Assembly (NCBI GenBank): GCA_905480645.1
Contig: CAJQRC010000003.1
Span: 62,001 to 126,000, forward strand
Origin: an uncultured Tateyamaria sp.
Lineage (GTDB): Bacteria > Pseudomonadota > Alphaproteobacteria > Rhodobacterales > Rhodobacteraceae
Length of the DNA stretch: 64,000 nt
Direction of reading: 5' to 3'
Under the pieces are notes generated by a model that had not been told where the DNA came from, made no database searches, and worked only from the letters and a program-made list of their open reading frames with translations. The position numbers and the translations under genes were made by a program. Positions 1 through 64,000 of the stretch are shown in pieces (positions within the stretch are counted from its first letter, which is position 1; every line of letters starts with the position of its first letter).

Positions 1-2679
1 GAACCCATGGGGGGGTTAATGGGTGACATGGTTGCACAGCCCGTTTTTCAGTTGGGACAGATGCTTATAATCGTAACATTTTTGTTTTTACAATCAGTTT
101 GGTTTGGACTGGCCGGTATCGCACTTATCCCACTGCAGGCGTGGCTTATTCCACAAATGCAACGCCAGATTAATTTACTGAATAAGGAACGAATTAAAGA
201 AGTGAGAGCATTTTCTTCTGAAATTGGAGAAAGTGCTGCCGGAATATCTGATTTGCGTACAAATGGTGGTTTACGATATCGCCTCGCTCAATTCACGGAA
301 CGCTTAGGGCGTATTTTTGAAATAAGATTTAAAATTTACCAAAAAAAATTTTTTATGAAGTTTTTGAATAATTTCATCACTCAATTAACACCCTTCTTTT
401 TCTATTTAGTTGGGGGCTTTTTAGCCATTAACGGAGACATCACTGTTGGTGCACTCGTTGCAGCATTGGCCGCGTATAAAGATCTTTCAAGCCCATGGAA
501 AGAACTGTTAGCCTATTACAATCAGACACAAGATATGGCTCTTCGTTGGGATATTGTGACTGAACGTTTTGGCCCTAAGGGTATGATTGACGAAAGCTTA
601 TTTGATGGACAGGTGAACCCGATACCTCATTTGCGTGGAGATATTATTTTTGATAATGTTACAGTGCGCAATGCCGAAAATAACATCGTGTTAGAACAAA
701 TTAATTTGAAAATTCCGCAAGGTACTCGCGTTGCAATTCAGGTAAAAAATCAGGCTGAGCGCACGGCGCTGGCCGAAATGTTAGCGCGAGAGCTTTTACC
801 CACTCATGGTAAGATTACGATAGCTGAATACGATCTTTCCAAGTTACACCAAACAGTAGTTGCTGCTCGCATTGGTTATGCGCATTCCAGACCTTACTTA
901 TTCAATGGCACTCTTGGCAGCAATCTTTTGATGCCTCTTATGACAGGTCCAAATTTTGTTGAGGGTGGGCAAGGCAAGTTAAATCACTCCAGTAATGAAG
1001 CCCATCGTTCGGGCAACAGTACAGATTACATTGATACTGACTGGGTTGACCCTGCACTTGCTGGGCTGGATTCTGCTGATGATATTCGGAAATGGTGGTT
1101 TGCACTGGCAGAAGCTATGGGGACTGATGAGTTTATGTTCCGACGCATGTTAAACAGTCGAATTGATCCGCATCAACATCCCGATTTGGCTAAAAAAATA
1201 GTAAAGCTCCGTTCGAAGGTAGAAGCCCGTTTAAGTAAAACTGACCTAAAAGACTCAGTTTACAGATTTGATCCTGATGAATTCAATCCTGCTCTGCCAC
1301 TTGGTGGCAATCTGTTTTTTGCTTCGTTATCCCGTGATATTAGCCAGCAAAGCCTGGCATCCGATAGTAGTCTTATTAAGCTGCTGTCTGATAATGGATT
1401 AGCTCAACAAGGAATTGCAATTTCTCAAACTTTAATTAAAAATTTGTACCAAACTTTTGGGACTGATGGCACCAACCACCCACTCTTCCCATCGGTTAAC
1501 ATCGAAGCAGCTCTATATGAAAAATTAGTAGATATTGCGCAACGAAGGGACGAAAAAGGTGATGGCGCTCTTACAAATGATGAGTTTGCGCTATTACTGA
1601 CAGTACCGTTTGCTTTTACGGCTGAACAATTTGGCGACTTATTTCAAGACGATTTTAAAAAGGAAATTGTGAAAATACGTAAGAGTCGGGGCGCTTCTTT
1701 AAGAGAACAGACTAGTGCGATTTTCACTCCAATTGATCCAGATAATTATCTGCCGCGCCTTACTATTTTGGAAAATGCACTTTATGGTCGCGTTGCTAGG
1801 ACGGCAGGTGTCAAGGCAGAAATGATCGAAGATTTAGTTGCTGAATTGATATCAAAATATGATGACCTGAGACGCCAAGTTGCCGAAACAGTTTTTGACG
1901 TTCGCACGGGCCTTGGTGGATCGAATCTTCCAACAGTTTTTCATGAACGCGCTGCATTTTCTCGCGCCAGCATCAAAAGGCCTGATATTTTAATACTTGA
2001 TCGTGCACTAGCCAGTCATGGATCAAACCAGCGGCAAAAGACACGTTTTGCCTTAAGAAAGCTTTTACCTGAAGCCACGTTAATCTTTATGGAGGAGGCG
2101 TTTGAAAACCCTAACGCCTATGATTTGTTTTTTGAGATTAAGGATGGTCGTCTGGACGGACTTCAGGTTAAGGATGAGGACAAAGAAGGTGGTGATTTAA
2201 ATCGCAAAATTCGAGCTATCTCACGTACAGAGCTTTTTGAAGGTCTGGATGACCGAAACCAGCGATTGCTTGCATTTGCGGCCCAGTGGTACAATGTGAA
2301 ATCCGGTTATCGTATTTTTTCAATAGGAGAAAAGCCAGACGCTGTTTACCTCTGTATTTCTGGTGCTGCATTGCTGAGCTATGATTCAAACAATGGTGAG
2401 GAACGTCCCATAACTGTCATTGAACCAGGGCGTTTGATTGGAGATTTGGCGGTTATTCTAGACGAGCAGCGACAATTTAATTTGACAGCAACCACGGATG
2501 CAAACTTTTTGCGAATTGGAGCTGAAGAATTCAGATCGGTTATGAAAAATGACGTAAATGTTTTGTATAGCTTATTGCAAAAAGTTGGACACAACTTAAC
2601 TGGGACTGCGGACCTGTTACGCCGGTCTGATGTTGTCATTCCCCAGCAGAAGGAAGCGGTGAAGCCGCTAATAGAATGA
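1..2679 (+). CDS. Degenerate ABC-type membrane protein with C-terminal cyclic nucleotide-binding domain (5' end cut by window)
   Basis: The frame is open to base 1, so the N-terminus lies outside the window. Residue numbers count from the ATG at 7. Residues 1-200 look like an ABC exporter membrane domain with hydrophobic helices. From about 210 an ABC nucleotide-binding fold begins, but it is degenerate: the Walker A site reads VAIQVKNQAERTALA (about 242-256) with no G-x-x-G-x-G-K-S/T. The LSGGQ signature is replaced by a GGSNLPTVFHERAAFSRA stretch (about 637-655). Walker B keeps D665 but has Arg666 where the catalytic Glu belongs. An insert of nearly 300 residues separates the Q-loop-like part from the signature part. 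Residues 738-870 form a cNMP-binding domain. Inference: a non-hydrolysing, sensor-like ABC homologue, perhaps partnered by an active subunit upstream. It overlaps the next gene by ATGA. Confidence 0.8.
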   Translation, partial: EPMGGLMGDMVAQPVFQLGQMLIIVTFLFLQSVWFGLAGIALIPLQAWLIPQMQRQINLLNKERIKEVRAFSSEIGESAAGISDLRTNGGLRYRLAQFTERLGRIFEIRFKIYQKKFFMKFLNNFITQLTPFFFYLVGGFLAINGDITVGALVAALAAYKDLSSPWKELLAYYNQTQDMALRWDIVTERFGPKGMIDESLFDGQVNPIPHLRGDIIFDNVTVRNAENNIVLEQINLKIPQGTRVAIQVKNQAERTALAEMLARELLPTHGKITIAEYDLSKLHQTVVAARIGYAHSRPYLFNGTLGSNLLMPLMTGPNFVEGGQGKLNHSSNEAHRSGNSTDYIDTDWVDPALAGLDSADDIRKWWFALAEAMGTDEFMFRRMLNSRIDPHQHPDLAKKIVKLRSKVEARLSKTDLKDSVYRFDPDEFNPALPLGGNLFFASLSRDISQQSLASDSSLIKLLSDNGLAQQGIAISQTLIKNLYQTFGTDGTNHPLFPSVNIEAALYEKLVDIAQRRDEKGDGALTNDEFALLLTVPFAFTAEQFGDLFQDDFKKEIVKIRKSRGASLREQTSAIFTPIDPDNYLPRLTILENALYGRVARTAGVKAEMIEDLVAELISKYDDLRRQVAETVFDVRTGLGGSNLPTVFHERAAFSRASIKRPDILILDRALASHGSNQRQKTRFALRKLLPEATLIFMEEAFENPNAYDLFFEIKDGRLDGLQVKDEDKEGGDLNRKIRAISRTELFEGLDDRNQRLLAFAAQWYNVKSGYRIFSIGEKPDAVYLCISGAALLSYDSNNGEERPITVIEPGRLIGDLAVILDEQRQFNLTATTDANFLRIGAEEFRSVMKNDVNVLYSLLQKVGHNLTGTADLLRRSDVVIPQQKEAVKPLIE

Positions 2680-3584
2680 TGCGGCTTCTGTCCCTAAACT
2701 ACGTACCACATCAAGAGTTTGTGTTACCTGCTCACGACAGTTCTCAGGTATGGCGACTGGTAATTGGTATTTTGCTGGTCGCGGGAATCTTCTTTTTGCT
2801 CACTCAGGTGATTATGACAACGTTTTTAGGGTTACTGGGACCCGAAATAACTGAGAAAATTTTGGAAGATGGGCAAACCGGCGAAACGGTTGTTGGTATG
2901 TTTTTAGTACTTTTTCAAATTGGCTTGTTAGGTGTGGCAACAGGGATCGTTTGTGTGTTTTTACATAAACGTAAAGCTATCACGTTGATTGGACCGCTTA
3001 GATTGGCAGTACGTCAATTTATTGGTGTAGCTCTAGCATTGCTCGTTTTGTCACTAACTCTTTGGATGTTACCACCCTATGGATTTGATGAGCCGTTGGT
3101 TCAGAATATGAACAAAGGGGACTGGCTGATGTTGCTGCCCTTTGCGGTAATCGCTGTAATTGTTCAAAGTGGGTCGGAAGAGGTTTTTTTCCGTGGTTAT
3201 ATCCAGCAGCAATTAGCTGCACGCTTCAGAAAATCGTTTGTATGGCTTGTTTTGCCGGCAGTGTTATTCGGACTTGGCCACTATATGCCTGACAGTGCAG
3301 GCAGTAATGCGCTTACCATTGCCCTTTGGGCTACAGTTTTTGGTTTGCTTATGGCTGATCTAACTGCGCGATCTGGCACTCTTGGCCCCGCAATTGCTGT
3401 TCATTTTTTCAATAACTTTTCTGCAATAGTACTGGTGGGCATTCCGGATGAGATGTCAGGGCTTGCTCTATTTGTATTGCCTTTTGGTATGTCTGATGAG
3501 GGTCAGATGGCACTCTGGCTACCTGTTGATTTTGCCCTGATCGTTGTTGGCTGGCTTGTGGCTAGGCTTGTGGTTCGGGCTTGA
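2676..3584 (+). CDS. CPBP-family intramembrane protease (Abi family)
   Basis: A 302-residue polytopic membrane protein. The CPBP (CAAX protease and bacteriocin-processing) motifs are visible: E168-E169-x3-R173 in SEEVFFRGY, F198-x3-H202 in FGLGH, and a third motif with His and Asn in AVHFFNNFSA. These residues form the intramembrane glutamic-protease active site in the family. The ATG at 2676 overlaps the stop of the ABC-type gene by four bases, so the two are probably translationally coupled and may work at the same membrane site. The substrate cannot be inferred. The gene is followed by accD with a 58-base gap. Confidence 0.85.
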   Translation: MMRLLSLNYVPHQEFVLPAHDSSQVWRLVIGILLVAGIFFLLTQVIMTTFLGLLGPEITEKILEDGQTGETVVGMFLVLFQIGLLGVATGIVCVFLHKRKAITLIGPLRLAVRQFIGVALALLVLSLTLWMLPPYGFDEPLVQNMNKGDWLMLLPFAVIAVIVQSGSEEVFFRGYIQQQLAARFRKSFVWLVLPAVLFGLGHYMPDSAGSNALTIALWATVFGLLMADLTARSGTLGPAIAVHFFNNFSAIVLVGIPDEMSGLALFVLPFGMSDEGQMALWLPVDFALIVVGWLVARLVVRA

Positions 3585-3642
3585 TTGCATTTATGTCCTT
3601 GTGGCATTATCCATCGACAGGTCAAAATACCAGGAGGGCCAA

Positions 3643-4593
3643 ATGAACTGGATCACCAACTACGTTCGCCCTCGGATTAATTCGATTTTTTCTCGACGTG
3701 AAACACCAGATAATCTTTGGACTAAATGTGATGAATGCGGAACCATGTTGTTTCACAGAGAATTGAGTGACAATCTCAATGTTTGCACAAATTGTGACCA
3801 CCACATGGCGATTTCTCCGCGTGATCGCTTTTCAGCTCTTTTTGACGGCGGTATCTACACAGAAGTTTCTGTGCCTTCACCTGTTGTGGATCCGCTTAAT
3901 TTCCGTGATCAAAAAAAATATCCTGACCGAATGAAGGCTGCCCAGAAAGGGACAGGTGAAAATGAGGCGATGCTTGTTGCAGCTGGTGAAATGGGCCGTA
4001 CACCCGTCATAGCGGCGGCGCAGGACTTCAGTTTTATGGCGGGTTCAATGGGAATGTACGTTGGTAACGCAATTATAGCAGCGGCGCAGGAAGCAGTAAA
4101 ATTTAATCGTCCGTTGATCCTTTTTTCGGCTGCCGGTGGAGCGCGTATGCAAGAGGGTATATTAAGCCTGATGCAGATGCCTCGGACAACTATTGCCGTA
4201 CAAATGCTTAAAGACGCTAAGCTTCCATATATTGTAGTTTTGACTCACCCCACTACTGGTGGTGTTACCGCTTCTTATGCTATGCTCGGAGATATTCATA
4301 TTTCGGAGCCTAATGCGCTTATCTGTTTTGCAGGTCCTCGTGTGATCGAACAAACTATTCGGGAAAAACTACCTGAAGGTTTTCAGAGAGCTGAGTATTT
4401 ATTGGATCATGGCATGTTAGACCGAGTAACTAGGCGTACAGACATGCGTGACGAATTGATTAGTGTTACGCGAATGCTTTTAAATCTGCCTCCGGCAGTT
4501 AGAGGTGACTTAGTGCCGCCAAAGCCATCTGACGATATTGAAATGTCAAATGGGCCTGAAGCGAATAGTGATTTGGACATTAGCAAGGTATGA
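3643..4593 (+). CDS. accD: Acetyl-CoA carboxylase carboxyltransferase beta subunit
   Basis: With AccA this subunit transfers the carboxyl group from carboxybiotin to acetyl-CoA to make malonyl-CoA for fatty-acid synthesis. The 316-residue protein carries the N-terminal zinc ribbon C29-x2-C32-x15-C48-x2-C51 and the crotonase-like carboxyltransferase core with GGARMQEGILSLMQM and the TTGGVTASYAMLGD segment. The start at 3643 is chosen because an AGGAGG Shine-Dalgarno (3632-3637) precedes it and homologues begin with MNWI. The reading frame is open further upstream to 3544, but that part overlaps the CPBP gene. The stop overlaps folC by ATGA, the usual accD-folC pairing in alphaproteobacteria. 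Confidence 0.97.
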   Translation: MNWITNYVRPRINSIFSRRETPDNLWTKCDECGTMLFHRELSDNLNVCTNCDHHMAISPRDRFSALFDGGIYTEVSVPSPVVDPLNFRDQKKYPDRMKAAQKGTGENEAMLVAAGEMGRTPVIAAAQDFSFMAGSMGMYVGNAIIAAAQEAVKFNRPLILFSAAGGARMQEGILSLMQMPRTTIAVQMLKDAKLPYIVVLTHPTTGGVTASYAMLGDIHISEPNALICFAGPRVIEQTIREKLPEGFQRAEYLLDHGMLDRVTRRTDMRDELISVTRMLLNLPPAVRGDLVPPKPSDDIEMSNGPEANSDLDISKV

Positions 4594-5870
4594 CACTAAT
4601 CACATCTGATGCTATCCTTGACAGAATGATGGCACTCCACCCAAAGTTAATCGACCTGACAATGGATCGAGTTTGGCGTCTTTTAAGTGCTCTTGGTAAT
4701 CCGCAAAATGATTTACCACCTGTTGTTCATATTGCAGGTACTAACGGTAAAGGATCCACTCAGGCTATGATCCGCGCTGGGCTTGAGGCTTCTGGTCGTA
4801 TAGTTCATGCTTATACCTCACCTCATTTAACTCGGTTTCATGAACGTATTCGTTTAGCTGGAAGCTTGATTTCAGAGCAGATGCTTACTGCTTACCTTGA
4901 TGAATGTTATGTTGCCAACTGTGATCAAGACATCACTTACTTCGAAATTACAACTTGTGCGGCTTTGCTCGCTTTTTCTCGAGTGCCAGCAGATTTTGTA
5001 CTCCTTGAGGTTGGTCTAGGTGGTCGGTTGGATGCAACTAATGTCATTGATAAGCCTATTTTAACAATTATCACTCCAGTCTCGATGGATCATGAGGTTT
5101 TTCTTGGTAATTCTATTGAAGCTATAGCAAGTGAAAAAGCTGGTATTGTTAAAAAAGGTGTTACTTGCATTGTTGGGCCTCAAGATGAGGGTGGGTTGGA
5201 AGTTATTGAAGCTACAACAACTAATTTGGGTGCTCCTTTACTTGCTTATGGCCAACATTGGTACGCAGGCTCGGAAGGAGACGGTATGATTTATCAAGAT
5301 GAGTCGGGCTTGTTAGATTTGCCGCATCCAGTATTGTTGGGCGATCATCAAATACAAAACGCTGGTATTGCACTGGCGGCTCTTCGGCAGTTGGGGTGTG
5401 ATGAAAAAGCATGTAGTGCTGCAGTTACTGATGTAGTTTGGCCCGCACGCATGGAGCGTTTGTGTAAAGGACCTTTGGTAAAAATTGCTAATAAATCAGG
5501 GGCAGAGTTATGGCTGGATGGTGGGCATAATCCTGCTGCTGGCAAAGCCGTCGCTTCTGTTCTTAAAAGCATGCCGGTACGTACTACACACTTAATATGT
5601 GGCATGTTAAATACAAAAGACGTTAGTGGCTACTTATCGCCTTTGTTAAAAGTTACTGCTAGTTTAACAGGAATTACGATCCCTAACGAAGTAAACACAC
5701 TATCTGCAAAAGAAACTGCCAATGCTGCAAGAAATATTGGTTTTGAAGCATTTGTTGCTGCAAGTGTTACACAAGCATTGCACGCAATCTTAAAAAAAAC
5801 CCCACAGGCGCGAGTAGTGATATGTGGATCTCTGTATCTTGCCGGTTCGGTTTTAAAGGATAACAGGTAG
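4590..5870 (+). CDS. folC: Bifunctional folylpolyglutamate synthase / dihydrofolate synthase
   Basis: This Mur-ligase-family enzyme adds L-glutamate to dihydropteroate and extends the polyglutamate tail of folates using ATP. The 426-residue length is normal. The P-loop HIAGTNGKGST occupies residues 47-57, followed by the TSPHLTRFHERI folate-binding loop, the EVGLGGRLDATN segment and the Mur-ligase C-terminal domain with DGGHNPAAGKAV. The gene begins inside the accD stop codon (ATGA), so the two are co-translated. It closes the operon: about 320 bases of AT-rich non-coding DNA follow. Confidence 0.96.
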   Translation: MTLITSDAILDRMMALHPKLIDLTMDRVWRLLSALGNPQNDLPPVVHIAGTNGKGSTQAMIRAGLEASGRIVHAYTSPHLTRFHERIRLAGSLISEQMLTAYLDECYVANCDQDITYFEITTCAALLAFSRVPADFVLLEVGLGGRLDATNVIDKPILTIITPVSMDHEVFLGNSIEAIASEKAGIVKKGVTCIVGPQDEGGLEVIEATTTNLGAPLLAYGQHWYAGSEGDGMIYQDESGLLDLPHPVLLGDHQIQNAGIALAALRQLGCDEKACSAAVTDVVWPARMERLCKGPLVKIANKSGAELWLDGGHNPAAGKAVASVLKSMPVRTTHLICGMLNTKDVSGYLSPLLKVTASLTGITIPNEVNTLSAKETANAARNIGFEAFVAASVTQALHAILKKTPQARVVICGSLYLAGSVLKDNR

Positions 5871-6190
5871 AGACCCAAATCTTTTTATACTAATTTTGCC
5901 AACTGTATTATTTCTGCTCCATCGGTTTCAGAAATCTCGGGAAAAGCCTTGTTGTGACTTGAAAAACAATAAAAATTACACGTAAACCAGTCTACAATTT
6001 TAAAATATGGACAATAAGCTAAAAATTTCAATTTTGTAGTTGAGTGATAGGATGACCAGACATTGAGAATAAACTGATTTTTACAAATTCTAATCAAACT
6101 TTCTCTATTAGGATGATGTTGGGATTTACAATTATACTTCTTACACAGAAAATAAGTCCTAATAAAATACGTTAAGCCTTTTAAGGTTGA
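5871..6190. other. AT-rich intergenic stretch before the glycosyltransferase-like gene
   Basis: About 320 bases with much higher A+T than the flanking folC gene. A minus-strand open frame exists here, but its product is rich in Cys, Phe and Tyr and poor in recognisable motifs, as expected from translating AT-rich non-coding DNA. I see no convincing terminator or promoter. Confidence 0.4.
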
Positions 6191-7024
6191 GTGGCTTCTG
6201 TAAAGGATTTTGAAATTAAAACTGACTTTACAATAGTTACGACTTTCAACAATTCTGGTTGGCGGCAATATGGGAGTAGATTTGCATTTAGCCTGGATAA
6301 ATATCTCCCTGAAGAAATAAATGTTTTTTTATATTATGAAAATATGGAAAACCCCGTGGGTTATTCTGAACGGATGAGGTTTTTAAATTTTAATGACTGC
6401 TGTGGTCAAAAACAAAAAAAATTTGAAAATCTTGCCGCTCCTCATGAAGCGAAAAAAAAATCAGTAGGCCAGAATAGTTCAGATTATACTTTCCAAGCGT
6501 CAAGGTTCGCACATAAATACTACGCATGTGAACACGCATTAACTATTACTAAGACCAGATATTTGATTTGGATTGATGCAGATGTGGTCACGCTTCGTAG
6601 TATACCAAGGCAGTGGTTTTATTCGCTTGTAGAAGAAAAAAAATATTGGTCGAGAATTGGTCGAGGTGCCAAGTATCCTGAATGTGGGTTTATGATTTGG
6701 GATCTAACTCATCCACAACATAAATCATATTGGTCAATTATGGAAAGTATGTATGATGATGGCAAATGTTTTGATTTACCAGAATGGCATGATAGTTTTA
6801 TTTGGTGGACTGCAGAGAAAATAATAAAGAAAAAAATATCTAAGGAAATTTCTTTTAATTTAGGAGATGATTTGAAAGGTCATGCTTTTGTTCGTGGTGT
6901 TATTGGTGAGTATTTTGATCACTTAAAAGGCGAAAGAAAAAACATTGGTTTTTCTCCAGAAAGAAAAAATTATTTTGTGAAACAAATAGCAAATACCATC
7001 TTACGTATAAAAAAATATATATAG
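6191..7024 (+). CDS. GT-A-fold glycosyltransferase-like protein in an AT-rich accessory patch
   Basis: The 277-residue product starts at a GTG with AAGG a few bases upstream. Residues 10-40 (FTIVTTFNNSGWRQYGSRF) resemble the first strand and donor-binding part of nucleotide-sugar transferases. LIWIDADVVTLRSIP at about 129 supplies a DxD metal-binding motif, and the segment ECGFMIWDL, then EWHDSFIWW, resembles the acceptor side of GT8- or GT34-like enzymes. No membrane helix is obvious. Base composition is clearly more AT-rich than in the neighbours, and an IS element inserted four bases after its stop (target duplication included), both signs of acquired DNA. Donor and acceptor sugars are unknown. 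A role in cell-surface or capsule glycans would be inference. Confidence 0.6.
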   Translation: MASVKDFEIKTDFTIVTTFNNSGWRQYGSRFAFSLDKYLPEEINVFLYYENMENPVGYSERMRFLNFNDCCGQKQKKFENLAAPHEAKKKSVGQNSSDYTFQASRFAHKYYACEHALTITKTRYLIWIDADVVTLRSIPRQWFYSLVEEKKYWSRIGRGAKYPECGFMIWDLTHPQHKSYWSIMESMYDDGKCFDLPEWHDSFIWWTAEKIIKKKISKEISFNLGDDLKGHAFVRGVIGEYFDHLKGERKNIGFSPERKNYFVKQIANTILRIKKYI

Positions 7025-7027
7025 AGA

Positions 7028-7035
7028 AAAATTTT
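7028..7035. repeat. Left copy of 8-bp target site duplication
   Basis: AAAATTTT sits directly outside the left inverted repeat of the IS element and is identical to the eight bases outside the right end (7752-7759). Eight-base duplications are typical for IS1595-family transposition. The sequence is itself a palindrome. Confidence 0.85.
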
Positions 7036-7751
7036 GGGGCAGTCCTAGCAAACTAGTTCAGGTATCTTCTAACCCATTGTCTTAGTTGCGATAACTGCGC
7101 TGACGGGTCACTGTTGTTAAATCTCCACTTGCATTCTTTCAAAAATACCCAAAATGCGCCTTGGAACACCGTTGAATTTACGCATGTGGCGCTTGGCCTG
7201 GTTCCAGAAATTCTCAATGCCATTGATGTGATTGTGGCGGTCTGCGAAGAGCTCAGAATGGTTGATACGGAAGTAATGGAAGTCTGACACATCCCGTAAA
7301 TTATAGCCGCGCCAGCAGTCGGAATACACGATGCTATCCGAGACCAACTTGCGCTCTATGATGGTGATCAGCGTGGCGCCTGAAGCATCTGGAATAATTT
7401 TGGTATAAACTTTTCCACCCCTTTTTAATAAACCAAATACAGGGATTTTATCTGCAGCACCGCGCCCGCGTTTTCCTTTCCGCCTGCCACCAAAGTAGCT
7501 TTCATCAACTTCAATTTCTCCGCCGAACATCGCCTTAATCTCCGCCTCCAGTTCGTAGGCAATAATTTCGCGCAGACGAAGGAAATAGTAAGCGGCGGTA
7601 TTGCGGTGAAGCCCACAAAACCTCGCCGCTGCTCGCGCCGTGGTTCCGGCTATAAAATGCTCAATCAGACGCACTTATTTATGCTGACTTAAAATGACTC
7701 TTTCTCGTGTGTCCCATAATAATCTCAATGTTGGTTATCTAGGACAGTCCC
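7036..7751 (-). mobile_element. IS1595-family (IS1016-like) insertion sequence, 716 bp
   Basis: The ends are imperfect 18-base inverted repeats: GGGGCAGTCCTAGCAAAC at the left, and GGGACTGTCCTAGATAAC read inward from the right, with 14 of 18 positions matching. Flanking AAAATTTT duplications are perfect, so both ends are genuine. The interior carries one minus-strand transposase of the ISXO2/IS1016 type that is broken. Length, ends and duplication size agree with the IS1016 subgroup of IS1595. Because it cannot make its own enzyme, it could move only if an intact relative elsewhere supplies transposase. Confidence 0.9.
7053..7717 (-). pseudogene. IS1595-family transposase, frameshifted and interrupted
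   Basis: The longest intact piece (7117-7674) holds the DDE core: EIEVDESYFGGRRKGKRGRG, SIVYSDCWRGY and NHINGIENFWNQAKRHMRKFNG are hallmark ISXO2-like motifs. Three lesions are visible. Near the N-terminus, MGHTRKSH from the ATG at 7717 must shift frame at a run of four T to continue as LSQHK. A TAA then replaces what is probably a Gln codon just before VRLIEHF. Near the C-terminus the frame shifts after KFNGVP: the expected tail, ending FLKECKWRFNNSDP and on to the TAG at 7053, is in the next frame. The protein is therefore not made full length, in contrast to the well-preserved ends of the element. Confidence 0.88.
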
Positions 7752-8043
7752 AAAATTTTTTCTTAGAAATATCTCTGTTGAGAACACCAACGAAATATTT
7801 TCGATAGACTATCAGTATATTTGATATTTTGTGAGTATTTAAGAATATATTCAGAATTAAAATCTTTAAAATGAAATGGAAATATATCCCCAAATTATAA
7901 TTTCAATTTTCTTTTATTTAAGGAGGCCTCAGCATAACTCCGTTTTTATAAATATCCAAAATTCCACTCAATGAAAATAATGATGAATTTTCCAAAAATC
8001 ATCAAAAAGGGTATTATGTTGAGGTTTCTTAAGAATATTTAAA
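7752..8043. other. Right target duplication and AT-rich spacer
   Basis: The first eight bases (AAAATTTT) are the right copy of the target duplication. The remaining bases up to the zapE stop are AT-rich and hold no gene that I can support. Confidence 0.5.
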
Positions 8044-9099
8044 TTAAGAACCCCAGCTTTTTCCTTGCATTTCATGTAGTCTCGAAGCCGTTCTTACAAA
8101 TTCAAATGTTCCCTCGCCCTCTAAATAGAGCATTTCAGGCGATGTGGCTGCGGAACAAATTAGGCGAACTCTCGCTTCATACAACGCATCAATTAAGATT
8201 ACGAAACGTTTGGCTTCGTTGAAATTGCTGCGAGAAAGCATCGGTATATCATCAATCATAAGCACTTTGCAGGCTTTAGCGATGGCAAGAAAATCAGCTG
8301 GACCTAATGATTTTGCGCATAAATCAAAAAAACTCGCTCGGCCAATGCCGTTTCGGAACTGTGGTAATGTCACGGTACGACCATTTACGGTCAGATCAAG
8401 CCGCGTTGAAGCACCTCCTGTAAAGTCAGCCCAAAGTGTATCCATTTGTGCATGAGCTTCTAAATTTATGGGAGTGAAATAGGTTGGACTGTCTGACAAG
8501 CGATTCTTACGATAATCTGTGGATGAGGTTAATTGGTGTACGACCATCTGTTGCTTGAGCATTTCTATAAATGGAATAAACAGTGATCTGTTTAGGCCAT
8601 CTTTATAAAGCTCGTCTGGTGCACGATTTGATGTTGTAACCACAACTACTTTAGAGGCAAACAAAGCTTCGAATAATCGGCCAACAATCATGGCATCTGT
8701 AATATCGTTGATTTGCATTTCATCAAAAGCCAGTACACGAACGTCTGCAGCAACGCTTTTGGCGACTGGTTTGATGGCGTCATCAACACCATTTTTTCGC
8801 GCGAGATGCATCGCGGCGTGAATATCTTGCATGAAAGCGTGAAAATGGACGCGTTTAATGGGAACAGTTGAGTTTGCGACGAATAAGTCCATGACCATAG
8901 ACTTTCCGCATCCTACGCCACCATATAAATACAGACCCTTAATAGAGTTGGATACTTTGCGAAATAATTTGCGCTTTTCTGACTGTGCTAAGCTTTCTTG
9001 AATACGGTCAAATTCTGGTAATACCGCAAGCTGAGCATTATCGGCTCTTAGTGTGCCAGCATTTACAAGCTCATTATATTTAGAAATTAAATTTGCCAT
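8044..9099 (-). CDS. zapE: Cell division protein ZapE (AFG1-like AAA ATPase)
   Basis: ZapE/AFG1 ATPases act at the Z-ring during late constriction in bacteria and in protein quality control in mitochondria. The 351-residue product has a Walker A at residues 60-67 (GGVGCGKS) after a YLYG strand, then HFHAFMQDIHAAMH, and a Walker B in RVLAFDEMQINDITDAM followed by an arginine-containing sensor region (VVTTSNRAPDELYKDGLNR). These are diagnostic for the family. The start MANLISKYNELV matches the usual N-terminus, although the Shine-Dalgarno is weak. It is transcribed alone, divergent from the MFS gene at 9232. Confidence 0.93.
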   Translation of the reverse strand: MANLISKYNELVNAGTLRADNAQLAVLPEFDRIQESLAQSEKRKLFRKVSNSIKGLYLYGGVGCGKSMVMDLFVANSTVPIKRVHFHAFMQDIHAAMHLARKNGVDDAIKPVAKSVAADVRVLAFDEMQINDITDAMIVGRLFEALFASKVVVVTTSNRAPDELYKDGLNRSLFIPFIEMLKQQMVVHQLTSSTDYRKNRLSDSPTYFTPINLEAHAQMDTLWADFTGGASTRLDLTVNGRTVTLPQFRNGIGRASFFDLCAKSLGPADFLAIAKACKVLMIDDIPMLSRSNFNEAKRFVILIDALYEARVRLICSAATSPEMLYLEGEGTFEFVRTASRLHEMQGKSWGS

Positions 9100-9231
9100 T
9101 TTAATGCATCATAGTGCGAAGCGTAGGTATAGAGAAGTAGTGTGAAAGAGTTTGCGCGAACGCATTTAAAAAATCCTTGTTTGACGTCTGATATTTGGTT
9201 TCTATTGTCGTTCTAAACTGGAGAATACTAT

Positions 9232-10473
9232 TTGTTATCTCGCTCATCAATAATTTCGCCTATTTTGCTCGTATCGTGCTTGATTATAGCAGTCAGTTTT
9301 GCGGTGCGTGTTTCGTTTGGCGTCTTTCAAATTCCCATTGCTGAAGAATTTGGATGGCTACGGTCTGAGTTTTCCTTAGCAATTGCTATCCAAAACCTTG
9401 CTTGGGGATTTGGCCAGCCAGTCTTTGCTGCTGTCGCGGAAAAGATTGGCGATAGGAAAGCAATTATTGCAGGCGCGCTTATCTATGCTGCTGGTATGAT
9501 TTTATCTGCATGGTCAACGACACCGCTGGAACACCAAGTATATGCATGGTTGGTTGGGTTTGGTATCGCGGGTACCGGTTTTGGTGTAATCCTAGCTATT
9601 GTTGGACGCGCAGCTTCGGATGACAATAGGTCTATGAGCTTGGCTATAGTTACAGCAGCTGGGTCTATTGGGCAAATAATTGGAGCGCCGATTGCTCAAT
9701 GGCTGTTGTCATTTATGGAATGGCAGAACGTCTTTCTAATATTTGCTTTGGTAATCCTCGCTTTAATCTTACCTTTACCTCTGATGAGATCACCGAAAAC
9801 GGCTTTAAAAGCAGAAATAGAAGATGGCATGAGTGTCATCTTAACTAAATCCCTAAAAGATCCATCTTTTTCGCTGATTTTTCTGGGCTTCTTTTCCTGC
9901 GGCTATCAACTATCATTTGTTACTGCTCACTTTCCAGCTCTTGTAACCGAGATGTGTGCCCCAATTTCATCTAACAGCTTCCTTTATAGTATTGATATTA
10001 CTTCCACATCAGCACTGGGCGCTGTAGCTATATCTCTGATAGGGTTGGCTAATATAGCTGGAACATTGCTGGCAGGATGGGCAGGTAAATACTACTCAAA
10101 GAAGTATCTATTAGCAGGAATTTACACCGGCCGAACAATTTTTGGGGCGATGTTCATTCTCTTTCCAATTACGCCGATGACAGTGATTTTATTTTCGATT
10201 GGAATGGGGTCACTCTGGTTGGCAACCATCCCACTTACCAGTGGATTGATAGCCCAAATCTATGGGCTGCGTTACATGGGTACTCTTTATGGTATTGTTT
10301 TCTTCAGTCATCAATTGGGCGCTTTCCTTGGCGTATGGTTGGGGGGACGAATGTATGATATTTATGGCACCTATACCTTAGTTTGGTGGATAGGTATTGG
10401 TATTGGCGCATTTAGCGCTATCGTGCACTTGCCGATCCGTGAACGACCGTTACGGCCAATATCATTAGCCTAA
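9232..10473 (+). CDS. MFS transporter
   Basis: A 413-residue carrier of the major facilitator superfamily with about twelve hydrophobic helices. The N-terminal half shows a loop 2-3 motif variant (AEKIGDRKAII) and an EFGWLRSEFSLAIAIQ segment like that of oxalate/monocarboxylate-type carriers. The start is a TTG at 9232 with GGAGA seven bases upstream. The substrate is not deducible. An organic anion is possible from the resemblance to the OFA/monocarboxylate branch. Its last nine bases overlap the end of the ruined hydrolase on the other strand. Confidence 0.85.
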   Translation: MLSRSSIISPILLVSCLIIAVSFAVRVSFGVFQIPIAEEFGWLRSEFSLAIAIQNLAWGFGQPVFAAVAEKIGDRKAIIAGALIYAAGMILSAWSTTPLEHQVYAWLVGFGIAGTGFGVILAIVGRAASDDNRSMSLAIVTAAGSIGQIIGAPIAQWLLSFMEWQNVFLIFALVILALILPLPLMRSPKTALKAEIEDGMSVILTKSLKDPSFSLIFLGFFSCGYQLSFVTAHFPALVTEMCAPISSNSFLYSIDITSTSALGAVAISLIGLANIAGTLLAGWAGKYYSKKYLLAGIYTGRTIFGAMFILFPITPMTVILFSIGMGSLWLATIPLTSGLIAQIYGLRYMGTLYGIVFFSHQLGAFLGVWLGGRMYDIYGTYTLVWWIGIGIGAFSAIVHLPIRERPLRPISLA

Positions 10474-11380
10474 GATTGTTCCAGCATGAATAGCACTCAT
10501 GATATATGCTGTATGTGTGTAGGGTAATCCATGTACTTCACCCTCAACAACAGTGTGCCGTATATCAGGGTTCCATTCCGCCAAAGTATCGCAAGCAGAG
10601 TGAAATAGCATCATCCTTTTGTCCCCAGATTGCCAGTACAGGGATGTTTTTTCTTGCGATTTCATGATGTACAAGTTTGGTTGGATCATAAAGTATGCCA
10701 TGTAAACTAAATAAAATTGCAGGGACAAATCCCCGTTTTTATTTCTTTTTCTGAAGATTTGTGATGTTCTGGGAGCTAGAATCTTGTTGGGCTTCGGCTT
10801 GAATACTCTTCCCGAGGTGCCTGGGATAAATCATATAGAAAACCAATCACCAATTAATGGTTTATCTCTGGCAAAAAGAGCAGATTTCCTGATACTGTGC
10901 TGCATCCCGGTTGGGGCTATAGAAAATTACTACTTTGGGTTTATATGCGGCGAAATTAGAAGCCGTCGAACCTCCCATTGAATACCCGAAGATAGTTAAG
11001 GGACCGTCAATCTGCTCATGATCTATTAGGTCTTCTATCGGTGTTATAAAAAAATGGCGTCCTGCTTCCCGTAAACACTGTCGGAAAATCCACGCCCATA
11101 ATGATCATAAATCAGGTATCGAGACCCTAATTTAACTAGGCCTTTTGCCATTTTTGCCAAACAAAAGATGGAGTGGTTAGACCGTGAATACAAATTTCAA
11201 CTGGTCCTTTTTTGGTCCAAACCATTGTAAATAAGTAATTCCTTGAGACAGATATACAAACTGACCAGTTGCTATATCTCTGCCATCGTTTCTTAGTTTT
11301 TTGCGTAATAGCTCAGCAATAAAAGGCGCAGACACAATTCCAATTGTTATAAAACTAATCTAGATCAACAGTTCGTTCAT
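10465..11380 (-). pseudogene. Alpha/beta hydrolase, multiply broken
   Basis: Reading the minus strand from an ATG at 11380 gives MNELLI, then a TAG, then about 40 in-frame codons (PFIAELLRKKL, QFVYLSQGITYLQWFGPKK). The frame is lost at an A-run, and VEICIHGLTTPSFVWQ (the oxyanion HG segment) continues in another frame. Further pieces follow: SRYLIYDHYGRGFSDS, the nucleophile elbow FGYSMGGSTASNFAA, and a final part (10465-10728) with HGLPYTH, presumably the catalytic His. Order and spacing match an alpha/beta hydrolase of roughly 300 residues. At least one stop and several frameshifts make it non-functional. No intact gene occupies 10474-11447. Confidence 0.85.
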
Positions 11381-11447
11381 GGATCAATGTGAAAGCAAAA
11401 TAGATTTTGAGCTGCTTTGGGCTTTGAGAAGATGATTAAAAAAATAT

Positions 11448-12068
11448 TCACAGTGCTTCGATTTTGTTTAAAAGGCCTTCATTAACCAAACGATCAGCCC
11501 AGCCCTGTGGCCCTTGAAAATGGTGCGTATGCCATCCCCGTGCTTGGGCCGCTTCAATGTTGTCGCTGCGGTCGTCTGTAAAAATTAGATCACTACCAGA
11601 TAAACCACTGGTGTCTTCAAGCATTTTATAAATAGTTGGATTTGGTTTTATCGTATGCATATGACCGGAAATAAAATTGCGATCAAATTGACCTAAAAAA
11701 TTATAGTGCTCCGCTGCGTAATCATAACTTTGAATGCCAAAGTTGGTGAGGGAAAAAACTGGGATGCTTTTGGCTTGAAGAGCTGTCATTAAACGAACCG
11801 AGTGATCAATCACGGGGCTTGCTATTTCAATCCAACGATCGTGCCACATTCTTATTTCTGATCGCCACTCTGGGTAATCTTCAGCCGTTGAATATATTGT
11901 TTCTGTGAAATTGTTGCCTAGATCTACCAAATCGTTCATCGCATGTAAGTCAACGGCGTCAAACATTGCGCGTCTACGCTCTGCACCGATAACACTGTCA
12001 TAAAAACGCTCAGGGTGCCATTCAATCAGTACATTTCCGATATCAAAAACTACTGCTTGTATTTTCAT
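11448..12068 (-). CDS. HAD-superfamily hydrolase (subfamily IA, phosphatase-like)
   Basis: The 206-residue product has the HAD motifs in order: motif [11 protein letters not shown] with nucleophile D9, motif II SLTNFG, a Lys in HTIKPNP, and motif [15 protein letters not shown]. The position two after the nucleophile is Gly rather than Asp, as in YihX-like sugar-phosphate phosphatases and some dehalogenase-like members, so the exact reaction is open. The stop lies in the promoter-distal part of a minus-strand group. The start overlaps the stop of the YaiI-family gene by four bases (ATGA). Confidence 0.85.
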
Positions 12069-12514
12069 GATTTAGCTTTCCTCAGTTCACGTTCCAATGC
12101 TTCCAGAAAACGCGATCTATCAATTTTGGTAAAACTTTTACCTCCACCTTGCCAGAATGGATCTGCAGCACGCAAGTCTGTCATTAGATCGCGCGTCGCT
12201 AAAACATTTCCAATGTTTGCTGCTGTTAAAGCCTCGCCGTTATGTTTGAGCACACGGGCCCCCGCTTCGACACATTTTGCAGCTAATGGGATATCTCCCG
12301 TGATTACTACGTCCCCATTTTCTGCACGTTCTGCAATCCACATATCTGCCACGTCTGGACCGTCGGATACGATAATTGTATCGACCAATGGGTTTCGTGA
12401 AGGGCGCAATCCACCATTTGATACAACCTTCATCGGAACATTGTGACGGGTGGCAACTTTCTCAGCTTCTGCTTTTACTGGGCAAGCGTCGGCATCGACA
12501 TAAAGTGTAGTCAT
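12065..12514 (-). CDS. YaiI/YqxD family protein (UPF0178)
   Basis: A 149-residue protein matching the YaiI/YqxD family, which has a PIN/NYN-like nuclease fold of unproved function. The conserved N-terminal motif [11 protein letters not shown], the central [18 protein letters not shown], the [17 protein letters not shown] segment and the Gly-rich FWQGGGKSF near the C-terminus are all present. The acidic residues D7, D9 and those in SDGPDVAD would form a metal site. It overlaps the HAD gene downstream and S-formylglutathione hydrolase upstream by four bases each, so the three are one transcription unit. Confidence 0.9.
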
Positions 12515-13344
12515 AACCTAAGAGCCTCTGCATGGAAATTAATATGGTCTCCCATGAACGAAGATACGAAGTAGTAGCTATGATCATAGTCTGGCTGCAT
12601 GCGGAAAATTATTTGTTGACGGCGCATTGCAGCGGCATGCGCAAGTGCTTCTGGCTTTAGAACATCTAAAAACTGATCATTAGTACCCGTATCAATCAAT
12701 ATTGGACCATCAAACCCATTTTTTTGCATTAAAAGACTGGCGTCATGATTGCTCCAAAGGGTTTCATTAGCCCCTAAATAAGCATTGAACTGTTTTCGCC
12801 CCCACTCACTAACCGTAGGATTGCTTATAGGCGAAAATGCTGAGACAGACCGGTACTGTCCCGGGAGACTCATCGCCATTGTTAGTGCTCCATGTCCACC
12901 CATTGAGTGGCCAGTTATTGCCTGGCGGCTCATATCCAAAGGGAATGAGTTGCCAACAATCTCAGGTAACTCAGCAGTGATATAGTCCCACATTTTAAAA
13001 TGCTTAGACCATGGTTTTTGGTTTGCATTGATATAAAATCCAGCTCCTTTGCCAAGATCATAAGCTTCATCATCAGGGACATGATCTCCGCGTGGTGAAG
13101 TATCCGGAAAAATTAATGCAATGCTCTGTTCTGCGGCCCAGGCTTGTGCACCTGCTTTGGTCATTGCATTTTCATGTGAGCACGTTAATCCTGACAAATA
13201 CCACAGTAATGGCACTGGCCCATCTTTAGCTGCTGCTGGCAAAAATAGGCCAAATGTCATGTCACAAGCGCACCTTGATGACGCATGCGTATAGACACCT
13301 TGGGTACCGCCGAAGCAGATGTTTTCTGATTGAGTTTGCATCAT
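12511..13344 (-). CDS. fghA: S-formylglutathione hydrolase
   Basis: This esterase hydrolyses S-formylglutathione to formate and glutathione, the second step of glutathione-dependent formaldehyde oxidation. The 277-residue protein has the nucleophile elbow GHSMGG with Ser147, the [15 protein letters not shown] oxyanion segment with its conserved Cys, the [24 protein letters not shown] signature of the family, the acid in DTGTNDQFL and the catalytic His in DYDHSYYFV. It is first gene of a three-gene operon. No formaldehyde dehydrogenase is in the window, so the partner enzyme must be elsewhere. Confidence 0.95.
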
Positions 13345-13376
13345 GTGTCCCTGTTATTGTGCTATCGCTAGCTGGC

Positions 13377-13400
13377 CTGTGATCCTGCGGCAAGTCACAG
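13377..13400. promoter_or_regulatory. Inverted repeat upstream of fghA
   Basis: CTGTGA and TCACAG are separated by 12 bases, 33 bases before the fghA start and 38 bases after the stop of the AEC transporter gene. Symmetry and place suit an operator for fghA. A weak terminator for the AEC gene is less likely because no T-run follows. The binding protein is unknown. Confidence 0.35.
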
Positions 13401-13437
13401 TACGTTTAAATTTTGAATTTTTTCAATCTACGTAGTT

Positions 13438-14361
13438 TTAGCTTATCCAAGCAATGACGGCTGTAAGTGTTAAAATACTGATTACAGTTGATAAAAGTAT
13501 TGTGGCAGAAACTCGCAATGGAGCAACATCATAGTGTTGTGCAAGCATGTAGATATTACCAGCGACCGGCATGGCGGCGCATGCAATAATTAATCCGCCG
13601 CTAAATGGTTCGACATCGAAAATATAAATTGCTGACATTGCAACGGCGATAGGATGAAGAATTAATTTGCAAAAACTTAACCAGCTGGCGATACCTATTC
13701 TTTCACTAGATTTGGATGCAAGTGAAGCTCCAATTGCGAAAAGCGCGCCGGGTGTTGCTGCTCCTCCAAGAATACTTAGGAACTCATTCATCGGGTCGGG
13801 GATCGGAATTTGCCAAACTGACCAAAATAGGCCTAGGCTCATTGCTGCGATCATTGGATTACTTGCAAGTCCTAATGTGATCTTTTTCAGGATTGAGAAT
13901 GACATGTGGCCGCCCTGCCCAATTGTAATTAAGATAACGACTAGGCTGGAAAAAATAATTAAGTCAGTGGCAAGGACAAGCATAACTGGCCCAATAACTT
14001 TGGGCCCAAACAACATAGCAAGCATTGGTATACCTAAGAAGCCTGCATTTCCTATAACTGCGCATTGTGCTTCGATGGCAATTGTTGGCAAATTAAGGCC
14101 ACGAAAATATCCAACAATAGATGCCAGAGCATAGACAATTATCGTTCCAAATAAATATGCCAGTATTAGTTGGACATCCCAAACTTCACTTAACTGTAGA
14201 TTTGCAGAAAAGTGGAAAAGCATAGCTGATAGTGCAAAATAAAATACAAATTTAGTTAAGTACCCAGTGGCTTCTTTTGTGAAAAACTGTTTCCAGCCAG
14301 CCCAATAGCCGATTCCGATTAATGCAAAGAAAGGCAGCGTTTTTAGAAAAATTTCAACCAT
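13438..14361 (-). CDS. AEC-family transporter (auxin efflux carrier type)
   Basis: The 307-residue product has about ten hydrophobic helices in two sets of five, normal for the AEC family, whose characterised bacterial members move malate, malonate and similar anions. The N-terminus MVEIFLKTLPFFALIGIGYWAG and the central AQCAVIGNAGFLGIPMLAMLFG segment are family hallmarks. The conserved GGAATPGALFAIGASLA begins the second half. The gene lies 32 bases downstream of mbfA on the same strand, but nothing suggests a shared job. The substrate is unknown. Confidence 0.88.
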   Translation of the reverse strand: MVEIFLKTLPFFALIGIGYWAGWKQFFTKEATGYLTKFVFYFALSAMLFHFSANLQLSEVWDVQLILAYLFGTIIVYALASIVGYFRGLNLPTIAIEAQCAVIGNAGFLGIPMLAMLFGPKVIGPVMLVLATDLIIFSSLVVILITIGQGGHMSFSILKKITLGLASNPMIAAMSLGLFWSVWQIPIPDPMNEFLSILGGAATPGALFAIGASLASKSSERIGIASWLSFCKLILHPIAVAMSAIYIFDVEPFSGGLIIACAAMPVAGNIYMLAQHYDVAPLRVSATILLSTVISILTLTAVIAWIS

Positions 14362-14393
14362 ATTTTGGAAATAACTTTGACTAGGTTAAAAGT

Positions 14394-15368
14394 CTATCCA
14401 CTGCCAATTAATACCCCTGCTGCAAATACCAGAGCGCCACCAAAAACAACCTGTAGAGTAGCTTTCCAGAAAGATGTATTCATATATCTGTTTTGAATAT
14501 AAGCAATTGCCCAGAGCTCTACAAATACAACAGAAAACGCGATAATAGTGGCTGTCCAGAAATCTGTGATAAGGTATGGTAGAGCGTGCCCTAATCCGCC
14601 GAGGGTTGTCATTGAGCCTGAAGCAAAGCCTCGCTTGACTGGAGAGCCACGTCCAGAAAGTTCGCCATCATCCGATGCGGCTTCTGTAAATCCCATGGAA
14701 ATACCTGCACCTACTGAAGCTGCTAAGCCTACTAGAAATGTTGTCCATGTGTCTTGTGTGGCAAATGCTACCGCAAAAATAGGAGCTAATGTCGAAACAG
14801 AGCCATCCATTAGGCCAGCTAGGCCTGGTTGTATCCATGTCAGAATAAATTGCCGTTTGCTCTTGTTATCCTCATTTTCACGTGTGTGGTCGTCTAAGTG
14901 TCTACTTTCCAGTGAATTGGCTATTCTTTCGTGCGCTGCCTCAGCTGTAGCTAGATCACCCAAGAGTTTTCGGGTTGTTGCATCAGATGTTTTTGCTGCA
15001 ACAAAAGTGTAGAACCGTTCCGCCTCATGCTCCATTGCCTGAGCCTCTGCTCTGATTTGGTTGAGGCTTAGGTTTTTGACTAGCCATGTAGGGCGGCGGG
15101 CGTAGTAACCCGATACGTGTTCACGTCTTATAAGAGGAATAACTTCGCCAAAGCGTTGTTGATGCAAAGAAATGAGCCGTTTGCGATGATCGTTTTCCTC
15201 AGCGGCCATGCCGTCAAAGATGGCAGCACTTGCTGGGTATTCGGCGCGTAACGTTTCTGCATAACCACGGTAAATTTGCGCATCATCTTCTTCGGAAGAA
15301 ATTGCTAGTGCTAGAACTTGTTGTTCTGTCAGGTCTTTGAAGCGTTTTCGGTTGAATGTGAATCTCAT
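14394..15368 (-). CDS. mbfA: Membrane-bound ferritin-like iron exporter (rubrerythrin-VIT1 fusion)
   Basis: MbfA proteins join a ferritin-like diiron domain to a VIT1/CCC1 membrane domain and export iron to protect against peroxide and iron excess. Of 324 residues, the first 150 hold repeated glutamate motifs (SSEEDDAQIYRGYA, AAEENDHRKRL, EAQAMEHEAERF, TAEAAHERI). The remainder is the VIT domain with GLMDGSVSTLAPIFAVAFA and SMGFTEAASDDGE. The start at 15368 (MRFTFNRKRFKDL) is preferred over an upstream start in the same frame at 15431, because that extension would cover the promoter and iron box and has no similarity. An Irr-type box lies 17 bases upstream. Confidence 0.93.
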   Translation of the reverse strand: MRFTFNRKRFKDLTEQQVLALAISSEEDDAQIYRGYAETLRAEYPASAAIFDGMAAEENDHRKRLISLHQQRFGEVIPLIRREHVSGYYARRPTWLVKNLSLNQIRAEAQAMEHEAERFYTFVAAKTSDATTRKLLGDLATAEAAHERIANSLESRHLDDHTRENEDNKSKRQFILTWIQPGLAGLMDGSVSTLAPIFAVAFATQDTWTTFLVGLAASVGAGISMGFTEAASDDGELSGRGSPVKRGFASGSMTTLGGLGHALPYLITDFWTATIIAFSVVFVELWAIAYIQNRYMNTSFWKATLQVVFGGALVFAAGVLIGSG

Positions 15369-15384
15369 AGTGCACGATCTAACT

Positions 15385-15401
15385 TTTAGAATGATTCTAT
15401 T
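15385..15401. promoter_or_regulatory. Putative Irr box (ICE motif) controlling mbfA
   Basis: TTTAGAATGATTCTATT closely matches the alphaproteobacterial iron-control element TTTAGAA-N3-TTCTAAA. The inner part TAGAAT-G-ATTCTA is a perfect inverted repeat. It lies 17 bases before the mbfA start. In Bradyrhizobium and Agrobacterium mbfA is repressed by Irr from such a box, so derepression by iron is expected here. Confidence 0.75.
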
Positions 15402-15452
15402 ATATGATGACAATACTTCCAATGGGTGCAAGGGGTGTCATCGAGTTTTCTG

Positions 15453-15480
15453 TTGACAGTGCATTTGGCTATCTTAAAAT
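15453..15480 (+). promoter_or_regulatory. Sigma70-type promoter of imuB
   Basis: TTGACA (15453-15458) and TAAAAT (15475-15480) are 16 bases apart. The LexA box starts two bases after the -10 element, where bound LexA would block transcription initiation. The transcript would have a very short leader. Confidence 0.6.
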
Positions 15481-15481
15481 A

Positions 15482-15496
15482 GAACAAAAAGAGAAC
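15482..15496 (+). promoter_or_regulatory. LexA (SOS) box of imuB
   Basis: GAACAAAAAGAGAAC is GAAC-N7-GAAC, the exact reverse complement form of the alphaproteobacterial SOS box GTTC-N7-GTTC. It ends four bases before the GTG start of imuB and also supplies the AGAG purine stretch used as ribosome-binding site, so one sequence carries both signals. Confidence 0.85.
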
Positions 15497-15500
15497 ATTT

Positions 15501-17159
15501 GTGTCTACCCGACGTATTCTTTCTATTTGGTTCCCTCGACTGGGTGCTGAACGGTTAATCCGGCTACAACCTTTTTTGGCGGGTCAGCCATTGGTTATTA
15601 TTGAAGAGTGCCAGAATGTTCAGTTGATATCGTCCCTTAATGGTGAGGCTCAAGAGCAGGGGTTATACTTGGGTCAGTTGGTGCGCGATGCCTATGCTAT
15701 GTGTCCAGAATTGGTAGCACATCAGCGTAGTCCAATGGGTGAGCAGCACTTTCTTCAGACATTACAGTGTTGGGCAGGTAAATTTAGCCCTTGGGTTGGG
15801 CCTGAGGGGGGGGATGCGCTTGTAGTGGACTTGACTGGATGCGCGCATTTGTTTGGTGGTGAACAGTCATTAATGAATGTGATTGAGGAAGGTTGTACAG
15901 ATCTAGGATTGAGTGTGTTGATGGGCTTGGCAGATACACGTGGAGCGGCTTGGGCACTGGCTCATTTTGCAGGGTGTACGGTTGAAGTTAACCGATCGGG
16001 TGATGCTATTGATCAAGAGGCACGTGCTACCCGCTCACGAGCAGAAAAACGGCAAAAATTGAACAGGAATGTAACCTCTACTTCTTTGTGCACTGAGATA
16101 TCAAATATGTCACGTGTGGCAGAATCTGGTAAAACTTATACTGCATTGAGTCCCTTGCCAGTTGCTTCGTTGCGGCTTGAACCCAGCATTGAAGCCCAAT
16201 TGGTGAAACTGGGACTGCGTTGTGTGGGTGATCTGTTGGGCCAACCTCGTGCAGCGTTAGCGCGACGTTTTGGGCGTAGTTTGATGTTACGTTTGGATCA
16301 AGCCATAGGCAACGTTCCAGAACCCGTATCACCTGTTAAAGCCCCAGACTATTTTGCGGTGCGAATAACGCTGCCTGAACCAATTGGCTTGGTTGAGGAT
16401 ATGATGGCAGGAATTGATCGTTTGTTACCACGTTTATGCAAAGCTATAGAAAATAAAGGGAAAGGTGCGCGTTGTGTGGCTCTATATGCTCATCGTAGTG
16501 ACCACGCAGTTGAGGTAATAAAGGTGCGTTTAGCACAGCCCAGTTATGATCCTCGCTGTATTCGCCAGCTGCTTGAAATGAAAATTGGAGAAATCGATGC
16601 AGGTTTTGGGGTTGATATGCTGCGTCTTGTAGCGATCCAAGTTGAGCCACTCCATCAGGAAAATATGATAGGGTATATAAAGACAGGAACTAGTAAACCG
16701 GTACGACAAAACGACGAAAATATGTTGGACAATTTAATAGGACGATTAGGTATACGTGTTGGGTTAGATGCAATCCAACAGTTTCACCCTGCTTCAAGCC
16801 ACATTCCTGAAAAGTCTCATAAGGTCATGGCTGCTGCGTGGTCTACACCTTATAAAAGTTTATGGCCTACCCCCAATAATCCGCGCCCTTTAATAATGTG
16901 GCAGCCTGAGCCGGTAAATGCGATCGCAACGCCACAGTTACCCGATATATTTCGATGGCGCGGCCAAGACCTTGTTCGATTGCAAGCTTTAGGGCCGGAA
17001 CGTATTGCACCAGAGTGGTGGCTGGATGATCCCAATTGGCGTAGTGGTGTACGTGACTACTGGATATTAGATACAACTGATGGTCAGCGATTATGGTTAT
17101 TTTATGGCCATGGTGGGGCTATGTCGTCAGGGTGGTTTTGCCATGGAAATTTTGTTTGA
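15501..17159 (+). CDS. imuB: ImuB, inactive Y-family polymerase-like mutasome subunit
   Basis: ImuB links the error-prone polymerase DnaE2 to the sliding clamp in SOS mutagenesis. It has a Y-family polymerase fold but lacks the catalytic acids: here the first motif reads ILSIWFPRLGAERL rather than the D-x-D/E type. The family signature DALVVDLTGCAHLFGGE follows at about 110. The C-terminal end has GPERIAPEWW and RDYWILDTTDGQRLWLFY, also characteristic. Length 552 is slightly above usual. The GTG start directly follows a LexA box. Normally imuA precedes and dnaE2 follows; here mbfA is divergent upstream, a porin lies downstream, and dnaE2 is about 48 kb away. Confidence 0.93.
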   Translation: MSTRRILSIWFPRLGAERLIRLQPFLAGQPLVIIEECQNVQLISSLNGEAQEQGLYLGQLVRDAYAMCPELVAHQRSPMGEQHFLQTLQCWAGKFSPWVGPEGGDALVVDLTGCAHLFGGEQSLMNVIEEGCTDLGLSVLMGLADTRGAAWALAHFAGCTVEVNRSGDAIDQEARATRSRAEKRQKLNRNVTSTSLCTEISNMSRVAESGKTYTALSPLPVASLRLEPSIEAQLVKLGLRCVGDLLGQPRAALARRFGRSLMLRLDQAIGNVPEPVSPVKAPDYFAVRITLPEPIGLVEDMMAGIDRLLPRLCKAIENKGKGARCVALYAHRSDHAVEVIKVRLAQPSYDPRCIRQLLEMKIGEIDAGFGVDMLRLVAIQVEPLHQENMIGYIKTGTSKPVRQNDENMLDNLIGRLGIRVGLDAIQQFHPASSHIPEKSHKVMAAAWSTPYKSLWPTPNNPRPLIMWQPEPVNAIATPQLPDIFRWRGQDLVRLQALGPERIAPEWWLDDPNWRSGVRDYWILDTTDGQRLWLFYGHGGAMSSGWFCHGNFV

Positions 17160-17414
17160 TCTACTAAAATTAAACAGGTGATTAACTCTTAGTTAAAGAG
17201 GGCTCCATAATTCCGGAAAGTAATTGGTCTAAGTAGAATATTGGTTATGTAGGGTTGTTTTACCCGATGATTAATACTTACTCACGGCTATAAACGGCAG
17301 TCTCACAAATGGCAGAAATGCATATTATATAAAATTATTATAATTTTTACATTTTTCCATTCCTTTTTTCACACATGTTAATTATGAAAATCTGAAATAA
17401 AGTGGGAAAATTAA

Positions 17415-18392
17415 GTGAAACTATTTCTATTTACCGTATCTGCTTTTGTCGCATCCGTTAGTATGGTCGCCGCTGATGTCAGTATGGCCGGCTATGGTCG
17501 TTTTGGTCTATATTACAATGAAGGTTCTACAGGAAATAACTCGCGCCTGGATCAGCGCTTTCGGTTAAATATAACAGGTACAACTGAAACAGATACTGGT
17601 ATAAAATTGAAGGGTATCATTCGTTTCCAAACAGATGACGGCCCTAGAGGACGTTCGAACGTTGCACAAAGATCGGCAGCATTATTTGTAGTTTCCTCTG
17701 GCAACTTTCAGCTTAACATTGGCAACGCATCTGGCTTGGTTGATTCTGATGACGTCATTGATTGGTACGGTTATGGTGTTGGCGTTACTAAATTTGCTGA
17801 ACAATCTACAAATTTTATTATCCCGATAACGGAATTTTCAGTAAGCAATGATGAGGCAAGAATCCCCCCAACAGCTAGGGCTACATATAGATTTGAAAAA
17901 ATAATTTTTTCAGCAACTTATACAGATGACGCTGTTCTTGCGAAAAATAGTAGTGGAGATGAACTGGGAGGCACTTCTGAGTCATGGGAAATTGGTGTTG
18001 GTTATAAACACGATGGATTGTCTTTTGGCGGTTTATATGGTGCGGCCGAAACACCCAGTGGCAAGACTAACAATTATTGGGCCGTGACTTTCAATAGCAC
18101 AATAGGGGAATTAGGCTTCTCTTTGCTAGTCGCTGACTCGGACATCCAAGATGACATCGCGTACGGTGCTTCAGCCAAATTTCACGTCAATCCAGTGACA
18201 GAGCTTCGTGTTGTATATTCTGATAATGGCATGGATAATTACACGCAATCCGGTGCTGAAGTAAAACAGGAAGGGTTTTACGCAATAGGATTTAGGCATG
18301 GCTTAGGTGGAGGCATAACCATGGCTGGTGGTATTGGCCGTAGCACGCTTGGTAACACCGTAGGTGATTTAGGTGTAATCTTTAATTTTTAA
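17415..18392 (+). CDS. Outer-membrane porin (Rhodobacter type)
   Basis: The 325-residue product begins with a signal peptide (MKLFLFTVSAFVASVSMVAA, cleavage probably before D21) after a GTG start. The mature part opens with the strand AGYGRFGLYYNE and continues as alternating amphipathic beta strands rich in Gly, Tyr and Asn. It ends with DLGVIFNF, a C-terminal Phe as required for Bam-mediated assembly. This matches the 16-strand general diffusion porins of Rhodobacterales. It is monocistronic, and a 255-base upstream region with long AT-rich tracts probably carries its promoter. Confidence 0.88.
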   Translation: MKLFLFTVSAFVASVSMVAADVSMAGYGRFGLYYNEGSTGNNSRLDQRFRLNITGTTETDTGIKLKGIIRFQTDDGPRGRSNVAQRSAALFVVSSGNFQLNIGNASGLVDSDDVIDWYGYGVGVTKFAEQSTNFIIPITEFSVSNDEARIPPTARATYRFEKIIFSATYTDDAVLAKNSSGDELGGTSESWEIGVGYKHDGLSFGGLYGAAETPSGKTNNYWAVTFNSTIGELGFSLLVADSDIQDDIAYGASAKFHVNPVTELRVVYSDNGMDNYTQSGAEVKQEGFYAIGFRHGLGGGITMAGGIGRSTLGNTVGDLGVIFNF

Positions 18393-18521
18393 TTAGAAAT
18401 ACCAGCTCCAAATACACCTATGATAATTCTATCTATCGTAAAGTGATATTATGAATGAAAATTGTGCTTTTTTTGATTTTATCGTTCATGTAGCGTCTAT
18501 TATTTAACGTTAAATACTATA

Positions 18522-18934
18522 TTATGTTACCTTGTATTCTGAATAAGCGTCCTCATCAAAGATAGGATCTTTAACAGGCTCACCCTCTCTCACGATGCAA
18601 TTATTTTTTGGAGATGGCATTAATTTTTCTCTCGGAACTCCGAGTCCATAATTCGTTCAGTATGCCTCTGATATTAGATTTACGTCATTTGAATTCTTGT
18701 CTAACACTGCCATTTTTTTTTGAATATCAGTCAAATTTTTAGGGGACAAACCCGTCCATATTATGGTCGTAATTCTCAATATTTCTTAGAAATTACCGAT
18801 GTAATAATATTTTTCCAGTCAATAACTGTATCGTCGGCCTAGTTATAAGTTCTTCAGATAAATCAATAATTGTTTGGAAAGCTGCTATGGATAAGTTTTG
18901 TGAAATAGGCGCTAACCTGCTCTTCCTGAGCCAT
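18522..18934 (-). pseudogene. Decayed small gene downstream of paaK
   Basis: Minus-strand reading from an ATG at 18934 gives MAQEEQVSAYFTKLIHS. The frame then shifts to give AFQTIIDLSEELIT, and shifts again to a long frame (DDTVIDWKNIITSVIS, WTGLSPKNLTDIQKKMAVLD, VNLISEAY). A TGA interrupts it before TNYGLGVPREKLMPSPKN, REGEPVKDPIFDEDAY and a TAA at 18522. The composition is protein-like throughout and sums to roughly 140 residues, so this looks like a complete gene with two frameshifts and one stop. It begins 19 bases after the paaK stop on the same strand, as a former operon member would. I do not recognise the family. Confidence 0.55.
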
Positions 18935-18952
18935 AGCATAAAAGCTTGCAAG

Positions 18953-20254
18953 TTATCGTTTATCAATGATCCTGACGGCTTTACCCAAGGAGCGTTCTAT
19001 TGAGCCCGCCTCTGCCACTTCAACGGCTACTGAAATTCCAATGCTTTGCTTGATACGGTCAATAAGGTTGCGGCCAAAGATTTCTCGTTTTTTTTCATCA
19101 ATTTCTGGTTTTTTTACTTCACATAAAACAAGCATCTGATCCATCTTTTTGGGGCGACTTAATTCGATTTGGAAGTGTGGAGAAAGACCTGATGTGGCCA
19201 TTAAACATTCTTCGATTTGGGTGGGGAATACGTTAACTCCGCGCAAGATAATCATATCGTCTGTCCGACCAGTGACTTTTTGCATTCGCCGCATTGAACG
19301 GGCGGTACCGGGTAATAATCGGGTCAGGTCACGAGTACGGTAACGAATAATTGGAAATGCTTCTTTTGTGAGGGAGGTAAAGACGAGTTCTCCGTCTTCT
19401 CCGTCTGCCACGAGTGCCCCGGTCTCTGGATTGATAATTTCAGGAAAGAAGTGATCCTCCCAGATATGTAGGCCATCTTTTGTCTCAACACACTCCATTG
19501 AGACCCCAGGACCCATCACTTCACTTAGACCATAAATATCAACTGCGTGCATATCAAATGCGTTTTCAATCTCTTTACGCATTGAGTTTGTCCAGGGTTC
19601 AGCCCCAAAAATTCCAGTCTCTAAACTACTGGCTCGTGGATCCAGCCTTTGCGCATTAAATTCATCCAAAATGGAAAGAGCGTAAGATGGAGTAACTGTA
19701 ATGCCTTTGGGCTTGAAATCCTCGATTAGGCGGACTTGTCGATGTGTCATGCCACCGGAGACTGGGACGGTCATTAACCCGAGTGTATCAGCACCCAAAT
19801 GAACGCCTAAACCGCCTGTGAAGAGACCATACCCATAGGCATTATGCAGCATGTCACCGGGCTGCAAGCCTGCAGCACGGAGAGACCTGCTCATAACGGC
19901 ACCCCAGTTTTTTAAGTCGTTTTGCGTGTAGCCCACTACAGTTGGTTGTCCTGTTGTACCAGAAGAGGCGTGCACGCGAACGACTTGATCGCGGGGCACA
20001 GCGAACATACCAAATGGATAATTATCGCGGAGGTCCTGTTTTATTGTGAAGGGAAATTTGGACAGATCATTGAGGGATTTGAGATCACTCGGGTGTACGC
20101 CTGTGACGTCAAAGCTTGCTTTATAGTGAGGCACGCTTTCATAGGCATGGGTCAATGACCATTTTAAGCGTTTGATCTGTAAAGCTTCAATCTCATCACG
20201 GCTGGCAATTTCGATGGAATCAAGTGTGCATTTGGATGGTGTAAGATCCTTCAT
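18953..20254 (-). CDS. paaK: Phenylacetate-CoA ligase
   Basis: PaaK activates phenylacetate to phenylacetyl-CoA with ATP, the entry step of the aerobic hybrid phenylacetate pathway. The 433-residue length is typical. The adenylate-forming P-loop VHASSGTTGQPTVVGYT lies near residue 90, followed by YGLSEVMGPGVSMEC, the RTRDLTRLLPG hinge part, and GRTDDMIILRGVNVFPTQIEE of the C-terminal domain. Its ATG overlaps the stop of paaI by four bases. The other paa genes (paaABCDE, paaG, paaZ) are absent from the window, so either a scattered pathway or a related aryl-CoA ligase role remains possible. Confidence 0.9.
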   Translation of the reverse strand: MKDLTPSKCTLDSIEIASRDEIEALQIKRLKWSLTHAYESVPHYKASFDVTGVHPSDLKSLNDLSKFPFTIKQDLRDNYPFGMFAVPRDQVVRVHASSGTTGQPTVVGYTQNDLKNWGAVMSRSLRAAGLQPGDMLHNAYGYGLFTGGLGVHLGADTLGLMTVPVSGGMTHRQVRLIEDFKPKGITVTPSYALSILDEFNAQRLDPRASSLETGIFGAEPWTNSMRKEIENAFDMHAVDIYGLSEVMGPGVSMECVETKDGLHIWEDHFFPEIINPETGALVADGEDGELVFTSLTKEAFPIIRYRTRDLTRLLPGTARSMRRMQKVTGRTDDMIILRGVNVFPTQIEECLMATSGLSPHFQIELSRPKKMDQMLVLCEVKKPEIDEKKREIFGRNLIDRIKQSIGISVAVEVAEAGSIERSLGKAVRIIDKR

Positions 20255-20685
20255 AGGTTATCCTCATTAAAGAGCTGGCCCTTAATCGTGCGTGTGAGGC
20301 CTCGCAAAAGAGCAATTTTATGCCCTTTCCTGCAAGTTACATTTACATCATAGGTAGCAGAACGGCCTGTGCGGGTAATTTCCGATGCCACAGCGATCAA
20401 AATGTCCTGAACTTGTACGGGTTGGACATAAGTAATTTGCAGCTGCTGTGCTACTGTTCGCACGTTGTATGAATTTGACGCAAAAGCTAGCGCACTGTCC
20501 GCCAGTGTGAAGATAAACCCTCCGTGACAAATACCGAGTCCGTTGAGCATATCACGCTGGATGGGCATTGATAGCTTTGAAAAGCCAGGTGCAATGGAGC
20601 CAATTTGTATGCCAAGTTTTTGGCTGGCAAAATCGGTGGACCACATTATGGAAGCACTTTTTTCAGCTCTAGCTTGAGGGGTCAT
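20251..20685 (-). CDS. paaI: Hydroxyphenylacetyl-CoA thioesterase (PaaI family)
   Basis: A 144-residue hotdog-fold thioesterase. The motif GICHGGFIFTLADSALAFASN contains the HGG turn and the catalytic Asp of the PaaI group, and VTCRKGHKIALLRGLTRTIKG closes the fold. In the phenylacetate pathway PaaI hydrolyses dead-end ring-hydroxylated CoA esters and releases trapped CoA. Direct coupling to paaK by an ATGA overlap supports this role over that of a general acyl-CoA thioesterase. Confidence 0.88.
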   Translation of the reverse strand: MTPQARAEKSASIMWSTDFASQKLGIQIGSIAPGFSKLSMPIQRDMLNGLGICHGGFIFTLADSALAFASNSYNVRTVAQQLQITYVQPVQVQDILIAVASEITRTGRSATYDVNVTCRKGHKIALLRGLTRTIKGQLFNEDNL

Positions 20686-20796
20686 ATGTTCTTTTATGAT
20701 ATTTAAGGTGATTGTACATATTCTTATTGTTGTTTCTATTCAAGCATACGCTTAACGCCTCTTGAATTATTGGGCTGCGCAAGCAACTCTGTCAGT

Positions 20797-21144
20797 ATGA
20801 CGCTACAAAATCTACCATCGTTGAATATTCGTGAAATGCCATACCCACAGGTAGCATTTCATAGGACTGAATTATCAGTAATATTGGCACTATACGGTCA
20901 AATGGTGGCCGCAGGAGAGTGGCGTGATTATGGGATATCTTGTTTGCGCGATGTCGCGGTGTTTTCGGTTTTTCGTCATACCGCGGAGAACTCTTTGTAT
21001 AGGATTGAAAAGCGTCCAAAGCTACGTGGTCGACAAGGAATGTATGCTGTAATTGGTATTGATGGCCAAATTTTGCGACGAGGTCACAATCTCAAGACTG
21101 TTTTGTGGGTTTTGGAACGCAAACTTATACGCGCTGTGGACTAA
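20797..21144 (+). CDS. DUF2794 domain-containing protein
   Basis: A small soluble protein of 115 residues from the ATG at 20797; a TTG at 20770 in the same frame is less likely. The conserved block runs FHRTELSVILALYGQMVAAGEWRDYGI, through FSVFRHTAENSLYRIEKRP, to GMYAVIGIDGQILRRGHNL and VLWVLERKLIRAV, covering the entire DUF2794 domain known from alphaproteobacteria. The function of the family is unknown. It is divergent from paaI with no visible partner gene. Confidence 0.88.
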   Translation: MTLQNLPSLNIREMPYPQVAFHRTELSVILALYGQMVAAGEWRDYGISCLRDVAVFSVFRHTAENSLYRIEKRPKLRGRQGMYAVIGIDGQILRRGHNLKTVLWVLERKLIRAVD

Positions 21145-21206
21145 GCTTTTTAGCTAACGCTAAAATTATATTTGTTTTGTGGTATTTTTGAGTAGTTATT
21201 TGCCAC

Positions 21207-21986
21207 CTAAAGTCTTTTATGTGCGGTAACACATCCCCCACCAGTTTCTAAGATGCGATCTATGGCTGTTTGTATTGGCTCCTCTACGACGCACATGTGA
21301 TAGGCGCTGGAATGAACCATATGTGTATCAGATGTAACGAGTGCGACATGGCCTTTCCAAAAGATAAAATCACCCTTTTTATAGTTTTTATTTGAAATAA
21401 CGTTGCCAAGTTGTGACTCCTGTTGGTCACTATCTCCTGGACAGTATTCGTCGGCTGCCAATAAGGCGACCTGAATCAAACCTGAGCAGTCTATGCCTGC
21501 GTGTGTGTTTCCGCCCCATAGATAGGGCGTATCCAAAAAAAGACGTGCGGTTACGATTGGGTCCATTTTTCTCATTGGTATTTCCCTAAGAGCTTGTTTA
21601 GGTATGTAACCTTGGTGAGTTTTGACAAAGTTATTAGTCTCACTAATGCTGTTTATTTTTGAATTGAAACTGAGAGAAATAATCTCTGATGATTTAATAG
21701 AAGGCTTAGCATATATATGAGTTGCGGCTGATACGACCTGATGTGTAAGTCCGTTGGAAATTCCTATTTTGTTACTTTCGACGTATCCTAGATAATTATC
21801 TTTTTGGGATCTCACATAACAGTGCTGTTGGAGTGTGCCCAATAGTTCTAAAGCATCTCCAAGTAAAAGTTGACGATCACGTGGGCCGTTTGGACTGGCA
21901 CAAAGATCTACGCAAGCAGCTGTGATTTCACGAGGGCTACTGGACTTGGCAACAGTTAAATCTGGTGTTTCTCGACGATCTGTCAT
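21207..21986 (-). CDS. NlpC/P60-family peptidoglycan endopeptidase
   Basis: The 259-residue product has an SH3-like N-terminal part followed by a C40 cysteine peptidase domain. [23 protein letters not shown] contains the catalytic Cys. GHVALVTSD supplies the first His, and MVHSSAYH the polar third residue region. Family members cut gamma-D-glutamyl-diaminopimelate or related bonds in peptidoglycan peptides. No signal peptide is obvious, which suggests cytoplasmic processing of recycled wall peptides. It overlaps the M17 aminopeptidase gene by four bases, which fits joint peptide breakdown. Confidence 0.88.
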
Positions 21987-23365
21987 AGTTTGAGGACCTT
22001 TGGTAATGCCGCTAGTATAGCGCGTGTTCCTTGCCCAACGCCGCCTTTTTTACGGGCTGGCGCATCACTGGGTTGCCACCCGTAAATATCAAAATGCATA
22101 TAGCGCTGTGTGTTGGTTACAAAGCGGCGCAAGAATAGAGCGGCTGTAATCGTACCTGCAAAACCACCTTTTGGCGCGTTGTCGAGGTCTGCAATGTTTG
22201 GCTCAATCATAGTCTCATATGGCGTATGGAACGGCAGTCTCCAAACGGGGTCTGCACAAGACTGTGAAGCTTGGTATAGAGCTTCAGATAGGTCTGCGTC
22301 ATCTGTGAAATACGGTGCTATATCGGGGCCAACAGCCACCCTTGCGGCACCTGTTAGGGTTGCCATTGAAATGATGAGATCTGGATCATCCTCGTCGGCT
22401 AGAGTGATTGTATCTGCTAATATTAGTCGTCCTTCGGCATCTGTATTGTTTACTTCTACTGTGAGGCCTTTGCGTGATGTTAAAATATCTTGGGGGCGGA
22501 AAGCATTATTGGATACGCTATTTTCAACAGCCGGAATAAGTACACGCAATTGGATTGGCATGTCAGTTGCCATGATCATATACGCTAATCCAAGTACCGC
22601 TGCCGCTCCACCCATGTCCTTTTTCATTAAGCCCATTGATGTCCCAGGTTTAAGATTAAGCCCCCCTGTATCAAAACAAACTCCCTTACCGATGAGAGTT
22701 AATTTCGGCCCAGTTTTACCCCATTTAAGATCGATTAGTCTGGGAGCGCTATCTGAGGCACGTCCTACTGTATGGATCATTGGAAAATTCTGTTCAAGCA
22801 GGGCACCTCCTGTGATGACATTGATGCTTGCATCATAATTTTTTGCCATATCTCGCGTGGCCGCCTCCAGATCTGTTGGACTCATATCTGATGCAGGCGT
22901 GTTAATTAAATTGCGGGTAAGTGCTTCACCGTTTGCAATCGCCTCAATTAGTTCGGAATCAACGCCAATAGGTCGTATCAGTTTTGCCGGCATGGGTTTT
23001 TGTTTTTTGTATCGATCAAAGCGATAGGAAGCGAGCAACCAACCGATACTTTCGACCGTCAAGCGTTCAGGATCTAGAGTATGATTAAGTGAGTAAATGC
23101 CTTTTGGAAGACTGACTGCCCCAGCAGCGAGGTGAAATCGCCCTCGTTTGCGAGATATAGCATTACCATAGCCGATAGCCGCCATGCTAATGCCATGAGA
23201 GCCGGGGCAAATTAAAGTTTGACCCAAACTGCCCGTGAACCCATTGGTGTTCGCCCAATTTTGCATGTCTTCAGTTTGATTTTTTATCCAGTCAGCAGCA
23301 GCGTCTTCATCCAATAAATATAGTGAGATTGAATTTTTAGTGCTGTCGGCGAAGGAAAGTGGCAT
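21983..23365 (-). CDS. Leucyl aminopeptidase family protein (M17)
   Basis: A 460-residue M17 metallo-aminopeptidase. The metal-binding and catalytic residues sit in [20 protein letters not shown] (Lys and Asp), [13 protein letters not shown], and the signature [14 protein letters not shown] (Asp, Glu, Arg). These enzymes remove N-terminal residues from peptides with two metal ions and usually form hexamers. The conserved pairing with an NlpC/P60 gene in the next position points to a role in using or recycling peptides, including wall peptides. The protein is somewhat shorter than PepA because the N-terminal domain is divergent. Confidence 0.92.
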
Positions 23366-23936
23366 GAGACACCTTTCTGCAAAGTTATAGAATAAAGATT
23401 AGTTTGCTTGCTCCTTGCCACAAGATTTGTGCTTTTTAATAATATATCACATTGGGCAGTTTCACAAAATTTGATGATTAAAGACGCTACTAATAACATC
23501 ATGTGTTTCTATTTAATTGCGCGCTTGAAAACTAGTTAATATCCAAATAATTAATTGTTTAGTATTTTGAAGATAAATACAGTCAGCTGTAGTTATTGGT
23601 TACTGCATCTGTATAGTAAAGATGTGCATTTTTACACTTGTCAACAGTCCGTTTGTTGCCTGCTTAGGCTTATTTTTGATTTGACAATGTCTTTAATTAA
23701 AATACTGTTTCCTCTCAAATTATTGAGGCGGAGATTAACCCGTCTAGCTGGCAAAATTGATTATTTCAAAATTATTGCCTTAACTATTTCTGAGAAACGT
23801 TGGGAATTATCCAGCATTTAAATATTATCGAATAGTCTGCGTGGATGCTCATCGCATCTAGAGTTTCTTCTCGAATTTTGTGAATTGTTCCGATAATAAT
23901 TTATGGCCAAAGACAACAAACAGGTAAACATGGATC
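23366..23936. other. Intergenic region between the M17 peptidase and carbonic anhydrase genes
   Basis: About 570 AT-rich bases separate two divergent genes and must hold both promoters. A plus-strand frame of 88 codons (23555-23821) exists; an inner start would give a 44-residue basic peptide (MSLIKILFPLKLLRRRL). I find no Shine-Dalgarno or family likeness and do not call it a gene. Confidence 0.4.
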
Positions 23937-24587
23937 ATGCATATTGTAAAACCGCTGCCAGCTTATTTATTGCAACGCTATCAAGGCTGGAAAGCGACGA
24001 CATATTCTGAAAATCAGACCTGGTACCGGCGGCTTGCTGAAGAAGGTCAGCGTCCACGTGCGATGGTGATTTCGTGTTGTGATAGTCGAGTGCATGTCAC
24101 TTCAATTTTTGGCGCTGATCAGGGTGAATTTTTCATCCACCGGAACATCGCCAATCTAGTTCCTCCCTATGAGCCAAATGGTGGCCACCATGGGACATCA
24201 GCTGCAGTTGAATATGCAGTAAGCGTACTAAAAGTGGCCCACATTGTGGTTCTTGGACACTCTAACTGCGGTGGTGTTCAAGGTTGTATTGATATGTGTG
24301 AAGGAAGAGCACCTGAGTTGGATGAAACGTCGAGCTTCGTTGGGAGGTGGATGGATATTTTGAGACCAAAATATACGGAGGTGTCAGGTTTTGAAAATGC
24401 AGATGCACAGGCGAGACGTTTAGAACAATTAGCTGTGGTCACATCAATAGAGAACCTAATGACTTTTCCTTTTGTATCAAGTCGTATTGAGGATGAATCC
24501 TTGAGTTTGCATGGATTGTGGACTGATATTGGTGAGGGTGGGTTAAGCCAGTATACGAGTGAGACAAATGAATTTGTTCCTGTTTGA
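23937..24587 (+). CDS. Beta-class carbonic anhydrase
   Basis: This zinc enzyme interconverts carbon dioxide and bicarbonate and supplies bicarbonate to carboxylases. In 216 residues the zinc ligands and catalytic dyad are clear: C47-x-D49-x-R51 in ISCCDSRVHV, and the His and second Cys in VLGHSNCGGVQG. EFFIHRNIANLVPPY and GTSAAVEYAVSVLKV are further family signatures. The length and NGGHHGTSAA loop fit the bacterial plant-like type. The gene stands alone, and no sulfate permease-type transporter is next to it. Confidence 0.94.
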   Translation: MHIVKPLPAYLLQRYQGWKATTYSENQTWYRRLAEEGQRPRAMVISCCDSRVHVTSIFGADQGEFFIHRNIANLVPPYEPNGGHHGTSAAVEYAVSVLKVAHIVVLGHSNCGGVQGCIDMCEGRAPELDETSSFVGRWMDILRPKYTEVSGFENADAQARRLEQLAVVTSIENLMTFPFVSSRIEDESLSLHGLWTDIGEGGLSQYTSETNEFVPV

Positions 24588-24690
24588 GATTATTTATAGC
24601 GTGATTGCAGATTTAATGGTTCTATATAAAAAGCATCGATCAACTTTAGCCAATTTATCCATAAACAAGCTATTGTTAGAGTGTCTTTGC

Positions 24691-24715
24691 AAAAAAGGGG
24701 GATATGAACCCCTTT
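24691..24715 (-). terminator. Intrinsic terminator of asd
   Basis: On the minus strand AAAGGGG pairs with CCCCTTT over an eight-base loop and runs into a tract of six T. It lies 19 bases after the asd stop. The plus-strand reading lacks a T-tract, so the element serves mainly asd. Confidence 0.65.
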
Positions 24716-24733
24716 AACAGACCCGTTAAGAGT

Positions 24734-25756
24734 TCAGCCTTTCTTAAGCATCCTGTTGCCCAACAATTCTGCAATTTGAACGGCATTAAGAGCAGCTCCC
24801 TTGCGTAGATTGTCACTGACACACCAAAAATTCAGCCCATTCTCAATAGTGCTGTCTTGGCGGATACGGCTAATAAATGTCGCGTAGTCACCTACACATT
24901 CTACTGGCGACACATAGCCTCCATCTTCACGCTTATCGATAACCATAATTCCTGGTGCTTCGCGCAGAATATCCCGTGCTTCATCCTCATCTAAAAATTC
25001 TTCGAATTCTACATTAATTGCTTCGGCATGCCCCACAAATACTGGTACACGCACACATGTCGCCGTGACCTTGATCGAAGGGCTGATAATTTTTTTTGTC
25101 TCAGCGACCATCTTCCATTCTTCTTTGGTTGTACCGTCTTCCATGAAAACATCGATTTGAGGAATGACATTAAACGCAATCTGTTTTTGAAATTTTTTCG
25201 GAGGTATTTCGGATGTTGGATTATAAATCGATTTGGTCTGATCCCACAGTTCGTCCATACCTTCTTTGCCTGCTCCTGATACTGACTGATAGGTCGATAC
25301 AACTACGCGCTTAATAACAGCACGATCATGCAAAGGTTTCAGTGCTACGACCATTTGTGCAGTTGAGCAGTTAGGGTTAGCGATTATATTTTTCTTGGCA
25401 TATTTTTCGACTGCTTCTGGATTTACCTCTGGCACTATAAGTGGAATGTCAGGGTCGTAGCGAAACAATGAAGAATTATCTATTACTATACAGCCAGCCT
25501 TAGCCGCCAAAGGTGCATACTTTTTTGTTGCGTCTGAGCCAATAGCAAAGAGCGCTATGTCCCATCCTTTAAAATTGAATGTATCCAGGTCTTTAGTTTT
25601 TAGCGTCTTTTCACCAAACGATACCTCTGTTCCCAATGAACGACGGCTGGCTAATACGGTCAATTCATCAATTGGAAACTGACGTTCTGCCAGAATGTTC
25701 AACATTTCGCGGCCCACGTTTCCGGTGGCGCCTGCGACGATGACACGATACCCCAT
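24734..25756 (-). CDS. asd: Aspartate-semialdehyde dehydrogenase
   Basis: Asd reduces aspartyl phosphate to aspartate semialdehyde with NADPH, feeding synthesis of lysine, diaminopimelate, threonine and methionine. The 340-residue enzyme has the dinucleotide-binding GATGNVGREML near the N-terminus, the catalytic Cys in NPNCSTAQM, and the SYQSVSGAG-like segment (STYQSVSGAGKEGMDEL). ATG at 25756 is preferred to the TTG just before it because AAGGAGAAG lies at good spacing. An intrinsic terminator follows. Confidence 0.96.
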   Translation of the reverse strand: MGYRVIVAGATGNVGREMLNILAERQFPIDELTVLASRRSLGTEVSFGEKTLKTKDLDTFNFKGWDIALFAIGSDATKKYAPLAAKAGCIVIDNSSLFRYDPDIPLIVPEVNPEAVEKYAKKNIIANPNCSTAQMVVALKPLHDRAVIKRVVVSTYQSVSGAGKEGMDELWDQTKSIYNPTSEIPPKKFQKQIAFNVIPQIDVFMEDGTTKEEWKMVAETKKIISPSIKVTATCVRVPVFVGHAEAINVEFEEFLDEDEARDILREAPGIMVIDKREDGGYVSPVECVGDYATFISRIRQDSTIENGLNFWCVSDNLRKGAALNAVQIAELLGNRMLKKG

Positions 25757-25821
25757 CAACTTCTCCTTTTTAGGTGGATTATGACGTCCTATACCGAATG
25801 TTTGGCTGTGAAAAGAGGACC

Positions 25822-26994
25822 TTAATCTTTAGTGTCTTGGCTAAAAAAATAGATTATGAGTCCGATTAAAATAGAAGCGGTTAAAAAACCGAAAATGGCG
25901 TTATAAGGTTCGCTTGGGTTATCTGTGTTATATGATACATGTAACTTGCCTGAGGCAAACTGCATAAGCCCAACTCCTCCGATTCCGAACAGATTAAGCA
26001 GCGTCACTCCTCTGCCGATTAAGTGGGGTGGAAAAAAACTGCGTGCATGTGCAATTATTACTGGGAACGAAGCTCCAAAAAGACCTAACGAACATATAAG
26101 TGCAATTGTAAATTCTACATTGGCAGATGGAAAGGTGTACAGCGCAGCGACTGATAACATAGCTAAAAAGTTTCCACCAAAAACGACCCATTTACGACTG
26201 CCTAGAATGCGATCAAGTGGACCGTAGATGAACACACCAAGAACCATAGCACAGCTCATTGCCAGTGCCGCATGGCTGATTTCAGTTTGATTGAGCCCGT
26301 AAACATCTTGTAGAAAAGGGCTAATCCAAAGCCCACGAATAGCCGCTGCTGGCGCATAACTTACAAACATAATTGGAATAATAAGCCATAGGGCAGGTAT
26401 GCGCAGAAGATCTAATACAGAGCCACTTCCATAACTTTCTACTTTGGTTGGGTCTTGGAGGTATAAAAATAATCCTATTGCTAGAGTAAAGCATATTGCT
26501 GATAACAGCCAAAGTGTTTGGCGCCAGCCGATTAAATCTACTGCCCAATTTAATGGAACAGAGGCCGATACGTTGCCCAAGGTCCCAAAGCCAATCATTA
26601 CTGCCGCTAGTGTAGCAAATTGTTTTGGGGGAAATTCTTTAGCAAAAATATAGTAAGATGCCATCAGCACTGGTGAACAACCGACGCCAATCAATAGCAT
26701 TGCCATGTTGATTTGGAACGCTGATGTGGCAACAGCGAAAATTGCTGACCCGCCTGCTGCTCCGATAAGGAAAAGACTTGCAGCAGTACGCCGTGGACCG
26801 ATTGTGTCTAAAGACCAGCCGATAGGGATTTGCATTGCGGCAAATGCCAAAAACCATAGGCCAGATGCATTTGCCAATATTTCTGGGCTGATGCCAATAT
26901 CTGTTTTGATAGGGGTGGCAAGCACAGCAAGAAAGGCGCGAAAAAACTGACTAAGTACATATCCGAGAACGAGCAAAACGATGCCAGGATTCAT
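25822..26994 (-). CDS. MFS transporter
   Basis: A 390-residue major facilitator with about twelve helices. The loop motif WSLDTIGPRRTAASLFLIGA is the family's conserved loop 2-3 sequence in variant form. The second-half equivalent is GPLDRILGSRKWVVFG. The start is supported by AAAAAGGTG upstream. It lies 221 bases downstream of the HpaI-type aldolase gene on the same strand, so uptake of a sugar acid or aromatic degradation product is plausible but unproved. Confidence 0.85.
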   Translation of the reverse strand: MNPGIVLLVLGYVLSQFFRAFLAVLATPIKTDIGISPEILANASGLWFLAFAAMQIPIGWSLDTIGPRRTAASLFLIGAAGGSAIFAVATSAFQINMAMLLIGVGCSPVLMASYYIFAKEFPPKQFATLAAVMIGFGTLGNVSASVPLNWAVDLIGWRQTLWLLSAICFTLAIGLFLYLQDPTKVESYGSGSVLDLLRIPALWLIIPIMFVSYAPAAAIRGLWISPFLQDVYGLNQTEISHAALAMSCAMVLGVFIYGPLDRILGSRKWVVFGGNFLAMLSVAALYTFPSANVEFTIALICSLGLFGASFPVIIAHARSFFPPHLIGRGVTLLNLFGIGGVGLMQFASGKLHVSYNTDNPSEPYNAIFGFLTASILIGLIIYFFSQDTKD

Positions 26995-27154
26995 ATTTGC
27001 ACCTTTTTCTCAAGTTGACGTGTGGGTATGAAAAATTCAAAAAATATACGTTAATGTTTGATTATAATATTGCGTTTACTGATACTATGATCATTTTTTA
27101 ATTTTGTTGGTACTAAAATAAAGACTATTATATTTTTGTTCTGATTTCACATTT

Positions 27155-27169
27155 AAGATCACTGATCTT
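27155..27169. promoter_or_regulatory. 15-bp palindrome before the MFS gene
   Basis: AAGATCA-C-TGATCTT is a perfect inverted repeat with seven-base arms, about 160 bases upstream of the MFS start and 47 bases beyond the aldolase stop. It resembles a GntR-type operator in size. No T-run follows the arms in the transcribed (minus) direction, which speaks against a terminator. The regulator is not visible in the window. Confidence 0.35.
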
Positions 27170-27215
27170 TGACAAAAAACCTGTTGATAAAATGATAAGG
27201 TCATTATTTGGCTAT

Positions 27216-27983
27216 TTACCGCTGCCATTTTGTAACTAAGCTTCGTAGAGAATTGGCAAGTAATTGCAGATCGACACCAGTAGCGACAAATTGTGCGCCG
27301 GCATCTATCATATCTTGGGTCATATCAGAGGTTGTTGATAATACGCCCGGGGCCTTGCCTGCCGCTTTGATCCGAGAGAAAGCATTTTTTATTACTGCCT
27401 GAACTTCGGGGTGCTCGATTTGCCCCATAAACCCCATATCTGCCGATAGATCAGCAGGACCTATGAAAACACCATCAATGCGGTCGACTGCAAGAATGTC
27501 ATCAAGAGCGGCAATTCCAGCACAATTTTCAACCTGCACAAGTAAACAGATTTGTTCGTCTGCTGTTGTTCCATAATCAATTATTTCACCAAAGCGACTA
27601 CATCGTGCTCCGGCATATCCAACCCCACGGCTACCAGCTGGTGGGTAGCTAACATCGTTAACTAATCGATTTGCCTGTTCTGCAGTTTCAACCATAGGAA
27701 CTAATATAGTTTGTGCTCCTGCGTCTAATACTTGTTTTAAAATCCAGGTTTCAGAAAATGGGACGCGTACGGCGGCGTGGCTACTGGAAGCCTCAAGTGC
27801 CATAAGCTGCATCCTGATGCGACTGATGTCATAGGGCGTATGTTCGCCATCAATAAGCAGCCAGTCAAACCCTGCTGTTCCAGCGATTTCGGTTGCAAGC
27901 GGGTCGCCTAAAGACAACCAACAACCGATGATAATTTCACCATTTTTTAACGCAGTCTTAAATTGATTATGCGGAGCGGGCAT
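27216..27983 (-). CDS. HpcH/HpaI-family class II aldolase
   Basis: A 255-residue metal-dependent pyruvate aldolase. LIDGEHTPYD near residue 43 holds the catalytic His region, VRVPFSE and ILVPMVETAEQA line the barrel, and VQVENCAGIAALDDI with IDGVFIGPADLSADMG gives the metal ligands Glu and Asp. Members include 4-hydroxy-2-oxoheptanedioate aldolase of homoprotocatechuate breakdown and 2-dehydro-3-deoxyglucarate aldolase. Sequence alone does not separate them. The neighbouring MFS carrier may bring in the substrate. Confidence 0.88.
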   Translation of the reverse strand: MPAPHNQFKTALKNGEIIIGCWLSLGDPLATEIAGTAGFDWLLIDGEHTPYDISRIRMQLMALEASSSHAAVRVPFSETWILKQVLDAGAQTILVPMVETAEQANRLVNDVSYPPAGSRGVGYAGARCSRFGEIIDYGTTADEQICLLVQVENCAGIAALDDILAVDRIDGVFIGPADLSADMGFMGQIEHPEVQAVIKNAFSRIKAAGKAPGVLSTTSDMTQDMIDAGAQFVATGVDLQLLANSLRSLVTKWQR

Positions 27984-28353
27984 TTGAAGCTTCCTTTTAA
28001 AAAATTCTATCGATGTTAAATATTGGTTCAGATATCAAAGGACGTCGCTCTATTTCTCCGAAATACAGTCTATGATGGTTTAAGAAAATGCAAACTAAAT
28101 GAAATGATCGCGATTTAATTGGATAGTCTTCGATAATTATAACACTTAAATGAATGAGTTGAATGATTTTCAAAAATGAAAATAGAGGGTTTAGTCATTA
28201 TGACCAACAACGTCATAGGCTCAAAGTTAAATTTCATTGTGAGGGTAAGTGATAGGTTTTAGGTATCGCATTATTTTATTAATGAGCTTTTGCAAGGTCT
28301 TTGATTTTTTATGTTATATCGAAATATTATTTAGAAGCTGCTGAGAGGTTTTT
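27984..28353 (+). promoter_or_regulatory. Intergenic region with a likely promoter for rnhB-ccrM
   Basis: About 370 AT-rich bases between divergent genes. TTGCAA (28290-28295) and TTATAT (28314-28319), 18 bases apart, form a plausible promoter ending 34 bases before rnhB. I looked for the CtrA motif TTAA-N7-TTAA and saw no exact copy. No gene or pseudogene is evident. Confidence 0.4.
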
Positions 28354-28944
28354 TTGCCTGACTTTTTGATAGAAGCTAAAATTGGTGGCCGCATCGCTGG
28401 AGTAGATGAAGTAGGCCGTGGACCGCTGTCTGGTCCTGTAACAGCTGCAGCTGTTGTGTTGGACCCGTCGCATATTCCGTTTGGATTGGATGACTCTAAA
28501 AAGCTGAATGCACGAGTGCGTGAGACCCTTTGGGCAGAGATACTGAGGTTTGCACAAGTATCTGTTGCACATGCAACTGTTGAGGAAATTGATCAGATGA
28601 ACATTTTAAATGCATCACACCTAGCAATGAAACGTGCAGTGATAGGATTAGGTCAGGTACCTGATCATTTGTTGATTGACGGGAATTTGATCCCGAGTGG
28701 TTTAACGCTTCCAGCTACGGCAGTAGTCAAGGGAGATGGACGTTCGCAATCAATTGCCGCGGCTTCGATAGTAGCCAAAATATGTCGCGATCGGATAATG
28801 GTGGATTTAGCGCAACAGAATCCTGGTTATGATTGGCATACTAACATGGGATATGGATCAAAAAGTCACATAGCAGCACTTCAAAATCTAGGTGTTACAT
28901 CACACCATAGACGTTCGTTCAAACCAGTCTACAATATGTTGTGA
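28354..28944 (+). CDS. rnhB: Ribonuclease HII
   Basis: RNase HII cuts the RNA strand of RNA-DNA hybrids and starts removal of single ribonucleotides misplaced in DNA. The 196-residue enzyme has AGVDEVGRGPLSGPV with the catalytic Asp and Glu, a further Asp in LLIDGNLIPSG, and AASIVAKICRDRIM. The start is a TTG with GAGAGG seven bases upstream. The gene precedes ccrM by about 110 bases on the same strand, an arrangement frequent in alphaproteobacteria. Confidence 0.95.
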   Translation: MPDFLIEAKIGGRIAGVDEVGRGPLSGPVTAAAVVLDPSHIPFGLDDSKKLNARVRETLWAEILRFAQVSVAHATVEEIDQMNILNASHLAMKRAVIGLGQVPDHLLIDGNLIPSGLTLPATAVVKGDGRSQSIAAASIVAKICRDRIMVDLAQQNPGYDWHTNMGYGSKSHIAALQNLGVTSHHRRSFKPVYNML

Positions 28945-28989
28945 CAAGTGTTTTTCGTAACCCCATGATTTAAAAAAGAATTTGACCGC

Positions 28990-29005
28990 GAATCATGTTT
29001 GAATC
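28990..29005. promoter_or_regulatory. Pair of GANTC methylation sites in the ccrM leader
   Basis: Two GAATC copies (28990-28994 and 29001-29005) start 11 bases apart, about 50-70 bases before the ccrM start. GANTC is the target of CcrM itself. In Caulobacter, methylation of two GANTC sites in the leader of ccrM lowers its transcription, so a similar feedback is a reasonable inference. Confidence 0.6.
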
Positions 29006-29056
29006 ATCTTAGGCCTAAACATCGAGTGCAAAAGCACCGAGTATAGAGGCAGATAA

Positions 29057-30157
<1,101 letters not shown>

Positions 30158-30250
30158 TTTTATAAAACGATACTGATTTCTACCGCTTATCCCTGATACC
30201 GCTGGTGTCTTTGGCCTTTAATGGAAGGTCTTAATAGGCACTACAACTCT

Positions 30251-30278
30251 GCCCCGCCTTTCTAGGTGGGGCTTTTTT
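30251..30278 (+). terminator. Intrinsic terminator of ccrM
   Basis: GCCCCGCC and GGTGGGGC form an eight-pair stem (one G-T) with a six-base loop and are followed by six T. It lies about 95 bases after the ccrM stop and separates it from the convergent mutY gene. Confidence 0.88.
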
Positions 30279-30362
30279 AAAATGTAGCGTCCCGTCGCCT
30301 ATATCCACAATGTGGGTGATTTGATCAGAAGAGGTCTTACATATTTTGACGTATTGTTTCGT

Positions 30363-31412
30363 TTAGCTTTCTGTGAGGTCAAAAACCTTGCGCATAACCG
30401 TTGGAAGGTTAGAGGGACAAAATTCTGAACGAGGTACAAAAATGCCAGTTTTTGGATGTACTTCAGTATCAAAATCAGCCACCATTACATCCAAAATCAG
30501 ATGAAAGTGCGTGAAGGTATGACGGACTTCACTAGGAATTTTTTTCCAATCTGTGACAAGAGGTGGGTTTGTTGGACGTTTATGAGTAGCCATATCTACC
30601 CATTCCGACCCAGGCCATCCCAGCATACCGCCCAACAGGCCACTATCTGGGCGAGTCTCTAGTAACACTGCGCCATCTCTGCGTTTTGCAACGTAGACAG
30701 TACCGTGGCGTATAGGTTTTGTAACTTTTGGCATTTTTTTGGGTAGTTTGGATGTCGTGCCCCGTTCTCTTGCTTGGCATTTGTCACGCCACGGGCAAAT
30801 GCCACAAGCTGGTGATTTAGGCGTACAGATCGTAGCGCCTAAATCCATGACAGCTTGTGCAAAATCACCGGGCCGTGCACGTGGTGTCAGTGCGTTAGCG
30901 TATGTAGTAAGGATTTTTTTGGCGATTGGGAGGGGAGTATGTTCATTGTGCATACGAGCCATAACTCTTTCAACATTGCCGTCCACCACAGTTTCTTGCA
31001 TGTCAAATGCGATTGAGGCTATCGCTGCTGCGGTGTAGGGACCAATCCCAGGTAATTTAAGAAGAGAGGTATAATTATCTGGAAATTTACCTGAGTGGTT
31101 TTTGACAACAATGCGGGCACACTTCAACATGTTGCGTGCGCGAGCGTAATACCCCAAGCCTGCCCACGCTCCCATTACCTCAGAGTCGTTGGCGGCTGCG
31201 AAAACCCTAATTGTTGGCCACCGGGTAATAAATTTTTGAAAATAACTTGTGACAGCGGAAACTGTAGTTTGCTGTAGCATTATTTCACTCATCCATACAG
31301 TGTATGGATCAGGCCAGATACCAGCTTTTCTGTCGGCTGGGCTTACACGCCAAGGCATTTCACGAGCATGGACGTCGTACCATTCCAACAAATCGTTGCT
31401 GAGGTCACGCAA
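30363..31412 (-). CDS. mutY: A/G-specific adenine glycosylase
   Basis: MutY removes adenine mispaired with 8-oxoguanine. The 349-residue enzyme has the catalytic Glu in SEIMLQQTTVSAVTSYFQKF, a helix-hairpin-helix LLKLPGIGPYTAAAIAS, the catalytic Asp in TVVDGNVERVMAR, and the 4Fe-4S loop C-x6-C-x2-C-x5-C (CTPKSPACGICPWRDKC). The C-terminal NUDIX-like domain (VLLETRPDSGLLGGMLGWPG) reads the oxidised guanine. The start appears to be a TTG with AAGGA upstream. It is divergent from the DciA-like gene. Confidence 0.95.
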   Translation of the reverse strand: MRDLSNDLLEWYDVHAREMPWRVSPADRKAGIWPDPYTVWMSEIMLQQTTVSAVTSYFQKFITRWPTIRVFAAANDSEVMGAWAGLGYYARARNMLKCARIVVKNHSGKFPDNYTSLLKLPGIGPYTAAAIASIAFDMQETVVDGNVERVMARMHNEHTPLPIAKKILTTYANALTPRARPGDFAQAVMDLGATICTPKSPACGICPWRDKCQARERGTTSKLPKKMPKVTKPIRHGTVYVAKRRDGAVLLETRPDSGLLGGMLGWPGSEWVDMATHKRPTNPPLVTDWKKIPSEVRHTFTHFHLILDVMVADFDTEVHPKTGIFVPRSEFCPSNLPTVMRKVFDLTES

Positions 31413-31495
31413 GATTTATTATCCTTTTGATTATCTTATCTGGGTTACGCTAGGTACATCCGCTATATATAAAAACAGCAAAGGGGTACATAGTA

Positions 31496-32017
31496 ATGGT
31501 CACGCGTCGCGCTGCCACTAAAGGGTTCAAACGGACGGCATCTTTGCTGACCGGACAAATCCGGCAGGCTAGTGAGAATCGCGGTTTTGCCGAGAGTCGA
31601 TTGCTGATGGATTGGACTGAGGTGATAGGTCCTGATATTGCCGCTGTCGCTAGGCCTGTTGAGGTCAGCTATGGACGCGGTGGATTGGGAGCAACTCTTA
31701 CCTTACTTACAACTGGGGCTAATGCTCCAATACTTGAGATGCAAAAAGAGGATATAAGAAAAAAAGTAAATAGTGTTTACGGTTTCAACGCGATTACGCG
31801 TATTAGGATTACGCAAACGGCCTCTATGGGTTTTGTAAAAGGGTGTATTAATTTTGATCATAAAAACAAAGAAAAGGAGCCTTTAACTTTGAACCCAATA
31901 ATATCTAAAGAAGCTTCAAACTTTGTTGCCCCGATTGAAGATAATAGCTTGCGCGCAGCTCTTGAGCGATTAGGCACAAATATTTTAACTAAAGAAAAAC
32001 AAGGAAAACGAACATGA
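31496..32017 (+). CDS. DUF721 / DciA-like protein
   Basis: A 173-residue protein with the DUF721 domain in its first 110 residues (LLMDWTEVIGPDIAAVARPV, TLTLLTTGANAPILEMQKEDIRKKVNSVYG). DciA, the best known member, loads the DnaB helicase in bacteria lacking DnaC. The remaining C-terminal part is low in similarity. It overlaps the DsbA-like gene by four bases (ATGA), giving the mutY-divergent DUF721-dsbA arrangement common in alphaproteobacteria. Confidence 0.85.
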   Translation: MVTRRAATKGFKRTASLLTGQIRQASENRGFAESRLLMDWTEVIGPDIAAVARPVEVSYGRGGLGATLTLLTTGANAPILEMQKEDIRKKVNSVYGFNAITRIRITQTASMGFVKGCINFDHKNKEKEPLTLNPIISKEASNFVAPIEDNSLRAALERLGTNILTKEKQGKRT

Positions 32018-32697
32018 ATCGCACTCTGGCCTTGATGGCCGTTATTATCGGCTTGGCTGGATATTTTTGGTATGATTCAACATCTGATAATTCATTTGAT
32101 GATGCTGGGTCTATTACTTTACTTGGTGCTGCACACGCACAAGAAGTTGAGGCGGAAATTGATATTTCGACGGTTGTAGATATGACGATCGGTAATTTGG
32201 ATGCTGATGTCACAGTGATCGAATATGCCAGTTTCACCTGCCCACACTGTGGAAATTTTCATATGGGAGACTTCAAAGAGTTAAAGAAGGATTATATCGA
32301 TACTGGTAAAATTAAATTTGTGTATCGTGAAGTTTACTTTGATCGCTTTGGTCTGTGGGCATCAGCGATTGCACGATGCGCCGGGCCTGAAAAGTTTTTT
32401 GGTATTACTGATCTGTTATATTCCAGCCAGTCAGAGTGGGCGCGTGCAGGTGGAGGTGACCCTGCTGCAATAGTTGAGGCACTCCGTAAAATTGGTCTTT
32501 TAGCTGGTTTGAGTAGTGATAATGTGGAAGCCTGTTTGCAAGATGGTGATAATTTGCGCACTCTAGTAGCGTGGTATCAAGAAAATGTTGAACGTGACGG
32601 TGTTCAATCAACACCCAGTTTTGTTATTGATGGACGCACCTACAAAAACATTGATTATGATGAGATGAAGCGTTTGATAGACGAAGCATCCATTTGA
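32014..32697 (+). CDS. DsbA-family thiol-disulfide oxidoreductase
   Basis: The 227-residue product has an N-terminal membrane or signal segment (LALMAVIIGLAGYFW, then a HAQE site near residue 41) and a thioredoxin-fold domain with the active site C76-P-H-C79 in YASFTCPHCGNFH. A cis-proline region appears in STPSFVIDG. This places it in the periplasm as an oxidase or isomerase of protein disulfides. A single base is shared with the CoA-transferase start (TGATG), which suggests co-translation but no common pathway. Confidence 0.9.
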   Translation: MNRTLALMAVIIGLAGYFWYDSTSDNSFDDAGSITLLGAAHAQEVEAEIDISTVVDMTIGNLDADVTVIEYASFTCPHCGNFHMGDFKELKKDYIDTGKIKFVYREVYFDRFGLWASAIARCAGPEKFFGITDLLYSSQSEWARAGGGDPAAIVEALRKIGLLAGLSSDNVEACLQDGDNLRTLVAWYQENVERDGVQSTPSFVIDGRTYKNIDYDEMKRLIDEASI

Positions 32698-33827
32698 TGT
32701 CATCCACGGGTAAAGGTCCACTTTCTGGCCTGCGCGTTATTGAGTTGGCGCGCGTACTAGCGGGCCCTTGGGCTGGTCAGACGCTATCGGATCTTGGGGC
32801 TGACGTGATCAAAATTGAGGCGCCGAAGGGTGATGATACCCGACAATGGGGACCTCCGTTTGTGGTGCGAGGCGAGGATGTTTCGGCAGCCTATTTTCAT
32901 GGCACAAATAGGGGGAAAAAATCTATAATTATCGATTTTAAAACTCAGAAAGGCCAAAGAGAGCTTCTGAAGTTAATCGAGACGGCAGACATCCTCATCG
33001 AAAATTTTAAAGTTGGGGGGCTTTCAAAATATGGCTTAGACTATGCCAGTCTCAAGGATGTATTCCCGCAATTAATCTATTGTTCTATTACTGGTTTTGG
33101 GCAGACAGGTCCTTATGCACATAGAGCTGGTTATGACTTTATCATTCAAGGTATGTCTGGGTTAATGTCGATTACTGGGGAACCCGGAGGGCAGCCTCAA
33201 AAATCTGGCGTTGCAATTACTGATCTTTTTACGGGGGTTTATGCCACGACAGCCATTTTGGCTGCTGTTTATCAACGTCTTCAAACAGGACTGGGTCAGC
33301 AAATTGATATGGCACTTTTGGATGTTGCTGTTGCCATGACCTCTAATCAAGCGATGAACTATCTTACGAGTGGCATAGCACCAGGAATGATGGGTAACGC
33401 ACACATGAATTTAACGCCATATCAAGTATTTGACTGTGCTGATGGACATATAATTATAGCGACTGGTAACGATGATCAATATCATCGACTATGTCGTTTG
33501 CTTGGTCTCGATGAAATGATTGATGCACCAAAATTTTCATCTAACTCTGATCGGATTGCCAACCGTAAAGAAATGACTCAACTTCTCACCGATGCAACAA
33601 TGCGTCGTAGTTGTGCTGATTTGTTGGAAGCGTGTGAAAGTGCTGGAGTGCCTGCTGGGCCAATTAACGACATGGCAGATGTGATGGCGGATCCTCAGGT
33701 TAAGGCTCGTGCGTTGCAACTTGACTTGGATGGAGTGCCAGGAGTTCGGACGCCAATACTGTTTTCGGACGCTGATTTATGTTTAGGTCTTCCGTCCCCA
33801 AAGCTAGGAGAGTGCAAGAACTCCTAA
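32697..33827 (+). CDS. CaiB/BaiF-family CoA transferase
   Basis: A class III CoA transferase of 376 residues. LSGLRVIELARVLAGPWAGQTLSDLGADVIKIE is the family N-terminus. RAGYDFIIQGMSGLMSITGE carries the catalytic Asp that forms an acyl-aspartyl intermediate, followed by GVAITDLFTGVYAT. The C-terminal GVPAGPINDMADVMADPQV completes the fold. ATG at 32697 is used because homologues start near MSSTGKGPLSGL; a TTG just before is in frame. The acyl group (formyl, succinyl, carnitine or other) cannot be decided from sequence alone. Confidence 0.9.
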   Translation: MSSTGKGPLSGLRVIELARVLAGPWAGQTLSDLGADVIKIEAPKGDDTRQWGPPFVVRGEDVSAAYFHGTNRGKKSIIIDFKTQKGQRELLKLIETADILIENFKVGGLSKYGLDYASLKDVFPQLIYCSITGFGQTGPYAHRAGYDFIIQGMSGLMSITGEPGGQPQKSGVAITDLFTGVYATTAILAAVYQRLQTGLGQQIDMALLDVAVAMTSNQAMNYLTSGIAPGMMGNAHMNLTPYQVFDCADGHIIIATGNDDQYHRLCRLLGLDEMIDAPKFSSNSDRIANRKEMTQLLTDATMRRSCADLLEACESAGVPAGPINDMADVMADPQVKARALQLDLDGVPGVRTPILFSDADLCLGLPSPKLGECKNS

Positions 33828-33870
33828 AAATCCCATATTTTGGGGTCATTTAATCTGAAATTTTAAGATG

Positions 33871-34893
33871 TCAGGGTTTTTTAATTAGGAGTGGGTTTAA
33901 TTTGTCTTTTGCCAGCCTTTGGATGGCTTGATCAAGAAGAGAAGCTTCTTTAATCGACAGTCTGACTGGTAAAGTAATGATTTTAGATCGGTATGCTGGT
34001 GGCAAGCGTGCCGCATCCTTTTCGGTTGTTACTAGTTGAGCTTGGTTTTTTTTTGCTTCGATATCTAGTCGTCTGAGTAACATAGGAGATAGGTGTTCAT
34101 GATCTCCTAAGCTTTCACAGTGCAGTATTTTTGCGCCAAGGCTCTTTAACGTCGCAAAAAATTTTTCTGGTCGAGCTATTCCTGCAAAAGCAATTAAAGG
34201 AGTTTCTGTCCAGTCTATTCCGGTTTGAATTGGTAGAAGTTCTCCTTTCACTCTCTGTATATAAGCTGGCTTATATTTGGCGTCAAATTTCAATTGAGCG
34301 TTCGTATTACCTATAGAGAGAAGAATATCACCACGTGAGAGGCCGACTGAAATGGGTTCACGTAGAGGTCCTGCAGGTAAGCAAAGTCCATTTCCAAAAC
34401 CTATTTCTGCATCTACCACTATAATCGAAATGTCGTGAAAGAGACTTGTGTCCTGAAAGCCGTCGTCTAAAACGATTGCTGTGGCTCCTGCTGCTACTGC
34501 TTTTTTTGCTCCGAGCGCTCTATCTTTAGCCACCCACGTTCTGGCAAAGGCGCTGAGCAAGAGTGCTTCATCGCCTATTTGTGCAGCAGAATGGATATTT
34601 GGGTTTACCTCGGTGGGCTTTGTGATTGTTCCCTTATACCCGCGTGTCACTATATGGGGATTATAAAAAGCGTCTCGAAGCTTTTCGCAAATCGCTATGA
34701 CTGTTGGTGTTTTACCACTGCCGCCTATGTAAATACTACCAATACAAATTACTGGTACGTTTAAGCTCTCCTGCGCTCCATTGCGAATTCTTGATGCAGT
34801 TGCAAAAGAATACAGCCAGCCAAGTGGAAGTAAAAACTGTGCACGCCAATCATTTCGCCCACTCTGAATGTCCCAGAATTTTGGGGCCCGCAT
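33871..34893 (-). CDS. lpxK: Tetraacyldisaccharide 4'-kinase
   Basis: LpxK phosphorylates the 4' position of the lipid A disaccharide at the inner membrane. The 340-residue protein begins with an amphipathic membrane-associating stretch (RAQFLLPLGWLYSFATASRIRNG), then a P-loop IYIGGSGKTPT at 54-64, VTRGYKG, and VLDDGFQDTSLFHD, whose Asp acts in catalysis. It follows the Kdo-transferase-like gene with a one-base overlap, so both serve lipopolysaccharide core and lipid A assembly. Confidence 0.94.
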   Translation of the reverse strand: MRAPKFWDIQSGRNDWRAQFLLPLGWLYSFATASRIRNGAQESLNVPVICIGSIYIGGSGKTPTVIAICEKLRDAFYNPHIVTRGYKGTITKPTEVNPNIHSAAQIGDEALLLSAFARTWVAKDRALGAKKAVAAGATAIVLDDGFQDTSLFHDISIIVVDAEIGFGNGLCLPAGPLREPISVGLSRGDILLSIGNTNAQLKFDAKYKPAYIQRVKGELLPIQTGIDWTETPLIAFAGIARPEKFFATLKSLGAKILHCESLGDHEHLSPMLLRRLDIEAKKNQAQLVTTEKDAARLPPAYRSKIITLPVRLSIKEASLLDQAIQRLAKDKLNPLLIKKP

Positions 34894-36116
34894 CAGTCAG
34901 TTTGCCCGTCATTATTAGCACTCAACTCAGCATCAATATAACCGATTATCTTTTCGATATTTTCAATACCTTCAGTTGCAAAATCCCAACCAGAGACGGC
35001 CATTTGTGCAGCTTGATCTGGGGCGATCATTTGTATGACTGCATCTGCCAGCGTGGCAGAATCATTTACAATTCGAGCCGCACCAGCATTCACCAGATTA
35101 GTATATGCTTCAACGTTTCTGCCAGTATGCGGCCCATAAATAATAGCTGTTCCATGGGCTGCGGCCATATAGGGATCACAGCTGTCCTCGCCTGAATAAA
35201 GGGATCCACCCAGAAAGCTGACCGGTGCTAAGCGTAGCCAAAGCCCTAGGTCCTCGGTCGTATCTGCAATCAAGACTTGTGTGTTTTCATCTGGTAAATT
35301 TCCAGAACTCCAGCATATTACTCGTAATCCTGCCTTTTTAGCTTGCGTTAGTATATCCTGCGTAGCTTTTAAGTTTGAGGGATGTAATATTACAAGCAGC
35401 CTATGAGCGATCATTAACGCCTGACTGTGTGCTGCTAGGATTGTACCAGCTTCGAGGTGCGTGACTTGCATAGCAAGCCAAACGGGCCTGCCCGTCACAG
35501 CGTGGGTGAAGTCATTCAAATCACTGTCTGCTGCTTCCAGAATATGTCCAAAAGGACTAAGTGGATTTGTAAGTATTATTTTTTCTTGGTTACATCCGAG
35601 TTTTATCAATCGAAGCTTAGCTTTTTCTGAACGCGCCATGACAGTTTTAAACTTTGCCAATGAATACTTTGGAATTTCTGGTAACCAGCGGTCTATTCGG
35701 CTTTCAAAACCATCTTCTGCTGCATCGATCAGCATCATATGGGCTCCACTTTCTGCTGCAGATTGAATTAAGTTTGGTCGTAACCCCCCCCAAGCCCAAA
35801 TAACTACATCTGGTCTCCAATGCTTGATGAATGCATCTGTTTCCAGAGGGTGCTCTCCCGGTATTATATCGAGAATGGTGTCATTATTAATTAGGATTTG
35901 AGTTGGATCGTACGGCGTAGTAACCAGAACATTGCAATGACCTCGTATTTGTAAAATTTGAAATGCAAGGTCGTCTATGGGGCGGTTTTCTCCTGCTTCA
36001 GCTGCATGAATCCATATAAGTTCTCCCTCAGGTCGGGGGCAAGAAGGTTCAAAATATGACAGTTTGCGTTGTCGTATTAATGAACGATATGCTGTTAGCC
36101 CAATTGATCTGCGCAT
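34893..36116 (-). CDS. waaA: 3-deoxy-D-manno-octulosonic acid transferase-like protein
   Basis: WaaA (KdtA) adds Kdo to lipid IV-A. The 407-residue product keeps the GT-B fold signatures in diverged form: IWIHAAEAGENRPI with the base Glu, PDVVIWAWGGLRPNLI where classical enzymes read ETELWPN, VTHLEAGTILAAH for the STHEGE loop, and FLGGSLYSGEDSCDPYMAAAHGTAIIYGP near the C-terminus. The N-terminal membrane anchor is short or missing. Partnering with lpxK supports the role. Divergence from the canonical ELWPN segment makes a second, specialised Kdo-transferase paralogue an alternative. Confidence 0.8.
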   Translation of the reverse strand: MRRSIGLTAYRSLIRQRKLSYFEPSCPRPEGELIWIHAAEAGENRPIDDLAFQILQIRGHCNVLVTTPYDPTQILINNDTILDIIPGEHPLETDAFIKHWRPDVVIWAWGGLRPNLIQSAAESGAHMMLIDAAEDGFESRIDRWLPEIPKYSLAKFKTVMARSEKAKLRLIKLGCNQEKIILTNPLSPFGHILEAADSDLNDFTHAVTGRPVWLAMQVTHLEAGTILAAHSQALMIAHRLLVILHPSNLKATQDILTQAKKAGLRVICWSSGNLPDENTQVLIADTTEDLGLWLRLAPVSFLGGSLYSGEDSCDPYMAAAHGTAIIYGPHTGRNVEAYTNLVNAGAARIVNDSATLADAVIQMIAPDQAAQMAVSGWDFATEGIENIEKIIGYIDAELSANNDGQTD

Positions 36117-36291
36117 ATTTTATTTCCATGAATTAATTTTTCTGTAGCCTTACAGGCATTTATGGTCTGCCAATCGTTCAAGTTTGAAGTAATTGTTTTT
36201 TAAGGGAATTGATTGGTATAAAAATAAAGATGAAATTCTGTTTCAGCGAACTTACCTTTCGATTAATTGATGATAAAAATCAGCGAAATTG

Positions 36292-37080
36292 TTAGCGTGG
36301 GTCAGTTGCAGAGAGCCGGGTAATTAGATCTAGATGAAGAGGCTTTGTCGCTGCTAAAACACCATTTAACATTGGTTCTTTATTGTTGAAATGCAGTGGT
36401 ATGCCTGTACGATCTGTTACATGACCTCCAGCTTCGGTAACAAGAAGAGCGCCTGCAGCAATGTCCCACTCCCAACTAGCGCGTAAAGTTATCATTCCAT
36501 CGAAGCGGCCTTCACTTACGAGTGACAGACGATAGGCTAAAGATGGACGGTAGTGACGATCTAGCAATGGAAGACCACCGGGCCAATTTTGGGTTTCTAA
36601 GTTTGTACTGGTGGCAAGCACTTTTGCCGTTTGACGCGGAATAGCTTTTGCAACTTTTACGGTTTTTCCGTTTAGGGTCGTACCGATGCCAAGGCCTGCA
36701 GCATACATCTTGTTTCTAAGAGGAAGAAACACTACTGCTGCGGTAATTCTTCCTTGTTGGGCGATTGCTATAGAAATTGCCCAAGTACGGCTTCCTGCTA
36801 CAAAGCTTCGCGTGCCATCTATTGGATCTACAATGAATATAGTGTCTTTCGACAGTCGCTCTGCACTGTCTTCAGTTTCTTCCGATAGCCAGCCATAATC
36901 AGGGCGAGCAGCCCGCAACTTAGAGATCAGTAATTCGTTGACTGCAATATCAGCCTCTGTCACCGGGCCTGCATTCTCAGGTTTTTCCCAAGAAACGGCT
37001 AGTGGGCCAACAAAAACAGATGCCTCACGGCCTGCTGCGTGGGCCGCTTCTATCAGTAAAGGTAGATCAGTTGCCGGCAA
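36292..37080 (-). CDS. Inositol monophosphatase-family phosphatase (CysQ-like)
   Basis: A 262-residue Li-sensitive phosphatase of the IMPase/FBPase fold. Metal-binding motifs are in order: WLSEETEDS, IFIVDPIDGTRSFVAGSRTWAIS, and WEWDIAAGALLVTEAGG. 3'(2'),5'-bisphosphate nucleotidase (CysQ), which clears PAP in sulfur assimilation, is the most likely function, since alphaproteobacterial CysQ has this form. An inositol-phosphate phosphatase is the alternative. The gene starts at a TTG inside the last 14 bases of the pmbA/tldD-type gene. Confidence 0.85.
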   Translation of the reverse strand: MPATDLPLLIEAAHAAGREASVFVGPLAVSWEKPENAGPVTEADIAVNELLISKLRAARPDYGWLSEETEDSAERLSKDTIFIVDPIDGTRSFVAGSRTWAISIAIAQQGRITAAVVFLPLRNKMYAAGLGIGTTLNGKTVKVAKAIPRQTAKVLATSTNLETQNWPGGLPLLDRHYRPSLAYRLSLVSEGRFDGMITLRASWEWDIAAGALLVTEAGGHVTDRTGIPLHFNNKEPMLNGVLAATKPLHLDLITRLSATDPR

Positions 37081-38416
37081 CGCTCATCCTCGGAATAAGC
37101 AAAGAGGGTACTACACGAGATAAATGGGTCCGGCCATCATTTGCAGGGATAATCCCAAGCATCATTTTTGGCAGCTCTCCAGCTATCGTACATTCATTGA
37201 CTGGGTAGGAAATAGCGCCATTTTCCACCCAAAAGCCAGCAGCACCGCGCGAATAGTCACCAGTATTTGGGTTGATTGTTGAACCAATCATTGAAGTTAC
37301 CAAGAGCCCAGTTCCCATATCGCTGATAAGATCGTCCCGGCTGGCTGTTCCCCCATTTAAACTAACGTTCCAGTTAGTTGGACCCGGGGTTCCACCGGTA
37401 CCACGTGCCGCGTTAGCTGTCGATGTCATATCAAGTTTACGGGCGCTTGCTAAGTCAAGGGTCCAGCCTAAAAGAACGCCATTTTCAATAATAGCACGGC
37501 GTTGTGTTGGTAAACCTTCTGCATCGAAAGGACGTGTGCCACTGGTCCGCGGACGATGTGGGTCTTCAATCAAATTGAGTTCTTTAGGTAAAATTTGTGT
37601 GCCTAGCTTCCCGCGCAACCATGACGCCCCTCTTGCTACCGCACTGCCATTGGCGGCAGCCAACAAGTGACTGATCAAGCTTGATGATATGCGTTCATCA
37701 AACAAAACAGGGAAAGTGCCTGTCGGGGGCTTGCGTGCGCCAATACGTTCAACTGCCCGTTTGCCTGCTTCACGCCCAATTTCGTTAGAACAACGTAGAT
37801 CGTTTTGAAAAATACGGCTATCACCACTGTAATCTCTCTCCATCCCCGCACCCGAACCTGCAATTGCGACGCAGCTGGTAGCACGATCAGTTCTCCCATA
37901 GCCTCCTGAAAAACCGTTGCTGGCAGCAAGCCAAATTTGATGAGTTCCGTAGGCACAAGTGGCCTGCTGAACTTGTGTAACACCTTTTATTTTCATCGCG
38001 GCGCATTCCGCCATCAACGCATCGTCTTGCAGGTCTTTTGCTGTAGGCTCGTGAGTGTTATCGAACAGTTGTAAAGCTTCAATATCCCACGCAGTGATAA
38101 GATCAGTGGCATCCGCCAGCCCGGCATATGGGTCCTCAGGCGCCTCATTGGCCATGGCTACCGCTCGGATAGACATTTCTTTGATTATATCTATTGAGGT
38201 GTCTGATGACGAAACACTAGCTTGCTTTTGCCCTACAAAAACTCGTAAACCAAAGTCGATACCTTCAGAACGCTCTGCTTGTTCTAATGCCCCGTTCCGG
38301 ACATCTACTGAAACTGATGTGCCTTGAATTGCTATAGCATCCGCAGAGTCTGCGCCTACTGCCAGCGCCTCTTTTATTAAGCTATGGCTAAGATTGTTTA
38401 GATCAGAAGGTGTCAT
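37067..38416 (-). CDS. pmbA: TldD/PmbA-family metalloprotease
   Basis: TldD and PmbA (TldE) form a heterodimeric zinc protease that degrades unfolded peptides and matures some RiPPs. The 449-residue product has the PmbA-type features ERSEGIDFGLRVFVGQKQASVSSSD near the N-terminus and NPNTGDYSRGAAGFWVENGAI near the C-terminus. It lacks the HExxxH zinc motif of TldD, consistent with the PmbA subunit. The stop overlaps the CysQ-like gene by 14 bases. Confidence 0.9.
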   Translation of the reverse strand: MTPSDLNNLSHSLIKEALAVGADSADAIAIQGTSVSVDVRNGALEQAERSEGIDFGLRVFVGQKQASVSSSDTSIDIIKEMSIRAVAMANEAPEDPYAGLADATDLITAWDIEALQLFDNTHEPTAKDLQDDALMAECAAMKIKGVTQVQQATCAYGTHQIWLAASNGFSGGYGRTDRATSCVAIAGSGAGMERDYSGDSRIFQNDLRCSNEIGREAGKRAVERIGARKPPTGTFPVLFDERISSSLISHLLAAANGSAVARGASWLRGKLGTQILPKELNLIEDPHRPRTSGTRPFDAEGLPTQRRAIIENGVLLGWTLDLASARKLDMTSTANAARGTGGTPGPTNWNVSLNGGTASRDDLISDMGTGLLVTSMIGSTINPNTGDYSRGAAGFWVENGAISYPVNECTIAGELPKMMLGIIPANDGRTHLSRVVPSLLIPRMSVAGN

Positions 38417-38515
38417 GCGCTGCTCCGCTTAGATACGATTGAGGTAGCGATGTGGGCAGCTTAACACAAGGCGTGCACACATGCGTCAGCAGCATTTTTA
38501 TGAGGTGACGTACTA

Positions 38516-40048
38516 TCAACGCAAGCGTTGACCATTTGCGACAATGTGGCCTTTTGATGTTACTACAATTTGAGATTTTAAAGTATCCTCACCATTGCCT
38601 GGAACTGTAATTAATCCCAACATCATCCGAGCGCCCATTGCTTGATTTTTTGGTAATAGGCCTGCGCTTACCAGCTTTTCGATCAAGCTATTTGCCCCAA
38701 CAAGTGTAAAATCAATATTACCTTCCGGCCGAGGAAAGCCCTTAAAAGTTGTTAAATCAGAGTTATCAAAACGAAAATTACCTTCACCAGATAAATGGGC
38801 ACCAACAGCGTCCAATTCAACTTGCTTTATTGCAAGGCTCTTAACGTTACCTAATGAATTTTCTGTCATAGAGAAGGCTTCAGCTTGAGTTGAATCAAAA
38901 AGATCAAACATCACTTCGGCTATTCCAGTTAAATCGATTACTAAGTTTATTGGAGTTCGTGGTAATTGGTCTGCTGGATCAAATATGCTCCAGATTGTGT
39001 CAGAAATGGCCAACTCGTTAAGCGTGATACCTATCGAAAAATTTTGATTTTTATCAGATTTTGTAAGCGGGATAAGTAATTCACTGGCTATTTTTGTAGC
39101 AGAAAAAGAGACTGGCACAGGGAGCTCAGTAGTAAGTAGGTTTATAATGACACCGGTTTTTTCCAACTCATAGGCAATGCCTTTGGAGCCAATACTAAGA
39201 TTGAACTGAGACCCTTCGGACGCTGTGTTTAGTGTACCGCTGTGATCTGAACCTTGGGACGTTAAATTAAAATTACCATCCTTTGTTTTAAATTTACCTG
39301 AAAGATTTAGACCTGCTTTGAGCATTGCGTTAGCGTCATCAACATCTGTGTCGGATGGCAAAATCGCCTCGCTGATAATTTCTAATCCATGCATAATTCC
39401 ATTCATTTTGAATGATTCTAAAGTTGATGGATCACTGAAATCTAAATGATAATTCACTTCTCCTGCTGAGGTTTTTTGTGTTGTTTTACGTAAATTCCCG
39501 TTGATCGTTTGAGAGACGTAATTTAGATCGCTTAGTGATATATGCGCTTTGTCTACATATGGATTGTATGAAATATCGTCAATTACGAGGTTATCCAGTG
39601 TGATAGCGGTTTTTGAAGCTGTTAAATTATAAGTTATATCGCTGAGGTCTCCAGATGCGACCATTTTTTGATCAGTCATCTTAGTCGTTATTGTGACTGA
39701 AACACTTTCACCAATTTTTGGTGTAAATTTTAAAGTACCTTCAATTTTGCTTGGAACTTCGATTGCGACTGAACCATCTCCACTCTCAATAAAACTTAAA
39801 GTATCCATTTTTAGGGCGAAAGTACCTTCATCGGAGGCATCGGCTATATCCATAATTATCGAGAGATCAGAAATTATTATGCTGGTGGGTGTCGATGCCT
39901 TTTGGGCACTTACTGAATATCCTGTGGCTGTAATTAGTTGCTCCCAATCAGCCCAAACTTCCGCCGCGGTTAAGTCTGCATAAGCTGCACCTACTGAAAG
40001 GTTAAAAGCTATGGCGCAACTTGAAAATAATTGAGAAAAACGCGTCAT
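38516..40048 (-). CDS. DUF2125 domain-containing exported protein
   Basis: A 510-residue protein with a cleavable signal peptide (FSSCAIAFNLSVGAAYA, cleavage before D25) and a Shine-Dalgarno AAGGA. The mature part is a long series of beta-rich segments (SLSDLNYVSQTING, EVNYHLDFSDP, ATKIASELLIPLTKSD) typical for DUF2125 proteins of Rhodobacterales. It ends with LVSAGLLPKNQAMGARMMLGL and VTSKGHIVANGQRLR. The family has no proven function. A periplasmic, membrane-associated role in envelope maintenance is only a guess. Confidence 0.82.
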   Translation of the reverse strand: MTRFSQLFSSCAIAFNLSVGAAYADLTAAEVWADWEQLITATGYSVSAQKASTPTSIIISDLSIIMDIADASDEGTFALKMDTLSFIESGDGSVAIEVPSKIEGTLKFTPKIGESVSVTITTKMTDQKMVASGDLSDITYNLTASKTAITLDNLVIDDISYNPYVDKAHISLSDLNYVSQTINGNLRKTTQKTSAGEVNYHLDFSDPSTLESFKMNGIMHGLEIISEAILPSDTDVDDANAMLKAGLNLSGKFKTKDGNFNLTSQGSDHSGTLNTASEGSQFNLSIGSKGIAYELEKTGVIINLLTTELPVPVSFSATKIASELLIPLTKSDKNQNFSIGITLNELAISDTIWSIFDPADQLPRTPINLVIDLTGIAEVMFDLFDSTQAEAFSMTENSLGNVKSLAIKQVELDAVGAHLSGEGNFRFDNSDLTTFKGFPRPEGNIDFTLVGANSLIEKLVSAGLLPKNQAMGARMMLGLITVPGNGEDTLKSQIVVTSKGHIVANGQRLR

Positions 40049-40189
40049 AACAGTATCCTTTGATTACCTATTGTTTTTGGTTGATAAGACCAGTGTATTC
40101 ATAATGGTTGTAAACTGGAACAGCATTGATGGTCTATGTACCAAAAGTTCAAATAAACAACTAGGTTTCAAGAGTTAAGGAAAAAGTTG

Positions 40190-40942
40190 ATGCATGATAT
40201 GACTGGGAAAACTGTATTGATTACTGGAGCCAGTCGGGGGATTGGTAGAGACACTGCCTTGGTTTTTGCTGCGGCTGGAGCCAATGTTGCGTTAGTTGCA
40301 CGAGGAACAGAGAAGATAGATTCGCTTGCTTCCGAGATCGGTGCCAAAGCGGTAGCAATTTCCTGTGATGTTGCAAAATTTCAAGATGTTGAGGCAGCAG
40401 TTGAGCAAACATTAGATAGTTTTGGTAGTCTAGATGTATTGATTGGTAACGCTGGGATCATCGAACCCATCTCCCACCTTGCAACAGCAGATCCAGAGGA
40501 ATGGTCGTTTGTAGTAGACGTCAATCTTAAAGGTATATTTTATGGAATGCGTGCAGTTTTACCGGTTATGTTAAAAAATGGTGGGGGTACAATTTTAACT
40601 ATCAGCTCGGGTGCTGCGCATGGGCCAGTTGAGGCGTGGTCGCATTATTGCGCTTCTAAAGCTGGTGCTGCGATGCTGACTAGTTGTGTTGATAAGGAGA
40701 ACGTAAAATCTGGAATTAGGGCGATGGGGCTTAGTCCAGGAACTGTTGCTACACAAATGCAGCGAGAAATAAAGGCAAGTGGAATCAATCCAGTCAGCCA
40801 GTTAGATTGGTCTGATCACATTCCTGCGGATTGGCCAGCAAGGGCGTTATTGTGGATGTGTTCAGCTGATGCAGATCACTGGATTGGTAAGGAGATATCT
40901 TTGCGAGATGAGGCTATTTGTGTCAAAGTTGGCTTAGTATGA
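40190..40942 (+). CDS. SDR-family oxidoreductase
   Basis: A 250-residue short-chain dehydrogenase/reductase. The cofactor motif VLITGASRGIGRD, the NAG motif (VLIGNAGIIEP), a catalytic Ser in ISSGAAHG, and the YxxxK pair in HYCASKAGAAM are all present. ATG at 40190 has AAGGA upstream. The stop overlaps the crotonase-like gene by ATGA, so the two may act on one acyl-CoA or short-chain alcohol substrate, which cannot be named. Confidence 0.88.
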   Translation: MHDMTGKTVLITGASRGIGRDTALVFAAAGANVALVARGTEKIDSLASEIGAKAVAISCDVAKFQDVEAAVEQTLDSFGSLDVLIGNAGIIEPISHLATADPEEWSFVVDVNLKGIFYGMRAVLPVMLKNGGGTILTISSGAAHGPVEAWSHYCASKAGAAMLTSCVDKENVKSGIRAMGLSPGTVATQMQREIKASGINPVSQLDWSDHIPADWPARALLWMCSADADHWIGKEISLRDEAICVKVGLV

Positions 40943-41565
40943 TCCTTGTAGATCGCACTGGACCTGTGTGGACCATCACTCTTAATCGACCTGAAAAGGC
41001 CAACGCTCTAACTGTTGAAATGTTGAGTGATTTGGTAAACATAGTTGAAGCTGCTAATGAGGCACGGGCTCTAATTTTAACTGGAAACGGCAAGGTCTTT
41101 AGCGCAGGCGCGGATTTTGAGGCGGCACGCTCAGGTCTTGCAACATCACCAGATTGGGAAAGATTATCCTCTGCCATTGCAGGTTTGCCTGGACTTACTA
41201 TTGCAGCACTTAACGGAACATTGGCTGGTGGTGCAAATGGTATGGCATTAGCATGTGATTTGCGAATTGCAGTGCCAAACGCCTCTTTTTTTTATCCAGT
41301 TTTAAAACATGGATATTTGCCACAACCAAGTGATCCGTTGCGTATGGCCAGGCTTATTGGAGCTGCACGTACAAAAATGGTTTTTTTAACGGGCCAAAAA
41401 CTGACGGCTCAGACGGCTTTGAGTTATGGGTTAATAGATGAAATAGTTAAAGAAAAATCGGTTCTCAGCCGTGCAATGGATTTGTGTTTCACTGTTAGTG
41501 CTGCCGATCCAGTAAAGAGCAAACGTATCAAAGCCATGTGTAACACAGGACTTTATATGCATTGA
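40939..41565 (+). CDS. Crotonase-fold protein, short and lacking the catalytic glutamates
   Basis: The enoyl-CoA hydratase/isomerase fold is clear from WTITLNRPEKANALTVEML, the oxyanion segments GNGKVFSAGADFEAAR and LNGTLAGGANGMALACDLRIA, and LTGQKLTAQTALSYGLIDEIV. The product has only 208 residues where about 255-260 are usual; it stops soon after the last motif and so lacks the C-terminal helices used for trimerisation. The two hydratase glutamates are also missing: the region reads FYPVLKHGYLPQPSDPLRM rather than the usual PE and GGTQR segments. It may catalyse another crotonase-type reaction or be a relic. Confidence 0.78.
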   Translation: MILVDRTGPVWTITLNRPEKANALTVEMLSDLVNIVEAANEARALILTGNGKVFSAGADFEAARSGLATSPDWERLSSAIAGLPGLTIAALNGTLAGGANGMALACDLRIAVPNASFFYPVLKHGYLPQPSDPLRMARLIGAARTKMVFLTGQKLTAQTALSYGLIDEIVKEKSVLSRAMDLCFTVSAADPVKSKRIKAMCNTGLYMH

Positions 41566-41625
41566 TATATGTATTGACGTTTTTTGCGGAGAAAATTTTT
41601 TTAAAGATAACTGTTAGGTTTTAGT

Positions 41626-42549
41626 TTACTCTTTGTCTGGAACCATACGTCCTGTTAAATGATTGGTTCCACGTTCTTGTGCGAGTTTTACTTGCTTTTG
41701 TCGCTCTCGAAAACGTTGCTTATCTCCTTCGGAGGTATCAGCAATACACAAATGACAGCTAACCCCAGCTTCATATTCTGGTAGATCCTGATCTTCTGGA
41801 AGAATTGGACAGCGACAGGCATGACAGAGGTAATGTGGACCCACCGCTAGTCCATGATCCACGCTGACACGCCCATCAAAGACAAAACATGATCCTTTCC
41901 AACTACTAATAGTTTTGGGAACTTCTTCTAGATATTTAAGTATACCACCTTTAAGGTGATATACATCATGAACACCTTGTTGGATTAGATAGTTAGTAGA
42001 CTTTTCGCAACGAATTCCCCCAGTGCAAAACATCGCTATTTTTTTATTGTGAAATCGATCTTTATTTACCTCCCACCAAGCAGGAAAATCTCTAAAGCTA
42101 GCTGTTTTTGGGTCAATGGCACCATCGAATGTTCCAATGGCAACCTCATAATCATTGCGGGTATCGATGACGGCGACGTCATCGCGATTTATCAAATTGT
42201 TCCAATCGCTTGCTGCTACATAATGGCCTGTATGGGCTACTGGATCTACATTTGGTTGACCCATTGTAACGATTTCGCGTTTAAGACGAACCTTCATCTT
42301 ACCAAACGGTGGGGTTGGGCTTTGGCTTTCTTTCCATTCTAAATCTGCGCAACCGGGCAAACTGCGAATATGTGACAGCATAGCTTCGATACCGTTCCGG
42401 TCACCAGCGACGGTGCCGTTTATCCCTTCATGTGCCAGCAAAATAGTTCCAGTCACGTCATAATCGTGAGCAACATTAATGACAGGTGCCATAAGAGCTT
42501 CTGGATTAATGAAGTGAGTGAAGTGGTATAGAGCTACGATTGTATACAT
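41626..42549 (-). CDS. trhO: tRNA uridine(34) hydroxylase TrhO (rhodanese-like)
   Basis: TrhO (formerly YceA) hydroxylates uridine 34 of certain tRNAs on the way to 5-oxyacetyl or 5-methoxyuridine, in an oxygen-dependent way. The 307-residue protein has the N-terminal ferredoxin-like domain with LLAHEGINGTVAG, a rhodanese domain with VIDTRNDYEVAIGTFDGAIDPKTASFRDFP, and the active-site loop MFCTGGIRCEKSTNYL. The C-terminal Cys pairs (CHACRCP, CHLC) are typical. The ATG at 42549 is used; a TTG three codons earlier is in frame. Confidence 0.93.
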   Translation of the reverse strand: MYTIVALYHFTHFINPEALMAPVINVAHDYDVTGTILLAHEGINGTVAGDRNGIEAMLSHIRSLPGCADLEWKESQSPTPPFGKMKVRLKREIVTMGQPNVDPVAHTGHYVAASDWNNLINRDDVAVIDTRNDYEVAIGTFDGAIDPKTASFRDFPAWWEVNKDRFHNKKIAMFCTGGIRCEKSTNYLIQQGVHDVYHLKGGILKYLEEVPKTISSWKGSCFVFDGRVSVDHGLAVGPHYLCHACRCPILPEDQDLPEYEAGVSCHLCIADTSEGDKQRFRERQKQVKLAQERGTNHLTGRMVPDKE

Positions 42550-42674
42550 ATTTTGCAATTATGCCATCAAGGTGGGGCGTTGCAAGAGGGAGTGGGGTTG
42601 ATCAAGTATGTCAGTTAAGCAACAAACTCGCCAAGCGTCCATATCGCACGCTTATACTTGGTGAAGGAGACAAG

Positions 42675-43271
42675 ATGACTGCTCTTATTGTGATCGATGT
42701 GCAAAATGATTTTTGCTCAGGTGGTGCTTTGGCCGTTCCTGATGGTGCTGAAATTGTTACTGGTATTAACAGTTTGATGGAAACATCTGAAGCTATCATC
42801 TTGACCCAAGACTGGCATCCCAATGGACATTCTTCTTTTGCTTCGTCGCACAAAGCTCGAGAGCCTTATGACACAATTGACATGCCATACGGATCTCAGG
42901 TTTTGTGGCCAACTCACTGCGTACAAGGATCAAAAGGCGCAGATTTTCATCCTAATTTGCAGACTAATTCAGCTGAGGTGGTGGTTCGCAAAGGATTCCG
43001 TACGGCTATTGACAGCTATTCAGCTTTTTTTGAAAATGATCAAACTACGGTAACAGGATTGGAGGGCTACCTGAGGACAAGAGGCATTCAAGAGTTGACA
43101 TTGGTTGGATTAGCCACGGATTTTTGTGTGTATTACTCTGCTATTGATGCGATAAAGCTAGGTTTTGCGGTAACTGTTGATTTGGGTTTGTGTAGAGCGA
43201 TTGACCTGGCTGGATCATTGGATACTGCCTGTAGATCTATGCAATTGGCAGGTATAACATTACGTGGTTGA
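42675..43271 (+). CDS. pncA: Nicotinamidase
   Basis: PncA converts nicotinamide to nicotinate for NAD salvage and, in many bacteria, also hydrolyses pyrazinamide. The 198-residue enzyme has catalytic Asp8 in IVIDVQNDFC, metal ligands in TQDWHPNGHSSF, and the active-site Cys in LVGLATDFCVYYSAIDA. Cis-peptide motif residues GLATD are intact. The ATG at 42675 follows AAGGAGA at good spacing; the frame is open further upstream but has no RBS. pncB follows about 180 bases later, so both NAD-salvage steps are side by side. Confidence 0.95.
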   Translation: MTALIVIDVQNDFCSGGALAVPDGAEIVTGINSLMETSEAIILTQDWHPNGHSSFASSHKAREPYDTIDMPYGSQVLWPTHCVQGSKGADFHPNLQTNSAEVVVRKGFRTAIDSYSAFFENDQTTVTGLEGYLRTRGIQELTLVGLATDFCVYYSAIDAIKLGFAVTVDLGLCRAIDLAGSLDTACRSMQLAGITLRG

Positions 43272-43453
43272 TCTGTGTTGAGTAATTATCAATGTATTTG
43301 GAAAATTCCACAGCGTTGTAATTTGTAAAAGGCTGTAAAAGTTCAATTTGAACAAGATTATTCCCAAAGGCTCTATCAATCTTAATATACCTTGGCTTGC
43401 AGCTGAACGATAACTTCGGGCACAAGGATGTAACTCAAGCGAGGAACTGGTAC

Positions 43454-44746
43454 ATGGTGGATATTGCCGCCCGCGTCTGGAATCACAAATGGAAGATTGA
43501 TCCTATTATTCGATCTTTAATTGATACGGACTTTTACAAGCTATTAATGTGTCAGTCGGTATTTCGCAACAAGCCTGATACGCAGGTGACCTTTTCTCTG
43601 ATCAATAGGTCTAAAAATGTGCCGCTGGCTCATTTAATTGATGAAGGCGAATTGCGCGAACAATTGGATCACATTCGATCATTATCGCTTAGCCGTGGTG
43701 AAAGTACTTGGATGCGCGGTAACACCTTTTATGGAAAGCGGCAGATGTTTACATCTGAATTTATGGATTGGTTTGAGGCTCTCCGCCTTCCACCCTACCA
43801 TCTTGAACGACACGGTGACCAATATGAGCTGACATTCAAAGGATCTTGGCCTGAAGTGATGCTTTGGGAAATTCCAGCATTAGCGGTTTTAATGGAATTA
43901 CGCAGTAGAGCTGTTCTTAACATTATGGGTCGTTTCGAGCTGCAGGTACTCTATGCGCGCGCTATGACTAAGTTATGGGAAAAAATCAAAAAGTTACGTG
44001 AACTAGATGGACTGAGAGTTGCTGATTTTGGCACGCGTCGGCGACACTCGTTTTTGTGGCAAGACTGGGCTGTGCAGGCAATGTATGAGGGGCTCAGTGA
44101 AAAGTTTGTTGGTACATCTAATTGTTTGATTGCTAAGAACCGGGACGTAGAGGCAATTGGTACCAACGCACACGAATTGCCAATGGTATATTCGGCTTTA
44201 GCAGAAAATGATCAAGCGCTGGCAAGAGCTCCCTATGATGTACTAAGTGATTGGCAAGAGGAACATGATGGTAACCTGCGGATCATATTGCCGGATACTT
44301 TTGGGACTGAAGGATTTTTAAAAAATGCCCCAGATTGGCTTGCAGGTTGGACGGGTATTCGGATTGATAGTGGTGACCCTGCATTGGCAGCCGAAAATGC
44401 AATCAAATGGTGGGGGATGCGGGGAGAAGACCCAACGCAAAAACTGGTAATCTTCTCTGACGGTTTAGATGCTTCAAAAATTGAAGAACTCCACAAACAG
44501 TTTAGGGACCGAGTTAGGGTAAGCTTTGGTTGGGGAACAATGCTTACAAATGACTTTATTGATTTGACAGAACAGGATGCACTGGCGCCATTTTCGTTAG
44601 TGTGTAAGGCAATTGATGCGAATGGGAAGCCGACTGTAAAACTTTCTGATAATCCAAATAAGGCAATGGGGCCAAATAAGGAAATTGAGCGTTATAAGCG
44701 CGTATTTGGTGTTGGAGATCAAGTTTCGATAGAAGTCGTAGTTTAA
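43454..44746 (+). CDS. pncB: Nicotinate phosphoribosyltransferase
   Basis: PncB joins nicotinate and PRPP with ATP to make nicotinate mononucleotide. Of 430 residues, IDTDFYKLLMCQSVF marks the N-terminus, DFGTRRRHSFLWQDW and GTSNCLIAKNRDVEAIGTNAHELPM the core with the phosphorylated His in TNAHELPM, and GIRIDSGDPALAAENAIKWW the PRPP site. The start at 43454 is chosen for its position after GAGGAACTGG and because homologues begin close to VDIAARVWNHKW. With pncA it completes the salvage branch of the Preiss-Handler pathway. Confidence 0.95.
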   Translation: MVDIAARVWNHKWKIDPIIRSLIDTDFYKLLMCQSVFRNKPDTQVTFSLINRSKNVPLAHLIDEGELREQLDHIRSLSLSRGESTWMRGNTFYGKRQMFTSEFMDWFEALRLPPYHLERHGDQYELTFKGSWPEVMLWEIPALAVLMELRSRAVLNIMGRFELQVLYARAMTKLWEKIKKLRELDGLRVADFGTRRRHSFLWQDWAVQAMYEGLSEKFVGTSNCLIAKNRDVEAIGTNAHELPMVYSALAENDQALARAPYDVLSDWQEEHDGNLRIILPDTFGTEGFLKNAPDWLAGWTGIRIDSGDPALAAENAIKWWGMRGEDPTQKLVIFSDGLDASKIEELHKQFRDRVRVSFGWGTMLTNDFIDLTEQDALAPFSLVCKAIDANGKPTVKLSDNPNKAMGPNKEIERYKRVFGVGDQVSIEVVV

Positions 44747-44752
44747 GGCAAT

Positions 44753-45662
44753 TTAGGTTATTTTTGTACTATGAATTCTGTGTTCTCGCCAAACGAGAAT
44801 TAACCCACAAATTATGATTAAAAATGCTCTTGGGAATAACACATCTGACGGTGTTTCGTTAAAAAACAACTAACCAAAAACATCAATGAGTGGTATTCCA
44901 AAATAGCTAAATGGAGCAAGGTTGCTAGGCTCAGTCATTCGGTAACTGATAATAAGAAGTAATACTGCTGTGCCGCCAAAGCCGCCCAATGCTATGATCC
45001 AAGCCATGTCTGTGCTGCTCTGGATGGTTGTGAAGTCACCTAGTAAAGATGCAAGAATTAACGATCCGCAGGCAGTCGCTATGCAAGAATATAAACTAAC
45101 AAGCGGGCTTGACACGTGATTGTCTATGATTAGTCCCGTCACACCAACCAGTGCTTAACATGCTGCAGCGCCCAGCGGTAACAAAGCATTTAATGTGAAA
45201 GCTTCTGACCCAAGCCTCATTACAAAAATAACACTAATCAAGCCAACCATGACTGCACTCCAGCGAACTCAGCCGACACGTTCACCTAACAAAGGAGCAG
45301 CGAGTGCGGTAATGAAAAAGGTGTCAGCATACGAAATGGTTGAAGCTGTTGCGAACTCCATTCGGACAAGGGATAAATAGAAAATACTGTGCAAATGCGA
45401 CAATAATGCCCCGCGTTAGCCCTAGTTTCCATAGTCAGATATATAAAGGGTATCCACTTTTCTTCCAATCACTTGTTGCGATTAAAGCGATGAATGAAGG
45501 AAAGAGACCAAAAAAATTTCGCCATACCGCAAGCTAAGTGGCAGAATAAGTTGCTGAAAGATGCTCAATTACCAAACCCATTTCATCAAACAAAGCAAGC
45601 GAGAATAGGCTTAGGGTAATAACGAGACCGGTTCGGTCAGTTGAGCGCATATTGTGATCCAT
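44753..45662 (-). pseudogene. EamA/DMT-family transporter, broken
   Basis: From the ATG at 45662 the minus strand reads MDHNMRSTDRTGLVITL, an EamA-type first helix, then continues to LAVWRNFFGLFPSFIALIA after an in-frame stop. Later pieces appear in other frames. The last intact stretch is 44870-45142 (IIDNHVSSPLVSLYSCIATA, MTEPSNLAPFSYFGIPLIDVFG), and the final tail LFFNETPSD, LILVWREH is separated from it by a TAG and ends at 44753. The order matches a ten-helix drug/metabolite transporter of about 300 residues. At least two stops and frameshifts remove function. Confidence 0.82.
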
Positions 45663-45758
45663 TGAAAAAAACGGTTTTAAGCCAAGCTCAATAAGCACTA
45701 TTGCGATTCAGTTATAAGTAACAGGCACAGAAGCAGGCCTTGTTATCCTTGGCAAAGC

Positions 45759-46190
45759 TTACTCATCTGAAATCACGCGACCGCGCATTGTTTTAACTGC
45801 GCTACGAACTTTTTTTGCTTTGAGCCGTCGTTTGCTAGATCCTAAAGTTGGCTTGGTTGCAATCCGTCTTTTGGGACTCACTAATGCCTTTCGAATTAAA
45901 TTGGTCAGACGTTGGCGGGCAATATCACGATTACGTGCTTGGCTACGAGTTTCCTCACACTGTATCACTAAAGCCCCCTCTGAAGTCCAGCGCCTCCCAG
46001 CCAAGCGTTTAAGTCTGACCTTCACTGCTTCAGTTAGTGATGGTGAGCGAGCCGCTTCAAAGCGTAACTCAACGGCAGATGAAACCTTGTTAACGTTTTG
46101 CCCGCCTGGTCCAGAAGAGCGAACAAACTGTTCGCTTAATTCCCAGTCTTGAATATTTATATTTTCCGTTATCTGCAGCATAATGTCCAT
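45759..46190 (-). CDS. arfB: Peptidyl-tRNA hydrolase ArfB (ribosome rescue, YaeJ)
   Basis: ArfB releases the nascent chain from ribosomes stalled at the end of non-stop messages. It reads the empty mRNA channel with a basic tail and hydrolyses the ester bond with a GGQ motif. The 143-residue protein has G29-G30-Q31 in SSGPGGQNVNKVSS and a strongly basic C-terminal tail (KRRLKAKKVRSAVKTMRG), as needed. It is an independent unit 0.2 kb downstream of a structured RNA candidate on the same strand. The function is established for the family in E. coli and Caulobacter. Confidence 0.94.
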   Translation of the reverse strand: MDIMLQITENINIQDWELSEQFVRSSGPGGQNVNKVSSAVELRFEAARSPSLTEAVKVRLKRLAGRRWTSEGALVIQCEETRSQARNRDIARQRLTNLIRKALVSPKRRIATKPTLGSSKRRLKAKKVRSAVKTMRGRVISDE

Positions 46191-46407
46191 TGTGCTTTAC
46201 ATCGTTATAAAGGGTAAATCATGAGATATTATTTGCTGAGTTTTAAAAATGGCCATTTTGTGTTGATTAACATTTTTTATTAAAGTCATTATTGGCTATT
46301 AATGTTTAATTTATAGCTAAGCTAACCTCTATTATTATGTAAATGTCAGAAATCTATAATACAATTATTTTGTGATGCCTAATCAAGGTATAGAAAAATT
46401 TTAGATT

Positions 46408-46437
46408 AAAAAAGGGCCACACCTTTCGGTGCAGCCC
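46408..46437 (-). terminator. Intrinsic terminator of the structured RNA
   Basis: Minus strand GGGCTGCACC and GGTGTGGCCC pair fully (one to two G-T pairs) around a GAAA tetraloop and are followed by six T. It closes the transcript that begins near 46600 and lies about 220 bases before arfB, so arfB must use its own promoter. Confidence 0.88.
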
Positions 46438-46513
46438 AATCGAATGGTTTCAGGAGGAAGGGCCAATTCGACTAAATCGCCCTCTCCGAAAGTTCACCCA
46501 CTTAAGGGCTGCC

Positions 46514-46570
46514 TTAGCAGGCGACCTCCAAAGCTATTCCGACACCTCTCTCCAATACCGTTCTTGACAC
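46514..46570 (-). CDS. 18-codon mini-ORF with an exceptionally long Shine-Dalgarno
   Basis: GTG at 46570 opens MSRTVLERGVGIALEVAC and a TAA that falls in the loop of a small hairpin. The ribosome-binding site AAGGAGGTGATCCAG (46570-46584) is complementary over about 15 bases to the 3' end of alphaproteobacterial 16S rRNA, with seven bases between GGAGG and the GTG. Translation is therefore likely, whether or not the peptide has a function. It might be a leader peptide that controls folding of the RNA downstream. No similarity is recognised. Confidence 0.4.
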   Translation of the reverse strand: MSRTVLERGVGIALEVAC

Positions 46571-46639
46571 TGGATCACCTCCTTCCAATTTGTTAAACTC
46601 GCAAGGACAGTTGCACAGATGTAGGGAATGTCAATGCAT

Positions 46640-47260
46640 TTAGTTGTTATAAGCATTTTTTGTGGTTAGCCATCTAAAGGGTGCCAGCGCTATAATGGCT
46701 AATGTTATTTTTACTGACCAGTCTGCGAATGCAAGAGATACCCATAGGGGTGCTAAAGGGCCAATGCCGAGGATGGGCAGCATCTCGCTTGCCCAAGCTA
46801 CGTCAGTAGCAGGATGGATGAATGCAAAGTGGGCTGAAAAAGCTATTGAGAAGAATATTGCTGTGTCGATAGTGCTGCTTACAAGCGTAGAAATCAGGGG
46901 TGCTTTCCACCATGTTTTTTGACGGAATAATGAAAAAATCCGGATGTCTAAGAGTTGAGCGGTTAAGAAAGCAATGCCCGAACCAAGCGCTATGCGCAAA
47001 GTAACTAAGGGTCCAAATTCACCAACAATCTGAGTGCCTATGAGACTGCAAGCTAAACCCACTAAAAAACCAGTGAATACTACGGTGCGGGCTGCAACCA
47101 CGCCATAGACTCGATTCATAATATCGGTCACTAGAAATGCTAGTGGGTATGTGAATGCTCCCCACGTTAACCAGTTTCCAAATAGGAATTGTACAAGGAT
47201 GTTTGAGGCCAGCACAATGATGGCCATAGCGATAATACCGGGTAAGTGCGCACGTGTCAT
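46640..47260 (-). CDS. Queuosine precursor transporter (YhhQ/VUT family)
   Basis: A 206-residue membrane protein with about six helices. LVTDIMNRVYGVVAARTVVFTGF, the LRIALGSGIAFLTAQLLDIRIFSLFRQKTWWKAPLIST loop and SSTIDTAIFFSIAF are hallmarks of the VUT family. YhhQ imports 7-cyano- or 7-aminomethyl-7-deazaguanine for queuosine in tRNA. It is downstream of mepA and the phytase-like gene on the same strand. I found no preQ1 riboswitch in the 62-base leader. Confidence 0.88.
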   Translation of the reverse strand: MTRAHLPGIIAMAIIVLASNILVQFLFGNWLTWGAFTYPLAFLVTDIMNRVYGVVAARTVVFTGFLVGLACSLIGTQIVGEFGPLVTLRIALGSGIAFLTAQLLDIRIFSLFRQKTWWKAPLISTLVSSTIDTAIFFSIAFSAHFAFIHPATDVAWASEMLPILGIGPLAPLWVSLAFADWSVKITLAIIALAPFRWLTTKNAYNN

Positions 47261-47322
47261 ATCAGGTGTCCGTTTTTAGCAAGGTTGCGGCGACTTGATC
47301 CCTAAAAAGAGATGTTCAGTTA

Positions 47323-48156
47323 TTAATCGCACGCGGCTTCCCCTGCAAGGCTTTCTGTTAAAGCGTATTCAACTAATTCACTTGTTTGAGATATGCGAAA
47401 ATTATCATCTGATACTAATGTAAGGCATGTCGCGCCACTATTCGATTCCCACACGGAAATTCCTTCAAGATTATCGTGCTTGCCAAATTTTGTTGTGATT
47501 AATGTTTCAGCATGCGGTTTAGGAGAATTTGGGTCAAACCTCCGAATACGGCTGCTGAATCCAAGTGGGGTGAAGGCACGTTCAAGAATATAAAGCCATC
47601 CCTTGGGGCCAATATCTGCGCCAGTTGGTTGAAATAATCCCCGTTTTGGTAAAAGGGCCGCAATATCCCATGTTTTATTTTTATATCGATAAATAGGAAA
47701 TGGAGCCCCTCGCCTAGCAGGCTTTTCGGGCAGCGTATACAAGGTGCCGTCTCGTGCTGCTGCAAGAGCCTCGAGCGATTTATTTTTTTTATATCTTATG
47801 AAATCTGGATGGCTGGAAATGGCGGTGCCATTGTCGCGACTAATTCGCCCAGGCCCTTCATAGCTGAAAAAAGTGCCATTCTGGCTTTTTGCCAATCCTT
47901 CTGTATCCCTTTCGGGATATGGTAATTTAACAGTCTGAATATTCATGAGCTGGCCAGTATTGCCGTTACGAATAATTGTGAAACGGTATCCAATGCCGCG
48001 ATCGGATAATACGAATGCCGCCGCTCCACCATGCTCAACCTCGATCGCAGATAACCCGCTAAGCCCTTTAAGTGGAATGCTCCGCAAAAAAGTAAGGGGG
48101 TCAGCTAGCGACGCGGAGGTGAGCCAAATCAGCGCGAAGCTAATACGCCAGCGCAT
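47323..48156 (-). CDS. Esterase-like activity of phytase family protein, exported
   Basis: The 277-residue product starts with a signal peptide (ISFALIWLTSASLADP) and continues as the phytase-esterase beta propeller seen in alphaproteobacterial secreted proteins: GLSGLSAIEVEHGGAAAFVLSDRG, YPERDTEGLAKSQNGTFFSYEG, KSLEALAAARDGTLYTLPE, and KHDNLEGISVWESNSGATCLTLVSDDNF. The activity of this type is not well defined. It overlaps mepA by 28 bases and yhhQ follows 62 bases later, so the three form an operon. Confidence 0.85.
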   Translation of the reverse strand: MRWRISFALIWLTSASLADPLTFLRSIPLKGLSGLSAIEVEHGGAAAFVLSDRGIGYRFTIIRNGNTGQLMNIQTVKLPYPERDTEGLAKSQNGTFFSYEGPGRISRDNGTAISSHPDFIRYKKNKSLEALAAARDGTLYTLPEKPARRGAPFPIYRYKNKTWDIAALLPKRGLFQPTGADIGPKGWLYILERAFTPLGFSSRIRRFDPNSPKPHAETLITTKFGKHDNLEGISVWESNSGATCLTLVSDDNFRISQTSELVEYALTESLAGEAACD

Positions 48157-49010
48157 TGTTGAGGCAGATCCGTAACGCGTAATTCCCTACGAGGTTTTGC
48201 GGCAGGTGCATTTGGGTCGCGTGGCTTAGGTGGGGGTGGTTTAAGGATGTTATTCACCCATTGTTGCGCATCGGCGCATCCATCACCGCGAGGTGGGGGC
48301 TCTTGGTTAATGCAGCCGCGGGCTCCTCGGGGACATGCCAAACGTACATGAAAATGATAGTGATGTCCCCACCACGGACGAACCTTACGTAACCAGCGGC
48401 GATTACCTTTTTCATCATTACACATCTGCACTTTTGCGCCAGGAAATACAAAAATACGCGCAGTCCGTTTGTCCTTTGCAGCTCTTTTTATAATCTGGTG
48501 ATGTGCATTGCTCCAATTTTTGTTTACGTACGCCCCTTTGGCGCGACGCAAAGATATTGAGGAAATATTCTCACGTTTTGTACGGCTCAGATTGAGGCGA
48601 GAAGCGGGTAGCATCCAGATATCTATATCCAGACCTAGTTGATGACTGCGGTGGCCAGACAACATAGGTCCGCCACGAGGTTGACTAATGTCTCCGATGT
48701 AAAGGCCTTTCCAGCCCGGCTGTTTGGCTGCAAATAGAGATAATTTTTGTATAAAGTCGATAGCTTGAGGATGACCCCAATTACGGTTGCGTGAGAGCCG
48801 CATAGCCTGCCATGTAGGCCCTGTTTCAGGAAGTTGTTCTGCCCCAGCAATACAGCCTTTTGAATAGCTACCGAACGGTGCTGGCTTTTGAGTTGAAGCT
48901 TCAGATTTTCCTCCAAATTTTTGCTTTGCTAACGGCTGTGCGGTAACCGCAAATCCCATGCAGAGGATCAAAGATATAAACAATGTAATAAATTTCCCAA
49001 TCTTATTCAT
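48129..49010 (-). CDS. mepA: Penicillin-insensitive murein endopeptidase
   Basis: MepA is a periplasmic LAS-type zinc endopeptidase that cuts D-Ala-mDAP and DAP-DAP cross-links. The 293-residue precursor has a signal peptide (ITLFISLILCMGFAVTAQP). Zinc ligands are in the motif H-x6-D of SGHRSHQLGLDIDIWML and in HYHFHVRLACP, and the typical Cys-rich stretch (ACPRGARGCINQ, GDGCADAQQW) is present. The gene ends by overlapping the start of the phytase-like gene by 28 bases. Wall remodelling in growth or division is the expected job. Confidence 0.94.
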   Translation of the reverse strand: MNKIGKFITLFISLILCMGFAVTAQPLAKQKFGGKSEASTQKPAPFGSYSKGCIAGAEQLPETGPTWQAMRLSRNRNWGHPQAIDFIQKLSLFAAKQPGWKGLYIGDISQPRGGPMLSGHRSHQLGLDIDIWMLPASRLNLSRTKRENISSISLRRAKGAYVNKNWSNAHHQIIKRAAKDKRTARIFVFPGAKVQMCNDEKGNRRWLRKVRPWWGHHYHFHVRLACPRGARGCINQEPPPRGDGCADAQQWVNNILKPPPPKPRDPNAPAAKPRRELRVTDLPQQCAGVLASR

Positions 49011-49576
49011 ACTTTATCGTCTCCATCTGAGTAGTCGCAGAATAGCACAGTTTAGCCAAACAAGAAGAGACCCAAAATTGTTAGAACCTCTAATTGTACA
49101 CTACCAGTAATCGTTTTTCTAATACCGATTAAAAGCAATGCTAATAATCCAAAAATACCTATCTGAACAATACTAAAATCAATTATCCAAAGCGCAAGTG
49201 TTCCACTGAAACTGGAAATACTGTTGTCGGCATCCCGCTCAAGCATCGATGAGGTCAGACAGGATGCCAAGCTATGGCCTGATGGTAATGCCTTCACTGT
49301 TTCCCAAAGGCACTTAAGGGTGGTCATTTTTAAAAACTGGAAGCTGACCTAAGTTTTAGATTATAATTATTGGAAAACTCGTGCTGTTCGCTTAAGTGCC
49401 TTGAGACAATCAAGTAGCTGCGATAAAATTAAATTACACGGCTAGACAAAAGAGACAAACTCCTTTTGCAAATTTAATACTAATTATAATAAAAAAGTGA
49501 CCTTCTTGGTCTGGCCGTGCTTGCTTACCAACGTTTCGCAGCCTAGTTATAGTTCACAAAGTAAAGGATTTCGCGC
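49011..49576. other. Intergenic region between mepA and yggT
   Basis: About 565 bases with divergent genes on both sides. A minus-strand frame of 91 codons (49052-49327) has one hydrophobic segment but no Shine-Dalgarno and no recognisable motif, so I do not call a gene. No terminator, RNA gene or repeat was seen. Confidence 0.4.
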
Positions 49577-49864
49577 ATGCTAGCTATTTACGGCCCCATA
49601 CAACTGATCCTTGGCGTCGTTTATTTCGTCATGATTGTTCACATAATAATGAGTTGGCTTATTAATTTCCAAGTTTTAAACCTTCAACAGCCGCTCGTTT
49701 CGCAGATTTGGGTAGGGTTGAACCGTTTGCTTGAACCTATTTATGAGCCTATCCGTCGAATTCTTCCAAATACAGGGGCCTTAGATCTTGCGCCACTAAT
49801 TGCTCTTTTGATCGTCATTTCAATGCGCGCTTACATTCTACCAGTCATTTTTGGTTTTGCCTAA
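49577..49864 (+). CDS. YggT family membrane protein
   Basis: A 95-residue protein with two hydrophobic hairpins: LILGVVYFVMIVHIIMSWLINF and ALDLAPLIALLIVISMRAYIL. The repeats contain LLEPIYEPIRRILPNTGALDLAPL, the signature of the YggT/CCB3 family. Roles suggested elsewhere include septum or photosystem assembly and osmotic tolerance. It precedes recQ by 80 bases on the same strand. Confidence 0.9.
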   Translation: MLAIYGPIQLILGVVYFVMIVHIIMSWLINFQVLNLQQPLVSQIWVGLNRLLEPIYEPIRRILPNTGALDLAPLIALLIVISMRAYILPVIFGFA

Positions 49865-49943
49865 TTCGCGCTTGTTCACTTGGTGTGAAAATGTGAGTCT
49901 GATTAGTAAAATTACAACTTGAAATGTTAAAGGGCTTTCGAAC

Positions 49944-51995
49944 ATGGGTTCGAATAAGGCATCCGCCGCCTCGTTACTACGAGACGTATTTGGATTTGAT
50001 GACTTTCGTCCTGGTCAGGAGGAAATCGTTGAGGCGGTAGCGAGGGGTGAAAATACGCTTGCCATTATGCCAACTGGTGGTGGTAAATCTCTATGTTTTC
50101 AATTGCCTGCGCTGATGCAAGATGGAGTGACAGTTGTAATATCTCCACTGATTGCCCTCATGCGGGACCAAGTACGTGCGCTGCAGGCCTCAGGTGTTGC
50201 TGCTGGTGCATTAACGTCTGGCAATTCGCCAGAAGAAACTGAGATGGTTTGGAATGCTCTCCAAGAGCGCAAGCTTAAACTTTTATATATAACGCCGGAG
50301 CGTCTTTCTGCGGGTTCATCTCTTGGTATGCTGCGTAATATTGGAGTTAGCATGATCGCTGTGGATGAGGCGCATTGCATTAGTCAATGGGGACATGATT
50401 TTCGCCCAGATTATCTGCGGATAGGAGAACTGCGTCGTACGCTAAATGTTCCGCTGGCTGCTTTTACTGCGACGGCTGATGCAGAAAGCCGAGTTGAGAT
50501 TGTGGAAAAGCTTTTTGATGGGGTTCGTCCACGCACATTTTTACATGGTTTTGACAGACCTAATATTCATTTGGCGTTTACAGTTAAGAATAGTCCACGC
50601 ACTCAAATCTTGAATTTTGTAAATGCACGCAAAGGGCAATCTGGGATAATATATTGTGGAACACGAGCTAAAACAGAAACTCTAGCTTTGGGATTGCGGG
50701 AAGTTGGACATGCTTCAATATATTATCATGGTGGAATGGACGGTGAAGACCGCCGTATTGCAGAACGTCGGTTTCAGCAAGAAGACGGCCTAATTGTGGT
50801 AGCTACGGTAGCATTTGGTATGGGCATTGATAAACCAGATATACGCTGGGTTGCTCATGCGGACTTACCGAAATCTGTTGAATCCTATTATCAAGAAATA
50901 GGTCGAGCTGGGCGTGATGGGCATCCAGCGGAAACATTAACACTGTTTGGACCTGAAGATATCAAGTTACGTCGTAGTCAAATTGATGAGGGATTAGCGC
51001 CTGCTGAACGGCGTATGGCCGATCATGCTCGGCTTAATGCGCTTTTAGGGTTGGCCGAAGCTTTAGAATGTCGCCGTAAAACACTTCTTAATTACTTCGG
51101 TGAAACTAAGGTTAATTGTAATCACTGTGATCTTTGTCAAAATCCACCAGAAGTCTTTGATGGAACAACTGCCGTGCGAAAGGCCCTTTCCGCTATGCTG
51201 CGTACTGAAGAACGGTTTGGATCTGGGCATCTGATAGATATCTTATTAGGTAACGAGACTGAAAAAATCCGTCAACGCGCTCATACAAAACTACCAACCT
51301 TTGGCATTGGAAAAGAATACACTCGTGTTCAGTGGCAAACAGTTTTTAGACAGATGATGGGGCATGATTTAGTTCGGCCGGATGCAGACCGATATGGCGC
51401 ATTGCGGATGACAGATGCTGCTTTGCCAATTTTACGCGGTCTAGCCTCTATCAACTTACGAAGAGATACGATCAAGGCGGCTGTGCGACGGCCGACTGTA
51501 ACTTCAATGTTATCAGAGGAACATGCGCCATTGCTTTCAGCGCTGAAAGCAAAAAGACGAGGGTTGGCTGAGGTTGCAAATGTCCCTGCATACATAATAT
51601 TCCCAGATCGAACTCTGATAGAAATGGCAGAAAGACGACCGAAAAATTTAGATCAAATGGCACGAGTTAATGGTGTGGGTGCTAAAAAACTGCAAAACTT
51701 TGGAGAGGCATTCCTGAAAGTGATTAATAATGAGGTGGAACCACTACACCCAACGCGACGCAAATTGGCTGGGCGGAAGTGTGGAGCGCTCTTTGATAAG
51801 CTTATGAAAGTGCAGACCGATCTGGCTAGAGGCTCTGATGGAACGGGTAAGCCACTGAGTTGTTCAGCGTCGCAGTTAGCCAAAGTAGCGCAATTGCGTC
51901 CAGACGATAATGTGGCGATTGAGCGTGTTTTGGGAGACCAAAAGGCTGAACGATTTGGCTCAGCTTTTCTGGACGTCCTTAGAAATGCGGGCTAG
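49944..51995 (+). CDS. recQ: ATP-dependent DNA helicase RecQ
   Basis: RecQ unwinds 3'-to-5' and processes stalled forks. In 683 residues Walker A is in IMPTGGGKSLCFQLPAL, Walker B is the DEAH box (VDEAHCISQWGHDFRPDY), and motif VI reads YYQEIGRAGRDGHPAET. The zinc-binding RQC region (NCNHCDLCQNP) follows at about 395. The C-terminal HRDC domain (ERRPKNLDQMARVNGVGAKKLQNFGEAFL) is complete. It stands 29 bases before yaaA on the same strand. Confidence 0.96.
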   Translation: MGSNKASAASLLRDVFGFDDFRPGQEEIVEAVARGENTLAIMPTGGGKSLCFQLPALMQDGVTVVISPLIALMRDQVRALQASGVAAGALTSGNSPEETEMVWNALQERKLKLLYITPERLSAGSSLGMLRNIGVSMIAVDEAHCISQWGHDFRPDYLRIGELRRTLNVPLAAFTATADAESRVEIVEKLFDGVRPRTFLHGFDRPNIHLAFTVKNSPRTQILNFVNARKGQSGIIYCGTRAKTETLALGLREVGHASIYYHGGMDGEDRRIAERRFQQEDGLIVVATVAFGMGIDKPDIRWVAHADLPKSVESYYQEIGRAGRDGHPAETLTLFGPEDIKLRRSQIDEGLAPAERRMADHARLNALLGLAEALECRRKTLLNYFGETKVNCNHCDLCQNPPEVFDGTTAVRKALSAMLRTEERFGSGHLIDILLGNETEKIRQRAHTKLPTFGIGKEYTRVQWQTVFRQMMGHDLVRPDADRYGALRMTDAALPILRGLASINLRRDTIKAAVRRPTVTSMLSEEHAPLLSALKAKRRGLAEVANVPAYIIFPDRTLIEMAERRPKNLDQMARVNGVGAKKLQNFGEAFLKVINNEVEPLHPTRRKLAGRKCGALFDKLMKVQTDLARGSDGTGKPLSCSASQLAKVAQLRPDDNVAIERVLGDQKAERFGSAFLDVLRNAG

Positions 51996-52024
51996 ATCAG
52001 CAATAACGAGGGTGAGGTGGCAAC

Positions 52025-52798
52025 ATGTTAGTAGTAATATCCCCAGCAAAGAAGCTGGATTGGGCAGAGCATAAGTTTAAAACGACAAAACCGGAAATGC
52101 AGGATGACGCAGTGCGTTTGGTAAAAACTGCGCGTGATCTCACGAAAAGTAAGCTTAAAACGCTTATGGGCCTTAGTGATAATCTTGCGAGCTTAACTAG
52201 AGAGCGCTTCCAAGCTTTTGAGGAGGCACCAAAGGCTGAGATCACTCGGCCTGCGATGCTGGCTTTTGCAGGCGATACCTATCAAGGACTGGACGCAGTT
52301 AGTTTTTCTAGTTCTGAAGTTACATACGCTCAGGATCACCTGCGCATTTTATCTGGCCTTTATGGTCTATTGCGTCCTCTCGATGCTATACAGCCTTATA
52401 GGCTTGAAATGGGTAGCCGTTTAGAAACGGAGCGTGGAGCTTCACTTTATGATTACTGGCGTGAGGATCTGTCTAAGGCGTTAAACGCCCAAGCCGAATT
52501 TACTAACAGTAATGTTTTGGTGAACTGTGCAAGTCAGGAATATTTTGGTGCGGTGGTCAAAAAGGCTTTGATACCAAGTGTGGTTACGCCAGTCTTTATG
52601 GAAGATAAAGACAGTAGTCCTAAAATTATAAGTTTTTTTGCCAAGAAAGCACGGGGAGCGATGGCGCGCTACATGGTGCAAAATCAAATAAGCGATCTGG
52701 ATGGACTGAAAGCCTTTGATAGCGGCGGTTATGTATTTAAGCCTAAGTTATCTAACGATTCAAAAATTGTTTTTGTACGTCCATATCCAATGATTTAA
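52025..52798 (+). CDS. yaaA: Peroxide stress protein YaaA (DUF328)
   Basis: YaaA limits free iron and DNA damage during hydrogen peroxide stress in E. coli. The 257-residue protein has the family start MLVVISPAKKLDW, the DTYQGLDA and LSGLYGLLRPLDAIQPYRLEMG motifs, VNCASQEYFGAV and FFAKKARGAMARYMVQNQI. GAGGTGGC upstream of the ATG acts as a ribosome-binding site. It is cotranscribed with recQ, which suits a common damage-response theme. Confidence 0.93.
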   Translation: MLVVISPAKKLDWAEHKFKTTKPEMQDDAVRLVKTARDLTKSKLKTLMGLSDNLASLTRERFQAFEEAPKAEITRPAMLAFAGDTYQGLDAVSFSSSEVTYAQDHLRILSGLYGLLRPLDAIQPYRLEMGSRLETERGASLYDYWREDLSKALNAQAEFTNSNVLVNCASQEYFGAVVKKALIPSVVTPVFMEDKDSSPKIISFFAKKARGAMARYMVQNQISDLDGLKAFDSGGYVFKPKLSNDSKIVFVRPYPMI

Positions 52799-52802
52799 TT
52801 TT

Positions 52803-52823
52803 TTAGAATTTTTTTAATTCTAA
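52803..52823. terminator. AT-only hairpin between convergent genes
   Basis: TTAGAATT and AATTCTAA form an eight-pair inverted repeat around TTTTT, five bases beyond the yaaA stop and 27 bases before the end of the convergent 680-residue gene. A weak two-way terminator is the simplest reading. Confidence 0.4.
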
Positions 52824-52849
52824 TTAGCGTTGCTTAAATAGTTACTAAA

Positions 52850-54892
52850 TCACCGTCTGCCTTCTCTTACCCAAGCAGCAGTTATAAAACTTGCTGCCAG
52901 CAAAAGTACAAGCCAAGGTGGTAAAAGTGCTATTTGGTGTACATCAAGTGTCTGATAAGCTTTGCGCGGCGTGATCCCAATCCAACCGCGTCCTGCTGCA
53001 GGCCGCCCTTCCGCAACCTTACGAATACTGGGTGTTCCATCTTCTAATTTAAGGATACCCCCTTGGTTGGTCGCCACCTGACTGGCCATGATAGAAGTAG
53101 ATGCGATAGTAGATTCAAACTCTCGTGGTGCTGCAGGGCCGAGGCCGATTATTGTTGTTTTTTTATTGTTTTCAAGGTGATATAGCCCAATTTCTGGCCC
53201 GTCAAAGTCGGCTGTAAATAAGCCTGGTTCATTGGCCTCCATGTCCAGTTTAGTTGTTGTTCCGTCCGGATTGGTAATTGTGACTGGGGCGGTTTCTGCT
53301 GACAATGTACGGCGGATAATTTTCATCGTCTGTCCGGTTGCCGTTGCAGTTAAGGCTTCCTCCTCTAATTCTGGCTCTTTCATCATCCAATGTGCAAGAC
53401 GGCGTAATAATTCCAGTTGTGGTCCACCCCCCTCATATCCCCGGTTCCATAGCCAGGCATGATCGGATGCCAATAGTGCAACACGGCCATTCTCCACTCT
53501 ATCTAAGATAAGTAGTGGTCGCTTATCTATACCTTTCAAAACGACGACCCCGGACCTAGGTGTTACATCTACCTGTCTTAGCCAGCGCCCCCAATCTCCA
53601 GAGTTAGGCAGCTTTGTTGTGACGGGATGGCGTTCCCCAATGTCTGAAACAACAGGTGAATAGGGCTCATCAATTACACGTCCTGAAGGTTGCGCTGGCA
53701 TTATGCTCCCCAAAGGTGATCGATAGAGACTGTCTGCACTCGCAAAATCTGGGCCTGCCGCAATTAGAACTGCCCCACCATCCCGGACATATCTTGCGAC
53801 ATTATCAAGATATAGAGCAGGCAAAATGCCTCTGCGTTTATACCTGTCAAAAATAATCAGATCGAAATCATCTATCTTTTCTAGAAATAGCTCACGTGTT
53901 GGGAACGCAATCAACGATAACTCGTCAACAGGTACACCGTCCTGTTTTCCTGGTGGACGTAAAATGGTAAAGTGCACTAAGTCGACAGAGCTATCAGATT
54001 TAAGCAGATTCCGCCATGTGCGGCTACCGGCATGAGGTTCGCCTGATACTAACAGTACTCTGAGCCGATCACGGATGCCGTTAATTTGGATGAGAGCTGT
54101 ATTATTTTTGGCAGTTAATTCTCCCTCTGCTTCTGGTACTGTGAATTGAATTACGTTCCGCCCACTGTGAGGGAGGAGAATGGGTAGAATTATATCCTCA
54201 CCTATGCGAATGTTGAAACGCTGCGCAGGTGCGCCATCCACAGAGATTTCTAGTGGGGCGAGATTGGTTTTTTGGGGAGCAGCACCGCTATCCTCAATGC
54301 GCAAAGTCAAATTTATAGGCTCACCTATAATGGCAAATGCAGGTGCGTTTTTTACGATAAATCTTCGGTCCCAATCTGTCTCGTGTCCGGTTAATAAAAC
54401 ATGCATTGGCGCAGGCATATTTACAGGTAGATCTGCATCATGAACTTGCCCGTCACTGACTGCTATGATGCCCGCAATACGTGATCGTGGAGTTTCAGCT
54501 AATGTGTTTGAGATGGCAGTCATCAATCGGGTACCAGAGTCTTCCGACCCGTCAGAGACAGTGATTTGACGAAGTTCGATGTTTTTTTGATCAGATAGGG
54601 TGGATATAAGGCTTGTGATCGCATCTGTGGTTTGTTTAGGTCTATCAGCTAGATGCTGACTGGCACTTACATCTTTGGCTAGGATAACTACGTCAGCCAA
54701 AGGCAATCGTTCTTCTTGTTGAAATTTAGGACCTGAAAGGGCCAAGATGATTATGATGCCTGCTGACCCACGCATTGCCCAGCCGTTTAGTCCACGAACC
54801 AGAGCCAAGAGAGCAAAGCCAAATACTAGGGCCGTCAAAAAAATTAAAATTGGAGATGGTAATAATGGGTCGAATATTACTGTACGGTTCAT
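52850..54892 (-). CDS. Large membrane protein of the MoxR-DUF58-DUF4159 cluster
   Basis: The 680-residue product has two or more N-terminal helices (ILIFLTALVFGFALLALV, SAGIIIILALSG) and one at the C-terminus (LPPWLVLLLAASFITAAW). Between them lies a von Willebrand-like domain (DVVILAKDVSASQHLAD, RIAGIIAVSDGQVHDADLP) and a glutamine-amidotransferase-like Rossmann region (RLRVLLVSGEPHAG, DLIIFDRYKRRGILPALYLDNVARYVRDGGAVLIAAGP). Such proteins occur only with the MoxR/DUF58/DUF4159 set and have no proven function. It starts inside the stop of the DUF4159 gene. Confidence 0.8.
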   Translation of the reverse strand: MNRTVIFDPLLPSPILIFLTALVFGFALLALVRGLNGWAMRGSAGIIIILALSGPKFQQEERLPLADVVILAKDVSASQHLADRPKQTTDAITSLISTLSDQKNIELRQITVSDGSEDSGTRLMTAISNTLAETPRSRIAGIIAVSDGQVHDADLPVNMPAPMHVLLTGHETDWDRRFIVKNAPAFAIIGEPINLTLRIEDSGAAPQKTNLAPLEISVDGAPAQRFNIRIGEDIILPILLPHSGRNVIQFTVPEAEGELTAKNNTALIQINGIRDRLRVLLVSGEPHAGSRTWRNLLKSDSSVDLVHFTILRPPGKQDGVPVDELSLIAFPTRELFLEKIDDFDLIIFDRYKRRGILPALYLDNVARYVRDGGAVLIAAGPDFASADSLYRSPLGSIMPAQPSGRVIDEPYSPVVSDIGERHPVTTKLPNSGDWGRWLRQVDVTPRSGVVVLKGIDKRPLLILDRVENGRVALLASDHAWLWNRGYEGGGPQLELLRRLAHWMMKEPELEEEALTATATGQTMKIIRRTLSAETAPVTITNPDGTTTKLDMEANEPGLFTADFDGPEIGLYHLENNKKTTIIGLGPAAPREFESTIASTSIMASQVATNQGGILKLEDGTPSIRKVAEGRPAAGRGWIGITPRKAYQTLDVHQIALLPPWLVLLLAASFITAAWVREGRR

Positions 54893-57654
54893 TGCCCGAG
54901 CCGATCTAGCAAAGCAGGTACGTGGACCTGATCACTTTTGTAGTTACCCGTAAGTACATGCATCACTAGATTGATCCCGAAGCGATATGCCAGTTCGCGT
55001 TGTCGTTCGCCGCCAAAACCTACCCCAACAGGAAGCATTGGTTGTCCTGTTTTAGTTATTGCCCAGGCAGAGGCCCAATCGTTGCCACCAATGACGATAG
55101 GCGTTACCCCATCATTGAGCTTACGGAACGGCATTCCCTCTGCTTGCTTGGAGTCTGGTAGTGCTGCTTCTACCCAAAGTTCTCGACCCGAATGGCGGCC
55201 GGGGAAATCCTGCAAAAGATAAAAAGTACGCGTTAAAATATGATCTTGTGGCACAGGCTCTAAAGCAGGAATATTAAGCGCTTTAGCCAAATCACGAAGC
55301 TTTCGTCCATTTGCGCTGTTGTTGGTAAAACTGGATACATCTGCATCACGGGTGTCAAAAAGAATTAACCCGCCAGACTTGAGATAGTCGTTCAGCTTGG
55401 TATATGCATCCTGTGATGGACGAGGCTGATCTGGACTGATGGGCCAATAAAGCAGCGGAAAAAATGCTAACTCATCTGTTTCAAGGTTTACACCAACGGG
55501 ATCACTTGGTTCCACGGACGTTCGAAAAAATAACGCGTTTGAGAGACCGCGTAGTCCTGCTTGCGCAATTTCGTCCACTTGCTGGTTGTTGGTTATTACA
55601 TGTGCTAATACTACTTCGGAAGCGGCACCAGCAATCTTTGTGTTACCTTGTTGAGCATTTGCTTGCGACGTTGAAATTGTCAGAAGAAACATTGTGCCTG
55701 CAACCACTGCTTGAGTGGCTCTGAGGTTACCAGTCAAGCGACCGGAAAGAGCAAGCGAAGAAATCACATCCAAGCAGAGTAGTGCAATAGATGCAGCCAA
55801 CAGATATCCACTTAAAGGTTGTTCTGTGGTAAAAGCTAATATTGAAATTGGTATATGGGATGGCCAAGAACTTGGTTTGATTTCAGAATTGACCGTAAGT
55901 ACATTACGCGAAAAGCTGTTGTTGCCAGATGTATATACCCCTGGCAACAGCGATGGGCTTGCTGGCAACGTTGTGAGTTCAGATCCTGGCACGCCTGACA
56001 TTGAGGTAGCATCTTTTAGACGGCCGAAGCCATCCATCACAATTTGTGGTGTCCAAATTGTCCCTTCCAAGCTAGTGGTTGGGAAGTCGAGACTTGTGGT
56101 TGAACTTGATAGCCGATCTAACATTTCGACGAACAAACCTGAGAGTGGAAGAGAGGACCATTCCGCGTTTGCAGTTACGTGAAAAAAGACGATTTGTCCT
56201 CGACCACTGTGTTTTCTAGTTACTAGTGGAGTGCCATCGCTCAGTTCTGCGATTACTCGCTCAGCAAGGGTTGGATCAGGCTGTGCCATTACTTGGACTG
56301 TGACATCCACATCACCAGATAATGGCAAGCCAAAAAATGGAGAATCCTTCTTGAAGGGCGCAAGCGTTTTTGGTGCTCCCCAACTCATTGCTCCCCCAAC
56401 GCTACGTCCTCCAGACCGCAATCTTACTGGCATGAGAGGATCTTCTGTTTCTCGACTAATTGAGCTTGCGGCTATTTTTGGCCCAGCAAAACGTAATAAA
56501 AGACCACCGTTTTGAATCCATTTAGAAATTGCGTTGGCTTCTTCTTCCACCAACTTTGCTACGTCCGCTAGAACGATAATATCGGGATTAGCGGGAATGA
56601 CGTCCGAGATTGAACCATGCAGTAAATCAACTGTTGGAGCGAGTGCTCGCTCTAGATAATGCAAAGGAGATAGTAGCTCGAGGCCTTCGCGTCCATCACG
56701 GTTAGAAATCAATGCGATTTCGCGACGGCGGAGGCTGTCGCTTACCAGGGTTACTGCGCCGGCAGAGCGGACTGCTTGAATTTCAAAGCGCGTAATTCTG
56801 GCACGCATCTCCGCAGGTAGGGTTAAAGACGCTTGAGCTACGGTATCGCCAGAGGCAAAGATTGCCTGTTCAATCCCAAGCGTAACTGCATTTCCTATAG
56901 GATCACGACCTTGAACAAGAATATTTATAGCGCGTTCTTGTCCTGATAAAGACCGCATAGCAGTTATTTCAATTGCGCCATCATTATAAACTGCGGGGGT
57001 GAGTGCGAGTACTTCTGCATTTGTTTCTACTACCCGCACTGGGCCATGAGTCTCAAGCGCATTTAACATTGGTAATTTAGAGTTGTAATAGAGACCATCG
57101 CTAAACCAAACAGTCTCAAAGTCTCCTGCAGGCAATTTGACTACTGCTGTTGCGAGGCTATCGGGCTGCCAAGGTGTTGGATAGAGCTTTGCCAAGCTTT
57201 TTATAAGAGTATTGGCAGCTTGAAAAATTGGTGGTTCAGGCAACGTCAATTGAAAAATAGCAACCTCACGGCTCGCAGAGCCTGCACGCTTTAGTTCAGC
57301 TTCAACGGCTTTTATTTGGCTTTGCCACTGATCAGCCCCCCCCCAACTTCCATCTAAGACAACAAGTAAAGGACTTTTGTTATTACTTGTATTACTGTTG
57401 GAATTTAGAACAGGGCCAGCCAGGCCAATTATTATTGCACCTATGGCCAGTATTCGTAGCAAAAGTAGCCACCAAGGCGTTTGATCAGATACTGCTTCTT
57501 TATCTTTTAGGCCGAGTAAAAGGATAACACCGGGAAATCGTTGACGGATTGGACTTGGCGGTACAGCACGTAAAATATACCATAAAATTGGTAGACTTAT
57601 CAGTGCTACCAGTAGCCAAGGACTGGTAAAACCTAAAGTGCCAAGACTGCTCAT
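54889..57654 (-). CDS. DUF4159 protein with BatA-like N-terminus
   Basis: The 921-residue protein begins with an Aerotolerance/BatA N-terminal domain (LGFTSPWLLVALISLPILWYILRAVPPSP, then TPWWLLLLRILAIGAIIIGLAGPVL). It continues with a VWA-like domain (SPLLVVLDGSWGGADQWQSQIKA), a middle region with GATase-like features, and another helix near residue 660. The final 200 residues are the DUF4159 domain (ALFFRTSVEPSDP, ELAFFPLLYWPISPDQPRPSQDAY, LKSGGLILFDTRDADVSS, FYLLQDFPGRHSGRELWVE, INLVMHVLTGNYKSDQVHVPALLDRLGQ). It overlaps both neighbours by four bases. Confidence 0.9.
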   Translation of the reverse strand: MSSLGTLGFTSPWLLVALISLPILWYILRAVPPSPIRQRFPGVILLLGLKDKEAVSDQTPWWLLLLRILAIGAIIIGLAGPVLNSNSNTSNNKSPLLVVLDGSWGGADQWQSQIKAVEAELKRAGSASREVAIFQLTLPEPPIFQAANTLIKSLAKLYPTPWQPDSLATAVVKLPAGDFETVWFSDGLYYNSKLPMLNALETHGPVRVVETNAEVLALTPAVYNDGAIEITAMRSLSGQERAINILVQGRDPIGNAVTLGIEQAIFASGDTVAQASLTLPAEMRARITRFEIQAVRSAGAVTLVSDSLRRREIALISNRDGREGLELLSPLHYLERALAPTVDLLHGSISDVIPANPDIIVLADVAKLVEEEANAISKWIQNGGLLLRFAGPKIAASSISRETEDPLMPVRLRSGGRSVGGAMSWGAPKTLAPFKKDSPFFGLPLSGDVDVTVQVMAQPDPTLAERVIAELSDGTPLVTRKHSGRGQIVFFHVTANAEWSSLPLSGLFVEMLDRLSSSTTSLDFPTTSLEGTIWTPQIVMDGFGRLKDATSMSGVPGSELTTLPASPSLLPGVYTSGNNSFSRNVLTVNSEIKPSSWPSHIPISILAFTTEQPLSGYLLAASIALLCLDVISSLALSGRLTGNLRATQAVVAGTMFLLTISTSQANAQQGNTKIAGAASEVVLAHVITNNQQVDEIAQAGLRGLSNALFFRTSVEPSDPVGVNLETDELAFFPLLYWPISPDQPRPSQDAYTKLNDYLKSGGLILFDTRDADVSSFTNNSANGRKLRDLAKALNIPALEPVPQDHILTRTFYLLQDFPGRHSGRELWVEAALPDSKQAEGMPFRKLNDGVTPIVIGGNDWASAWAITKTGQPMLPVGVGFGGERQRELAYRFGINLVMHVLTGNYKSDQVHVPALLDRLGQ

Positions 57655-58532
57655 GCGCTGCCCCTCCCGCCATCAATAGCGCGCCACAACCATAACAAAC
57701 CTGATTGTGTGGACGAGTTGGTATGATGCAGTCCGTATTGCCACCCCGCAACCGAGCAAAGCTGTTTGAGTTCATCTTTACGTTTAGCTAATCGCTCTAG
57801 GTAATATTCTTTAAGGCCAGAGGCTTTTAAAGTTTCGTGTTCAAAAGTACCACCAACGCTTTGAAAGATTGCTCGGCCCCGAAATGGAAAAGCCTCTTCT
57901 ATTGGGTCAAGCACGTGATAGAGAATACCTCGGACACCTCGATCGGCTGCTTTGGTAAGTGTTGTGCGTATATTATCAATTTCACCCATGAAATCTGATA
58001 CATAAACTGCTTTTGCGTGAGGAATCATGGCGTGATGCTCAGGGACAGTATAATCTTCACTTTTGTCTTCTAATAATATTTCGGCCAGACGTGAGATTTG
58101 CGCGCTGCCCGCGCGCGGCGGAAGTTGTGTTCCTGCTAAGCCAACACGCTCACCGCCTCTAACCAATAGAATAGAAAGGGCCAAACCAAACAAGCGAGCA
58201 CGATCTGCTTTGGTGGCTAATTCGGAATTGGAGGCAAAGCGCATAGAGGCACCTCGGTCAATCCAAATCATCACAGATTGTGCGATCTGCCATTCGCGCT
58301 CTCTCACAAATTGAACATCACCCATGGCGCTTCGCCGATGATCAATCATACGAAGGCTATCACCAACCTGAATAGGTCGGTATTGCCAAAAATCGTCCCC
58401 AATACCAGCACGACGTCGACCGTGATTACCACTTAAAACGGCGGTTGCAAGATGTTCAGCTTGGGCAAGCAATGCTGGTAGTGTAGCAGAATCTCTCTCT
58501 GCTTTCTCACGTAGGGAGAGTGAGGTCATCAC
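57651..58532 (-). CDS. DUF58 domain-containing protein
   Basis: A 293-residue protein of the DUF58 family. The domain hallmark is HGRRRAGIGDDFWQYRPIQVGDSLRMIDHRRSAMGDVQFVREREWQIAQSVMIWIDRGASMRFAS, containing the W-x-Y-R-P/G-D-x3-D core and the start of a VWA metal site (DRGASM). DUF58 proteins are partners of MoxR ATPases. The gene overlaps both moxR upstream and the DUF4159 gene downstream by four bases, so the cluster is transcribed and translated as a unit. Confidence 0.9.
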   Translation of the reverse strand: MMTSLSLREKAERDSATLPALLAQAEHLATAVLSGNHGRRRAGIGDDFWQYRPIQVGDSLRMIDHRRSAMGDVQFVREREWQIAQSVMIWIDRGASMRFASNSELATKADRARLFGLALSILLVRGGERVGLAGTQLPPRAGSAQISRLAEILLEDKSEDYTVPEHHAMIPHAKAVYVSDFMGEIDNIRTTLTKAADRGVRGILYHVLDPIEEAFPFRGRAIFQSVGGTFEHETLKASGLKEYYLERLAKRKDELKQLCSVAGWQYGLHHTNSSTQSGLLWLWRAIDGGRGSA

Positions 58533-59536
58533 GCAGTTGTCTCTCGATGACCAAAACTGGCTACGGTCTCATCAATTAGATCTGATAGCGTATCACCACG
58601 TGCCCTAGCAGAAAAGTTAAGTGCCATTCGATGGCTTAGCACTGGTTGTGCCATATTGATAACGTCTTCTATGGATGGTGCTAACCGGCCTTGTAACAAA
58701 GCACGAGCACGCACCGCTAGCATAAGTGCTTGAGCAGCTCGTGGGCCTGGCCCCCAAGCTACTTTTTCGCGCACTTCCTCAGTGGCATTGGGATCACTGG
58801 GACGAAATGCCCTTACTAGATCAAGGATTGTTTCCACTACGCTGTCACCGACAGGCATTCTACGCAGTAAAGTTTGCGCAGCAAGTAATTGGTCACAGGA
58901 AAAAACCTGAACTGAAGCGTCATCCTTAACGCCAGTCGTTGCAAGTAAAATATCCCGTTCAGTAGCTCGATCCGGATAAAATATATCAATCTTAACGAGA
59001 AAACGATCGAGCTGCGCTTCTGGTAAGGGATAGGTACCCTCTTGCTCAATAGGGTTTTGGGTAGCCAGTACGTGAAAAGGCAACCCAAGAGACCGATCTT
59101 CCCCAGCAACGGTTACAGTTTTTTCCTGCATCGCTTGTAATAATGCAGACTGTGTTCGCGGTGAGGCACGGTTGATTTCATCCGCCATCAGTAATTGACA
59201 AAAAACTGGGCCGGGAACGAAACGGAAAGCGCGAGTGCCGTCTTCGGCGGTGTCCAAAATCTCAGAACCAAGAATATCTGCAGGCATTAAATCGGGTGTA
59301 AATTGAATGCGGTTTCCATTTAGCCCCATAACGGTGCTAAGTGTCTCCACTAATCGGGTTTTCCCCAAACCAGGCAACCCAATCAATAGCCCGTGCCCAC
59401 CACATAAAAGTGCTGTCAGTGCAAGGTCGACAACCCTTTCTTGGCCTATAAATCGACGGGTAATGGAGGCTTTTGCTTCAGTAATTTTGGCCTCAAGTAA
59501 CTCGATTTCGGTCACAAGATTTTCTGTGTTAGTCAT
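58529..59536 (-). CDS. moxR: MoxR-family AAA+ ATPase
   Basis: MoxR ATPases act as chaperones that activate VWA-domain partners. The 335-residue product has Walker A LLIGLPGLGKTRLVETL, Walker B with LLMADEINRASPRTQSALLQAMQE, the sensor segment LATQNPIEQEGTYPLPEAQLDRFL, and the C-terminal lid with WGPGPRAAQALMLAVRARAL. The start at 59536 (MTNTENLVTEIELLEAKI) is used; an open frame extends to 59773 but would cover the divergent DUF1285 gene. First gene of the cluster. Confidence 0.92.
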   Translation of the reverse strand: MTNTENLVTEIELLEAKITEAKASITRRFIGQERVVDLALTALLCGGHGLLIGLPGLGKTRLVETLSTVMGLNGNRIQFTPDLMPADILGSEILDTAEDGTRAFRFVPGPVFCQLLMADEINRASPRTQSALLQAMQEKTVTVAGEDRSLGLPFHVLATQNPIEQEGTYPLPEAQLDRFLVKIDIFYPDRATERDILLATTGVKDDASVQVFSCDQLLAAQTLLRRMPVGDSVVETILDLVRAFRPSDPNATEEVREKVAWGPGPRAAQALMLAVRARALLQGRLAPSIEDVINMAQPVLSHRMALNFSARARGDTLSDLIDETVASFGHRETTA

Positions 59537-59592
59537 GACATCTCTTTCATCAATGATATATGTCTGTAGATAACCTATATCTTCAGTACGGA

Positions 59593-60180
59593 ATGGCAAA
59601 ACATATGAGTAAACAAAAAACCGTGATACCGGATGCAGAAGGTCTTGTGGCTTCAATAAATGCAACAAAATCCCGCGGTTTTCCGCCTGTAAATTTGTGG
59701 AACCCGCCGTTTTGTGGTGATTTGGACATGCGCATAGCAAGAGATGGAACTTGGTTTTATCAGGGTACACCAATTGGTCGACCAGGGTTAGTCAAACTGT
59801 TTTCTTCTGTTATAAAAAGAGAAAAGGGAAAATATTTTCTCGTAACTCCCGTTGAAAAAGTTGGAATTACTGTAGATGATGTTCCTTTCGTTGCTACAGA
59901 TTTTGACGTATTGAAAGAAGATGAAGTACAAGTCTTGCACTTCATCACTAATGTCGGAGACTGTGTATCTGCAAGCCCAGATTATCCTATTAGAGTTGAA
60001 CGTCACCCTGTTAGTGGTGAGCCTTCACCATACATCTTAATTCGTGCAAATCTTGAAGCCCTTATTGATCGTAAAAGCTTTTATCGCTTGGTTGATCTTG
60101 GTGTGCATCATGAAGACTGGTTTGGTGTGTGGTCAAGTGGACATTTTTTCGGCATCATCCCATCTGTTGAATTGGTCTAA
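59593..60180 (+). CDS. DUF1285 domain-containing protein
   Basis: The predicted product has about 195 residues, with the start at 59593 or 59605 undecided because neither has a clear Shine-Dalgarno. The whole DUF1285 block is visible: NLWNPPFCGDLDMRIARDGTWFYQGTPIGRPGLVKLFSSVIKRE, FLVTPVEKVGITVDDVPFVA, NVGDCVSASPDYPIRVE, and LIDRKSFYRLVDLGVHHEDWFGVWSSGHFFGIIP. The function is unknown. It is divergent from the moxR cluster, an arrangement that is conserved in Rhodobacterales and suggests a shared role. Confidence 0.87.
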   Translation: MAKHMSKQKTVIPDAEGLVASINATKSRGFPPVNLWNPPFCGDLDMRIARDGTWFYQGTPIGRPGLVKLFSSVIKREKGKYFLVTPVEKVGITVDDVPFVATDFDVLKEDEVQVLHFITNVGDCVSASPDYPIRVERHPVSGEPSPYILIRANLEALIDRKSFYRLVDLGVHHEDWFGVWSSGHFFGIIPSVELV

Positions 60181-60403
60181 CGATTATTCGGTCAGCTTTC
60201 TTACATCGTGTTTCACGATAGTCTCTTCTTCTGGCTCGGCATTTGTTTAAGTTATAAATGTCGTTGGATTAAATAATTATTGTCTTATAATTGAGATCAT
60301 CACTTAGATTTTGTTCATTCAATTCATATTGAGACTTATTCGATAATACTATTGATTTCTAAACTCAGTTGGAATTTTAAGAACTCTACGGAGAGAATCT
60401 TTG

Positions 60404-63199
60404 TTAATGTGCTTCTGCCCAATTTTGTCCGCAACCTGAATCCACCGTCAATTTAACTTCAAGTCTCACAATTGGATCAGTAGCACTTTCCATTACATCT
60501 TTAGCGATTCTAGTCAGATCGTCTGCCGAGTTTTTTTCAACTTCGAACAGTAGTTCATCGTGGACTTGCAGCAGCATTTTTGCTGGTAAATGTTCAATGG
60601 CTTTAGGCATCCGTATCATTGCACGGCGGATTATATCTGCAGCCGTTCCCTGTATAGGGGCGTTGATGGCCGCTCGAGCGGCAAATCCTGCCCTTGGCCC
60701 CTTTGTAGCAATTTCAGGCGTATGAATGCGTCGCCCAAAGAGAGTTTCGACATAGCCGTTTTTTTTGGCAAAGGCTTTTGTTTCGTCCATGTAGGTTTGA
60801 ATGCCTGGAAATCTTTCAAAGTATCGATCTATGAACCTCTGTGCCTCAGCCCTTGGAATGCGTAAATTACGGGCAAGGCCAAACCCGGAAATACCATAGA
60901 TCACTCCGAAGTTGATTGCTTTAGCCTGTCGGCGCACATCAGCGGTCATTTTGTCCAGCGGCACTTCAAACATTTCTGATGCTGTCATGGCATGAATATC
61001 CAACCCATCAGAAAAAGCTTGTTTTAGTGATGAAATGTTGGCGATATTTGCCAAAATGCGTAATTCTATTTGTGAGTAGTCCAGTGCAACTAAGGTTTTG
61101 CCCTCTTCGGCAACGAAGGCTTCTCGGATGCGTCGTCCTTCTTCAGTTCGAATTGGTATGTTTTGTAGATTTGGTTCCGTCGAAGCCAACCTCCCAGTAG
61201 AGGCGCCTGCAATAGAATATGAGGTGTGAACGCGGCCTGTGCTCAAATTGATATGTTCTTGAAGTGCATCTGTATAAGTTGATTTTAATTTGGAAAGTTG
61301 TCGCCAATCTAAAACGCAGGCTGGTAATTTATGCTCAGTTGCGAGATCTTCAAGAACATCAGCGCCGGTTGCATATTTGCCATTTTTACCTTTTTTGCCA
61401 CCTTCGAGGTTCATCTCATCAAACAAGATTTCACCTACTTGTGCTGGAGATCCAACATTAAACTTACGGCCAACCATAGCATAAATCTCACTCTCAAGCA
61501 TGGCCATTTTTTGTGCAAAAGAATTTGACATACGCGATAACGTATCACGATCCACCTTAATGCCAGTTCGCTCCATATTGGCCAGAACGGAAACCATTGG
61601 TCGTTCTAGAGTTTCATAAACACGTGTAACATGAGTGCGGTGCAACCGAGGCTTGAAATGCTGCCAAAGACGCAAAGTTATATCCGCGTCTTCAGCAGCG
61701 TATTTTACAGCATCTACTATTGCGACCTTATCAAATGTTTTGGCTGTTTTCCCTGATCCAAGTAGTGGTTTGATCGGAATGGGCGTATGTCCTAGGTATC
61801 GTTGTGATAAGAAGTCCATACTGTGATTATGTAAACCAGCATGCATCGCATAGGACATTAACATAGTATCATCGATTGGGTTAACGTTTATACCGATCTG
61901 CGCAAAGATCTTTTTGTCATATTTCATGTTCTGACCAATTTTCAGAATGCTGTTATCCTCCAGTATTGGAGCCAACATTTTCAGCGCTGTTTCAATTGGC
62001 ATCTGTTCTTCGGCTAATTTATCAGAGCCAAAAAGGTCTTCCCCACCTATCTTGTGTGTAAGTGGAATATAGCAGGCGTGACCTGGTTCGACGGCCAACG
62101 AAATGCCTACTAGCTGGGCAGTCATTTCATTAAGGCCGGTGGTTTCAGTATCTACCGCAACCCAACCGCGGTCATAAATTGTATTGATCCAGGTTTGTAG
62201 AGCTTCGGCATTGCTGACTTGGTCATAACGCGAGCTTTCAAAGCTTGGAGTATCAATTGTTTCATTGTTAGTAATGGGCGTAATGTCTTTAATCTCTGGT
62301 GCATCGACACCAAGATTTTCGGCAATCCGCTTTGTGAGGGTGCGCAATTCCATTTTGACGAGGAAAGGCATTAACTTTTCTGGTACTGGATCGTGGACTT
62401 CGAGGTCGTCGATTGTAAAGTCTAGAGGTGTATTTTCATCAAGTTGGACCAATTTGCGGCTTAAGCGTATTTGATCAACATTATTTAACAAAGCCTCACG
62501 GCGTTTGGGTTGTTTGATTTCATCAGCACGGGCCAGCAGAGTATCCAAATCACCATATTCATTAATTAGGAGAGCAGCGGTTTTTATGCCAATACCGGGC
62601 GCCCCTGGAATATTATCAACGCTATCACCTGCCAGCGCCTGAACATCAACCACTTGTTCGGGGTATACGCCAAATTTATCATGAACACCTTCCCGATCAA
62701 TACGACGGTTTTTCATGGCATCAAGCATTTCCACACCACCACCAACAAGTTGCATTAAATCTTTGTCAGAGCTTATGATAGTCACGCGACCACCTGCAGC
62801 ACGAGCTTGCACTGAGAGCGTAGCAATTATGTCATCTGCTTCAAAGCCTTCTTTTTCTTCGCAAGCTATATTAAATGCTTCGGTAGCTTGACGGGTCAGT
62901 GGTATTTGCGGACGTAAATCCTCAGGCATTGCTTCTCTGTTGGCCTTATATAGATTGTATATGTCATTACGAAATGTATGGCTGCCTTTGTCAAAGATCA
63001 CTGCAACATGTGTTGGCGCGTCGGGACCATTGTTTTCCTCAACATAGCGTTGAAGCATGTTGCAAAAGCCGCTCACCGCACCGATAGGTAGGCCATCTGA
63101 TTTCCTTGTTAGAGGTGGCAGGGCATGGTAGGCGCGAAAAATAAAAGCTGATCCATCAATCAGATGCAAATGGCACCCTTTACCAAACTGTAGTGCCAT
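60404..63199 (-). CDS. polA: DNA polymerase I
   Basis: The 931-residue enzyme has the 5'-nuclease domain (HLIDGSAFIFRAYHALPPL, VIFDKGSHTFRND, ALAGDSVDNIPGAPGIGIKTAA), a 3'-5' exonuclease domain with its catalytic acids intact (VAVDTETTGLNEM, IGQNMKYDK, YAAEDADITL), and the polymerase domain with DYSQIELRILANIA, RRQAKAINFGVIYGISGFGL and LLQVHDELLFEVE. Proofreading is therefore expected, in contrast to some PolA proteins. The start at 63199 has GGAGGAG upstream; a GTG further up is in frame but lies in the RBS. The zinc-finger gene lies upstream on the same strand. Confidence 0.96.
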   Translation of the reverse strand: MALQFGKGCHLHLIDGSAFIFRAYHALPPLTRKSDGLPIGAVSGFCNMLQRYVEENNGPDAPTHVAVIFDKGSHTFRNDIYNLYKANREAMPEDLRPQIPLTRQATEAFNIACEEKEGFEADDIIATLSVQARAAGGRVTIISSDKDLMQLVGGGVEMLDAMKNRRIDREGVHDKFGVYPEQVVDVQALAGDSVDNIPGAPGIGIKTAALLINEYGDLDTLLARADEIKQPKRREALLNNVDQIRLSRKLVQLDENTPLDFTIDDLEVHDPVPEKLMPFLVKMELRTLTKRIAENLGVDAPEIKDITPITNNETIDTPSFESSRYDQVSNAEALQTWINTIYDRGWVAVDTETTGLNEMTAQLVGISLAVEPGHACYIPLTHKIGGEDLFGSDKLAEEQMPIETALKMLAPILEDNSILKIGQNMKYDKKIFAQIGINVNPIDDTMLMSYAMHAGLHNHSMDFLSQRYLGHTPIPIKPLLGSGKTAKTFDKVAIVDAVKYAAEDADITLRLWQHFKPRLHRTHVTRVYETLERPMVSVLANMERTGIKVDRDTLSRMSNSFAQKMAMLESEIYAMVGRKFNVGSPAQVGEILFDEMNLEGGKKGKNGKYATGADVLEDLATEHKLPACVLDWRQLSKLKSTYTDALQEHINLSTGRVHTSYSIAGASTGRLASTEPNLQNIPIRTEEGRRIREAFVAEEGKTLVALDYSQIELRILANIANISSLKQAFSDGLDIHAMTASEMFEVPLDKMTADVRRQAKAINFGVIYGISGFGLARNLRIPRAEAQRFIDRYFERFPGIQTYMDETKAFAKKNGYVETLFGRRIHTPEIATKGPRAGFAARAAINAPIQGTAADIIRRAMIRMPKAIEHLPAKMLLQVHDELLFEVEKNSADDLTRIAKDVMESATDPIVRLEVKLTVDSGCGQNWAEAH

Positions 63200-63351
63200 C
63201 TTGCTTTTCTCCTCCACGCTATCGCGCCATTAGGTCGTGAGCGTGGCCAAGAACATATTCACTATAGGTCTGAGAGGCCACGTTTTAATGCCAATGCTTT
63301 GCATGCTTTATAAAGATATGCATTATGGTTATCTGGTCAAGAAAATCTGCT

Positions 63352-63516
63352 TTAACCTTTGTGTACATATTTGCAGTCGCAATACGGGCATGTCACCGAG
63401 CCATTGTCTTCTGGAATTTGCAACCATATGCGTGGGTGGCCCAGTGCACTTTCTCCACCATCACACGCCACACGATGGTTATAAACAATTTTGGTTTCTG
63501 GTGCATCACTGGTCAC
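63352..63516 (-). CDS. Zinc-finger domain-containing protein (zf-CHCC type)
   Basis: A 54-residue protein starts at a GTG with AAGGA upstream. The core is RVACDGGESALGHPRIWLQI, then a C-P-Y-C-D-C motif (VTCPYCDCKYVHKG). The Cys in ACDGG, the His in GHP and the two Cys of CPYC match the four-ligand zinc site of the zf-CHCC family, which is related to subunit NDUFS6 of complex I. In Rhodobacterales this gene is usually found beside polA, as here. The precise function is unknown. Confidence 0.85.
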   Translation of the reverse strand: MTSDAPETKIVYNHRVACDGGESALGHPRIWLQIPEDNGSVTCPYCDCKYVHKG

Positions 63517-63839
63517 GGCTGGCTCGTCCTTGGCTAATCAATTTGAAAACTTATTTGTGTGCTATAGCGTTAGCATAAACAATATCCCAGCCTTTATAGC
63601 TTATACGTTACCGATGACAGTTTTTATATTTATTTAGGATGGTTTATTTAGGTCTGTTTAGTTTGGGTTCTATATATTCTGCTTTTATCCCTCCTCCTAC
63701 ATGGCTCACACGGTGTGGACCTATAGTTTTGATCGTGAGCACATATCTAACAATAGTTGGATAAACGACTTGAAATAATATTTAAATTAGAACAAAAGAT
63801 GAACATATTAAATGCTCATTTATTGAATCTGATATCTCA
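63517..63839. other. Intergenic region before dnaE2
   Basis: About 320 bases containing the dnaE2 control region. A 41-codon plus-strand frame (from an ATG near 63639) ends about 20 bases before the LexA box; it has no recognisable features and I do not call it. Clear -35/-10 elements were not identified. Confidence 0.4.
63790..63804 (+). promoter_or_regulatory. LexA (SOS) box of dnaE2
   Basis: GAACAAAAGATGAAC is GAAC-N7-GAAC, the same alphaproteobacterial SOS form as at imuB. It lies 36 bases before the dnaE2 start. The two boxes share the A-rich spacer, AAAAAGA in imuB and AAAAGAT here. Confidence 0.85.
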
Positions 63840-64000
63840 ATGTTTTGTGAACTCACTATTACGTCGAATTTTACCTTTCTAACCGGTGCTTCTCACCCTG
63901 AAGAATATATGAATCGTGCTGCACTACTTGGAATTGAGGCGATTGTAATTGCGGATGACAATTCGGTGGCGGGGATTGTTAGAGCGCATACCGAGGCTCG
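63840..64000 (+). CDS. dnaE2: Error-prone DNA polymerase DnaE2/ImuC, 5' part
   Basis: The first 53 codons of a gene that runs out of the window. MFCELTITSNFTFLTGASHPEEYMNRAALLGIEAIVIADDNSVAGIVRAH is the PHP-domain start of DnaE2 (ImuC), the catalytic polymerase of SOS mutagenesis; the related DnaE1 start differs in this region (HLRVHSAYSLLEG). A LexA box lies 36 bases upstream. imuB sits 48 kb away, so the mutasome genes are not in one operon here. Confidence 0.88.
   Translation, partial: MFCELTITSNFTFLTGASHPEEYMNRAALLGIEAIVIADDNSVAGIVRAHTEA

Follow-up and report, generated by a model that had tools for sequence, protein, structure and literature searches.

A Rhodobacterales relative of the CC2171 RNA with an extended Shine-Dalgarno sequence, an 18-codon frame and a predicted self-closing fold

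The minus strand of the window (the whole 64,000-nucleotide stretch of DNA that was analysed, from an uncultured Tateyamaria sp.) carries at about 46.41-46.60 kb an RNA gene of about 190 nt, for which the best explanation, judged from sequence, is that it represents the Rhodobacterales form of an alphaproteobacterial RNA gene related to CC2171 (RF01867). Comparison with its relatives shows, at the sequence level, a conserved Shine-Dalgarno (SD) sequence, start codon, stop codon and frame length, together with a covarying structure and an anti-SD complementary to the SD. As to how this RNA may work, we tentatively favour, with a confidence a little short of even, a ribosome-gated and self-closing RNA, in which ribosome loading would race against self-closure. 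The anatomy proposed for this locus in an earlier note was largely right, with the exception of an exposed loop and of a stop codon placed in a hairpin loop.

Specifically, the RNA gene lies between yhhQ/Vut_1 (PF02592, 46640..47260, minus strand), situated upstream, and arfB (RF-1 domain, PF00472, 45759..46190), found downstream on the same strand, whose proximity had been noticed before. A putative promoter region (46606..46634, minus strand) consists of TTGACA at 46634-46629 with a weak -10 element some 17 nt further; a consensus promoter scan of the window made no call there. All 20 loci of the genus, window copy counted, keep TTGAC, which is altered in locus L049 of the family. The 5' untranslated stretch (46585..46600), which bears a class-wide CAAC-type motif, is followed by the extended SD AAGGAGGTGATCCAG (46584-46570, minus strand), a 15-base complement of the 16S 3' tail, as the earlier note had recognised, whose last G doubles as the first base of the start codon. 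Its 13-mer core AAGGAGGTGATCC (46584-46572) occurs once in the window (1 match with up to one mismatch, against 0.06 expected). The assembly as a whole likewise contains it once, and a 16S copy did not turn up there. The 18-codon mini-ORF described previously (46514..46570, minus strand) runs from GTG at 46570 to TAA at 46516-46514 and encodes the peptide MSRTVLERGVGIALEVAC. The start codon is enclosed in the predicted hairpin P2 (46551..46574, arms TCCAGTGTC and GGTATTGGA), and a central multibranch part with P3, P3b, the hairpin after the stop and P4 extends over 46470..46534, consensus limits that are approximate for the window copy. Further downstream, the anti-SD CCUCCU (46452..46457, with CCTCC at 46457-46453) is the complement of AGGAGG at 46583-46578, so that an SD and its complement, in the predicted helix P1, are indeed present in one transcript. 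The gene ends with a strong intrinsic terminator (46408..46437) of 10 pairs at 46437-46414 and a T-run to 46409 (fold z -5.41), and only 1 of 200 shuffled versions of the full minus-strand RNA equals or betters its fold (z -2.78), in line with the structured RNA and terminator first proposed. Other identities were considered and rejected: a 16S fragment, as the plus-strand match stops after CTGGATCACCTCCTT with unrelated sequence beyond; a tRNA or tmRNA, by search; and an Rfam family at the gathering cut-off, with no gathering-level match in the window. A search for plasmid-borne relatives gave no match.

Below the cut-off, cmscan aligned the locus to RF01867 CC2171 over the full model length at 34.5 bits (E 5.4e-6 for 261 bases), short of the gathering cut-off of 75; the next match was sbrA, over the terminator. 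RF01867 was likewise not found at gathering level in 18 further loci, nine of them from Rhodobacterales. The SD/start block is almost completely matched in the CC2171 alignment, and six of the seven pairs of the CC2171-type closing helix (3' side ACCATTC at 46442..46448, 5' side GAACGGT at 46563-46557, codons 3-5, minus strand) are able to form in the window copy. In addition, the window RNA shares with RF01867 the conserved SD/start block with an upstream CAAC-type motif, and an intrinsic terminator at the 3' end, some 170 nt beyond the SD. By its sequence, this RNA is a divergent relative of CC2171, and by the Rfam threshold not a member of the family.

A plain DNA search recovered the RNA in all 19 genomes of the same genus and, among 5 further genomes of the family, in 2, and the Rfam model matched 39 of 190 genomes of the class at E <=0.001, seven above the cut-off and three with a second match; among 14 control genomes, Caulobacter vibrioides alone matched the model. 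Of 385 genomes of the class, 62 contain the pattern AAGGAGGTGATCCNDTGTC, at one place each (reversed control, 0), and a scan of 398 genomes of the phylum gave 62 matches, every one in Alphaproteobacteria. A scan of named genomes returned at least 117 stretches, including four Gemmatimonadota records and a few chance-like matches; the taxa among the matches listed are, as we take the order names to be, Rhodobacterales, Hyphomicrobiales, Sphingomonadales, Caulobacterales, Acetobacteraceae, Rhodospirillaceae and others. What the relatives have in common is a core in which a complement of the 16S 3' tail, 15-17 nt long, leads into a start codon and a short frame, followed by a terminator. The four Gemmatimonadota loci (L090, L124, L143 and L158) have the same layout, with a full SD, a TTG start, TCTAGT or TCCAGT and a frame of 20-22 codons; these frames share GGGCAA(G/A)CG(A/G)(T/C)CGCC, and a G+C-rich inverted repeat lies downstream. 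A deep homolog or a transfer are both possible origins of these copies.

For the comparisons that follow, 198 loci were reduced to 190 by a filter that asked for an A/G/TTG start, no more than one change in the SD and room on both sides, and then to 164 unique loci by merging identical 100-nt keys and dropping L091, L129, L165 and L184, which are chance-like and have frames of 201, 33, at least 274 and 44 codons, respectively. These were assigned by peptide patterns (one of which demands 18 codons), not by a tree, to the groups Rhodo (34), Sphingo (28), SHCH (47), MSS (29) and other (26); L016 and L083 fell in the last and were joined to Rhodo for the 36-row counts. An independent sample was anchored on YhhQ and comprised the best 30 of 114 genomes with YhhQ, out of 120 searched, one per genus. 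A terminator-like hairpin was called in 161 of the 164 unique loci, with no call in 3.

The extracts of two publications that name the family, an Rfam-paper table and a Mesorhizobium survey (PMC11701678, PMC5596092), show the annotation of MH_s33 as CC2171 and, in the MH_s33 paper, RNA-seq products for 34 of 35 predicted non-riboswitch sRNAs, MH_s6 being the sole absentee. A literature search on CC2171/RF01867 found no function for CC2171, a search with the mini-ORF peptide strings found nothing, and a term search of PMC11005374 and PMC5521070 gave nothing on a CC2171-type RNA.

The locus is complementary to 16S rRNA over an extended stretch. In the 164 unique loci the unsearched bases -2 and -1 are G (146/164) and A (147/164), resulting in GAAAGGAGGTGATCC, often GATCCAG; both match CTGGATCACCTCCTTTC of the 16S, and the complementarity hence reaches bases that no search pattern had fixed. 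Base -9, in the 5' untranslated stretch, is A in 139 of 164. The 16S 3' end of the relative L202 reads CTGGATCACCTCCTTTCT, and the search pattern gave no 16S end in seven other genomes, where it is perhaps masked. Pairing with the SD covers the whole single-stranded extent of the 16S 3' tail. The SD:16S duplex amounts to -29.2 kcal/mol in the window and to between -23.4 and -30.5 kcal/mol over all loci, to be compared with a median of -5.2 and a strongest value of -16.1 kcal/mol for 59 mechanical ORFs of at least 120 aa in the window, the starts of which are not curated. The SD is not wholly invariant: several of the 30 YhhQ-anchored loci have one change, and three show GAAAGGAGGTG, followed by CC only.

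A complement of 15-17 nt that passes the CCUCC core into GAUCC fits the 16S better than it fits CCUCC-type sRNAs, and would suit a decoy or sponge that acts by sequestering 30S subunits, or anti-SD sRNAs, on its perfect SD. We nevertheless rate such a function as very unlikely: one can argue that a single RNA gene would need great abundance compared to ribosomes, and that a start codon, a stop codon and a fixed frame length would be needless. According to Schrader et al. (PMC4117421), 75.4% of the coding genes of C. crescentus are without an SD, and therefore a maximal SD is notable in this clade.

We then considered the short frame that follows the SD. With the start codon's first base left free by the search, G occupies it in 59, A in 52, T in 6 and C in none of the 117 named-collection loci among the matches listed, a count from which L052-L081 were left out because their search pattern forbids CTG; the 62 matches of the phylum scan likewise all lack C at this base. 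We count this A/G/TTG alternation, without CTG, as evidence for the frame. The third base of codon 2 varies in the 164 loci (T 112, G 34, A 14, C 4). The frame measures 14-36 codons in 112 of the 117 unfiltered loci among the matches listed and in 162 of the 164 unique loci, where it is never shorter, and lengths in the other two frames range widely, from 0 to 96 or more. In the Rhodobacterales group, which was chosen by peptide pattern, it has exactly 18 codons in 34 of 34 loci, closed by TAG (19), TGA (8) or TAA (7). In the YhhQ-anchored sample the RNA is present in 29 of 30 loci and the frame has 18 codons in 28 of these 29, that of L219 having 20; L223, together with L214 and L216, which the scripts had not picked up, was inspected by eye; all three have different peptides at an unchanged length of 18 codons, a length also kept in loci with a changed SD.

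Single-base codon variants amount to 13 synonymous and 32 nonsynonymous in Rhodobacterales and to 7 and 19 in the Sphingomonadales-like group, values that, counted on no tree, lie near those of no amino-acid selection. Codons 2-12 are well conserved in Rhodobacterales, with 8 synonymous and 11 nonsynonymous variants. Since start, stop and the 18-codon length are kept while the amino acids are near neutral, translation as such seems more important than the peptide, which seems mostly not to matter, codons 2-12 in Rhodobacterales constituting a partial exception. It is precisely this conserved segment, synonymous changes included, which together with a real start and stop would speak for a small-protein gene whose 18-residue peptide acts in the cell; yet the peptides differ between orders, and within the family at equal length, and the overall synonymous fraction is near neutral, which makes this explanation improbable in our estimation. 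Two loci, L055 and L170, have mini-ORFs of 56 and 59 codons that resemble small proteins with a hydrophobic N-terminal segment. The Bradyrhizobium loci L134, L145, L150 and L154, together with L177, have a 14-codon frame ending in KRCHLAGIAR; the 3' part, read in four of them, is a different one. In the Sphingomonadales-like loci (e.g. L103, L122 and L175), codons 2-4, TCT CAT GGT, are nucleotide-invariant in 26 of 26, pointing to a constraint on the RNA rather than on the peptide; a pre-terminator GACCATG can pair with these codons. It should be added that Schrader et al. (PMC4117421), in the portion available, report two earlier C. crescentus ncRNAs as translated without giving their names, and the translation of CC2171 may for this reason already be known.

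The fold was examined on 36 order sequences, the CTCC-anchored alignment of which gave a multibranch structure in which the core of P1 is paired by construction of the anchoring. A plain MAFFT alignment, discarded, misplaced CTCC in several rows, and its RNAalifold fold showed a spurious SD-terminator pairing and no P1. Against shuffles, a control inflated by relatedness, two-sided changes are in excess in P3 (28 cells vs 10.3, reached in 0 of 500 shuffles), P3b (18 vs 9.2, 1/500), P4 (11 vs 5.0, 0/500) and the terminator (24 vs 5.1, 0/500). The hairpin after the stop (9 cells vs 5.5, 37/500) does not clearly stand out, nor does P5 (2 vs 0.8, 83/500). P2 is paired in 98% of its cells, and neither P1 nor P2 has two-sided changes among the 36 sequences because the SD is invariant. 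The conservation and covariation that the earlier note had asked of relatives are present, the former in the genome searches above and the latter in P3, P3b, P4 and the terminator. Its placement of the stop codon in a hairpin loop did not hold: folded alone, the stop is in a stem, and in the consensus it lies just 5' of the small hairpin.

For the CC2171-type closing helix, own partners scored 4.14 and swapped partners 4.01 in the 36 order members, 110 of 1000 swaps being as good. In two of three other groups, codons 3-5 form the best 6-bp pairing of the 5' region with the pre-terminator element (0.88 and 0.78 of cells), and in the third they share first place (0.99), in a scan that had no random control and from which 11/45, 10/29 and 2/27 loci without the anchor motif were left out. 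A duplex test of the initiation region with the pre-terminator element was not significant in any of the five groups (mean z -0.42 to 0.38).

The extended anti-SD motif [AG][CT]CTCC occurs in 33 of 34 Rhodobacterales loci, compared to 5.0 expected, and in 24 of the 26 YhhQ-anchored loci scored by script, the two exceptions being L229 and the window copy, whose anti-SD reads TCCTCC without the extended form. In the other groups it was found in 0/44, 0/29, 7/27 (2.9 expected) and 5/26 (2.1 expected, L016 and L083 included). In the 34 Rhodobacterales RNAs, the predicted probability that the SD core is unpaired averages 0.65 without the last 40 nt and the terminator, 0.11 at full length and 0.33 with the 40 nt shuffled, and the SD is closed (<0.3) in 3, 30 and 16 of the 34, respectively. 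In the window copy, whose anti-SD is weaker than average, openness falls from 0.85 to 0.32 at full length. These folds predict the closing of the RNA by its own 3' end. In three other groups the corresponding values for full and truncated RNA are 0.30/0.30, 0.33/0.24 and 0.40/0.26, the 3' end being predicted to make the SD slightly more accessible in two of them. On these predictions closure is not a class-wide function, because the other orders are without the anti-SD and the 3' end slightly opens the SD in two groups. A side case is L093, with a degenerate usual anti-SD (TTCTCC), a longer ACCTCCTTTC in the middle of the RNA and an SD predicted to be closed already in the truncated RNA.

An anti-SD conserved in this way could also serve a trans-acting sRNA repressing many mRNAs, in the manner of CcsR, the cuckoo-type RNAs and SisA. 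CcsR is an anti-SD sRNA, and the name "cuckoo" designates RNAs of this type. Such motifs are borne in the same class by SisA-D (PMC12559287) and by SmelA075 and SmelA099 (PMC3927594), as far as the extracts of these papers go. In our case, however, the motif is short, is absent in two other groups and only weakly enriched in two more, and is predicted to be paired with the SD of its own RNA. The ten-pair stem thought to expose CCCTTCCTCC was not recovered: CCTCC is paired when the element is folded alone, and in the full-length RNA its main predicted partner is the SD. Nor were any CCUCCUCCC hairpin loops present, the window containing only CCCUUCCUCC and the relatives CACCUCC-like sequences. 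The kinship with CcsR and cuckoo-type RNAs, and an exposed loop acting on many mRNAs, are consequently not supported, and we give this explanation little credence.

With regard to the neighbouring genes, 35 of the 36 order members have yhhQ upstream of the RNA and 33 have arfB downstream of it, each time on the strand of the RNA. Among the YhhQ-anchored loci, one per genus, arfB is the downstream same-strand neighbour in 29 of 30 (one of these without the RNA), and the arrangement yhhQ-RNA-arfB on one strand is found in 28 of 30. The gap between terminator and arfB is at most 71 nt in 20 of 25 measurable loci (at most 41 nt in 15) and 139-831 nt in the other 5. Because these gaps are short, arfB is probably transcribed through the RNA in many genomes; the window, where the gap is 224 nt and holds one weak promoter-like site, may differ. 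A gene of 118 aa (MSPPLSSLVLYTSK...) lies between terminator and arfB in four loci of the order, L004 and L016 among them, about 21 nt from the terminator.

This organisation underlies the best rival explanation, which is compatible with the race model: in Rhodobacterales, RNA and terminator would form a 5' attenuator of arfB, with translation of the mini-ORF, or its failure, setting read-through, and ribosome trouble would raise the rescue factor. It draws on the one-strand order and on the little room that the short gaps leave for a separate promoter. It is weakened, however, by the longer gaps, some with other genes between, by the gap and weak promoter-like site of the window, and by loci in which the two are separated: L227, the only YhhQ-anchored locus of 30 without the RNA, has arfB starting about 76 nt after yhhQ, and L222 has the RNA and no arfB in the stretch examined. 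Moreover, within flanks of limited length, arfB is near the RNA in 1 of 128 loci of the other groups, on the opposite strand, and yhhQ in none. Inspection by eye showed no convincing antiterminator, and a candidate in which GGCAGCCC, located past the stop, pairs with the terminator's 5' arm looked too weak. We regard this attenuator as rather unlikely, and a role as arfB leader possibly forms part of the best reading. A class-wide cis-leader was dropped, as neighbours are shared within groups and, across groups, not beyond single loci.

In the race model that we prefer, the nascent RNA would first expose an SD able to pair with the whole single-stranded 16S 3' tail, and a 30S subunit captured by this SD would lead to translation of the dummy 18-codon frame. 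About 120 nt further on, the polymerase would make the anti-SD just ahead of the terminator. An RNA whose SD had stayed without a ribosome would then close, with the anti-SD on the SD, the start codon in a hairpin and the stop region in the multibranch fold. The race between loading and closure could report initiation capacity; the candidate outputs are arfB read-through, an effect on RNA stability and a pairing in trans. In this picture the promoter is our inference, as are the race itself, the quantity sensed and the output. The earlier suggestion of a self-regulating leader or of a sensing of initiation capacity fits the data. A broader proposal, which we consider unlikely, is a class-wide gauge of free 30S subunits, where the dummy frame would be kept only so that ribosomes compete with refolding for the full 16S-tail SD, and where in Rhodobacterales the 16S-tail mimic would close the gauge and set arfB read-through.

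These findings offer a testable job for an Rfam family for which our literature search found no function, argue that the CC2171-type "noncoding" RNA is translated, and extend the CC2171-type RNA to Rhodobacterales, whose copies fall below the Rfam cut-off. If the gating is true, the RNA, which reproduces the two partners of the SD/anti-SD contact, would allow a bacterium to read its own initiation capacity, perhaps with a connection to ribosome rescue.

Compared with CC2171, the window RNA has the same GAAAGGAGGUGAUCCAGUGUC-like 5' block, short frame, terminator and similar length; it differs in the anti-SD able to pair with the SD, which is added in its order and found in 0 of 44 loci of the CC2171-like group, and in the closing helix of CC2171, which in Rhodobacterales gives no signal above swapped partners. 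With leader-peptide attenuators such as the trp leader it shares a short frame, a structured RNA, a terminator and, in Rhodobacterales, a same-strand downstream gene, whereas here the peptide is not conserved, no regulatory codons were noticed and no downstream gene is shared across orders. CcsR, the cuckoo-type RNAs (SmelA075, SmelA099) and SisA likewise contain an anti-SD sequence; the window RNA, in contrast, does not present it in a CCUCCUCCC loop or in several hairpins each bearing one, its motif is predicted to pair in cis, and it has a strong SD and a mini-ORF. Finally, in Staphylococcus aureus an extended SD is found at an estimated 30% of ordinary start sites, according to the portion of the source available (PMC13009471). 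There, as here, SD pairing extends toward the start codon, but it does so at ordinary start sites, whereas in our case it is one RNA gene that carries the full complement of the 16S tail.
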